Below, piece after piece: positions 1 to 42,649 of a stretch of DNA of 42,649 nt (position 1 is the stretch's first letter; every line of letters starts with the position of its first letter). The notes below the pieces were generated by a model, which saw only the letters and a list, made by a program, of their open reading frames with translations, made no database searches and had not been told where the DNA came from. The stretch lies in contig CAUJHL010000010.1 in the NCBI GenBank assembly GCA_963204705.1, positions 1 through 42,649 of the forward strand. The letters are read 5' to 3'. The position numbers and the translations under genes were made by a program. Source of the stretch: Pseudomonadota bacterium (GTDB taxonomy: Bacteria > Pseudomonadota > Gammaproteobacteria > Pseudomonadales > Moraxellaceae).

Positions 1-205
1 GCTTCTTCTGTGCCAATGACTCCCCAAAAGGTGAATAACGATAGGCCGCTACCGTATTACCTTTTTCATCTACCACGCGCAACGGAGAACCATCTGCTCC
101 ATTGATATAATAGCGAATACGGTCCTTACCATAGCTCACAGTACTCAGACACAGACTACTCAACAGTACCAGCCAAAGGGTCCATAGACGGATCGATAAT
201 GTCAT
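1..205 (-). CDS. Secreted RHS-tip-like protein (partial, runs off left edge)
   Basis: A reading frame of 68 codons starts with ATG at 205-203 and stays open to the window edge. The first ~26 residues form a classic signal peptide: a basic start (MTLSIRLW), a Leu/Val-rich core, then a Ser/Thr/Gly cleavage region. The mature part begins with an RHS/YD-repeat signature (RYYINGADGSPLRVV, then AAYRYSPFGE), the sequence that in full RHS proteins lies just before the variable toxin tip. A good ribosome binding site (AGGGAG) lies 9 nt before the ATG, and the stop of the upstream RHS gene is only 13 bp away, so the two look co-transcribed. An RHS segment with its own export signal is unusual. The C-terminus, and any toxin domain, lies outside the window, so function is open. 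Confidence 0.65.
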   Translation of the reverse strand, partial: MTLSIRLWTLWLVLLSSLCLSTVSYGKDRIRYYINGADGSPLRVVDEKGNTVAAYRYSPFGESLAQKK

Positions 206-218
206 CTACGATACTCCC

Positions 219-1085
219 TTAGCTCAGTATCAAATCAAGAATCGGGACCATCCAAGAAATATTATCTCGAGGAGGCTCCGGCTCACTGGGCGTGATGCTC
301 GCCTTCAAGGCCGCCTCCAATCCCAATGTCTTATATTCATAGCCATCACTAAATCCATCTCCGTCAGTATCTGACTGCGTAGGATTCAGACCCAAAAATC
401 TCTCCAAATAATCAGGAATACCATCATCATCACTGTCCTTATAGGCATCATAAACATTCGGATTGAGACCATACTCCAACTCCTCAAGATCAAGGACACC
501 ATCTCGATCGGTATCGGTATTCGGATAGCTATCTATAGATGCTAACAACTGATCGCCTACATGGACATAATGCTGCGCCAGGCCAGTACTACGATCCAAT
601 TCGTAGAGTAGCTCACCCTCTAGACCATAGACATAGTCCGTGGTCCCCACGCTTGCCCGTGTCGCACGCACGCGTAAATCATCCGGTGCATAGTAATAAC
701 TAGAGCTTCCTGCCGATTGCATCCGACCAAAAGCATCGTAGCTGAGCACACGGACTCCATCCGAAGTCACTCGATTCAATGGGTCATACCCAAACTGGCT
801 ATAGCTGGAGCCGGTGATTGATGACAATTTAGAGGTACCAGCAACATAGTTATAGGTATAACTACCAGTATAAGCTCCCGTCTGCTTAGCACTCGAAACC
901 ACTGTACGAATATCATCGCCCACATAGCTATAGCTAAAATTGGCATGAGACAAAGAAGCAGACTTAAGCTGACCCGTACCATCACTCAGCAGCAGAGTCA
1001 TGACACGATTCACGAAAACGCCAGTATGTTGACAGCCAAAAACCGTTACAGTGGCTGAACTACGGCAAGGCATCAACGGGAGCAA
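219..1085 (-). pseudogene. Headless RHS/YD-repeat protein with calcium-binding repeats
   Basis: The frame encodes up to 288 residues. Residues ~30-185 are RHS/YD-repeat text (FGYDPLNRVTSDG near 98-110, YDAFGRM near 116-122, YVYGLEGELLYELD near 151-164, HYVHVGDQLLASID near 172-185). They are followed by three thrombospondin-type-3-like acidic loops: DTDRDGVLDLEE (191-202), DSDDDGIPDYLE (217-228) and DTDGDGFSDGYE (239-250). Each loop follows the DxDxDG calcium-binding pattern. RHS proteins are normally over 1,000 residues with an N-terminal targeting region; here that part is missing. The first ~28 codons do not look like RHS, and the frame begins 8 bp from the start of a divergent gene, leaving no room for promoters. 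I infer the 5' end was lost by rearrangement. It may still be translated, for instance from ATG at 1001. The adjacent downstream gene carries RHS sequence that would normally be in the same chain. Confidence 0.6.
994..1058 (+). pseudogene. Possible C-terminal remnant of a gene upstream of the FAD oxidase
   Basis: A plus-strand frame reads HDTIHENASMLTAKNRYSG and ends at TGA 1056-1058, followed by 35 nt with a GGGAG motif and then the FAD oxidase start at 1094. That is the spacing expected between two operon genes. Upstream the frame runs antisense into clear RHS sequence, so if it is real only the last ~20 codons survive. In Pseudomonas the neighbouring gene in comparable clusters is often a GlpD-like FAD dehydrogenase; that identity here is only a guess. 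It could also be chance coding. Confidence 0.25.
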
Positions 1086-1093
1086 GCAACGCT

Positions 1094-2689
1094 ATGCGTC
1101 AATGGAACAGCTGGGGCGATAGCGCCACCTCAATGGCGATTGCGCCGACCGCACAGGAATTTCTCCAGCAACTGCTGGGAGTCGCCACTCCCCTGCCCGA
1201 TGCCACACTGGAAGAGGTCAAGGCCCGTGTGCCTGCATCCCGCCTTCCCAGCAATCCCATGATCCACACCGATGCCGAAACCCGTATTCGCCATGCCCGT
1301 GGCCAGAGTTTGCCAGACTGGCTAGCGATGCGCTCGGGAGAATTTGGTGTGTTTCCTGATGGGGTTGCCTTTCCCACCAGCAGCGCCGAAGTCGCGGAAC
1401 TGTTAGCGCTGGCGCGGAAAGAAAACTGGACGGTGATTCCGTATGGCGGCGGTACTTCCGTCGTGGGTCATATCAATCCGCTCGAAGATGCCCGACCTAT
1501 CCTCACGCTGTCGCTGGCACGACTCAATCACCTGATTCGGATGGATCACAGCGCCCAGCTGGCCACCATTGGCGCAGGCGTCTGTGGGCCAGAGCTGGAA
1601 GCTTTGCTAAAACCCCATGGCTACACGCTGGGGCATTTTCCACAGTCCTTTGAATTATCGACACTGGGCGGCTGGATTGCCAGTCGTTCCAGTGGTCAGC
1701 AATCCCTGCAATATGGCCGTATTGAGCAACTTTTTGCCGGTGGTAAAATCGAAACGCTGAATGGCACACTGGACATTCCGACCATGCCAGCTTCCAGTGC
1801 GGGGCCGGATATTCGCGAGCTGATCATGGGCTCCGAAGGTCGCTTTGGGGTGATTACCGAGGCGATCGTGCGGGTCAGCCGTTTGCCAGAGCGCGAAGAA
1901 TTTCGCGTGTATTTTTTGCCTGATTTTGCCAGTGCCGAAGCTGCCGTACGTGAAATTGCCCAGCAAAAACTACCGGTTTCCATGCTTCGGGTCAGTAATG
2001 CCGAAGAAACCCGTACCCAGCTGATTTTGGCCGGCCATAAACTGGCGATTGCCGGTCTGGAGAAAATGCTGCGCTGGCGCGGTGCCGCGGATGGCAAGTG
2101 CATGCTGACCGTGGGCTTTACCGGCAGTCAGGGCAAGGTGCGCTACGCCATTACCGAAATTAATCGCGTGCTGAAACAGTACGATGCGGTAGCGACAGGT
2201 CGCACGCTGGGCAATCGCTGGCAGGCCAATCGCTTTCGGGCACCCTATCTGCGTGAAGCGCTCTGGAAGCTGGGCTACGCGGTGGATACGCTGGAAACCG
2301 CCGTTGACTGGCCGCGCGTCACGTCGTATACCCGCGATGTGGAACTGGCGCTGCGTACTGCACTGACAGCCGAGGCCGAGCCGGTTCTGGCCTTTAGCCA
2401 TCTGTCACACCTCTACGCGCAAGGTTCCAGTATTTACACCACCTATGTGTTCCGGGTGGGCAAGGATTATGCTGAGACGCTCGCACGCTGGCATCGGTTG
2501 AAGGCTTCGGCCAGCAAGGAAATTTTAAAACATGGTGGCACCATCAGCCATCAGCACGGCGTGGGCCGTGACCATGCGGCCTATCTACCGGCTGAAAAAG
2601 GCGAACAAGGCATGGCTGTACTGCGGGCGCTGGCGCAGCATTTTGATCCCGATGGCCGTCTGAATCCGGGCAAATTATTGCTGGATTAA
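1094..2689 (+). CDS. FAD-binding oxidase, alkyl-DHAP synthase-like
   Basis: A 531-residue flavoprotein of the PCMH-type (VAO) FAD family, closest in pattern to alkyldihydroxyacetonephosphate synthases and related bacterial oxidases. The start at 1094 is favoured because the N-terminal MRQWNSWGDS matches the W-N-x-W-G-D opening typical of the family; a later ATG at 1133 would remove it. The FAD-binding region contains IPYGGGTSVVGH (115-126), GHFPQSFELSTLGGW (180-194) and GSEGRFGVITEA (247-258). The C-terminal cap holds ISHQHGVGRDH (484-494), matching the family's His-rich catalytic loop. The FGGY kinase follows after 38 bp in the same direction, and such pairs occur with GlpD-like dehydrogenases in pseudomonads, suggesting a glycerol- or polyol-phosphate substrate. 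Substrate and pathway are not shown by the sequence. An RHS scar sits immediately upstream, so its original promoter may be lost. Confidence 0.8.
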   Translation: MRQWNSWGDSATSMAIAPTAQEFLQQLLGVATPLPDATLEEVKARVPASRLPSNPMIHTDAETRIRHARGQSLPDWLAMRSGEFGVFPDGVAFPTSSAEVAELLALARKENWTVIPYGGGTSVVGHINPLEDARPILTLSLARLNHLIRMDHSAQLATIGAGVCGPELEALLKPHGYTLGHFPQSFELSTLGGWIASRSSGQQSLQYGRIEQLFAGGKIETLNGTLDIPTMPASSAGPDIRELIMGSEGRFGVITEAIVRVSRLPEREEFRVYFLPDFASAEAAVREIAQQKLPVSMLRVSNAEETRTQLILAGHKLAIAGLEKMLRWRGAADGKCMLTVGFTGSQGKVRYAITEINRVLKQYDAVATGRTLGNRWQANRFRAPYLREALWKLGYAVDTLETAVDWPRVTSYTRDVELALRTALTAEAEPVLAFSHLSHLYAQGSSIYTTYVFRVGKDYAETLARWHRLKASASKEILKHGGTISHQHGVGRDHAAYLPAEKGEQGMAVLRALAQHFDPDGRLNPGKLLLD

Positions 2690-2727
2690 CAGAAGCACTC
2701 TACGATCCTGACCCCGGAGCGCATGGC

Positions 2728-4281
2728 ATGGATTCTGCCCGTTTTCTGAGTATCGACTGCGGCACGCAAAGCCTACGGGTATTTGTGTTTGATGCTCGGG
2801 GCACGATGCTGGCGCGCGCCCAGCAGACCTTTGATCCCCCATGGCATTCTCCCTTGCAGGGCTATGCCGAGCAGAATGCCAGCGTGTACTGGAAGGCACT
2901 GGCGGACTGTTGCCAGCACTTATGGCGGGAAGGTATTGATCCTAAACGCCTGACCGCTGCTGCACTCACCACCCAGCGGGGCACGGTTGTTGCCGTGGAC
3001 AAACACGGCGAGCCCTTACGGCCTGCCATTGTATGGCTGGATGAACGTCAGGCGGAGTCCCTGCCACCGCTGCCATTGCACTGGCGAAAACTGCATCAGC
3101 TCAGTGGCCATCAGGCAACCATTCAAAAATTGCGCAAACGGGCACAGGCGAACTGGCTGTCTGTGCATGAACCGACGATCTGGAAAAATACCCATCGGAT
3201 GCTACTGCTCTCGGGCTATCTGAGCTATCGGTTGACAGGGGTGTATCGCGATGCCATTGCCAGTCAGGTCGGCTATGTGCCATTTGACTATAAAAAACAC
3301 CAATGGCACCGCCGCTGGGACTGGCGCTGGCAGGCATTGGGTGTGAATCGAGAACGGCTGCCCGAGCTGATTCCTGCAGGGAAACGGCTGGGGGCAATAA
3401 GTGCCGAAGCAGCGGCGCAAACGGGATTGCCGGAAGGCCTACCGCTGATTGCTGCGGGTGCCGACAAGGCCTGTGAAGTGCTGGGGGCAGGCTGCCTGTT
3501 GGATCATCAGGGTGCGCTTAGTTTTGGTACCACCGCTACCTTTAATGTTGTCACTTCGCGCTATGTATCGCTGAATCCCCCGATGCCACCCTATCCCGCC
3601 ATCGAGCCGGGACGCTATTGTCTGGAAACCCAGATTCCACAAGGCTTCGCGCTGGTGTCTTTTTTCCGAGACCATATTGCCGCGCCCGAAATACAGGCCG
3701 AGCTAAAGCGCACTGACCCGTATCGACCGATGGATTGGCTGGGCGTACTGGATCGCTGGCTACAGGAGTCACCGGCAGGTGCCAAGGGCTTGATGTGGCA
3801 ACCGGCGTTGAGTGTGCAGATGAGTGGGGAAAGTCGATCCCAAGGCGCTTTGCTGGGCATGACCACACAGCATGACAAAGCCGACTGGTATCGGGCGCTG
3901 GTCGAAGGCTTACTGTATGCCTTGCGCAGTGGCATGGAACAGGTGACCCAGCGAACTGGCACACCGATTACCCGCCTGTACGCCGCTGGTGGTGGTGCGC
4001 AATCTGTAGAAGTGATGCAGACGGCTGCCGATGTATTTGGCATGACGATTCACCGGCCGCAGACCCATGAAACCTCCGGCCTTGGTGCCGCGATCTGTGC
4101 CGCGGTGGGGATGGGTGTTTTCCCCGACTTTCCCACGGCAGTGGCGGCAATGTGCCGCGCCACCCAGACCTTTCAGCCACGTGCTGACCGATCCGCCTGG
4201 TACGAGCGTTGTTACCAACAGGTGTATTTGCCGTGGACACAGCAATTGGCTGGCTTATACGCGCGCTATCCGCAGGCATAA
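2728..4281 (+). CDS. FGGY-family carbohydrate kinase
   Basis: A 517-residue sugar/polyol kinase with the two-lobed actin/hexokinase fold, predicted to transfer phosphate from ATP to a sugar or polyol in the cytoplasm. Visible family signatures are the N-terminal phosphate loop SIDCGTQSLRVFVFD (residues 8-22), the GYAEQN segment, TTQRGT and AIVWLDERQ in the first lobe, then AAGADKACEVLGAG with LSFGTTATF, and the adenosine loop YAAGGGAQSVEVMQ with SGLGAA downstream. The catalytic-base region GADKA keeps an Asp. The start at 2728 has CGGAG 8 nt upstream. It follows the FAD oxidase by 38 bp and probably shares its transcript. FGGY substrates (glycerol, xylulose, ribulose, others) cannot be told from sequence alone; the partner oxidase points to a glycerol- or polyol-like compound. 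Confidence 0.85.
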   Translation: MDSARFLSIDCGTQSLRVFVFDARGTMLARAQQTFDPPWHSPLQGYAEQNASVYWKALADCCQHLWREGIDPKRLTAAALTTQRGTVVAVDKHGEPLRPAIVWLDERQAESLPPLPLHWRKLHQLSGHQATIQKLRKRAQANWLSVHEPTIWKNTHRMLLLSGYLSYRLTGVYRDAIASQVGYVPFDYKKHQWHRRWDWRWQALGVNRERLPELIPAGKRLGAISAEAAAQTGLPEGLPLIAAGADKACEVLGAGCLLDHQGALSFGTTATFNVVTSRYVSLNPPMPPYPAIEPGRYCLETQIPQGFALVSFFRDHIAAPEIQAELKRTDPYRPMDWLGVLDRWLQESPAGAKGLMWQPALSVQMSGESRSQGALLGMTTQHDKADWYRALVEGLLYALRSGMEQVTQRTGTPITRLYAAGGGAQSVEVMQTAADVFGMTIHRPQTHETSGLGAAICAAVGMGVFPDFPTAVAAMCRATQTFQPRADRSAWYERCYQQVYLPWTQQLAGLYARYPQA

Positions 4282-4336
4282 AAGCGTCTTGCCATTTGGA
4301 AAAATCGCCTGTTTATCGTTATGAGAATCAGGCGTC

Positions 4337-4711
4337 TTAATCGGTGACCTGAAATTTAACCTCAACGTGTTCGGTTTTGCCCTTTCTCGCCTGCGCGCGC
4401 GGCAACCCAATGCGAACAATCTGTTTGCCGGTATGATTCAGCGTCACGCCTTCGGTATCTTCAAACGCATGACTGTCCTTGCCATACAGCCAAGCCGACG
4501 CCGACTGTGCACCCTGCAGCACCACTTGCAGTCGCTGGCCTTTTTTTGCCCAGAGCCAATACGTACACACCTGATAGCCTGTCACCCGAACTGATAGGGT
4601 TTTTGAGGTGTCTCCCTGATCAAATTTAACCGGGCCACCACAGGTTGCCGCAAACGCTGAGGCGCTCAGGCCAAAGGTGAGAAAAACAACCGTACGTGTG
4701 AAAAGATTCAT
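4337..4711 (-). CDS. Small secreted protein, possibly PPC-like beta-sandwich
   Basis: A 124-residue protein with a clear Sec signal peptide (MNLFTRTVVFLTFGLSASAFA, cleavage after AFA near residue 21) and no membrane segment after it, so it should be periplasmic or released. The mature part has two Cys (residues 24 and ~49) that could form a disulphide. Its pattern of alternating hydrophobics (YWLWAKKGQRLQVVLQG, then GKQIVRIGLP) resembles bacterial pre-peptidase C-terminal-like sandwich domains, but the match is weak. AGGAG lies 9 nt before the ATG. It converges with the FGGY kinase gene and diverges from bioA. I do not recognise a specific function. Confidence 0.65.
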   Translation of the reverse strand: MNLFTRTVVFLTFGLSASAFAATCGGPVKFDQGDTSKTLSVRVTGYQVCTYWLWAKKGQRLQVVLQGAQSASAWLYGKDSHAFEDTEGVTLNHTGKQIVRIGLPRAQARKGKTEHVEVKFQVTD

Positions 4712-4890
4712 GCTAAAAAACTCCTGAAAACCGTCGAAACCCAGCGGTCATCATGACGCCAGACCCCGTGCACACCCGATAATTCACGAATGCGACTGTT
4801 AGATTAGCCTTTAGCCAAGACAAAAAGGTTTCTCTGGCGTATGAACTGCGTACACTAGTCGGACATTTTCAGCCTGCGAGCTTCGTTCCC

Positions 4891-6240
4891 GTGACTGCTT
4901 CTGCCCTCTGGTATCCCTGCACCCAGATGCACCATCTGGAGCAATTCCCGCCGTTGACCATCGCGCGGGCACAAGGCGCCTACCTCTACACGACTGAAGG
5001 TACGCCGATACTGGATGCCATCAGTTCCTGGTGGGTGAATCTGCACGGGCATTGCCATCCCTTTATCAATCAGGCTGTGATGGATCAGTTGGGACGCTGC
5101 GAGCAGGTGATGCTGGCAGGCCTTACTCATGAACCCATCGAACAACTGGCTGAGCGACTGGTGGCGCTGACGCCTGCTGCCCTGACCAAGGCCTTTTTTG
5201 CTGATAGTGGCTCTGCCGCCGTGGAAGTCGCGCTGAAAATGAGTCTTCAATATTGGCAACAATGCGGTGAAACCCAGCGCAAGACCTTTATTTCCCTGGA
5301 AAACGGCTATCACGGCGAAACACTGGGCAGCCTGTCAGTCACGGATATCCCGCTGTTCAGTGCCCAATACGCACCCTTGCTGATCCAGCATCTGCGCGCG
5401 CCCTCACCCGCACTGCAAACCAAACCCGAACTACTGTCAGAATCAGAGTTTATTCACCAGCAACTGAATGCGCTTGAACACTTAATGCAAACGCATGACG
5501 GCGAAATCTGTGCCCTGATCCTTGAGCCGCTGGTGCAGGGCGCTGCGGGAATGCACATGTACCCCGCCAGTTACCTCAAGGCCGCGCACGAACTGTGTGA
5601 TCGTTATCGTATCCATCTGATTCTGGATGAAATTGCCGTGGGTTTTGGCCGGACAGGCACGCTCTTTGCCCATGAGCAGGCCGGCATTTGTCCTGATTTT
5701 CTGTGTTTGTCAAAGGGATTGACGGCGGGCTATTTGCCGATGTCCTGCGTCCTGACCACCGACGATGTCTATGCCGCGTTTTACCATCCCTCCGTACAAC
5801 GGGGCTTTTTGCATTCCCACAGTTTTACTGGTAATCCGTTGGCCGCCCGTGCTGCACTGGCTTCGCTCGACTGGTTTGAACAACAGCAGGTGTTAACGAC
5901 CAATCAGCACTTGATTCACCACCTGTCACACGGTCTCGATGAACTTTGCCAGCATCCTCATATCCGGCAGGTGCGCCAGACGGGCATGATCGGTGCGTTT
6001 ACTCTGGTAAACGAGCACGGCATCGCCTATCCCGCTGAAGAAGGCCGTGGTCGTTTGCTGGCCCGCAAAGCCACAGAGCTGGGTGTATTGCTGCGGCCGA
6101 TTGGCAATCAGGTTTATCTGATGCCGCCGTATTGTGTCACGCCCGAGGAAATCCAGCGCATTTTACAAATAGCCGTCACCGCGCTGGAGTGGGCGATCTC
6201 GGAGCCGCCGCTCAATCAGTCGGCTGGAGCCTTAGCATGA
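4891..6240 (+). CDS. bioA: Adenosylmethionine-8-amino-7-oxononanoate aminotransferase
   Basis: BioA, a class III PLP aminotransferase that converts 7-keto-8-aminopelargonate to 7,8-diaminopelargonate using S-adenosylmethionine as amino donor, in biotin synthesis. The 449 residues show LWYPCTQM near the start, the substrate loop SSWWVNLHGHCHP (45-57), the PLP phosphate-binding GSAAVEVA (107-114), NGYHGET (138-144), the DEIAVGFGRTG stretch (246-256) with the Asp that pairs with the PLP ring, LSKGLTAGYLPMS with the Schiff-base Lys275, and HSFTGNPL. The start is GTG at 4891 with a poor ribosome binding site; the next in-frame ATG would cut off conserved sequence. No bioF, bioC, bioD or bioB is in the window, so the biotin genes are split, and I see no convincing BirA operator upstream. 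Its stop codon lies inside a degenerate hexanucleotide array. Confidence 0.93.
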   Translation: MTASALWYPCTQMHHLEQFPPLTIARAQGAYLYTTEGTPILDAISSWWVNLHGHCHPFINQAVMDQLGRCEQVMLAGLTHEPIEQLAERLVALTPAALTKAFFADSGSAAVEVALKMSLQYWQQCGETQRKTFISLENGYHGETLGSLSVTDIPLFSAQYAPLLIQHLRAPSPALQTKPELLSESEFIHQQLNALEHLMQTHDGEICALILEPLVQGAAGMHMYPASYLKAAHELCDRYRIHLILDEIAVGFGRTGTLFAHEQAGICPDFLCLSKGLTAGYLPMSCVLTTDDVYAAFYHPSVQRGFLHSHSFTGNPLAARAALASLDWFEQQQVLTTNQHLIHHLSHGLDELCQHPHIRQVRQTGMIGAFTLVNEHGIAYPAEEGRGRLLARKATELGVLLRPIGNQVYLMPPYCVTPEEIQRILQIAVTALEWAISEPPLNQSAGALA

Positions 6241-6332
6241 GCCTAAGCTGGAGTATGGGCAAGAGCATGCGCGTGAGTATGTTCCTGAGTAGAATGCTGA
6301 GAATAGTCATGAAAACCGTCATGAGCTTGAGT
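6237..6332. repeat. Degenerate hexanucleotide array (ATGAGC-like, ~16 units)
   Basis: Read in six-base steps from 6237 the sequence gives ATGAGC, CTAAGC, TGGAGT, ATGGGC, AAGAGC, ATGCGC, GTGAGT, ATGTTC, CTGAGT, then less regular units, ending with ATGAGC and TTGAGT. Five units fit NTGAGY exactly and most others differ at one or two positions. The bioA stop codon TGA (6238-6240) is part of the first unit, and the array fills nearly the whole bioA-rsmE gap. In one frame it would read as alternating Met/Leu-Ser dipeptides. It looks like an old tandem array that has decayed. Confidence 0.6.
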
Positions 6333-6343
6333 TAGGAATGGTC

Positions 6344-7066
6344 ATGAGTCGATTTTATACAGACCTTCCACTGAGCATGGGGCGGACGATTGCTTTACCT
6401 GAGCCAGTGTTTCATCACTGGGTTCGGGTACTGCGCGCCACGATTGGCGACACCGCGATTGTGTTTAATGGTCAGGGCGGCGAATACACCGCGACACTGG
6501 TGGACATTGGCAAACATCAGGCAAGTGTCCTGCTGTCCGATTTCAACGCGAAGGACCGGACACCCGCCAGTCAGGTCACGCTCGGGCTGGTCATGAGCAA
6601 AGGCGATCGCATGGATTATGCGATCCAGAAGGCCACCGAACTGGGCGTGCATGCCATTCAGCTGCTGACCAGTGAACGGTGTGAATTACGGCTGAAGTAC
6701 GAACGTGACCAAAAAAAGTTGCAGCACTGGCAACAAGTTGCGATTGCCGCCTGTGAGCAATGTGGCATGAACCGTATTCCGCAGGTTCTGCCACCGGTTA
6801 CGCTGCGGGAATGGGTCGATCAACCTGCTGCAGACAGCCTGAGACTGGTATTGGCGCCCACCTTGAGCACCCGAATACTCCCGACCCCACTTCCCGGCAC
6901 GATTCAGCTGCTCATTGGTCCCGAAGGCGGATTGAGCGAGGCCGAAATTGTTACCGCACAGCAGGCAGGTTTTTTAGGCTGGCAACTGGGCGAACGGATT
7001 CTAAGAACCGAGACAGCCCCTGTCGTTGCGCTCTCTCTACTGTGGTATCACCAGCAAACTGGCTAG
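6344..7066 (+). CDS. rsmE: 16S rRNA (uracil1498-N3)-methyltransferase
   Basis: RsmE methylates N3 of U1498 in 16S rRNA of the 30S subunit, using S-adenosylmethionine. With the start at 6344 it has 240 residues, the family's usual length. The N-terminal PUA-like domain begins MSRFYTDLPL and contains HWVRVLRA; the C-terminal SPOUT knot holds LVMSKGDRMDYAIQKATELG, LLIGPEGGLS (near 189-198) and LGERILRTETAPVVAL, the cofactor-binding signature. An in-frame ATG at 6338 directly abuts TAGGA (6333-6337), whereas the ATG at 6344 lies 6 nt after it, which decides the start. It follows bioA across a degenerate repeat, and its TAG stop merges into a perfect hexanucleotide array. Confidence 0.94.
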   Translation: MSRFYTDLPLSMGRTIALPEPVFHHWVRVLRATIGDTAIVFNGQGGEYTATLVDIGKHQASVLLSDFNAKDRTPASQVTLGLVMSKGDRMDYAIQKATELGVHAIQLLTSERCELRLKYERDQKKLQHWQQVAIAACEQCGMNRIPQVLPPVTLREWVDQPAADSLRLVLAPTLSTRILPTPLPGTIQLLIGPEGGLSEAEIVTAQQAGFLGWQLGERILRTETAPVVALSLLWYHQQTG

Positions 7067-7106
7067 GACAAGGACAAGGACAAGGACAAGGACAAGGACA
7101 AGGACA
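7065..7106. repeat. Perfect hexanucleotide array (AGGACA)x7
   Basis: Seven exact copies of AGGACA run from 7065 to 7106. The last two bases of the rsmE stop codon (TAG, 7064-7066) are the first two bases of the array. Loss or gain of whole units cannot change the rsmE frame or product. Read in one frame the array would encode alternating Gly-Gln, but there is no sign it is translated. Confidence 0.95.
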
Positions 7107-7248
7107 AGCATTGGCTGCAAGCCAGTGTTCACCCCCTGTCTTCGCGATAAACGGTAGCAAACTTAGCCTGAGTGATCGTAAATGCTGCAAATACACTGGC
7201 GTTGTGCATTTTTTGGACTGATTTTTGCCCGCTTTGCACTGGCGTCAC

Positions 7249-7277
7249 TTGCAGTTGAAGTGTGTACAGGCTATGTT
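7249..7277 (+). promoter_or_regulatory. Candidate sigma-70 promoter for the GGDEF-EAL gene
   Basis: TTGCAG at 7249-7254, a 17-bp spacer and TATGTT at 7272-7277. The next genes in this direction are the possible leader ORF at 7475 and the cyclic-di-GMP gene at 7663. A transcript would have a ~200-nt leader before the small ORF and would include the 12-bp repeats. Confidence 0.35.
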
Positions 7278-7288
7278 AAAGGAAAGGT

Positions 7289-7324
7289 ATTTTGATAGCG
7301 ATTTTGATACCGGTTTTGATACGG
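7289..7324. repeat. 12-bp tandem repeat, three copies
   Basis: ATTTTGATAGCG, ATTTTGATACCG and GTTTTGATACGG follow one another without gaps. The TTTTGATA core is identical in all three. The unit is unrelated to the AGGACA array 180 bp upstream. Confidence 0.8.
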
Positions 7325-7474
7325 TGTTATGGATTTAAACGATCCAGTCACCCATGGCCCTCAATGCTCTGGCAGCGCTTACTGCCTAAGGCCAGGGTTC
7401 ATGCGGGTGGCAAAGGTCAATGAGGACAGTCGCTGGATTGCGATCAATAATGAGATGGATTAAAAGGATTTGAC

Positions 7475-7660
7475 ATGTGTTTAGCATCGCAACTTTGGGC
7501 CTGTTTCAATCAGTGCCCCGGTATTTCTGGCCTGAATCGCCATCCGTGTTATTGTGATGAAGCTCAGTATTCGGCTTACATTTATCGAAGCATTCAAAAA
7601 AGGATTCAACCAAGCATTCAACCAAGCGCTTCCACCCTCTTTGTTACTGTGGGGAACTGA
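7475..7660 (+). CDS. Possible Cys-containing leader ORF upstream of the GGDEF-EAL gene
   Basis: A 61-codon frame starts with ATG at 7475, has AAGGA 6 nt upstream, and ends with TGA at 7658-7660, two bases before the GTG start of the cyclic-di-GMP gene. The peptide has five Cys in its first 27 residues (positions 2, 10, 14, 25, 27) and a duplicated IQPS near its end, caused by an exact 12-bp duplication at 7604-7627. No signal peptide and no known family. The good ribosome binding site and tight junction with the next start favour a translated, coupled leader; the unremarkable sequence and embedded repeat argue for chance. Confidence 0.3.
   Translation: MCLASQLWACFNQCPGISGLNRHPCYCDEAQYSAYIYRSIQKRIQPSIQPSASTLFVTVGN
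7604..7627. repeat. 12-bp exact tandem duplication
   Basis: ATTCAACCAAGC occurs twice in direct succession, preceded by a partial copy (AAGCATTCAA near 7588-7597). It lies in the 3' part of the possible leader ORF, where each unit adds four codons (Ile-Gln-Pro-Ser). Confidence 0.9.
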
Positions 7661-7662
7661 TA

Positions 7663-10587
7663 GTGCTCGGCGAGCCAAACTGGGATTTACAGCGTAGAAT
7701 TCACCATACGCAAATCATGGAAACCCGTGAGCAGCAAACTTTATTACTGCTGGCTCTGGGTGGCCTGATTATTCTTGCCTACCTGATTTTGCGTCAATTC
7801 CCCAGCATTAGTGCAGTCGATCTCAATACCTGGGGTATTCTGTCCGTATCGGCGGTACTGATTTCAGCAGTGATTAATTCCCATCTGAGTCAGCGTAGCC
7901 GTCACGTATCCCTTGAAGTGACGGATACCTATCTGGCGATTAATGCCTTTATCATGGGTCTGATTCTCGCAACAGGTCAAATACCGTTTGGCCTCACTAT
8001 GGATCTGCATGAGCTGAACAAAAGCATTCCGATTGAGCCCTATATTTTTGGCACGGTTATCGTTTTCTCCCATATTCTCGCGCTGATTAGTCTGACTAAC
8101 CGTATCCGCTACTTTTTGATTTTTCTACTCACCAGCATGGCCCCTGCGCTGGTCATTCAGGTCATGCAGTGGAATGCCTTTTTTGCTGGCGGTATTAACT
8201 TCAGTTTGCTCACCGATATTTACCTTGGATTTATGTTATTTTGCGGGTTTCGGTTATACCGGATTCGGGATCGCGCTACGTTATTGATGATTCGAAACGA
8301 TAATCTGGTGACCCATGCCGAATCCCAGTTTACGATGGCCGAGCAAGTCAATAAACTGCTCGAGCAGGAAATCCGGGATCGTAAATCGGTAGAATTACAA
8401 CTACAGCAGTCCAATTTTAAACTCGAAGAAAAAGTCCGTGAGCGGACACAGGATATTCAGCAAATTAATGCCAGCCTTGAGCGTTCCAAGCACAGTCTGG
8501 AGCTGGCTCATAGCACTGCAGGAATTGGCAGCTGGGACTGGGATATTCAAAATCGCCAGATCAGCTCTACCAATTTTGATCAAATTCTGGGTTATAGCAA
8601 TGAAGAGGTGAATGAATTTATCGGCACGATGAGCCGTATCATTCACCCCGAAGATTTCCCTGCGGTACGCCGAGCCATTACCGATCACCTGATGGGTCGA
8701 ACCGAGCGCTACGAGGCGGAATATCGGGTTCGTCACAAATACGGTTTCTGGGTTTGGGTACAGGATCTGGGTAAAGTCATCGAACGCGACCCCAAAACCC
8801 GTCGGGCGCTCAGGATGGTTGGGACGCGTCGCAATATCAATGCGGAAAAGCTGGCCGCTGAAAAGCTCAAATTATCGGCTACCGTTTTTCAACAGGCCGC
8901 TGAAGGGATATTCATCCTCGATAATAAATTACATTACATGGATATGAACCCGCGTTTTGAGCAAATTACCGGCTACGAACGCAGTGATCTGATTGGTGCT
9001 CACGTCTTTAATCATCCGAATGTCCCACCAAGGGTAAAACAGCAATATTTAAAAATGTTGAAATCGCTGGTCACGCATGGTGAATATGAAGGTGAAATCA
9101 TTGATCAGCATAAAGATGGTGACGAACTCCCCATCTGGATACACGTGAATGGTATTTCTGACGACAAAAATCGAATCACCCATTATATCGGTATTATTTC
9201 GGATTTGACTCAGCGCAAGCGCGATGAGCAGCGTTTGTCGTATCTGGCGAATTATGATGCGCTCACCGATTTACCCAACCGGAACCTCTTTAAAAGCCGC
9301 CTGCATCAACTGATTCTGACGGTTTCTTCCTCTCTGGAAAGTTTTGCCTTATTACGGATTAATATTGACCGCTTCCGCTTTTTGAATGATTCACTGGGAG
9401 CGGATGGCGGCGATGCCCTGCTGCAAAAAGTCGCGCGCAGACTGACCTTGACCGATAATCAGTCCAGTCTGATTGCCCGACTCGGCGGTGATGATTTTGC
9501 CCTGATTATCGAAAATGTTAAAACGCTCAAAGAGCTGGATCATTATTGTGAACGCCTGATGCAGGCGTTTGCTGAACCGTTTGAAATCTCCGATCAGGAA
9601 ATTATTGCCACGCTGTCCATTGGTATCGCCATGTTCCCTGATCACGGCAGGCAGGTAGATACCCTGTCCAATCATGCCGAAAAAGCCCTGCAGGATGCCA
9701 AACGGGTGGGTGGCCATACCGTGCGGTATTTCAACAGCGATACCAGTATGCAGTCTGTTGAACGCATTAATCTGGAAAATGCCCTGCGCAAAGCCCTGTC
9801 CAATGATGAACTGACGGTGTATTACCAGCCCAAAATCAGCGTCAAAACCCAGCGAGTGGAAGGGTTTGAAGCACTGGTGCGCTGGATTCACCCCAAAAAT
9901 GGCCTGATTTCACCTGTCCAGTTTATTCCACTAGCAGAAGAAACCGGATTGATTTCGGTACTGGGTGAAATCGTGCTCGATAAATCCTGTGCCCAAATCA
10001 AAAAATGGCAGGAAGAAGGATTCCGTGACATCAGTGTTTCGGTTAATGTCGTGGCTCAACAATTGCAGCGCGGTAATTTTCTGAATACCGTGGATCGGAT
10101 TTTGGCCCAGCATCAGCTGGATCCCCAATGGCTGGAGCTGGAAATCACCGAATCGTCGCTTATGGACGATCCCGAAAAGATTAATGCCCTGCTGAGCGAA
10201 ATCAAAAGCCGCCACGTCACCATCGCACTGGATGACTTTGGGACGGGTTATTCATCACTCTCCTACCTCGGTCAATATCCCATTGATGTGCTGAAAGTGG
10301 ATCGTTCCTTTGTAATGGAAGTGGGCAATAACCCCAGCCACGAAGCCATTGTGCGGGCAATCCTCGCCATGGGTCATTCCCTGGGCATGAAGGTCGTGGC
10401 TGAGGGTGTTGAAACTCGCGAGCACGCCAAGTTCCTGCAGGATGAAGGCTGTGATTTGCTGCAGGGCTTCCTGATCAGTAAACCCTTACCAGCGGATCAG
10501 GCAACCGATTTTCTCAAGCGCATGCACACCAGTAGCCCAACGACACCCAACAACGCCCAACAACGCCGTGAAATTTTCCCATGGTGA
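7663..10587 (+). CDS. Membrane PAS-PAS-GGDEF-EAL cyclic-di-GMP enzyme
   Basis: A 974-residue inner-membrane sensor that makes or breaks cyclic-di-GMP. Residues ~24-200 hold about six or seven hydrophobic helices (a MASE-type input region). A coiled coil follows (~220-275), then two PAS domains (~285-395, with GIGSWDWD; ~405-515, with AAEGIFILD). The GGDEF domain (~525-690) has YDALTDLPNRNLF and the active-site loop RLGGDDF (606-612) in place of GGDEF; no RxxD inhibitory site is seen ahead of it. The EAL domain (~705-950) retains EAL at 736-738, Asn795, Glu827, the Asp857-Asp858 pair in DDFGTGYSS, Lys878 and Glu914 in AEGVET, so phosphodiesterase activity is likely. The start is GTG with GGGGA 8 nt upstream; an ATG at 7717, just before the first helix, is the alternative. 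A triple 10-bp repeat sits in the last codons. Confidence 0.9.
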   Translation: MLGEPNWDLQRRIHHTQIMETREQQTLLLLALGGLIILAYLILRQFPSISAVDLNTWGILSVSAVLISAVINSHLSQRSRHVSLEVTDTYLAINAFIMGLILATGQIPFGLTMDLHELNKSIPIEPYIFGTVIVFSHILALISLTNRIRYFLIFLLTSMAPALVIQVMQWNAFFAGGINFSLLTDIYLGFMLFCGFRLYRIRDRATLLMIRNDNLVTHAESQFTMAEQVNKLLEQEIRDRKSVELQLQQSNFKLEEKVRERTQDIQQINASLERSKHSLELAHSTAGIGSWDWDIQNRQISSTNFDQILGYSNEEVNEFIGTMSRIIHPEDFPAVRRAITDHLMGRTERYEAEYRVRHKYGFWVWVQDLGKVIERDPKTRRALRMVGTRRNINAEKLAAEKLKLSATVFQQAAEGIFILDNKLHYMDMNPRFEQITGYERSDLIGAHVFNHPNVPPRVKQQYLKMLKSLVTHGEYEGEIIDQHKDGDELPIWIHVNGISDDKNRITHYIGIISDLTQRKRDEQRLSYLANYDALTDLPNRNLFKSRLHQLILTVSSSLESFALLRINIDRFRFLNDSLGADGGDALLQKVARRLTLTDNQSSLIARLGGDDFALIIENVKTLKELDHYCERLMQAFAEPFEISDQEIIATLSIGIAMFPDHGRQVDTLSNHAEKALQDAKRVGGHTVRYFNSDTSMQSVERINLENALRKALSNDELTVYYQPKISVKTQRVEGFEALVRWIHPKNGLISPVQFIPLAEETGLISVLGEIVLDKSCAQIKKWQEEGFRDISVSVNVVAQQLQRGNFLNTVDRILAQHQLDPQWLELEITESSLMDDPEKINALLSEIKSRHVTIALDDFGTGYSSLSYLGQYPIDVLKVDRSFVMEVGNNPSHEAIVRAILAMGHSLGMKVVAEGVETREHAKFLQDEGCDLLQGFLISKPLPADQATDFLKRMHTSSPTTPNNAQQRREIFPW
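10536..10565. repeat. 10-bp tandem repeat at the 3' end of the GGDEF-EAL gene
   Basis: CCCAACGACA followed by two exact copies of CCCAACAACG, ending 20 bp before the stop codon. Because 10 is not a multiple of three, copy changes would alter the last residues and the stop position, though these lie beyond the EAL fold. Confidence 0.85.
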
Positions 10588-10633
10588 ATTGTGGGCCTGC
10601 TAACGCGGCTGAATTGGCTGTGTTCGGCTGGAA

Positions 10634-10660
10634 ATTCTCCTGACAGACCAGTCGGAGAAT
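10634..10660. promoter_or_regulatory. Inverted repeat overlapping the maeB promoter
   Basis: ATTCTCC (10634-10640) and GGAGAAT (10654-10660) are perfect inverted copies, and inside them GAC (10642-10644) faces GTC (10651-10653), giving a ten-pair dyad with one unpaired T. It covers the -35 element and most of the spacer, where a dimeric repressor would block polymerase. It could also fold as RNA, but no T-run follows, so a terminator for the upstream gene is less likely. Confidence 0.5.
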
Positions 10661-10668
10661 GCTATAGT
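10640..10668 (+). promoter_or_regulatory. Sigma-70 promoter of maeB
   Basis: CTGACA (10640-10645), a 17-bp spacer and TATAGT (10663-10668), with an extended -10 TG one base before the hexamer. Transcription would start near 10675, about 240 nt before the maeB start codon. Confidence 0.6.
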
Positions 10669-10915
10669 CTTTTACTTATTTTACAGCTGCCACTGGCAGT
10701 GTTTAGGCCGCAGTCAGATCCTGCCGCTCACTCACTGTTCACGCACAGGTTGACTTTCTTTGTCCCTGGCCCTTTGGCAGACTGACTATCCCCTGTCTGT
10801 GTGTGACTGGTCATCCTACCAGCCCGACTGCCTGTTGGTTTTTAGCTCACCCGCTAGCCGATCGGCGCGTCATCCGAACGCCTTCATTACGTTTTTTATT
10901 ATTATTGAGAGTACG

Positions 10916-13195
10916 ATGGACGATCAGGCCCTGAAAAAAGCAGCGCTGGACTATCACGAGTTTCCCAAACCCGGCAAAATCTCGGTTACGCCCAGCAAAC
11001 AACTTGTCAATCAGCGCGATCTGGCGCTGGCCTACTCCCCGGGCGTTGCTGCGCCGTGTCTGGAGATTGAGCGCGAGCCGCATAAGGTGGCGCGTTATAC
11101 CGCCCGTGGCAATCTGGTCGCGGTGATTACCAACGGAACCGCCGTGCTTGGCCTGGGGAATATTGGCCCATTAGCCTCCAAGCCTGTGATGGAAGGCAAA
11201 GGCGTCCTGTTTAAAAAATTCGCCGGCGTCGATGTATTCGATATCGAGATTGCCGAAAATGATCCCGACAAGCTGGTCGATATCATCGCATCACTTGAGC
11301 CAACGTTCGGCGGTATCAACCTGGAAGACATCAAGGCCCCAGAGTGTTTTTACATCGAGCAAAAGCTGCGCGAACGCATGAAGATTCCGGTCTTTCATGA
11401 CGACCAGCATGGCACCAGTATCATTGTGGGTGCCGCACTGCTTAACGCACTCCAGCTCGTCAACAAAAAAATCGAAGACATTAAAATTGTGGTATCGGGT
11501 GCTGGCGCCGCGGCCATTTCCTGTCTCGATTTGCTGTGTGCACTGGGCGTCAACAAGAAAAATATCATCGCAGCTGACTCCAAGGGTTTGCTCACCCATG
11601 CCCGTATTGGCAGCATGGACGCCAGCAAGGCCCGCTATGCTCAGGACATTCCTCAGACGCAGCTGAGTGAAGTCATGGAAGGCGTGGATATGTTCCTGGG
11701 CTTGTCCACGGCTGGCATCCTGACTCAGGACATGGTCAAGGTGATGGCCAGGGATCCGATCATTTTTGCACTGGCCAACCCAAATCCGGAAATTCTGCCT
11801 GAGCAGGCCAAGGCAGTACGGCCAGACGCGATTCTGGCTACCGGTCGCTCGGACTATCCGAATCAGGTCAATAACGCCTTGTGTTTCCCCTACATTTTCC
11901 GCGGTGCGTTGGATTCCGGGGCGACCACGGTCAATGAAGCCATGAAAATTGCCTGTGTCCGTGCGATTGCCCGTATGGCCCATGTCGAATCCAATGCGGA
12001 TACCTATGGTGAAAACTCCCAGCATTTTGGCCGTGAGTATCTGATTCCCGGCCCTCTCGATGCCCGTTTGATTCTTGAGATTGCCCCTGAAGTGGCTCGT
12101 GCCGCGATGGATTCTGGTATTGCTACCCGTCCGATTCAGGACTTTGATGCCTATCATCAGCAATTGTCTGAATTTGTTTATAATTCAGCCTTTATGATGA
12201 AGCCGGTGTTTGCTCAGGCAAAAGCCGCTCCCAAACGCATCGTGTTCTGTGAAGGTGAAGATGAGCGGGTCTTGCGTGCGGTTCAGATTGTCGTGGATGA
12301 AGAGCTGGCCAAGCCCCTGCTCGTCGGTCGTACCGCGGTGATCGAGAAACAGATTCAAAAGCTGGGCTTGCGTATCCGCTCTGGTGTCGATGTCGAGCTG
12401 GTGGATCAGGAAAACGATCCAGACTACGAAACCCACTGGAAGCATTATTATCAGCTGAAGCAGCGTGCAGGAATTGGTCTTGAACTTGCCCAGCGCGAAG
12501 CCCGTCGCCGCACCACACTGATTGGTTCGATGCTGGTTCGGCATGGCCGTGCCGATGGCATGATCTGTGGAACGTTTGGCTACTACGATCTGCATCTGGA
12601 CTATATCCGCGACATTATTGGCAAAAAACCAGGGGTGTCCAATCTGTACGCCATGAATGTGGTGATGCTGGGTGATCGTAATTTGTTCATTGCGGACACC
12701 TATGTCAACCAGGATCCGTCTGCCGAAGAACTGGCCGAAATGACCTTGCTGGCCGCGGAGGAAGTCCGCCGCTTTGGCATCACGCCCAAAGTTGCGCTGC
12801 TTTCGCACTCCAGCTTTGGCAGCTCCAACGCCGCCAGTGCTGTCAAAATGCGGGAAACATTCCGTCTGCTGTCGGAGCGTGCGCCCGAACTGGAAGTCGA
12901 GGGTGAAATGCATGGCGATGCCGCGCTGGATGAACACGTGCGCAATCATGAGTTCCCCGGCAATCGCTTCCGTGGCAGTGCCAATCTGCTGATCATGCCG
13001 ACGCTGGATGCCGCCAACATTGCGTTTAATCTGCTGAAAACCACGGCAGGCGGCAATGTGACGGTAGGCCCGATCCTGCTGGGTGCCAATCAGCCCGTGC
13101 ATGTGTTGACGCCTACCGCGACGCCGCGCCGATTGGTCAATATGACGGCTCTGACCGTTGCTGAGGCACAGCACGCCATCAAGTCGGGTCATTAA
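10916..13195 (+). CDS. maeB: NADP-dependent malic enzyme with phosphotransacetylase-like domain
   Basis: MaeB converts malate to pyruvate and CO2 with NADP+, supplying NADPH and linking C4 acids to pyruvate. The start at 10916 (GAGAG 4 nt upstream) gives 759 residues, the usual MaeB length, and begins [17 protein letters not shown]; the frame is open further upstream but without conserved sequence. The malic N-terminal domain contains [12 protein letters not shown] and [31 protein letters not shown] and the dinucleotide-binding [16 protein letters not shown] follow, then LANPNPEI and GRSDYPNQ. From about residue 430 the protein is phosphotransacetylase-like, with [18 protein letters not shown] near the end. 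In E. coli MaeB this domain is needed for regulation by acetyl-CoA and lacks transacetylase activity. A strong promoter and dyad lie upstream and a strong terminator follows. Confidence 0.95.
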
Positions 13196-13228
13196 TACAG
13201 CACAAATCCCTCGTTCTGGTGTCATCCC

Positions 13229-13264
13229 CCCAAATGCCGATTTGACCGGCATTTGGGTTTTTTT
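13229..13264 (+). terminator. Rho-independent terminator of maeB
   Basis: A perfect 11-bp stem, CCCAAATGCCG (13229-13239) with CGGCATTTGGG (13247-13257), a 7-nt loop and seven T residues at 13258-13264. It lies 33 bp after the maeB stop. Confidence 0.95.
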
Positions 13265-13464
13265 ACGCCTCATTTTCTCCAAGGCGAGTATGCAGCCGCT
13301 CCCTATCAGCGTTTTTTCTCAAACCAAACCAGTCACGTTAGCGGTACCAAGTGGTGCGACTTTACTATTGTGTCGTCCTGTCATTGTTTGAAACCTTTTA
13401 ATGTGCCCATTGCTTGTCAATGAGACTCATTTCACGCATTCTTTCCCCATACAGGGGTTTAACT

Positions 13465-14751
13465 ATGGATACATATCTGGTCGGGGGCGCTGTGCGCGAT
13501 GCCCTACTTAATCGTGCCGTGACCGAGCGTGATTATGTAGTCGTCGGTGCAACTCCCGATCAGATGCTGAAAGCAGGCTATCGTCCCGTTGGCAGTGACT
13601 TTCCCGTATTTTTGCATCCTGACACCCAGGAAGAATATGCACTTGCCCGAACGGAACGTAAATCCGGCAAGGGTTATGGCGGTTTTACCTTTTTCACTTC
13701 CCCTGACCTGACCCTGGAAGACGACCTGATCCGGCGTGATCTCACCATCAACGCCATGGCACAAAGTCCGGATACGGGTGAAATCATCGATCCTTATGGC
13801 GGCTTGCAGGATTTGCAGGCTAAACGCCTTCGCCATGTGTCGCCCGCCTTTTCGGAAGACCCCCTGCGCGTCTTGCGGGTTGCGCGTTTTGCCGCTCGCT
13901 ACGCTACCCTCGGTTTTGAAATTGCCGACGAAACCATGGCACTGATGACGGAACTGGTCGCAAGTGGACAGTTGCACGACCTGACGCCCGAGCGCATCTG
14001 GAAAGAAACCGAACGGGCCCTGATGGAAGACCGTGCGGAAGTCTATATTGAGGTCCTGCGCCAGTGCGGTGCCCTGAAGGTACTGATTCCTGAACTGGAT
14101 CGGCTGTTTGGCGTTCCCCAGCGCCCACAACACCATCCCGAAGTAGACAGTGGCATCCACACGCTCATGTCCCTGCAACGGGCCTGTGAAGCGGGGTATA
14201 ACGCCCGTGTCCGCTGGGCGACACTGATGCACGATCTCGGAAAGGGACTGACACCGCCCGATCAGTGGCCACGTCATGTTCAGCACGAAGAACGTGGTGT
14301 GAGTGCAGTACGCGATGTGTGTCAGCGGTTGCGGACTCCGACCAGTTTTCGCGAACTCTCCGAACTGGTCTGCCGTGAACACCTGATGTGCCATCGGGTA
14401 CAGGATCTTAGGCCGGGAACCGTGTGGCGATTACTGCAGCGGCTGGATGTGCTACGCCGTCCCGATCGGGTCGAGGAATACATCCAGTGCTGCCTATGTG
14501 ATGCCCGTGGCCGGCTGGGCCTTGAAGATCGCCCCTATCCACAAGCGGATTTTTTGCGCCGTGCGGCCTCTGTGGTGCGGGACATACGTGCCCATGACCT
14601 GCCAGAACATTTGAATGGCATTAGCATTGGCGAGGCACTGGTCACCGCCAGAATCGACGCCATCGCCCATTTAAAAGCGCCCCACTCCATTAATCCCGAT
14701 CAGGATTATACCCAGCCCTCCATGAAGGCTCTTAAGCTCCCTGCCGACTAG
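13465..14751 (+). CDS. cca: Multifunctional CCA-adding tRNA nucleotidyltransferase
   Basis: Adds and repairs the 3'-terminal CCA of tRNAs; the HD domain gives the E. coli-type enzyme phosphodiesterase and phosphatase activities. The start at 13465 (AGGGG about 8 nt upstream) gives 428 residues beginning [12 protein letters not shown], matching the family; the extra 17 codons upstream are not conserved. The nucleotidyltransferase head has GGAVRD (7-12) and the metal-binding site TERDYVVVG, where residues 21 and 23 are Glu and Asp; E. coli has Asp at both. ARTERKSG and [10 protein letters not shown] follow, and the HD domain shows HDLGKG with His256-Asp257. The Glu in place of the first metal-binding Asp is the only oddity and is conservative. 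It is probably transcribed separately from maeB because a terminator intervenes. Confidence 0.94.
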
Positions 14752-14775
14752 CCGACACGACCCAGCCGCATTTGA

Positions 14776-14821
14776 CCTGAGGGAATAATCAGAGTATGAA
14801 TGCTGCAAGCCTCAGGATTTT
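14776..14821 (+). terminator. Possible terminator after cca
   Basis: CCTGAGG (14776-14782) and CCTCAGG (14810-14816) can pair perfectly across a 27-nt loop and are followed by ATTTTT. The loop is long for an intrinsic terminator. Confidence 0.3.
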
Positions 14822-14953
14822 TGGCAATTAACAGCCTTTGGGATGGTCAAGGACTTTTTGGATAACCAGGGTCTTTGGCCAAGCAAGCAGCCATTAGGCA
14901 TGATTAAGCTGAATTTTGCAGCGCTCACACCAACACAATCAGGGAGAAATGCC

Positions 14954-15298
14954 ATGGCAAATGGCTGGTATGAATTGAGTAAAAGCAGCAACGGCCAATT
15001 TCGCTTTGCGCTAAAAGCAGGCAATGCCGAAACCATTCTCAGCAGTGAGCTATATACTACCCGTGCGGCGGCAGAGAACGGTATTGCGTCGGTGCAAAAG
15101 AACTCTGCTGACGATGCCCGCTACGAACGCAAGGAAAGCAGCCATGGCAAATTCATGTTTAACCTGAAAGCCGCCAACCACCAGATCATTGGCACCAGCC
15201 AGATGTATGAAACGACCCAAAGCCGCGACAAAGGCATTGAGTCGGTCAAAACCAACGGCCCGACGACCACCATTAAGGATAAAACCTCGGAAGCCTGA
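14954..15298 (+). CDS. YegP-like DUF1508 protein
   Basis: A small protein of 114 residues made of two tandem DUF1508 units: GWYELSKSSNGQFRFALKAG (from residue 4) with SSELYTTRAAAENGIASV, then SSHGKFMFNLKAANHQIIG with TSQMYETTQSRDKGIESVK. This matches E. coli YegP in length and repeat layout. The unit binds no known cofactor and the biological role is unclear; homologues are cytoplasmic and small. The start at 14954 has AGGGAG 7 nt upstream; the frame is open 37 codons further upstream but that part is not conserved. The gene stands alone and has its own terminator. Confidence 0.85.
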   Translation: MANGWYELSKSSNGQFRFALKAGNAETILSSELYTTRAAAENGIASVQKNSADDARYERKESSHGKFMFNLKAANHQIIGTSQMYETTQSRDKGIESVKTNGPTTTIKDKTSEA

Positions 15299-15361
15299 GC
15301 GCGATATCAACGCCATTCACAATGGGTCAACTCCGGTTGCCGCCACTTCAAGCGAACCCCA

Positions 15362-15387
15362 AACCCATGGTTTCACATGGGTTTTTT
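15362..15387 (+). terminator. Rho-independent terminator of the yegP-like gene
   Basis: AACCCATG (15362-15369) pairs perfectly with CATGGGTT (15376-15383) over a 6-nt loop, and a T-run continues to 15387. It also separates this gene from the convergent GST gene. Confidence 0.9.
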
Positions 15388-15417
15388 ATGGCTTTTTTAT
15401 AGGCTTTATTGTGCGGC

Positions 15418-16059
15418 TTAAACAATCGAGCGAAACTGCGCGTGCAAACGCTGATAATAGGCCAACAAGGCGGGATGCTGTTCATCCACCCGCAGTCCAG
15501 CGAGCCGTCCAAAATCCAGTGCACAGTACAGGGTAATGTCCGCTACCGTCAGGCGTTGACCAGCCAGAAAGGGCTGCTCACTCAGCCGCCGATCGAAATA
15601 ATCAAATCGGGATAATGCACGCTGACGCGCTACGGGGGCAAACGCAGGCACCTGTTCGATCTTATCAGCCCAGAATTCATGACCTTGCTGAAAGGCGTAC
15701 ATCAGTGGAAAGAGGACTTCCAATTCAGCCTGCCGCGAGTATTGTTCAATTTCCACCTGTTCGTCTGTGTTCCGACCAAACAGCGAAGGCTCTGGATACA
15801 GTGACTCTAGATAATGACAAATGGCGATGGAATCCGAGATCACCCTGCCCTCCGCCGTCACCAGTGCAGGTAGCTGACCAAGCGGATGAATCGCCAGATA
15901 ACTCTCCTGACGATTTTGCCGGGTATTCAGGTCGATCTGCTCGATGTTCAGGCCGATGGCCGCCGGATCCAGTGCCTTGGCTGCGAGAAACACCAGCACG
16001 CGGCGGGGATTGGGGGCGCGGGCTGCGGTGTACAGCGTCATGGTGGGGGACGTATTCAT
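15418..16059 (-). CDS. Glutathione S-transferase family protein
   Basis: A cytosolic GST of 213 residues that would conjugate glutathione to electrophiles or use it in reductive chemistry. The thioredoxin-like N-terminal domain shows MTLYTAARAPNPRRVLVFLAA, HPLGQLPALV with the cis-Pro after the Leu, and the glutathione-binding VISDSIAICHYLE. The all-helical C-terminal domain ends with FLAGQRLTVADITLYCALDF, the N-capping box region typical of the fold. No Cys occupies the early catalytic position, so a Ser/Tyr-type enzyme is more likely. The start at 16059 has AAAGG 7 nt upstream; the frame is open upstream but not GST-like. It lies 31 bp after the WrbA-like gene and is probably co-transcribed with it. 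Confidence 0.88.
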   Translation of the reverse strand: MNTSPTMTLYTAARAPNPRRVLVFLAAKALDPAAIGLNIEQIDLNTRQNRQESYLAIHPLGQLPALVTAEGRVISDSIAICHYLESLYPEPSLFGRNTDEQVEIEQYSRQAELEVLFPLMYAFQQGHEFWADKIEQVPAFAPVARQRALSRFDYFDRRLSEQPFLAGQRLTVADITLYCALDFGRLAGLRVDEQHPALLAYYQRLHAQFRSIV

Positions 16060-16090
16060 GAAAAAACCTTTACGCAGACTGGCAGATAAA

Positions 16091-16771
<681 letters not shown>

Positions 16772-16906
16772 TCATTTAACGTTCTTACCGTCGCAATTGA
16801 CTAAAACTTCAACAAACCTAAACGGATAATCGTCTTGCCGCAAATCCTGCCCATGCTAAGCTGCTGGCGGCAGAGAATGAACTGGTTGAACGGAAACGGG
16901 GGCGAT

Positions 16907-18169
16907 ATGCTGAAATGGATCGAAAAACTACCGTTTTACCACGCGCACTGGTTTCAGTTTGCCTGGTTTTTAATTTCCCGCTTTGAACAGGATAAATGCC
17001 GCCAGAGTGCGGGATCCCTTACCTACACGACGCTATTTGCCGTCGTGCCCATGCTGACGGTATTTATCGTCACACTCAGTTCATTTAAAGCCTTTGCGCC
17101 TGTCCGTATGCAGGTGCAAAACTTTATTTACAGCAATTTGCTTCCGCGTTCGGGCATCGCCGTTGATCGTTATTTAAATGATTTTACCGAAAAATCCAGC
17201 AATCTGACTGTGATTGGGATTATCTTTATTTTTATTACGGCCATTTTAATGCTTAGCAGTATTGAAGATGCCTTTAATCATATCTGGCGTGTTAAACGAT
17301 CCCGCTGGGGAATGATGGGATTTATGCGATACTGGATGATTATTTCATTGGGGCCCATATTATTGGGCAGCGCTTTTGCGGTGTCTTCCACCCTCGCTTC
17401 CATGTCTTTGCTAAATGAAACGATTGGCGGCTACAGCCTGGATATTTCCGTCTGGGTCTGGATTATCACATTCCTTCTGACCATTGCCGGTTTTACGTTA
17501 CTGAACTGGACGATACCGAACTGCAAGGTGCCGTTTCATTCTGCGCTTACGGCTGGAGCCCTGTGTGGTGTACTGTTTGAATTAACCCGCACTCTGTTTG
17601 GCTGGATCATGGGCAATTTCACCAGTTATGAATTGATCTATGGTGCATTTGCCGCATTTCCCATATTTTTGCTCTGGATATATACCTCATGGAATGTGAT
17701 TTTACTGAGTGTGGAATTCAGTTATTGCATGACTGTTTATAAAGAAGCCGACCTTCCCGCCCGTCATCCTGTCATGGCCTTGCTGGATATTTTATCCCTG
17801 TTTTATAAAAAACAAAAAACCGGAGAATCGGTCAGCGATACTGAAATTATGGGCATACTGGGTCGTAATGAAGTAGAAAACTGGGCCGATTATGCGGACT
17901 TATTATTAAAGCATCAGTTAATCAAACGCACGGATAACGGCGATTATGTGCTGAGCCGCAACCTGAATGACATCAACTTTTGGAGTTTTTATAAATTGCT
18001 CAGTTACCCGCTGCCACGGCCGGGTGACTGGCAAAATAAAGAAGCATTTGGCCCATGGCTGCAGTTTATTTCTCCGCCATTGATGGCAACGGATTCCCTG
18101 ATGAGCGAAAAGCTGTCCATTCCATTGTCACAGGTTTTTGAAGGTCAGACTACCCTGCAAACGCAGTAA
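16907..18169 (+). CDS. YihY/UPF0761 family inner-membrane protein
   Basis: A 420-residue polytopic membrane protein of the YihY (once called ribonuclease BN) family. Residues 1-290 carry about six hydrophobic helices with the family marks CRQSAGSLTYTTLFAVVPMLT (near 34-54), SSIEDAFNHIWRV and the NWTIPNCKVPFHSALTAGA loop, then YGAFAAFPIFLLWIYTSWNVILL. The last ~120 residues are soluble with a winged-helix look (DTEIMGILGRNEVENW), as in the long YihY form. The RNase BN name came from a misassignment; the true role is unknown. The start at 16907 has GGGGG 5 nt upstream and begins MLKWIEKLPF. The fumarase gene follows and has its own promoter. Confidence 0.85.
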   Translation: MLKWIEKLPFYHAHWFQFAWFLISRFEQDKCRQSAGSLTYTTLFAVVPMLTVFIVTLSSFKAFAPVRMQVQNFIYSNLLPRSGIAVDRYLNDFTEKSSNLTVIGIIFIFITAILMLSSIEDAFNHIWRVKRSRWGMMGFMRYWMIISLGPILLGSAFAVSSTLASMSLLNETIGGYSLDISVWVWIITFLLTIAGFTLLNWTIPNCKVPFHSALTAGALCGVLFELTRTLFGWIMGNFTSYELIYGAFAAFPIFLLWIYTSWNVILLSVEFSYCMTVYKEADLPARHPVMALLDILSLFYKKQKTGESVSDTEIMGILGRNEVENWADYADLLLKHQLIKRTDNGDYVLSRNLNDINFWSFYKLLSYPLPRPGDWQNKEAFGPWLQFISPPLMATDSLMSEKLSIPLSQVFEGQTTLQTQ

Positions 18170-18213
18170 GCGGCCAGTAGAATTATTCTGCCTAATTATT
18201 GTGCTTAAGCCCT

Positions 18214-18242
18214 GTGTGCACAGGCCCGGTTCGGCCTATAAT
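18214..18242 (+). promoter_or_regulatory. Promoter of the fumarase gene
   Basis: A consensus -10 TATAAT lies at 18237-18242, with TGTGCA at 18215-18220 as the best -35 (16-bp spacer). A TGTGCACA palindrome overlaps the -35 region. The transcript would begin ~24 nt before the fumarase ATG. Confidence 0.5.
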
Positions 18243-18272
18243 TCTTCCGTTCCGGTCTACGAGTCGATCACC

Positions 18273-19808
18273 ATGAGCCTCCCTCCACAAACCATCATCA
18301 AACAGGATGACCTGATCGTCTCGATCAAGGATGCCTTGCAATTCATCAGCTACTATCACCCGCTGGATTTTATTCAGGCGGTGAATCGTGCCTATGAAAA
18401 TGAAGCCAATCCGGCGGCCAAAGACGCCATGGCGCAAATCCTGATCAATTCACGCATGTGTGCTGAGGGTCATCGGCCGATTTGTCAGGACACCGGAATT
18501 GTCAATGTTTTCATGAAAATTGGTCAGGACGTGCGCTTTGACCTCAGCATGTCGCTCGAAGATGCAATCAATGAAGGCGTGCGTCAGGGCTATCTGGAAA
18601 ATACCAACGTACTGCGCGCCTCCATCCTTCGCGACCCCGCCTTTGGCCGTAAAAATACCGGCGACAATACGCCTGCAGTCATTCACTACAGCATCGTGCC
18701 GGGCAATACCGTTGAAATCGATGTAGCCGCCAAAGGGGGTGGCTCGGAAAACAAATCCAAACTGGCCATGCTAAACCCATCGGATTCAATCGTAGACTGG
18801 GTGTTGAAAACCGTCCCCACCATGGGCGCTGGCTGGTGCCCGCCGGGGATGCTGGGTATCGGGATCGGTGGTACGGCAGAAAAAGCGATGATTCTGGCCA
18901 AAGAAGCCCTGATGGAAGAAATCGACATGCACGAGCTGCTGAAACGCGGCCCATCGAGCAAAATTGAGGACCTACGCATTGAGATTTTTGAAAAGGTCAA
19001 TGCGCTGGGGATTGGAGCACAAGGTCTGGGTGGTCTGACCACCGTGGTCGATATCAAAATCAAGGACTACCCTTGCCATGCGGCTGGCAAGCCAGTCGGG
19101 ATGATTCCCAACTGTGCAGCGACCCGGCACGCGCATTTTGTGCTAGATGGCTCTGGCCCGGCGCACCTGCAGGCACCCAGGCTCTCGGACTGGCCAGAAG
19201 TCACCTGGTCTACCAGCAAGGCCAAACGGGTCAATCTCGATACCTTGACTCAGGAAGAAATGAACAGCTGGCAGCCAGGAGATACCCTGCTACTGACCGG
19301 CACCATGTACACCGGCCGTGATGCGGCCCACAAACGCATGGTGGATATGATCGACAAAGGCGAGCCGTTGCCAGTCGATCTGAAGGGCAAAATGATTTAT
19401 TACGTTGGGCCCGTCGATCCTGTGCGCGATGAAGTGGTCGGCCCGGCTGGCCCAACCACCGCGACCCGTATGGATAAATTTACCGATAAGGTACTCGAAG
19501 CCACTGGCCTGTTCGGCATGATCGGCAAGGCAGAGCGCGGCCCAACGGCGGTGGAATCCATTAAACGGCATCACGCCACCTATCTGATGGCCGTGGGTGG
19601 TGCCGCCTATTTGGTGTCAAAAGCCATTCGTGAAGCCGAAGTGGTGGCGTTTGCCGACCTGGGTATGGAAGCCATCTACAAGTTCGTGGTGGAAGACATG
19701 CCTGTCTCTGTCGCTGTCGATGTGAATGGCACCTCGGTACACGCCATTGCCCCCAAAATCTGGCAGGAAAAGATTGGCAAGATCCCTGTGGTGGATGCCA
19801 GCAAATAA
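18273..19808 (+). CDS. Class I fumarate hydratase (iron-sulfur)
   Basis: Interconverts fumarate and malate in the TCA cycle using an oxygen-sensitive [4Fe-4S] cluster. The 511-residue chain starts at 18273 (MSLPPQTIIKQDD). The cluster ligands are clear: Cys71 in ICQDTG, Cys189 in GAGWCPPGM and Cys281 in IPNCAATRH, spaced 118 and 92 apart, close to the E. coli FumA spacing. GSENKSKLAMLNPSD is the other strong signature, and the C-terminal beta domain carries YYVGPVDPVRDEVVGPAGPTT and KAERGPTAVESIKRH. It is a single-chain enzyme with both halves present. The ribosome binding site is weak, but the promoter is close and a strong terminator follows. The frame is open 45 codons upstream but overlaps the previous gene and is not conserved. 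Confidence 0.95.
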   Translation: MSLPPQTIIKQDDLIVSIKDALQFISYYHPLDFIQAVNRAYENEANPAAKDAMAQILINSRMCAEGHRPICQDTGIVNVFMKIGQDVRFDLSMSLEDAINEGVRQGYLENTNVLRASILRDPAFGRKNTGDNTPAVIHYSIVPGNTVEIDVAAKGGGSENKSKLAMLNPSDSIVDWVLKTVPTMGAGWCPPGMLGIGIGGTAEKAMILAKEALMEEIDMHELLKRGPSSKIEDLRIEIFEKVNALGIGAQGLGGLTTVVDIKIKDYPCHAAGKPVGMIPNCAATRHAHFVLDGSGPAHLQAPRLSDWPEVTWSTSKAKRVNLDTLTQEEMNSWQPGDTLLLTGTMYTGRDAAHKRMVDMIDKGEPLPVDLKGKMIYYVGPVDPVRDEVVGPAGPTTATRMDKFTDKVLEATGLFGMIGKAERGPTAVESIKRHHATYLMAVGGAAYLVSKAIREAEVVAFADLGMEAIYKFVVEDMPVSVAVDVNGTSVHAIAPKIWQEKIGKIPVVDASK

Positions 19809-19812
19809 GTCT

Positions 19813-19840
19813 CAGGGCGCCAGGTGCGCCCTGTTTTTTT
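19813..19840 (+). terminator. Rho-independent terminator of the fumarase gene
   Basis: CAGGGCGC (19813-19820) pairs perfectly with GCGCCCTG (19826-19833) over a 5-nt loop, followed by seven T residues. The T-run ends 11 bp before the start codon of the MOSC gene and directly abuts its ribosome binding site. Confidence 0.95.
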
Positions 19841-19851
19841 GGAGCCATCGG

Positions 19852-20514
19852 ATGATCAGAAGCCTGGGGACGGTGCAACGCATTCAGCGCGGTGAAGCCA
19901 TGCCTTTTGCCCGCGAGCAAACCAGTGCCATCAATAAATCCGCCGTTGCAGAAGCCACCATCAATAGTTTTGGCCTACAGGGCGATGAGCAGGCCGATCG
20001 GTTTTTTCATGGGGGCGCCCTGCAAGCCGTTCATCAAATGCCTGTGTGCGTGTATGCCTTGATTCGGCAGCATTTTCCGGACTTAGCCATTTACGATGGC
20101 ATGCTGGGTGAAAATTTGGGTATCGGAGACATGGACGAGAGAATGATGTGCATCGGGGATGTGGTTAAAGTGGGCAATGTGCTGCTGCAACTCACCCGCC
20201 CACGTCGACCCTGCTGGAAAATCGACGTACAGCTGAATCATCGCGGGATGTCGCGCTTTTTACAGCGTGAAGCCTGCGTCGGCTGGTATTACCGGGTTCT
20301 GCAGGAAGGCACAGTGCGTCAGGGTGACAGCGCCACCCTGCAGGAACGACCGAATCCCTGGGCGACACTGGATCGCTTGTGGCAGCTTAATAATTATAGC
20401 GAAGCCGCCAGAGGAGCAGAAGCAGCGGAGATTCACCGCTGGCTGGCATTAAGCACCCTACAAAAACCTTTTTATGAGCAACTGGCAAAGCGTGTGCAGG
20501 GTCAGCTCTTTTGA
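19852..20514 (+). CDS. MOSC domain protein, YiiM-like
   Basis: A 220-residue MOSC-domain protein resembling E. coli YiiM, which contributes to reduction of N-hydroxylated base analogues and other molybdenum-dependent detoxification. Signatures are GLQGDEQADRFFHGG (the substrate-side GDxQxD.xxHGG), LGENLGIGDMDE, IGDVVKVGNVLLQLTRPRRPCWKI with the conserved Cys121 and Arg residues, and GWYYRVLQEG. The last ~55 residues are a helical tail (EIHRWLALSTLQKPF...LAKR) similar to the YiiM 3-alpha domain. The start at 19852 has GGAG 7 nt before it. That site begins right at the end of the fumarase terminator, so expression depends on read-through or on a promoter inside the fumarase gene. Confidence 0.85.
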   Translation: MIRSLGTVQRIQRGEAMPFAREQTSAINKSAVAEATINSFGLQGDEQADRFFHGGALQAVHQMPVCVYALIRQHFPDLAIYDGMLGENLGIGDMDERMMCIGDVVKVGNVLLQLTRPRRPCWKIDVQLNHRGMSRFLQREACVGWYYRVLQEGTVRQGDSATLQERPNPWATLDRLWQLNNYSEAARGAEAAEIHRWLALSTLQKPFYEQLAKRVQGQLF

Positions 20515-20603
20515 TTAAAGCGCTAATCTACTGGAGGCTCACTGGGAAAAATGGCATTTTGACAGCAGCCTACGGATACATTCTGCCTAAGTATACTCTC
20601 TGT

Positions 20604-20651
20604 CTAAGGTGCAAGCTACCTAAGATGCAAGCTGCCTAAGGTACAAGCGTG
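20604..20651. repeat. 16-bp tandem repeat, three copies
   Basis: CTAAGGTGCAAGCTAC, CTAAGATGCAAGCTGC and CTAAGGTACAAGCGTG run head to tail in the gap after the MOSC gene, with a partial copy (CCTAAGTAT) just before. No other feature is seen in this 233-bp gap. Confidence 0.85.
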
Positions 20652-20747
20652 TTAGCATCAGGACAGAATTATCCACGCTTGCGATGACAACCACCGTTGC
20701 ATTCACGGTAGCGGCCACACTCAGGGATTAAGATAGGTATTTAGATC

Positions 20748-21428
20748 ATGCCAACCCGTTTTTTTACACTATTACCCCGCCAAGTCCTATTCCAGCTCAC
20801 CGGTACATCCCTCCTGCCTGCTAAAACCTCGTCTGATAAAACCCCCTCTGCTAAAAATCCAACGTTGGTCACTGTTGGGCAAATGACGTTCGGTATTTTT
20901 TCACTTGCTGTGGTTTCGCTTGCTATCTGTGCTCCAGCTCTGGCAGCACCGCCGACGGATCAGGAAGCCCGTCATTTGATGAGCGTCACACAGGTCGATC
21001 CCATGATTTTGAGCAGCCTGGATGCACTCAAGCCCATGCTGCAGCGCCCACTGGAAGCGCGTTCGGAGGAGATGGCGGCCTCGGATCAGCCGGGCTTTGT
21101 CAAGGCGGCCACGCAGCAGCTGGACACCAGTATTCAAAATCTGAAAAAACCTGAAGTGGTGGAATCCCTCCGTCAGCATTATCAGGATGCCATTCAGCAA
21201 ACGCTCACGGCGGAAGAAGTGGCTGCGATGATTCGTTTTTACGATACCCCGATTGGCCAATCGATTTTAGCCAAAACGCCACAAGTGACCGCGACTTACT
21301 ATCGGCTCAGTCAGCCAGACATGAAGCAGCGGCTCCAGCAAGAAATGGAACGCATCACCAAATCCCTGCCCCAGCCCACCCCAGATGGTCATGGACACTC
21401 ACACAAACACGATGAAGAACATCGTTAA
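20748..21428 (+). CDS. Secreted DUF2059 protein with His-rich tail
   Basis: The frame encodes up to 226 residues. Residues 46-66 are a textbook signal peptide (MTFGIFSLAVVSLAICAPALA), so translation may really begin at ATG 20883. From the first ATG (20748, AGATAGG ~9 nt upstream) there would be an odd 45-residue extension that includes a triple 15-bp repeat. The mature part is helical and matches DUF2059 in its C-terminal half (YQDAIQQTLTAEEVAAMIRFYDTPIGQSILAKTPQ), a periplasmic domain of unknown function. The tail (HGHSHKHDEEHR) is rich in His and acids and could bind Zn, Cu or Ni. The gene stands alone. The role is unknown; the metal idea is inference. Confidence 0.75.
   Translation: MPTRFFTLLPRQVLFQLTGTSLLPAKTSSDKTPSAKNPTLVTVGQMTFGIFSLAVVSLAICAPALAAPPTDQEARHLMSVTQVDPMILSSLDALKPMLQRPLEARSEEMAASDQPGFVKAATQQLDTSIQNLKKPEVVESLRQHYQDAIQQTLTAEEVAAMIRFYDTPIGQSILAKTPQVTATYYRLSQPDMKQRLQQEMERITKSLPQPTPDGHGHSHKHDEEHR
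20818..20862. repeat. 15-bp tandem repeat, three copies
   Basis: CTGCTAAAACCTCGT, CTGATAAAACCCCCT and CTGCTAAAAATCCAA follow one another. In the long form of the DUF2059 gene they encode AKTSS, DKTPS and AKNPT, ahead of the signal peptide; if translation starts at 20883 they are in the leader. Confidence 0.75.
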
Positions 21429-21474
21429 GACAGAACAACCTCCATCACCCCGCATCATCACAGGCCAGAGAAAA

Positions 21475-21498
21475 AAACCGTAGCCTAGGCCACGGTTT
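21475..21498 (-). terminator. Terminator of the cytochrome b561 gene
   Basis: The palindrome AAACCGT-AGCCTAGGC-CACGGTTT has two mismatched positions. On the minus strand it is followed by a run of seven T, giving a strong intrinsic terminator 20 bp after the cytochrome gene. It may also stop plus-strand transcripts, less efficiently, because only a short T-run follows on that side. Confidence 0.85.
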
Positions 21499-21517
21499 CC
21501 GACACCGACGGATGGTT

Positions 21518-22048
21518 TTAACGCATGCGCTTTAGCAGATTATCCTTGAGAATAAACTGATGATACACAGCCGCACCGATGTGCATGGCAGTAAATAGGA
21601 GTAACAAAGGCCAAAAAATATCGGTGTGCAATTCATGAAAAAATTTGCCCGTAGTTTTGTCTGGCACCACCATTAAGGGCAATTCAAACAGGCCAAACAC
21701 ACTGACTGCTCGTCCACCATACTGACTCATCAGGACACCCGCCAGCGGCATTGCCAGCATCAGTCCATACAAAATGGCATGGGTCACGCTGGCCGACAGG
21801 GTTTGCCAGCGTGGGCCAGTCACGGGTGTAGGTGCTTTCGATTGTTGACCAAGCCGTATAACTAACCTCATTAACACCCAGATTGCCACACTCACGCCCA
21901 GCGCCTTGTGCATCCCAATGTAAAAAAAGTCATCGTCCGGGGTATTCTCATGCAAGGCAATCATGGCCCAGGTAGCCACCAGCAGCAGTACGGTTGTCCA
22001 GTGAAAAAAACGAATGATGCCTGGCCAGCGCAGAGTTTCAGTGCTCAT
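21518..22048 (-). CDS. Cytochrome b561-type membrane protein
   Basis: A 176-residue four-helix dihaem cytochrome b of the bacterial b561 (CybB) family, expected to pass electrons between quinol and other carriers; the E. coli member is a superoxide:ubiquinone oxidoreductase. Helices are at roughly 16-34, 46-65, 88-108 and 145-165. Candidate haem ligands are the His in FFHWTT (helix 1), MHKALG (helix 2), THAILYG (helix 3) and in FHELHT/MHIGAAVYH (helix 4). The ATG at 22048 (MSTETLRW) has AGGA 9 nt upstream; a TTG three codons earlier is a weaker start. A consensus -10 lies 22 bp upstream and a strong terminator follows. Confidence 0.9.
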   Translation of the reverse strand: MSTETLRWPGIIRFFHWTTVLLLVATWAMIALHENTPDDDFFYIGMHKALGVSVAIWVLMRLVIRLGQQSKAPTPVTGPRWQTLSASVTHAILYGLMLAMPLAGVLMSQYGGRAVSVFGLFELPLMVVPDKTTGKFFHELHTDIFWPLLLLFTAMHIGAAVYHQFILKDNLLKRMR

Positions 22049-22069
22049 AAGTGACAATCCTTAATGTCG

Positions 22070-22098
22070 ATTATACGTTAGCCGGCCAATTGAACCAG
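22070..22098 (-). promoter_or_regulatory. Promoter of the cytochrome b561 gene
   Basis: A consensus TATAAT on the minus strand (22075-22070) lies 22 bp before the ATG. The -35 is poor (CTGGTT about 17 bp further up). It separates this gene from the Pil-Chp cluster that runs in the same direction. Confidence 0.4.
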
Positions 22099-22232
22099 CG
22101 ACATCACATTGCAGCTTCGTTTCTACAGGATTTATCTGAACTATTCAATGTACGACCTTGGGTCTGTTGACGTTTCGGCCTTGCATTGCGTTATAGGCTA
22201 AAACGACATACAAACCAACCAAATAAGCAGTG

Positions 22233-22673
22233 TTAGCGTTTAAATACTTTTGTTTCCAGTTTATTCATATCCGGAATTTGCATTTTTTTACCCTCAAGCT
22301 CCACTTGCTGAAAACAGAACTCGTCCGGCGCAGTATTGGGCACATCGCGCATACTGGAAATCCGGATGCGCTCGACGGTCGGCTCGCCAATCACACGAAG
22401 AATATAGCGACGCGCATCACTACTACCCTCTATCACCAGGCCAACCCTGCCTGTACTCTTTTTGCCTGCCGTAGAAAACACCGGCAAGACTTTATCATTC
22501 CAGCGTGCGGTATCGGCCGTCGCGCTCAAGTCCAGTGAATCCAGAATTAAGGCATTCGGTACGATCCATAACAACTCTGTTTGCGCATTAATGACGGCAA
22601 TGTCGACAAATCCGGTAGTGGTTGTCAACAAATTGATGGTGTTGTCCATCTCAGTGGTTTTCTGGATTGCCAT
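22233..22673 (-). CDS. chpC: ChpC-like CheW-family coupling protein
   Basis: A 146-residue protein whose hydrophobic pattern (DIAVINAQTELLWIVPNALILDSL, then WNDKVLPVFS, RVGLVIEGSS and YILRVIGEP) fits a divergent CheW fold. CheW-type proteins link receptors to the histidine kinase. Position argues most strongly: it follows chpB as the last gene of the cluster, where Pseudomonas has chpC. Its ATG shares one base with the chpB stop (TGATG) and has AGGAGC 6 nt upstream, so translation is coupled. In P. aeruginosa ChpC is dispensable for twitching under standard conditions. Identity rests on synteny and a weak fold match. Confidence 0.65.
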   Translation of the reverse strand: MAIQKTTEMDNTINLLTTTTGFVDIAVINAQTELLWIVPNALILDSLDLSATADTARWNDKVLPVFSTAGKKSTGRVGLVIEGSSDARRYILRVIGEPTVERIRISSMRDVPNTAPDEFCFQQVELEGKKMQIPDMNKLETKVFKR

Positions 22674-23656
22674 CAGGAGCTCCTGCTTCCAAAAGTATGC
22701 AAATAATTTTCCAGCCGATGCGCCATCGCTTCCGCAGTACCATTAAAACTGACCTGCCCAGTGGCACGTATCGAGTCGGGCTGGCTCGAACAGGTGCAGC
22801 TGTCCGCCGTCTGTGCCCAGATTTGCGAGCCACCCTGAACGACATCCGCAGCAACATCGCTCCCATCATCACCCATGCCACTGAAAATCAGATGGATCAC
22901 TCGCGTACCAAATATCTGGGTGGCGCGCGACATCACGGTACTGATCGAGGGTTGATAATGACCCGGCCAGCGCTCTGCCACAACTGAAATTTTCCCATTT
23001 CGCTGAAAGCTCACTTGCTGATTCACCGGGACGATCAATACCGTACCCATGGCAAGCTCAGCTCCTTCCTCGCGAATGATCGCGCAATTCCACTGATTAT
23101 GCCGGCTCAGAATCCGTGGCAGGGTTTCCTGCATGTAGGCATCAATATGCTGAGCCAGTACAAAGGCAATCGGCAAATGGCAGGGCATGGCATCCAGAAA
23201 GGCCTTGACCGCTGCTGGCCCCCCCATGGAAGCGCCAATCACCCCTAAAAACTCCCAATTTAACGGTGGGCTCGCGTCCACTTCAGTATCAGTGTGCCCG
23301 GGATGCTCGATCAGAATCGGTGGCCCAAGCAACTTTAAGAGTTTGCGGCTGAGCTTGCGCATCCATTTACCAAACTCGACCCGATTGGATTGAAGTGGTG
23401 CAGGCTCCAGCCCCAGCATGACCGGGGCATCAAAACCGATGCGCTCCATTACGGCTGCTTCATCTGAAACATCAATGAGCCACAGTGAAGGATTCAGTGC
23501 AAGATGCTGATCGCTCAATCGATCCGGCGGAATACATTCCAGCAATACAAAGCCACAGTCCCGGATGACCTCCGCCAGAGCGATCCGTTGTAGAGGCCGC
23601 TCGGCGATGACAAAAAGACTTTGCTCCGCTGACAAGGTCAGTGATGCATGGTTCAT
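22673..23656 (-). CDS. chpB: CheB-type methylesterase of the Pil-Chp system
   Basis: A 327-residue protein-glutamate methylesterase that would remove methyl groups from the receptor PilJ, opposing PilK. The C-terminal catalytic domain (from ~135) has the triad: Ser143 in GASMGGP, His170 in AQHID and Asp264 in SGMGDDGS. Residues ~12-110 are the size of a receiver domain (LFVIAERPLQRIALAEVIRDCG, LWLIDV) but lack the usual acidic pair and phosphorylation-site context, so it is probably a degenerate receiver, as in Pseudomonas ChpB. It lies 47 bp after chpA and overlaps chpC by one base. The activity is well supported; control by phosphorylation is doubtful. Confidence 0.88.
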   Translation of the reverse strand: MNHASLTLSAEQSLFVIAERPLQRIALAEVIRDCGFVLLECIPPDRLSDQHLALNPSLWLIDVSDEAAVMERIGFDAPVMLGLEPAPLQSNRVEFGKWMRKLSRKLLKLLGPPILIEHPGHTDTEVDASPPLNWEFLGVIGASMGGPAAVKAFLDAMPCHLPIAFVLAQHIDAYMQETLPRILSRHNQWNCAIIREEGAELAMGTVLIVPVNQQVSFQRNGKISVVAERWPGHYQPSISTVMSRATQIFGTRVIHLIFSGMGDDGSDVAADVVQGGSQIWAQTADSCTCSSQPDSIRATGQVSFNGTAEAMAHRLENYLHTFGSRSS

Positions 23657-23703
23657 CCTGTTGACTGCCGGAAAATCATGTCTGGCAACTACCTGTTATC
23701 CTT

Positions 23704-26700
23704 TTAGTTAACAGGCATACCCAGGAGTTCATGAATATTTTCCAGCAACTCCCCTTCCTGGAAGGGTTTACCCATGTAGCAGTTCACGCCAATCTGGAAT
23801 GCACGCTCGCGATGCTTCTCACCAGTACGCGAGGTGATCATGATGATCGGCAATTCGGCCAGCTTGGAGTTGTGTCGTACCAGGTTGGCCACTTCGAAAC
23901 CATCCATGCGTGGCATTTCGATATCGAGCAGCATGATGTCTGGATTGACATCCTCCAGCTTGGCAATCGCATCGACACCATCTTTGGCAGTCACCACATC
24001 AAAGCCCTGACGTTCAAGCAGACGCGTCGTAACCTTGCGAACGGTAACCGAGTCATCCACCACCATAACGGTTTTGCGAACGTGCGCACTGGCATCAACA
24101 GTCGGCGCCACATCGCGGGTACGTGCACGGGAAGCTGCAGTGCGCGAGAGAGCCAACAGGTCCAGGATGACCACCACCGAGCCATCACCCAGAATGGTGG
24201 CACCAGAGATGCCGTTTACACTGACCAGTTGCTGACCCACGGGTTTTACGACGATTTCTGCCCGTGAACCCACCAGGTGATCCACCTGTATTGCAATGTT
24301 GTGGCTGGCATTTTTGACCAGAATCAGCGGCAGTGGGAGAACTTGTCCATACAGCTCGGGCATCTTGGTACCCGTAATGAACTCGCCCAAATACCGCACG
24401 CGATAGGACTGCCCATCGACAACGTATTCTTCACGATCGGATTTGTAAAATTTCTCCAGCTCAATCGGGCTGGCCCGGCGTATGTGTTCAATCTGCGACA
24501 AGGGAATCGCGAAGGTACGATCGCCAACCCGCACCATCAGGGCATCGGTCACCGCAACGGTCAATGGCAGGCGAATGGTAAAGGTACTGCCTTTGCCCGT
24601 CACTGAATCTACCGTGATCAAGCCACCCATCTGCTTGATTTCGGAGATGACCACGTCCATACCCACGCCACGGCCTGAAATCTGGGTCACCTGACTGGCA
24701 GTAGACAAGCCGGCGTTAAAGATGAATTGCATGATTTCCTGATCGCTCAGGTCTGCATCAGCAGCCATCAGCCCGCGTTCGATGGCTTTCTTGCGTACCG
24801 CGTCCACATTGATGCCACGACCGTCGTCTTTGAGGGTAATCACAATCTCACCACCTTCGCGGGAGACGTTTAGAATAATAGTCCCTGTGGGATTTTTCTT
24901 GGCCTGTGATCGACCTTCAGGCATTTCCAGGCCATGGTCAACGGCGTTCCGCAGCATGTGTTCCAGCGGTGCAACAATGCGCTCCAGAACTGTCCGGTCC
25001 AGCTCGCCTTCGGCATTCTGGATCATCAGCTCAGCGGGCTTGCCCAGTTCCGTAGCAGTCTGCCGCACGATGCGCTGCAAACGCGGCACCAGACGCGAGA
25101 ACGGTACCAGACGGGATTTCATCAGGCCTTCCTGCAGCTCTGACTGAATCCGCGATTGTTGCAACAACAGGCTTTCAGCATCCCGGGCCTTATCGAGCAA
25201 GGTAGCCTTAAAGTCCAGCAAGTCAGAGGCAGATTCGAACAGGGACTTGGATAGCTGATTCAGAGAGGAATACTGGTCCATTTCCAGCGGGTCAAAGTCA
25301 GCGTATTTTTCACGCTCACCTTCGTGACGCGCCAGAATTTGTGATTCCAGCTCGCCTTCCATCCGGCGCAACTGCTCTGCAAGCCGCTGCACGGTAGAAC
25401 CCATATCTTCAATGGTCTGGGTAAAACTGCTCACACCCATTTCAATGCGCGAGCGGTTAATCGCATTCTCACCCGACAGGTTAATCATCTTTTCCATCAG
25501 ACCGGCAGAAACCCGAATCATCTCATTGCTGGATTGATCGCTTCGGTCGGTTCGCTGGAATAGGCCTGTCATCGGTGGTGGCTCAGCACCCATTACGCGC
25601 TGGGATTCTGTAGTGGAAGAAGCAGCAACATCAACCGCTGGAAGATCCAGCTCAGCACGTTGAATCTGAGGGACGCTGGTCAGCGAGTGCGGGTCTTTCC
25701 TGAACTTTTCCAGTGCCTCAATCAGCTCGGAGGGGCGTACGGGTTTTTCACCCTGATCCAGCACACCAACGGCATCGGCCAGCCAATCATGACACTGGGA
25801 CAACACTTGACCAATCACATCAGTGACAGGTTTACGACCCAGTCCAAGATCCTCGTAGACAAATTCCATTTCATGGGCTAGATCACCCAACGTTTCCACA
25901 CCCGCCATCCGTGCGCCACCCTTTAGCGTATGCAGGCCGCGCTGAAGCTCCAGTAGCACTTTGCTATTGCCGGTGTCCTTTAGCCAGGTCGCCAGCTGGG
26001 TACTGGTCTCATCAATGATCTCACCTGCTTCATCGAGGAAGATTTCCAGCATCTCTGGGTCAGGGGCATTTCCTTCATCCCATGCTTCAGCCAGAACGTG
26101 CATCTGGCGCATTCCCGAACTGGGAACAGCAGCCTTAGATTCATCCGGCTGGCTGGCTGGTGCCGCAATGCTTGCTGAGGGTTGGGTCTCGGCAACAGAA
26201 ACGGCTGCAGCAGGCATAGTTGGAGTTGGAGCAGCAACTGTCGATTTAGTCGAGCCAGTGGCCGCTGTAGAAAAAAAATCAGCCAGAACTCCTTTGTTGG
26301 AATCCTTCTGATAGGCCAAAAGCGTTTCCAGTTCACGCGGTGCAAAAAAGGACTGCTGTTGCTGAATCAGGCCATCAACCTGACGAGCAATCACATCCTG
26401 ACAATGTCGCATGAAGCGAATCAGTTCCGGACTGGACTTGTCTCGTCCTGCAACCAGTCGTTCATAGATCGTTTCCATTTCATGGCCAAGGTCACCAATA
26501 CTCTGAACCTGGGCCATCCGCGCGCCCCCTTTCAGGGTGTGCAAATGACGCTGCAAAACTCCAAGTGCCTTGACGTTATCCGGCTGGCTTTGCCACTCCA
26601 AGAAACTCTGGTCGATATTGCCAAGAATTTCCTCGGCTTCTTCCAGAAAGATCTCCAGTAGATCAGGATCGAACGCGGAATCCTTGGTTTCCTGAACTGC

Positions 26701-29700
26701 CTGAGCGGCCGTCGGTGCAGCTGAGTGTTCGCTAAGGGTTTGCGGCTTCGTCGTAGCAGCACTGTCCGCACCAGCCAGATTTTGCTGACCTTCCGCATCA
26801 CCCAGATCAAGCGCGGTAATCAGCCATTCATTCAGGCGCTCGATCAATACGGTTTCTTCAGCCGCAAAATGGCCAGACGCCAGCGCATCGAACATACCTG
26901 TCAAAGCGGTATGTGCCTGAAGCATCAATTCCAGCCAGGCTTCTGTCACAACAGTGTCCGACTGCTTGCTGGCCAGACCATACACCCGCGCCATACGGCC
27001 AGTCAGCGAGGCCATAGGCTTGGCCACTGTATTCAGTACGGCTTTATTCAGTGCTTTCAGCTGTTCGGAAAGTGTCGAGAAATAGCCCGAGGCATCCACT
27101 TGAGAAGCTCGACTTTCCAGCTCCCACTCTGCATCCAGCAGCTCGTCCATGGGCAGCTTCATTAGCTCTGCCACCAGGCCATGGGTGCTACCGCCCGACT
27201 CTTCACTATCAGTCAAATCACCATGGCTGGAGGCAATCAGATCGATATCGGAAATCAGGGTGAGATCCACCGGATGCAATATCGTCGTCGCTTCATCACT
27301 CACGGTATCGAGGTGATCGCGAACACGCGCATGTAGTCTGCGTAATAAATCCGCATGTTTTGCACTGAGAGGCTGGTTTTCCCGCATCAGTCGACGGCAT
27401 TCATTTTCCATCGACATACCCATGCGGTAGATCGCATCCACTCCCGACATCCCGGCACTGCCACGCAAGGTATGCAGGGCACGAATCAGGGTTTCGCTAA
27501 TCGGGCCACCCTGAGGATTATTGTTTAAATAGTGTGTAATATCATCCAGATAGCCCTCTGCTTCGCTGACAAATATTTCGAGCAACTGCGGGTCTAGCGA
27601 GGCCATAGCAGGAACCGCATTCTCAGGGCCAGTGCCGGTTGTGGCATCAAATTCTGCGTTCAGCGCATTGGCTAATGCATCAAACTCATCGGGGGAAATG
27701 GCTTCTTCATCAACGGCTTTGGGAATGCTCAGATTTGCCTGTGGCTTGGCCGCCAGTGCTGAGGCAGAATTTTCAACATCCTGTGAAGAACTTATTGCTG
27801 CAGGAGTAGCCTCAGCAGCTGTGGGTGTCCCCTGGATATCCGCCAGGGTGTACGGCTTGCTGACGGTCATCTGATGAGCGAGGAACATCAACGGAGCCAG
27901 AGCGATAGAAGGCGCGCGCTTTTCAGCAAAGTCCTGAACCAGAACCGGAATGACTTCAATCACATGACTGATCAGCTCAATCATGGCCGGAGTTGCCGGA
28001 ATGCTCTTGTCGAGTACCCGATTCAGCATGTTTTCAATGGACCAGGCCAGCTCACCTTCAGCTTTGGCGCCCACCATACGGCCCGAGCCTTTCAGGGTAT
28101 GGAACCCGCGCCGGAACTCTTTCAGTGCATCAATATTGTCAGTATTCGCTGCCCACTGCGGGAAGTATTCATGGATTGACTCCATGACTTCCTGCACTTC
28201 TTCAATGAAGATTTCACGAATTTCGTCGTCCTGATCAAAATCATCTTGTGGGACAATTTCGGCAGCAATGCCTGCGACGACTTCTGGTTTTAGCGTATAT
28301 CCAGCAGCCGCGCTGTCAGCAGAAGCTTCTGCTGCGATGCTTACTGCGACGCTGTTCTCTATGGCAGGCTGTTCTGAAGCAGACTGTTCTGAAGCTTCCA
28401 GGGCAAGTGTCGTTTCCGGCTTAGGTTCAGTAACTCTGGCGTGCTCAGTCTCGGGAGCACTCACTGGCGGTGGGGAAGCCGTTTGAGGCGCAGAATCCTC
28501 AAGGGAGGCATTTGCAGGGGCATGCCCTTTCCATACACCCTTGGTCATCGCCTCTGCCGTATCCATCAACGCCGATGGGTTAAACTGGGCTGGCTTGCCA
28601 TCGGCATAGTCCTGAACCATACCAGGTACGGCTTTCAGGACCTCCTGAATCAGGCTGACCATATCAGGGGTTGGGGTGATGGTATTATCCAGCACCCGGT
28701 TCAGCATATTTTCAATGGACCAGGCCAGTTCACCCACCACACGGGCGCCAACCATGCGACCGGAACCCTTTAGTGTATGGAAACCCCGGCGGAATTCTTT
28801 GAGTGCTGCACTATCACTAAAATCGGCAGACCAGACAGGAAAATGTTCGTCAATATTTTCCAGAACTTCACCCGCTTCCTCAATGAAGATTTCCCGGATT
28901 TCATCGTCCTGATCAAAATCGTCTTCAGGGAGCACTCGGGATGAAGTCTCAGCAGCAACAGGTACGACAGGCGTTGCCCCGACATCAAGCAATGGAGTCG
29001 CAGCTGAAGGAGCTGGCATCTCAGCTGCCTGTTCTGTAATAGCCTGTTCCTGAATGGAGCGCTCTGGATGTTCAGACTTCTCAGATTCCAGTGGTGCAGG
29101 AATTATCGCACTCTCGCTCTCGGCTTCCGGAACACCCTGCTCATCATGATAAATTTTGTCACCACCCGCCGAGACAGGTGCCGGCTCATTGACTGGTAAC
29201 TCATATTGCGTCAGGGCTTCAATAGCACGAATCAGGATCTTGTCATCCCGATATTGTGAAGCCAGCTGATCCAGATAATATTCAATCGAGGCCACACATT
29301 CAGCAAGAATATCCACCTGCCGCCAATTGGGTCGGTAATCAGCACGAATGACCGTTTGTTGCATGGAATTCAGGAAATGATCCACTACTGTAGCGGCATC
29401 ATCCAGATTCATGATCTGCAAGGCACCCCGCAACATGGTCAACTGTTCAGGTACTTCCTGCAACGCGGCTGCTTCCCAACGACGCTGATTGTAGCTAACC
29501 AACGCATCCTTAACGGATTCCAGTGCTGCACGCGATTCACGCACTGCAGCAATCTGGGCATTGTTGACGATCTGATCGTTATCATTATTTGAAGCAGACA
29601 GTAATTCTACGTGATCTGTAACATCCGCAATCAGTGCCTGCAGTTGAGAATCCAGCAACGTGCGCTGATCCGCTTTAAGCTCAACTCCTGCTCCCGCAGA

Positions 29701-30723
29701 TTCAAGAAGTGCCTGAACCAGACGAGCTTTTTCATCCAGTTTTTGCCAGCCAGAAATTTCCAGCAAGTGCGACACATCGCGTATATGGGTCAGAGACTCA
29801 GAGTTTTCCTGACCCAGTTCAGCCTGGGCTTGCTGCAGCAATAGTAAAACAGAGTCCAGTAACCGCGAGGACATGCCATCGACACGAATTTCTCCCCGGA
29901 ACCAGCGCATTAGACGTGCAGCCGCGGCGGTTGGGATATCATGACTTTCAATCAGGGAAAGGCTGTCAAACAGCAGCTCTTCGTCATTCAGGTCAATGTG
30001 ACGCAAGGAGGTTTCAAGACGGGACAGGATCTGGCGAGTGGGGGTATCCGTGATCAGGGCATGCAGGGCCATGGCTTCATGAATGACCTCGGCCACTTGC
30101 CACTGGGCAGCCTGTTGCAGGGTGGCAGCACCCTGACGAATCAGTCCGGCAAGCTGAAAGAGCTGTCCAGCAGATTCATCAATGTGTTTGTCTTGCAACA
30201 ATAAGCTCAAGAAATGCCGATAGGCACGTGCCAATAGTTGACGGCTTGCCAAGTCAATCGGCTGCATGTACTGATCAGGAGTAACGATCTGGGAAAGCTC
30301 TAACTGAATCCAGTCCTTGCTTTTCAGCAATTCATGGGATTGCAGCTGGCGTAGATGATTCACCATTCGGTAAATGGCCAGCACATTACTCTTTTTAACG
30401 CGTTGTAACTGATCGAGTGACTGTTGTAATAAATCCACCCCGACCTGCAATTCAGCAATCTGGTTTTTTGCCAGCTGTCCGTGCTGCAGGCCATGGCAAA
30501 ATTGTTCCAGCGCTTCAGCCAGAACCAGTGGTTCATTCAGTTGCATCATGTGCAGAGTGCCACTGACCTGATGCAAGCCCTGATAGGCAGTGTGCAACTC
30601 AGGTTCCGGCCTTGCAGACAAATTGTCGCGAATCGTTTTCAGGGTATCGTCAAGCGCCTGCTTGACCCAGTCCAGGGCAATATATGCTTGTTGCTGATTC
30701 ATAGCCTTGCTCGTTGGGTCCAT
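23704..30723 (-). CDS. chpA: ChpA, giant multi-Hpt chemotaxis histidine kinase with receiver
   Basis: The central kinase of the Pil-Chp pathway, 2,339 residues, controlling type IV pilus extension and retraction through PilG and PilH. Five canonical histidine phosphotransfer (Hpt) domains carry His649, His875, His1084, His1395 and His1598 in HTLKG or HTLRG motifs. An N-terminal Hpt-like domain has His51 (LHQVSG), and another near 440 (LTMLRGALQIMNLD) lacks a phosphorylatable His. Acid/Ala/Pro-rich linkers separate them. The CheA-like core follows: dimerisation helices (~1700-1890), the ATP-binding N box RNAVDHGLE (His1930), DDGRGI (~1967) and SGRGVGMD (~2018), then a CheW-like domain (~2060-2195) and a C-terminal receiver with Asp2267 (LLDIEMP). 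The 649 and 875 Hpt domains are near-duplicates. The start could also be M8 at 30702. It is slightly shorter than P. aeruginosa ChpA. Confidence 0.95.
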   Translation of the reverse strand: MDPTSKAMNQQQAYIALDWVKQALDDTLKTIRDNLSARPEPELHTAYQGLHQVSGTLHMMQLNEPLVLAEALEQFCHGLQHGQLAKNQIAELQVGVDLLQQSLDQLQRVKKSNVLAIYRMVNHLRQLQSHELLKSKDWIQLELSQIVTPDQYMQPIDLASRQLLARAYRHFLSLLLQDKHIDESAGQLFQLAGLIRQGAATLQQAAQWQVAEVIHEAMALHALITDTPTRQILSRLETSLRHIDLNDEELLFDSLSLIESHDIPTAAAARLMRWFRGEIRVDGMSSRLLDSVLLLLQQAQAELGQENSESLTHIRDVSHLLEISGWQKLDEKARLVQALLESAGAGVELKADQRTLLDSQLQALIADVTDHVELLSASNNDNDQIVNNAQIAAVRESRAALESVKDALVSYNQRRWEAAALQEVPEQLTMLRGALQIMNLDDAATVVDHFLNSMQQTVIRADYRPNWRQVDILAECVASIEYYLDQLASQYRDDKILIRAIEALTQYELPVNEPAPVSAGGDKIYHDEQGVPEAESESAIIPAPLESEKSEHPERSIQEQAITEQAAEMPAPSAATPLLDVGATPVVPVAAETSSRVLPEDDFDQDDEIREIFIEEAGEVLENIDEHFPVWSADFSDSAALKEFRRGFHTLKGSGRMVGARVVGELAWSIENMLNRVLDNTITPTPDMVSLIQEVLKAVPGMVQDYADGKPAQFNPSALMDTAEAMTKGVWKGHAPANASLEDSAPQTASPPPVSAPETEHARVTEPKPETTLALEASEQSASEQPAIENSVAVSIAAEASADSAAAGYTLKPEVVAGIAAEIVPQDDFDQDDEIREIFIEEVQEVMESIHEYFPQWAANTDNIDALKEFRRGFHTLKGSGRMVGAKAEGELAWSIENMLNRVLDKSIPATPAMIELISHVIEVIPVLVQDFAEKRAPSIALAPLMFLAHQMTVSKPYTLADIQGTPTAAEATPAAISSSQDVENSASALAAKPQANLSIPKAVDEEAISPDEFDALANALNAEFDATTGTGPENAVPAMASLDPQLLEIFVSEAEGYLDDITHYLNNNPQGGPISETLIRALHTLRGSAGMSGVDAIYRMGMSMENECRRLMRENQPLSAKHADLLRRLHARVRDHLDTVSDEATTILHPVDLTLISDIDLIASSHGDLTDSEESGGSTHGLVAELMKLPMDELLDAEWELESRASQVDASGYFSTLSEQLKALNKAVLNTVAKPMASLTGRMARVYGLASKQSDTVVTEAWLELMLQAHTALTGMFDALASGHFAAEETVLIERLNEWLITALDLGDAEGQQNLAGADSAATTKPQTLSEHSAAPTAAQAVQETKDSAFDPDLLEIFLEEAEEILGNIDQSFLEWQSQPDNVKALGVLQRHLHTLKGGARMAQVQSIGDLGHEMETIYERLVAGRDKSSPELIRFMRHCQDVIARQVDGLIQQQQSFFAPRELETLLAYQKDSNKGVLADFFSTAATGSTKSTVAAPTPTMPAAAVSVAETQPSASIAAPASQPDESKAAVPSSGMRQMHVLAEAWDEGNAPDPEMLEIFLDEAGEIIDETSTQLATWLKDTGNSKVLLELQRGLHTLKGGARMAGVETLGDLAHEMEFVYEDLGLGRKPVTDVIGQVLSQCHDWLADAVGVLDQGEKPVRPSELIEALEKFRKDPHSLTSVPQIQRAELDLPAVDVAASSTTESQRVMGAEPPPMTGLFQRTDRSDQSSNEMIRVSAGLMEKMINLSGENAINRSRIEMGVSSFTQTIEDMGSTVQRLAEQLRRMEGELESQILARHEGEREKYADFDPLEMDQYSSLNQLSKSLFESASDLLDFKATLLDKARDAESLLLQQSRIQSELQEGLMKSRLVPFSRLVPRLQRIVRQTATELGKPAELMIQNAEGELDRTVLERIVAPLEHMLRNAVDHGLEMPEGRSQAKKNPTGTIILNVSREGGEIVITLKDDGRGINVDAVRKKAIERGLMAADADLSDQEIMQFIFNAGLSTASQVTQISGRGVGMDVVISEIKQMGGLITVDSVTGKGSTFTIRLPLTVAVTDALMVRVGDRTFAIPLSQIEHIRRASPIELEKFYKSDREEYVVDGQSYRVRYLGEFITGTKMPELYGQVLPLPLILVKNASHNIAIQVDHLVGSRAEIVVKPVGQQLVSVNGISGATILGDGSVVVILDLLALSRTAASRARTRDVAPTVDASAHVRKTVMVVDDSVTVRKVTTRLLERQGFDVVTAKDGVDAIAKLEDVNPDIMLLDIEMPRMDGFEVANLVRHNSKLAELPIIMITSRTGEKHRERAFQIGVNCYMGKPFQEGELLENIHELLGMPVN

Positions 30724-30732
30724 ACCCGATTA

Positions 30733-31530
30733 TTAAATCCTTTCATAGGCCAGTGTGCCGGCCTCTGATACCCTTTTCATTTGCGCATGATTCCAGTCCG
30801 GCATTTCACCCGGCCCCAATATCAGCATTCCGCCTGGCTGCAATCGCATCACGAGCGCATCCAGAATATCCCTACGGTCAAATTTTCTAAAATAGATCAA
30901 TACATTCTGACAATAAATCAGGTGAAGATCCCGAAAGGGAGCTTTAGCAACATCCATCAAATTAAATTTGTGGAAATAGACGGCTGATCGCAGGCTGTCA
31001 CCCACACGCCATTCGCCACTGGGCAACTGTGATCCAAAGCGATTGCGCCAGTCTTCAGGGATAGACTCAGCCCGTCTTGCGGAATAGACACCCCTGCGTG
31101 CCACTCGAAGCACTTTTTCACTGACGTCACTGGCAATGATATGGCTATTCTTTAAACCATAGGCTCTGGCATACATGGCCAGTGACCATGGCTCCTCACC
31201 CGTAGAACAGCCCAAACTCCACAGTTTGGTTTCCTGATTCGTCTGGGACAAAAATCGCCGCACCAGTTCATAAGAAGGCTGGTGACGGAAAAAAGCAGTC
31301 TCATTGACGACCAGTGCTTCGGCCAGTTGTTGCCATTCACTCCGGCTCTGATGAGCAAGCAGGTAATAGGACTGCATGTCCATACCCTTGCTCTGCATAC
31401 GCTCCATAACCCGATTTTCAAACAATCGGTGTTGTAAGGGCGGAAGCACCATCCCTAATCGTGATTCGATCAGGGACAGCCACAGAGCGGCATGTTCAGC
31501 GCCCAGAATGGATTCAGGCATACCACCCAT
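30733..31530 (-). CDS. pilK: CheR-type receptor methyltransferase
   Basis: A 265-residue S-adenosylmethionine-dependent methyltransferase expected to methylate glutamates of PilJ. It has the helical CheR N-terminal domain, then NETAFFRHQPSYE (typical CheR NET.FFR), the cofactor loop LGCSTGEEPWSLAM, the acidic ASDVSEKVL strand end, and LIYCQNVLIYF, the CheR catalytic-region signature. The chpA start follows 9 bp after its stop and pilJ lies 20 bp upstream, so it is inside the operon. The start is at 31530 or at M4 (31521); neither has a strong ribosome binding site, which fits translation by coupling from pilJ. Confidence 0.92.
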   Translation of the reverse strand: MGGMPESILGAEHAALWLSLIESRLGMVLPPLQHRLFENRVMERMQSKGMDMQSYYLLAHQSRSEWQQLAEALVVNETAFFRHQPSYELVRRFLSQTNQETKLWSLGCSTGEEPWSLAMYARAYGLKNSHIIASDVSEKVLRVARRGVYSARRAESIPEDWRNRFGSQLPSGEWRVGDSLRSAVYFHKFNLMDVAKAPFRDLHLIYCQNVLIYFRKFDRRDILDALVMRLQPGGMLILGPGEMPDWNHAQMKRVSEAGTLAYERI

Positions 31531-31550
31531 CTACGTGCACCATAGTCACA

Positions 31551-33689
31551 TTAAGAAGCCATGTCTTCTTCAGGCAGTGTGAAGCCAGAAACGGAATCCC
31601 GCATGTCTGACGCCATTTCTGCAAGATTACCAATCGAACGCGCTGTCGCAATGGTACCGGCAGTCGTTTGAGAGGTAATTTCCTGAATAATATTCATGGT
31701 ATTTGAAATATGACCGGCAGAAGCAGCCTGTTGACGGGCAGCATTCGAAATGTTCTGAATCAGGTCCGCCAACGATTTGGAAACCGACTGAATTTCGCCG
31801 AGCGCAACACCCGCATCTTTTGCGAGGTGAGCACCACGGACAACCTCCGAAGTGGTTTGCTCCATGGAGATAACAGCTTCGTTGGTATCAGTCTGAATGG
31901 TTTTAACCAGACCTTCAATCTGCTTGGTCGCAGCGGCGGAACGCTCCGCGAGCCGCTGAACCTCATCCGCAACCACCGCAAAGCCGCGGCCTGCTTCACC
32001 GGCCATCGACGCCTGAATGGCCGCGTTCAGAGCGAGAATGTTGGTCTGGTCGGCAATGTCATTAATCAGCGAGACGATGTCACCAATTTCCTGTGACGAT
32101 TCACCCAGACGTTTGATACGTTTTGCCGTTTCCTGAATCTGTTCACGAATGGTGTCCATACCTTCGATGGAACGCTGCACCACTTCACCACCCTTAAACG
32201 CAATCGCAACCGAGCGATCCGCAACCCCTGCAGATTCGACGGCGTTCGCGGACACCTGGTCAATCGACACCGCCATTTCGTTTACCGCAGCAGAGGCTCC
32301 GGCAATTTCCTGGGCCTGATGCTCAGAGGCTTCAGCAAGCTGCATGGCGGTAGTCTGTGTTTCCTGGGACGCCTCAGCCACCCGTAATGCAGTCGAGTTA
32401 ATCGCAGATACCAGCAAGCGCAATTGGTCAATAGCGAAGTTAACCGAGTCTGCAATTGCACCCGTAAAGTCTTCCGAAACCGTTGCATTCACGGTCAGGT
32501 CACCATCCGCCAAGTCACCCAGTTCGTCGAGCAATCGCAAAATAGCGGTCTGGTTACGTTCGTTCTCTTCCTGAATCTGGCGCGCACGATCCGCTTCCAG
32601 TTCGGCCTCACGACGCTGACGCTGTGTTTCCAGCATGGCGCGGTCCTGATCAAGGCGCGAACGCATCATAAACAAACGAATCAATGAGTAAGCCAGACCG
32701 AGCAAGCCAAGCACAATGAAAATACCCGGCCATGTGCCCGTATTTTTGGTGGAGACACCCTGGTTCAGGGTATTGAGCTGTTTCAGCAGTTTTTCGGATT
32801 CAGTGGTCAGTTTATTGGATGAGTCACGAACCTGATAAATCTGGGGAGAACTGACCAGTACGGTACTGGCCGCTGGCTTGATCACCTGGTCAAACGAGTC
32901 CTTAATCGACATCAGTGAGTCGCGCAGCTCTGCATCATTCAGCTGCAAAATGCCCATGGTGTTGTCACCATTGAGCTGACCAACCAGAATCCGGCCAAAG
33001 TCCTCGGCATCCGAACTAAAGTCATCCGCAGAAGTCACTGCAGCATCTTCACCAGCCAGTACGGTATTGATCGAACGCAAAATACGTTCTGATAACAACA
33101 CCTGGTTTTTAGCCATGGCTACCTGGCTAGCAGGAGAGCCGGAACGTACCATGCCATCCACAACCGAGTTGTATTCGGCCTGAATTTCAGGGATGACTTC
33201 GGAGATATTGATCCCGATGTCATGCAGCTTATTCACGGTTTCACGGTTGGCGATAATGTCGTTGACCCGGCCATTAATAATTTGCCAGGATTTTTTTACG
33301 GCTTGGTAATCCGGCTGATCCTTGCCATAGAGGCGTTCTACGTTCGCAAGACGCTTGGTGAACTCTTTCTGGCCTTCCGTCAGCTGCGAGAACGAGGCAG
33401 GCGAAGCACCCACGGAGGCTTCTGTAGCACTCTTTGACACTTGCTGTGAGAGAATGCGCAGCTCACCCACATCCCGTACCATCGTATTGCCGCGCGGCAC
33501 ACTGACAAACAGCCAGATAAAGGCAAATAATGTGACGACAGCAGAAATAATAAAGAGCCAAATGAATGGCCTGACTTTCTGGGCATCGCCGAAGATGGAA
33601 GTCGTTCGATTCCAGTAGTTGATGACTGGATGACTGACTCGATACCACATGTCCTTGGCCGGATTATTATTTCTGACAATGGGCTTCAT
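31551..33689 (-). CDS. pilJ: PilJ, chemoreceptor of the Pil-Chp system
   Basis: A 712-residue methyl-accepting chemotaxis protein. Membrane helices lie at ~42-64 ([20 protein letters not shown]) and ~320-341 ([20 protein letters not shown]), so residues ~65-318 face the periplasm. That part fits two PilJ-type helical modules (a first starting [21 protein letters not shown] and a second around [19 protein letters not shown]). A HAMP-like linker follows, then a long coiled-coil signalling domain with the kinase-contacting hairpin tip [20 protein letters not shown] and [18 protein letters not shown]. There is no C-terminal pentapeptide for tethering CheR. In P. aeruginosa PilJ senses pilin or pilus tension. 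About 100 bp separate it from pilI. Confidence 0.95.
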
Positions 33690-33789
33690 TACCCCTGCTC
33701 CCTATCCCGTGTTCAATAAACTGGTGTCTACAAACCCAAAAAAGCCCCAATATGCTTTCCCTGTCTGGTGACGCTAAACTCAATAATGC

Positions 33790-34320
33790 CTAACTCTGTG
33801 ACGCATTCAGATACTGAGGATCTCTCGCCAGCATACTGGGTAAAAAAACATGCCAGTCCGTACCATCCCGCTGAAAGTACCCCTGCAAAAATGGCCTGAT
33901 ACCCAGAGGGGCATCCCCTTGTTTGGCGATATACTGTTGTCGGCTGAAATGCTGGATGCCCAGAACTTCATCCACAATAAGCCCCCCAAAAACGACTTCC
34001 TGATCAATCACCATCACCTTGCGACGGGAGTCAGAACGGGCATTGTCGATACCACAAAACATTGCAAGCTCAGTAATAGGCAACAGCCGGCCACGTACAT
34101 TCGACAAACCACGAAGCCATTTATGTGTCCCTGGGACCGTCGTAATTTCTGGCAGGGTAAGCACTTCGGAGATTTCGCCCAGAGGGGCTACAAACCTGCG
34201 CGATTCGATCAGAAAAGCAACGCCAGACCAGCGATCAGCCTGACTGGATTCACCTGTCTGTTTCCGCTGCCGTGCCATTTCGGACAGGCGAAGTAGTTCG
34301 ATAAATCCGCGAGCTGCCAT
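33790..34320 (-). CDS. pilI: PilI, CheW-like coupling protein
   Basis: A 176-residue CheW-family adaptor that would bridge PilJ and ChpA. The CheW fold spans ~30-170: GVAFLIESRRFVAPLGEISEVL, then VPGTHKWLRGLSNVRGRLLPITEL with the CheW signature (W-L-x-G-L-x-N-x-R-G-x-L-x-P), and VVFGGLIVDEVLGIQHF. Three bases separate its start from the pilH stop, so the two are translationally coupled. It is far closer to the CheW consensus than the ChpC-like protein at the other end of the cluster, as expected for the essential coupler. Confidence 0.92.
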   Translation of the reverse strand: MAARGFIELLRLSEMARQRKQTGESSQADRWSGVAFLIESRRFVAPLGEISEVLTLPEITTVPGTHKWLRGLSNVRGRLLPITELAMFCGIDNARSDSRRKVMVIDQEVVFGGLIVDEVLGIQHFSRQQYIAKQGDAPLGIRPFLQGYFQRDGTDWHVFLPSMLARDPQYLNASQS

Positions 34321-34323
34321 GGA

Positions 34324-34692
34324 TTAGCCTGCTGCCAGCAACTGATTGATGACGTCCATCAATGCTGTTTCATCGATCGGTTTGGTCAGATAATGGCTTG
34401 CCCCCTGACGGCGCCCCCAAACCCGGTCTGTTTCCTGATCCTTGGTACTGACGATCACCACAGGGATATGACTGGTCTCAGCACCCTTGGTGATCTGGCG
34501 CGTGGCCTGAAAACCATTCATGCCAGGCATGACAACATCCATAAGTACCAGATCCGGCAATTCAGCTCGAGCCATCGAGACGCCGTCAGCCCCATTGGAC
34601 GCCTCAAGCATTTCATGACCGTGGCGGCTCAGGATTTCGCGAAAACGGAAAGTCTCGGTAGGAGAATCATCAACAACCAAAATTCGAGCCAT
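34324..34692 (-). CDS. pilH: PilH, single-domain response regulator
   Basis: A 122-residue receiver domain. The acidic pocket is VVDDSP (residues 6-11), the phosphorylation site is the Asp in LPDLVLMDVVMPGMNG, and the conserved Thr/Ser and Lys appear in VIVSTKDQETD and HYLTKPID. In P. aeruginosa PilH opposes PilG and favours pilus retraction, partly as a phosphate sink for ChpA. The name follows the gene order pilG-pilH-pilI and the MDVVMPGMNG text. It lies 115 bp from pilG. Confidence 0.92.
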   Translation of the reverse strand: MARILVVDDSPTETFRFREILSRHGHEMLEASNGADGVSMARAELPDLVLMDVVMPGMNGFQATRQITKGAETSHIPVVIVSTKDQETDRVWGRRQGASHYLTKPIDETALMDVINQLLAAG

Positions 34693-34807
34693 TACTGGTT
34701 CCTTTACTTCATGATTCGGCGGGAATTGCCAGGACGAGTTGTCGCGGACATTCTGCCAAAGTTACACACAGTTACCCAATCCCTTGGGATGACTGAGTAG
34801 ATCACAT

Positions 34808-35197
34808 TCAGGCCTTGGCAGGAACGTACTGACGTATGGCGCTAAACAGCTCTTCTTTACTGAAGGGCTTGGTCAGGTATTCATCCGAACCCACAATCCG
34901 GCCTTTAGCCTTGTCAAACAGCCCGTCCTTGGAGGACAACATGATGACCGGAGTTTTTTTGAAGGTCAGGTTGTTCTTGATCAGTGCGCATGTCTGATAG
35001 CCATCCAGACGTGGCATCATGATATCCACAAAAATAATATCGGGATGAGAGTCCGCAATTTTAGCCAGTGCATCAAAACCATCCACCGCGGAAAACACCT
35101 CACAACCGGCCTTCTGGAGCAAAGTTTCTGCTGTGCGGCGAATTGTTTTGGAGTCGTCGATGATCATTACCTTGAGACCGTCAAAATTTTCTTCCAT
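34808..35197 (-). CDS. pilG: PilG, single-domain response regulator
   Basis: A 129-residue receiver domain, first gene of the Pil-Chp cluster. It has the acidic pocket MIIDDSKTIRRTAETLLQKAG, the phosphorylation Asp in PDIIFVDIMMPRLDGYQTC, PVIMLSSKDGLFDKA and the Lys in YLTKPFSKEEL. In P. aeruginosa phosphorylated PilG promotes pilus extension through PilB and raises cAMP. The closely spaced cluster downstream suggests that its promoter, in the gap 35198-35671, drives most of the locus. I could not identify a convincing -10/-35 pair there. Confidence 0.94.
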   Translation of the reverse strand: MEENFDGLKVMIIDDSKTIRRTAETLLQKAGCEVFSAVDGFDALAKIADSHPDIIFVDIMMPRLDGYQTCALIKNNLTFKKTPVIMLSSKDGLFDKAKGRIVGSDEYLTKPFSKEELFSAIRQYVPAKA

Positions 35198-35671
35198 TGC
35201 CTAACGCTTCCTGGTGATAAATACAAAATGGCTCAGAGCTAAGGAAGTCGGGCGAGACTGGCACCGCATTGTTGACTTCCTGCCTGTAATTTCCGGTAAT
35301 TTGTAGCATAGTTTAACTGCGACTGCCAATGGAAGCTTTCATTACTTCCGTTTGAATCACTTACGGTCTACATCACTTGCCGGCTGCCTCACTGGCCACT
35401 GATTCTTGTTAGACTACGGATCGTGACATCGCCTACATACTTTCCGCACTAAGCTGTCTTATAGTATATAGTGTGGCAGCCTGATAGGCGCCAGAGCCTT
35501 TGGTGATAGGCCATGAAGCGCTTAAGGTTCGGCCATCGGGCTAGTTTTGAGGACTAAAGTGCCCCCCTGGATCGCGATGAAAATCGAACGCATAAATTCA
35601 CCCTGCAATCGCTTCTTTAAGTTCGTTCTGGCAGTGAAGCAGGGAAAATTGACAGCCAAAAGGAAACCGGA
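35198..35671. other. Divergent regulatory gap between pilG and the coiled-coil gene
   Basis: 474 bp without a supportable gene. It must hold the promoters of pilG (minus) and of the coiled-coil secreted gene (plus). I see AT-rich stretches (TTATAGTATATAGT near 35459-35472, GTTTAACTGCG near 35311-35321) but no pair of elements with good spacing. Confidence 0.5.
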
Positions 35672-36418
35672 ATGTCTGATCAAACTGAAACCATCCTGTC
35701 GGCACCTTGTGCTCATAGGGTTAACAGTTTTTGTGCATTCTTGACCAGTGTCTTTCTTGCTGCTCCCCTACCTATAGCCCCCGCTGTTTTCATGTTTGGT
35801 GCCGCTTCACCGGCAGTTGCCGCACCCATGACATCAGCCTCTCAGCGCAAGGCACGATGGTATCGCTATTATAATGGTCAGGGGGTTCCGATGCTGAGTG
35901 GCACGGTGACTCAGGAGCATATGCGCTTTGGGTACGATGCGCTGGACTCCAATATGATGGTGATCCGCCATTACCCTCCTTTTACCAATGAGAGCTATGC
36001 CAAACAGCGCGCGCAGCGTGAGGCGCAGGAAGCCAAGCGCCAGGCTGATCGCAATCTGGTAGAAGTGTATATCAACTCCACTCAGGCAACCGCACAGCGT
36101 GATCGCATCCTTCAGGAAATTACTGGCCGCAGGCAATTCATGCAGGATCAACTGACAGGCATGCAAAAGGATTTACAGGGAAACATTGCGGCGGCAGCCA
36201 GCTTTGAGCGCGACAACAAAAAGGTTCCTTTCCGCCTTCAGTCCGACATGGAGAGCAAACGCACTCAGATTACCAATGCACAGGCTAATATCAAAGCCTT
36301 GAATCAACGGGAAATGGAAGTTCAAACGCAGTATAAGGCAATCATTGACCGGCTGGTGTTTCTGGAAGGACATCGTGAGTTGTTGCAGACGCCGAATCAA
36401 AGGACTGTAAATCGATAA
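35672..36418 (+). CDS. Secreted coiled-coil protein of unknown function
   Basis: A 248-residue protein with a strong ribosome binding site (AAAGGA, 7 nt before ATG 35672). Residues ~17-50 contain a hydrophobic export signal (FCAFLTSVFLAAPLPIAPAVFMFGAASPAVAA), with likely cleavage after AVAA. The mature N-terminus (KARWYRYYNGQGVPMLSGTVT, then GYDALDSNMMVIRHYPPF) resembles the short beta motif of DUF4124-type periplasmic proteins. From ~105 the protein is rich in Ala, Gln, Arg and Glu and predicted to form a long coiled coil to the C-terminus (about 135 residues). It is divergent from pilG. I do not recognise a specific family; a periplasmic or envelope-associated role is inferred from the signal only. 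Confidence 0.75.
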   Translation: MSDQTETILSAPCAHRVNSFCAFLTSVFLAAPLPIAPAVFMFGAASPAVAAPMTSASQRKARWYRYYNGQGVPMLSGTVTQEHMRFGYDALDSNMMVIRHYPPFTNESYAKQRAQREAQEAKRQADRNLVEVYINSTQATAQRDRILQEITGRRQFMQDQLTGMQKDLQGNIAAAASFERDNKKVPFRLQSDMESKRTQITNAQANIKALNQREMEVQTQYKAIIDRLVFLEGHRELLQTPNQRTVNR

Positions 36419-36534
36419 CCTTTGCCTGTGTACCAGTGGTCACACTTTGGGTCAATGCCCTGGTTTGTATTGCTTGGCCCAAAATTTGACCTAAATTAGT
36501 CCCACTATTGGCATTTGTTCGCGCCAGTTAATTG

Positions 36535-36957
36535 TCAGTTTTGAGCACAAAAACCCTGGGAACAGTCCATGTTTCTTGAGCGCTGTATACTTTGATACCA
36601 CGTGTACAAGTGCTCCCCCACCGAATGCCTGCAGTGCTCAATGTGACGATTCACGATCAAAGCTTTATCGCGATCAGCCGCATCAATCAAAAACCCCAGA
36701 AACCCACCCTTCAATGGGCGAATCAATACCTGCCAGGCGTGATAAGCGCTGTCGATATCATTGGCGGCAATCTGATTGGCAATCGCAATGAGTTTGCTCT
36801 CCCAGCGTGCATCATACCGTTGACTCAGTTGAATCAGTTCCTGGAGCTCACTGTCGAGCAGCGAGCGATCTTTTTCAGGCTCACCTGCCCCTAACCAACG
36901 ATCCCATGGATTTGCCGATTTCACCAATGCCGGTGCCAAATGATTTGGTGTTCCCAT
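36535..36957 (-). CDS. Hypothetical protein, unrecognised
   Basis: A 140-residue soluble protein with no signal peptide or membrane helix. It is mainly helical, with an Asp/Glu-rich first half (EPEKDRSLLDSELQELIQLSQRYDARW) and a second half around GGFLGFLIDAADRDKALIVNRHIEHC. AGGG lies 7 nt before the ATG. It stands alone, convergent with the coiled-coil gene, and no neighbouring gene suggests a role. Coding is supported by frame length, start signal and lack of competing frames; function is unknown. Confidence 0.5.
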   Translation of the reverse strand: MGTPNHLAPALVKSANPWDRWLGAGEPEKDRSLLDSELQELIQLSQRYDARWESKLIAIANQIAANDIDSAYHAWQVLIRPLKGGFLGFLIDAADRDKALIVNRHIEHCRHSVGEHLYTWYQSIQRSRNMDCSQGFCAQN

Positions 36958-37431
36958 AACCAGACCCTACATACTCAAAATATTTTATCGTTTTGTGGCC
37001 CAGACACGAATACGCCGCCAACCCTGTCTGCAAAACTGTAATTCCTGGATAAATTTTAACATTATTTAACATTTAGATAATCATTTTTAGACAGGAGGTA
37101 AAAATTTTCTCTTATAAGGGAACTCGTGCACACTTGTTTAGACAGAGTATTTCTGAGGCTATTTCGCCTAACCCAGATCGTGCAAGTCATTGAGCTTGCC
37201 AATGCGGCAACTCTGCGCAAAACCTTAGTGTCATTTTTTAATTGACTATTGATGCCACTCTGTCAAACAATAAAGAGAATTACCTGCTGCTTAGGGCTAG
37301 TATTTTGCTGGCTGTTTACTGCGTTAGGCAGTTCGACCACACAGGACAGTGTGTGCTTTGATCGCCCGCAAGGGTGTCCATCCCTAGTTTTAAAAATTGC
37401 ATTGAATAAATTTTAATTCCCTCGCTACGGG
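36958..37431. other. AT-rich gap upstream of the RND efflux genes
   Basis: 474 bp without a supportable gene and clearly richer in A+T than its surroundings. It contains a strong Shine-Dalgarno-like AGGAGGT near 37094-37100 with no ATG, GTG or TTG at usable distance, a 9-bp direct repeat TTTAGACAG (37086-37094 and 37137-37145) and several AT-rich runs. It may hold the promoter and long leader of the efflux operon. Confidence 0.45.
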
Positions 37432-38739
37432 ATGAAGGTGCACATGGTTTCTAGCCCGCAGACCCAGAACACACTTGCATCAACAAGGCCTCTCCTGCGG
37501 CTTTTTTCCAAGAGTACCGTCGGCTCACGCAGCCTGATGCAATCGGCAGTAGCCTACATTCTTATGCTGAGCCTGGCTGCTTGCCATCGCACACCTGAAA
37601 CCACTGATACATCTCAGGCCAACTCCTCAAATAACAGCCAGAGTTCCGCTGCCTCAGTAGCCACACCGATAACCACCTCCTCCGCTCCAGCAGCCTTTGA
37701 GTTTATGGCATCGGATATAGCTGTTGCCCGGCGTGCGGAATTTCAATCGGCATCGCCATTCACGGGCACGCTTTCGGCCCTGCGCCACACACTGGTCCAG
37801 GCGCAAACCAGTGGCAATGTCCTGTCGGTCACCGTGCAGCCAGGTGCACAGGTCAAGCGGGGTGAGCTCATCGCTGTTTTGGGTCAGGAGGATGCCTCCC
37901 AGCGGGTGTTGCAGGCACAGGCGGCAGTTGCGTCAGCACGCGCACAGTGGATTTTGGCACAAAGCCTGAATGAGCGTCATCGCAAACTGCTAGAAAAGGG
38001 CTTTGTGGCCAAAATCGAGTATGAACGGAGCAGCGCCGAAGCAGCGGCTCAGGCTGAGAATTTAAAAGCCCAGCAAGCCCTATTGGCGATTGCGCAAAAA
38101 GCCGTTAGGGATACCCGCATTGTGGCCCCTCAGGATGGCACAGTCGCCAGAAGGCTGGTCGAACCCGGACAAGCGGCTGCACCCGGTCAGGCCATCGTTG
38201 AAATCGTCGATCTGTCGACGCTGGAGCTGGAAGGGCGGCTTTCTGCGGCCTCGCCAACCCCGGTCACACTCGGGCAACAGGCGACGTTTCAGATACAGTC
38301 TGAATCCAACACTCCCTCTACGACACAAAGCTACACTGCCCGTGTCACCCGCATTAATCCGGTGGTGGACGCCTCCAATCGTAGCCTGACGTTTTATGCA
38401 CAAGTCCCAGGAAGTGGCCAGCTCCGGCCGGGTGTGTTTGTACAGGGCAAATTACTCAGTGGCTCGGCGCGTACTGGCATTGTCATTCCTGCTGCGGCCC
38501 TGACGAAAGCGGCTGGCCAGTCTGAGAATCCGGCAAGTCCCACTGATTCTGGCGTCCCAGCGACAGCACAAAAAGTCTGGGTCATTCGGAATCAGCGACT
38601 GGTGCACCAACCAGTGACGGTGCTTGCGCGTGATGCGCTGAGCAATACAGTGATGGTGGATGGCATTTCGGCGGGGGAAACCGTGGTGTTGCTGTCATTG
38701 GCGGAATCGGCAGCGGGACAGGCGGTCAGGCTTTCCTAA
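37432..38739 (+). CDS. RND efflux periplasmic adaptor (membrane fusion lipoprotein)
   Basis: A 435-residue adaptor that would link the RND pump encoded next to an outer-membrane channel. A signal of the lipoprotein type ends in SLAAC with Cys51 as lipid anchor. The biotinyl-lipoyl-like domain has SGNVLSVTVQPGAQVKRGELIAVL, the helical hairpin is Ala/Gln-rich (VLQAQAAVASARAQW), then RIVAPQDGTVARRLVEPGQ closes the domain; a beta barrel and membrane-proximal domain follow. Start choice is uncertain: 37432 begins a 50-residue pre-lipobox region, long for a signal peptide; ATG 37444 has AAGGTG just upstream, and M36 would give a normal-length signal. The pump gene follows after 203 bp. No outer-membrane factor gene is in the window. 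Confidence 0.88.
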   Translation: MKVHMVSSPQTQNTLASTRPLLRLFSKSTVGSRSLMQSAVAYILMLSLAACHRTPETTDTSQANSSNNSQSSAASVATPITTSSAPAAFEFMASDIAVARRAEFQSASPFTGTLSALRHTLVQAQTSGNVLSVTVQPGAQVKRGELIAVLGQEDASQRVLQAQAAVASARAQWILAQSLNERHRKLLEKGFVAKIEYERSSAEAAAQAENLKAQQALLAIAQKAVRDTRIVAPQDGTVARRLVEPGQAAAPGQAIVEIVDLSTLELEGRLSAASPTPVTLGQQATFQIQSESNTPSTTQSYTARVTRINPVVDASNRSLTFYAQVPGSGQLRPGVFVQGKLLSGSARTGIVIPAAALTKAAGQSENPASPTDSGVPATAQKVWVIRNQRLVHQPVTVLARDALSNTVMVDGISAGETVVLLSLAESAAGQAVRLS

Positions 38740-38942
38740 ACGACCCTCACACATCAGCACAGGGTCTATCGCTGTGGTTTATGTGGTATTACCCGTCCGA
38801 CCAATGCGTTAACACCCTGATCTTTGCTGGCCACCCCTTGCTAGGCAGGATCCGGTAAACGCTCTGAATCATTCTTCCATACTAATCAGCTGCCTGAATC
38901 CATGGAAATGGGCGCTGCCAACAGACTCAGGAATCTCCGCTC

Positions 38943-41900
38943 ATGTGGCTTACCCGTATCAGTATCTCGCATCCGGTTTTTGCCACCATGATGATGCTGG
39001 CGCTACTGGTACTGGGGCTGGCCTCCTGGCAAAAAATGGGTGTGGAAGAATTCCCCAGTGTCGAATTTCCCTTTGTGGTTATTTACACCTCCTATCCGGG
39101 TGCTACGCCAGAAATCGTCGAATCCGATGTCAGTCGCAAACTCGAAGATGCCGTTAATACCATTGCCGGAGTCAAGCAGGTCACCTCGATTTCAGCGGAA
39201 AGCCTGTCGACCGTCATCATCGAATTTAATCTGGATGTGTCTGCGACAACGGCGGCGCAGGATGTGCGCGACAAGATTGCGCTGGTGAAACCGCAACTAC
39301 GGGAAGAAATCAAAGACCCGCTGATTGAGCGCTACGATCCCGGCTCTGTCCCTGTCGTTTCGGTGGCCTTTAGCTCTGACACGCTGTCCATGCGCGAGCT
39401 ATCTACCTATCTGGAACAACAGGTAATCAAACGTCTGCAGACCGTCAGTGGCGTGGGCAAGGTCAACCTGTTGGGCACCGTGACCCGTGAAATTCGCATT
39501 GCGATTCATCCCGAACAATTACAGGCCTACGGCATCAGTCTGGATCAGCTGATTCAGACCCTGCGTACCGAAAACATGGAATTGCCCAGCGGGACGCTGA
39601 AATCGACGCAAAAAGAACTGGTGGTACAAATCAAGGGCCGACTAAAGCGACCCGATGAATTTGGCCAGCTCATTGTCGGGCGGCGCAACGGCGTGCCGGT
39701 CTATCTGAATCAGGTGGCCGAGGTACAGGACACGCAAGCCGAAGCGGATTCAGCAGCTTTGGTCAACGGCAAACCCGCCATTGGCCTGGATGTGATTAAA
39801 ATTTCCGGTGCGAATGTGATTGCAGTGGTGGACAAGACCCGTGCAGCACTGGACGAACTGCAAAAAACCCTGCCGCCCGGCGTCAAAATGACGGTCGTTG
39901 CGGATAGCGCCCGCTCCATCCGCGCCTCTTTGACTGATGTGATCCGCACGCTGATTGAAGGCGGGATTCTGGCTATCCTGATCGTGCTGCTCTTTTTAGG
40001 CTCGTGGCGCTCAACCGTGATTACCGGACTGACTCTGCCTATTTCGCTCTTTGGGACACTGACGGTCATGTGGGCGATGGGATTCACCATCAATGTCATG
40101 ACGCTGATGGCCCTGTCTTTGTGTATTGGTTTGCTGATTGATGATGCGATCGTGGTGCGGGAAAACATTGTCCGCCATGCCGATATGGGCAAGGATCACC
40201 GACAGGCTGCACTGGAAGGCACCGAGGAAATTGGTCTGGCGGTGCTGGCGACGACACTGACTATTGTTGCGGTATTTCTGCCGGTAGCCTTTATGGGCGG
40301 TATTATTGGACGCTTCTTTTATCAGTTTGGCGTGACCGTATCGGCAGCGGTGCTATTGTCGATGTTTGTCTCCTTTACCCTCGACCCCATGCTGTCGGCA
40401 CACTGGCCAGAAAAGCCACAGCCCCGAAAACCCAATCTGTTTCAGCGGCTGTTAAACCGTTTTTCACAGGGACTCGATACACTGACGCAAACCTATACCA
40501 ACCTGTTGGCCTGGTGCCTGAGCCACCGGCTGATTACCTTTGCGGTGGCGATTGCCTCGCTGGTTGGGGCGTTTGCGCTGTCCGGGATGATTGGAAAAGA
40601 GTTCGTGCCGACGCCGGATCTGGGCGAAATGGCCGTAAAATTTGAGACCCCCGTGGATGCCTCACTGGAATACACGCAGCAAAAAGTGCGTCAGGTCGAT
40701 GCGATTGTGCGGGCATATCCCGAAGTCGTCAGTACCTATGCCACGGTGAATTCGATCGGTAATACCGGACGAAACCGGGCTCAGATTCGCATTCAGCTCA
40801 AGTCCAAACGGGAACGCACCCGCAGCATGAATCAGCTGAATCATGACATTCGCGCGCGTCTGCATTCGGTTGCTGGTATTCAGGTGACTTCCGTGGCATC
40901 GGCAAAAGAATCTGTTTCCGGCGGGGTCAAACCCATTCTGATTTCCATCAAGGGCACCGACCTCAAGGAACTGCAGCGGATTTCTGATGGCTTTTTAACG
41001 GAAATGGCCAAAATTCCGGGCATCGTCGATCTGGAGTCCTCGCTCAAGGAACCCAAGCCTACCCTGTCGATTCAACTGGATCGCGAAGCCGCCAGTGATG
41101 CGGGTTTGTCGATTGGCCAGATTGCCCAGACACTGCGCCCCTTGCTGGCAGGTGAGGACGTGACCACCTGGCAGGATGCCCGGGGTGAAAACTACGATGT
41201 CAATGTTCGCCTCCCCGATGACCAGCGCCAGCGTCTCAGTGACTTGCAAAATCTTTACCTTTCCAGTAGCCGCACCGACCCGGCAACTGGCCAGCCGGTT
41301 CAGATCCCCTTGTCCCAAGTGGCCCGTTTTGAGCTGGGTTCTGGAGCATCACAAATTAACCGGCGCAATCTCTTTCGGGAAGTGATGATTCAGGCTAATA
41401 CCGAAGGCCGCCCGTCGGGTGACATTGGGGAAGACATTGCCAAACTGCAAGCACGCACCAAACTACCCGTGGGCTATAGCTTCCAGACTGAAGGCGCGAA
41501 CAAGGACATGGCGGAGTCTGCCGGATATGCTGCGACTGCACTGATTCTGGCGATTTTGTTTATCTATATGCTGCTGGGCTCGCAGTTCAACAGCTTTCTG
41601 TTTCCCGTGGCCATCATGTCGTCCTTGCCGCTGTCGCTAATTGGGGTATTTCTGGCGCTGTTTCTGTTTGGCAGCACGCTGAATATCTTTTCGATTATCG
41701 GCATCATCATGCTGATGGGTCTCGTGACCAAAAACGCGATTCTGCTGATTGATTTTATCAAGCAGGCGATCGAAAACGGTAATGACCGAACCTCGGCAAT
41801 CATTGATGCGGGACGGTTTCGCCTGCGGCCTATTCTCATGACCACAACGGCGATGATCATGGGTATGGTGCCGTTGGCGCTGGGACTGGGAGACGGTGCT

Positions 41901-42053
41901 GAACAGCGTGCGCCCATGGCGCATGCCATCATTGGCGGTGTCGCAACTTCTACCCTGCTGACACTGGTAGTGGTTCCGGTGATTTATACTTATCTGGATG
42001 ATTTCAAGAATTTTATGGCAACGTTGCTAAAGCGGGCAAGAACCTCACGCTAG
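38943..42053 (+). CDS. RND-family efflux pump, HAE1 type
   Basis: A 1,036-residue proton-driven inner-membrane exporter. The usual plan is visible: a first helix near residues 12-30 ([17 protein letters not shown]), a large periplasmic loop, helices 2-6 (~330-480), a helix near 525-545, the second periplasmic loop, and helices 8-12 (~860-1020). The proton-relay pair Asp400-Asp401 in [16 protein letters not shown] (helix 4) matches AcrB Asp407-Asp408. [17 protein letters not shown] (helix 10) carries the Lys that completes the relay. AGGA lies 10 nt before the ATG. It pairs with the adaptor lipoprotein just upstream. HAE1 pumps export hydrophobic or amphiphilic compounds; the specific substrate cannot be read from the sequence. 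Confidence 0.93.
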
Positions 42054-42062
42054 CCAATTGCG

Positions 42063-42090
42063 AGCTACTGGATAGCTACTGGATAGCTAC
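42063..42090. repeat. 11-bp tandem repeat, 2.5 copies
   Basis: AGCTACTGGAT occurs at 42063-42073 and 42074-42084, followed by a partial copy AGCTAC. It begins 10 bp after the RND pump stop codon. A hairpin (TGGGCAG/CTGCCCA, 42128-42148) without a T-run lies further on. Confidence 0.9.
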
Positions 42091-42181
42091 TTGAGGGCCA
42101 CTAGCAAGCCGATTATCCGGCTGGGGCTGGGCAGACATCCGCTGCCCACAACTGTGACAAGGCCTAAGCAGTCTGTCTCCT

Positions 42182-42517
42182 TCAGGGATGCCGCCGTGCC
42201 TCAGACAGTGCTTGCTTCATGGCGGGAGTCAGTTTGGCAGAGAGGGGTTCTTCGTGAATCCCACCGAGCAAAAATAATGAACCCATCAACAGCATGCCTT
42301 TAAACCATTGTTTTTGCATAAAGCCAACATCGGCGGTGAATTCTTCCAATACCGCAATGTGAATGACGCCAATCAATTGCAAATACACCAGTTGCAGTAG
42401 TACGGCCATCGTCAGGGCAAATCCTGACCACTGCCCGTTGGCATCCCAGCCGAACGCGATGGCCGCCAGATCAATCAGTAACATGGCAACCAGCGAATAG
42501 CGTTTAAGCGATTCCAT
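42182..42517 (-). CDS. Small membrane protein, unrecognised
   Basis: A 111-residue protein with about three hydrophobic segments (VAMLLIDLAAIAFGW near 10-24, FALTMAVLLQLVYLQLIGVIHIAVL near 33-57, GMLLMGSLFLLGG near 74-86). AGGAG lies 11 nt before the ATG. The tail is Lys/Arg-rich (PAMKQALSEARRHP), suggesting a cytoplasmic C-terminus by the positive-inside rule. No family is recognised. It is convergent with the RND pump gene. Confidence 0.6.
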   Translation of the reverse strand: MESLKRYSLVAMLLIDLAAIAFGWDANGQWSGFALTMAVLLQLVYLQLIGVIHIAVLEEFTADVGFMQKQWFKGMLLMGSLFLLGGIHEEPLSAKLTPAMKQALSEARRHP

Positions 42518-42649
42518 GACGTGAAAGTCTCCTGTGTTTTACATGATCGTTTACTTGATCGATTACCTTGCCTTTAAGCGAAGTGACTGGCTGATCGTTT
42601 GACTGAGCATTCGGTTTGTCTGTTCGGTTTGATCGACCATCACACCCAT
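42518..42649 (-). other. Unresolved right edge, possible gene 3' end
   Basis: Two minus-strand frames are open to the window edge: one ends at TAA 42565-42563 with DQTEQTNRMLSQTISQSLR, the other would end a few bases inside the next gene. The stretch is rich in GATCR motifs (near 42544, 42557, 42592, 42630), which resemble a loose repeat. I cannot say which frame, if any, is coding. Confidence 0.25.

What the first reader, a model, noticed from the sequence alone, without database searches (positions are those of the whole stretch)
6237..7108. Hexanucleotide arrays anchored in the stop codons of two consecutive genes
The bioA stop lies inside the first unit of a decayed ATGAGC-type array (~16 units), and the rsmE stop overlaps the first unit of a perfect (AGGACA)7 array. 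The units are unrelated in sequence, yet both are hexamers starting at the stop codon and running downstream. Two such coincidences in a row suggest a process that generates or tolerates expansions at stop codons, such as slippage seeded at the 3' end or a role in termination or mRNA 3' ends.
Basis: seen in the sequence. Interest (0 to 1): 0.6.

Follow-up and report, generated by a model that had tools for sequence, protein, structure and literature searches.

The report
Tandem repeats grown across stop codons
Both repeat arrays are real, but they are two of about 170 short, mostly decayed tandem arrays between the genes of this Moraxellaceae genome; they most likely arose by neutral slippage-type duplication that is tolerated at stop codons because the first copy still ends the protein, and not as termination signals.

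Summary
A decayed ATGAGC array (6223-6349) and a perfect (AGGACA)7.3 array (7065-7108) each contain a stop codon, and neither is chance. The host is a 2.4 Mb Moraxellaceae genome near Alkanindiges. In 1.6 Mb of it I found 171 short tandem arrays in intergenic gaps (mode 13-15 bp; about 1 expected in shuffles), about 25 times the E. coli density. Hexamers are rare among them. In four relatives bioA and rsmE overlap by ATGA (ATGAGT in three); here that hexamer was expanded, so bioA stops in the first copy and rsmE starts in the last. Proteins ending in arrays have normal C-termini (EF-Tu, HemB, GlyS, RsmE), so most arrays grew out from existing stops. Stop triplets, frame, strand composition and unit sequence show no selection. 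Best reading: recurrent short tandem duplication, tolerated across stops because the first copy still ends the protein. A termination role is not supported. The genome-wide abundance and the split gene junction are the interesting parts.

The parts
4891..6240 (+). bioA (adenosylmethionine--8-amino-7-oxononanoate transaminase); stop TGA 6238-6240 lies in the first ATGAGC unit
   Evidence: ORF; NCBIfam bioA TIGR00508, 4e-163; the C-terminus LA* matches the L[P/A]* end of BioA in many relatives
6223..6349 (+). Decayed ATGAGY array (period 6/12, about 18 units), from the last codons of bioA to the rsmE start codon
   Evidence: fold z = 10.5; interior consensus ATGAGC; four relatives have an ATGA bioA/rsmE overlap here, ATGAGT in three
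6237..6335 (+). 32-codon frame left open by the array (ATGA overlap with the bioA stop); probably a by-product
   Evidence: read directly from the sequence
6344..7066 (+). rsmE (16S rRNA m3U1498 methyltransferase), stop TAG 7064-7066; an alternative start is 6338
   Evidence: ORF; NCBIfam NF008692, 3e-92; start ATG-AGT-CG as in relatives
7065..7108 (+). Perfect (AGGACA)7.3 array starting inside the rsmE stop codon
   Evidence: TRF 100% matches; unique in the genome
7107..7128 (+). Hairpin directly after the array (GCATTGGCT-GCA-AGCCAGTGT), terminator-like stem without a T tract
   Evidence: centroid structure; hairpin scan
7282..7334 (+). Decayed 12-bp array (ATTTTGATACCG) further downstream in the same gap
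7579..7642 (+). Decayed 12-bp array (AAGCATTCAACC) in the same gap
42049..42115 (+). Third stop-anchored array in the window: AGCTACTGGAT (11 bp) at the stop (42051-42053) of the 1036-aa ORF, with a hairpin after it

Best explanation
The two arrays are products of a genome-wide mutational habit: repeated tandem duplication of short segments (about 6-17 bp, mode 13-15), most simply by slipped-strand mispairing, followed by base substitution. Duplications inside genes are removed because they shift the frame or insert residues. A duplication whose segment includes the stop codon is invisible to the protein, because the first copy still carries the stop; in the same way a duplication that includes the next gene's start leaves the last copy intact. 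Arrays therefore survive in intergenic DNA, may overlap the last few codons, and often begin at the stop. At bioA/rsmE the ancestral ATGA overlap (...C-ATGAGT-CG...) was expanded: bioA ends in the first ATGAGC, rsmE starts at the last ATGAGT, and 103 nt of decaying copies lie between. At rsmE a separate, recent (still perfect) expansion of AGGACA begins in the stop codon and lies between it and a hairpin. Shown: the arrays, their genome-wide abundance, modest stop enrichment, normal C-termini, and the overlap in relatives. Inferred: the direction of change (overlap ancestral), slippage as the mechanism, and neutrality.
For: 171 intergenic arrays in 1.59 Mb against about 1 in dinucleotide shuffles. 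8.1 arrays with period not a multiple of 3 per 100 kb, against 0.33 in 300 kb of E. coli K-12. Arrays in coding DNA have almost only periods 6, 9, 12, 15 and 18, noncoding ones all periods. Stop-flank edge rate 2.4 per 1000 sites against about 1.2 at 13-140 nt; starts flat at about 1 or lower. C-terminal excess over NCBIfam models: median 2.0 for 22 array-anchored proteins, 2.5 for 24 controls, P = 0.96. The ATGA overlap in L009, L014, L053 and L057, with hexamer ATGAGT in three, against interior array consensus ATGAGC. ahcY in three Alkanindiges-clade genomes: in L049 the stop-to-terminator spacer is a single 17-nt TTTTTAAAGATAGCATG; in L048 and L050 it is a 16/17-bp array whose last unit resembles that spacer. 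Hairpins lie further from the stop where an array is present (median 72 against 45.5 nt, P = 0.004). Identity to the first unit falls with distance, while neighbouring units stay about 0.63 alike.
Against: A 1.4-1.6-fold excess at stops remains after allowing for straddling, so tolerance alone may not be the whole story; in gaps of 200 nt or more the rate falls steadily away from the stop. The period mode of 13-15 bp is the same in all intergenic classes and nothing here explains it. No strain-level copy-number data exist here, so slippage is not shown. The genome is a draft (169 contigs) and two thirds of it was examined, with my own simple gene caller.
Confidence: 0.75

Rival explanations
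1. Stop codons or gene 3' ends actively seed duplications (for example replication-transcription conflict or pausing at the 3' end), so arrays form there more often than elsewhere between genes.
For: Residual 1.4-1.6-fold excess at stops, present in the most alike (youngest) third (20 against 10.5 expected at edge <= 0) and in convergent gaps (20 against 13.2); no excess at starts.
Against: The excess shrinks to about 1.3-fold and often loses significance with TRF-called, higher-identity arrays; promoters and ribosome-binding sites bar arrays from other parts of the gaps and give an excess at stops without seeding; 74 arrays lie elsewhere in stop-flanked gaps and 32 in divergent gaps, with the same period.
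Confidence: 0.15
2. The arrays are functional 3' elements: back-up stops in all frames, Rho-utilisation sites with a 11-14 nt pitch, or part of terminators.
For: Location after stops; array coverage peaks 40-60 nt downstream of stops; sense stop triplets are enriched in arrays of co-directional gaps (z 7.3).
Against: Stop triplets at the stop phase are no better kept than other triplets (0.253 against 0.227), and changes to another stop are as frequent as for antisense controls; for periods not divisible by 3 stops are not commoner in frame 0 (0.054 against 0.068 and 0.063); sense-strand C (0.198) does not exceed G (0.211); hairpins are not commoner at arrays; no array at the bioA or rsmE stops in the relatives inspected; nothing in Rfam.
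Confidence: 0.04
3. Pre-existing arrays captured the ends of genes: ORFs that lost their stop ran into an array and ended at its first in-frame stop.
For: Many arrays overlap the last few codons; a few array-anchored proteins have long tails (GlpD-like, AmpG-like, FFLEELY protein).
Against: C-terminal tails of array-anchored proteins do not differ from controls (P = 0.96), and EF-Tu, HemB, GlyS, FbaA, YqgE and RsmE end within a few residues of their models; BioA keeps the L[P/A]* end.
Confidence: 0.05

Closest known systems
Tandem repeats of Borg elements of Methanoperedens (PMC9879509)
   Same: Many unrelated short tandem arrays that are lineage-specific and arise independently; in ORFs the unit length is divisible by three, mostly not between genes; [quoted passage not shown]
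   Different: Borg arrays are perfect and lie on extrachromosomal archaeal elements; here most are decayed, on a bacterial chromosome, with a 13-15 bp mode
TAACTGA heptamer direct repeats of marine Beggiatoaceae (PMC4679880)
   Same: Abundant short tandem arrays between genes of a gammaproteobacterium; some overlap stop codons
   Different: There one conserved heptamer, mostly facing a start codon; here a different unit at each site, and no preference for starts
Long simple sequence repeats of prokaryotes (Mrazek et al. 2007, as summarised in PMC4679880)
   Same: Genomes rich in 5-11 nt repeats attributed to slippage; multiples of three favoured in coding DNA
   Different: Heptamers were commonest there; here units of 12-16 bp dominate and copies are degenerate

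Membership tests
Slippage-type short tandem repeats (bacterial minisatellites / LSSR) | Head-to-tail copies well beyond chance | tested here: met
Slippage-type short tandem repeats (bacterial minisatellites / LSSR) | Unit length divisible by three in coding DNA and free between genes | tested here: met
   160 of 167 coding arrays have a period divisible by 3; noncoding ones peak at 13-14
Slippage-type short tandem repeats (bacterial minisatellites / LSSR) | Copy number varies between strains | not testable with these tools
   no second genome of the genus was returned among the relatives
TAACTGA-type repeat family | One conserved unit sequence across loci | tested here: not met
   units differ from locus to locus; AGGACA array unique
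Borg-type tandem repeats | Perfect units in extrachromosomal elements | tested here: not met
   median neighbour identity 0.63; arrays sit beside core chromosomal genes such as EF-Tu, glyS and hemB
Rho-utilisation sites | C-rich, G-poor sense strand | tested here: not met
   C 0.198, G 0.211 in co-directional arrays
Intrinsic terminators | GC-rich hairpin followed by a T tract within the array | tested here: not met
   a stem follows the AGGACA array but has no T tract; T-tailed hairpins are equally frequent (0.20) at stops with and without arrays

The most novel reading that the evidence does not exclude
Gene 3' ends are true hot spots for a lineage-specific process that makes tandem duplications of about 14 bp, so that stop codons seed arrays rather than merely tolerate them, and the process can pull apart overlapping genes (bioA/rsmE) without harming either.
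Probability: 0.15. Interest if true: 0.65.

Novelty: new variant of a known kind. Interest (0 to 1): 0.42.

Why it matters
It gives a concrete route by which tightly packed bacterial genes gain intergenic DNA: duplications spanning a stop (or a stop/start overlap) leave both proteins intact, so they escape selection and can accumulate. The bioA/rsmE junction, with relatives that keep the ATGA overlap, and the ahcY spacer in Alkanindiges, are small natural experiments. The unusual density of 13-15 bp arrays in this lineage also makes the source of short tandem duplications testable.

Tried and rejected
Termination or 3'-end function was tested by stop-triplet retention, frame, strand composition, hairpins and Rfam, and rejected. 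Capture of genes by arrays was tested with NCBIfam C-terminal tails and rejected as the general cause. Setting of the period by the stop-to-terminator spacer was suggested by ahcY but rejected, because divergent gaps have the same period. Tight coupling of array ends to hairpins was not significant. Young-versus-old arrays did not separate seeding from tolerance. The AGGACA array contains six ACAAGGA motifs, which resemble the CsrA-binding consensus (own knowledge), and the genome has a csrA gene; one array out of about 170 is weak evidence, so this is only noted. Denser sampling of Alkanindiges and Acinetobacter chromosomes was therefore not done, and the relative-genome density (about 1.7 per 100 kb near rsmE, one of the nine hits a masked run of N) is only indicative.

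Full report
WHAT IS THERE. The window is contig C10 of a 2.4 Mb, 169-contig Moraxellaceae genome with no other genome of its genus among the relatives searched; its nearest named RsmE is from Alkanindiges illinoisensis at 68%. bioA ends with TGA at 6238-6240, rsmE with TAG at 7064-7066. The (AGGACA)7.3 array at 7065-7108 is perfect and found nowhere else in the genome. The ATGAGC array is decayed but beyond doubt: over 6220-6358 the six-column fold scores z = 10.5 and lag 12 z = 9.0 against 1000 dinucleotide shuffles. It starts inside bioA (about 6223) and reaches the rsmE start codon.

GENOME-WIDE SCAN. I took 1.6 Mb of the genome as contig stretches, called 1404 genes with a hexamer model and searched for arrays of period 5-19 with a two-lag self-match score. 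Within intergenic gaps 156 arrays reached score 10 against 1 in dinucleotide shuffles; scanning whole contigs gave 189 noncoding-majority and 167 coding-majority arrays, and 171 arrays could be assigned to a gap. Coding arrays have periods 6, 9, 12, 15 and 18 almost only; noncoding ones peak at 13-14. Arrays with periods not divisible by three occur at 8.1 per 100 kb, against 0.33 in 300 kb of E. coli K-12; around rsmE in about 80 named relatives the figure is near 1.7, a small and uneven sample in which one of nine hits is a masked run.

ARE STOPS SPECIAL? With a null that places each array uniformly in its own gap and lets it straddle a stop by one unit, 49 array edges lie at or before a stop against 30.3 expected, and 65 within 12 nt against 45.8. 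Co-directional gaps give 28 against 15.8 and convergent gaps 20 against 13.2 for edge <= 0. Per available site the rate is 2.4 per 1000 at -17 to +12 and about 1.2 at 13-140 nt; at starts it is flat or depleted. The result depends on the detector: TRF arrays give a 1.3-fold excess with P from 0.01 to 0.3. The excess is therefore modest. About 65 of 171 intergenic arrays are stop-proximal, but only two of these were scored with period 6, so two hexamers in a row is a local coincidence within a general pattern.

HOW THE ARRAYS AROSE. Two natural experiments are informative. First, in relatives L009, L014, L053 and L057 bioA and rsmE overlap by four bases, ATGA, within ATGAGT in three of them; in L016, L020, L027, L028 and L032 the genes lie -1 to +8 nt apart. 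In the window's genome the start is 103 nt after the stop, and the consensus of the 15 interior units, computed without the two junction copies, is ATGAGC. The simplest history is tandem expansion of the overlapping stop/start hexamer: bioA keeps the stop of the first copy and rsmE the start of the last. BioA keeps the L[P/A]* end seen in relatives. Second, at ahcY (identified from its C-terminus, with a metF-like gene following; my reading of the translation) A. hydrocarboniclasticus (L049) has a 17-nt spacer, TTTTTAAAGATAGCATG, between stop and terminator; A. illinoisensis (L048) and a related MAG (L050) have there a 16- or 17-bp array whose last unit resembles that spacer and which ends at the same terminator.

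GROWTH FROM NATIVE STOPS. Of 30 proteins tested whose genes overlap or touch an array at their stop, 22 could be placed on NCBIfam models; their C-terminal excess has median 2.0 residues against 2.5 in 24 controls (Mann-Whitney P = 0.96; the excess values were read by eye from the tables). EF-Tu, HemB, GlyS, FbaA, YqgE and RsmE end within a few residues of their models. So the stop generally came first and the array grew from it. Identity to the first unit declines along the array while neighbouring units stay near 0.63 alike, as expected for stepwise duplication and decay.

NO SIGN OF A TERMINATION FUNCTION. Stop triplets are not better conserved than other triplets in the units (0.253 against 0.227), conversions to other stops match the antisense control, frames are even when the period is not divisible by three, and C does not exceed G. 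T-tailed hairpins are equally frequent at stops with and without arrays (0.20 each) but lie further downstream where an array is present (median 98 against 52 nt, P = 0.03; for stronger stems without a T-tract requirement 72 against 45.5 nt, P = 0.004). Rfam finds nothing at 6100-7800. The rsmE array is followed by a stem (7107-7128) without a T tract.

COMPARISON. [quoted passage not shown] What differs here is the chromosomal setting, the degenerate 13-15 bp mode, the modest preference for stops, and a case in which an overlapping stop/start junction was itself the repeated unit. I found no paper describing that in the library, which is not proof of absence.

LIMITS. One draft genome, a home-made gene caller, imprecise start codons, no strain comparison, and a null that cannot mask unknown promoters. 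Slippage and neutrality are inferred, not shown.

Noticed in passing
6237-6335: The ATGAGC array leaves a 32-codon frame (MSLSWSMGKSMRVSMFLSRMLRIVMKTVMSLS*) open from the bioA TGA overlap to just before the rsmE ribosome-binding site; probably a by-product of the hexamer.
   Followed up: partly
7061-7115: The AGGACA array contains six ACAAGGA motifs, resembling the CsrA-binding consensus; the genome has one csrA gene (C110:20911-21066).
   Followed up: partly
6223-7642: Four arrays in 1.4 kb all have period 6 or 12, although the genome mode is 13-15.
   Followed up: no
L191:551-766, L238:7515-7712, L195:3384-3591, L233:3866-4115, L241:7773-7995: Dispersed palindromic-looking intergenic repeats with the core TTCGACAAGCTCAGGGAGC / GAGCCTGTCGAAATG (REP-like), many copies in the genome, none in the window.
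   Followed up: partly
L200:14518-15001: CRISPR-like array (repeat GTTTCAATTCACGCGCCCGTGAGGGCACGAAC, 64-bp period); a type I-E Cse2 gene is on another contig (L046:3711-4289).
   Followed up: no
L163:10702-10787 and L144:14270-14309: Long hexamer arrays inside coding sequence near gene 3' ends: (AGCCAA)13.5 and (AACAGC)6.7, the second 4 bp before a stop.
   Followed up: no
L215:2022-2106 and L224:15147-15234: Arrays of 15 and 17 bp fill the whole gap from the hemB and glyS stops to the next start, like the bioA/rsmE case.
   Followed up: partly
L128:7939-9074: 318-bp repeat, 3.6 copies, inside a coding sequence (probably a large surface protein).
   Followed up: no
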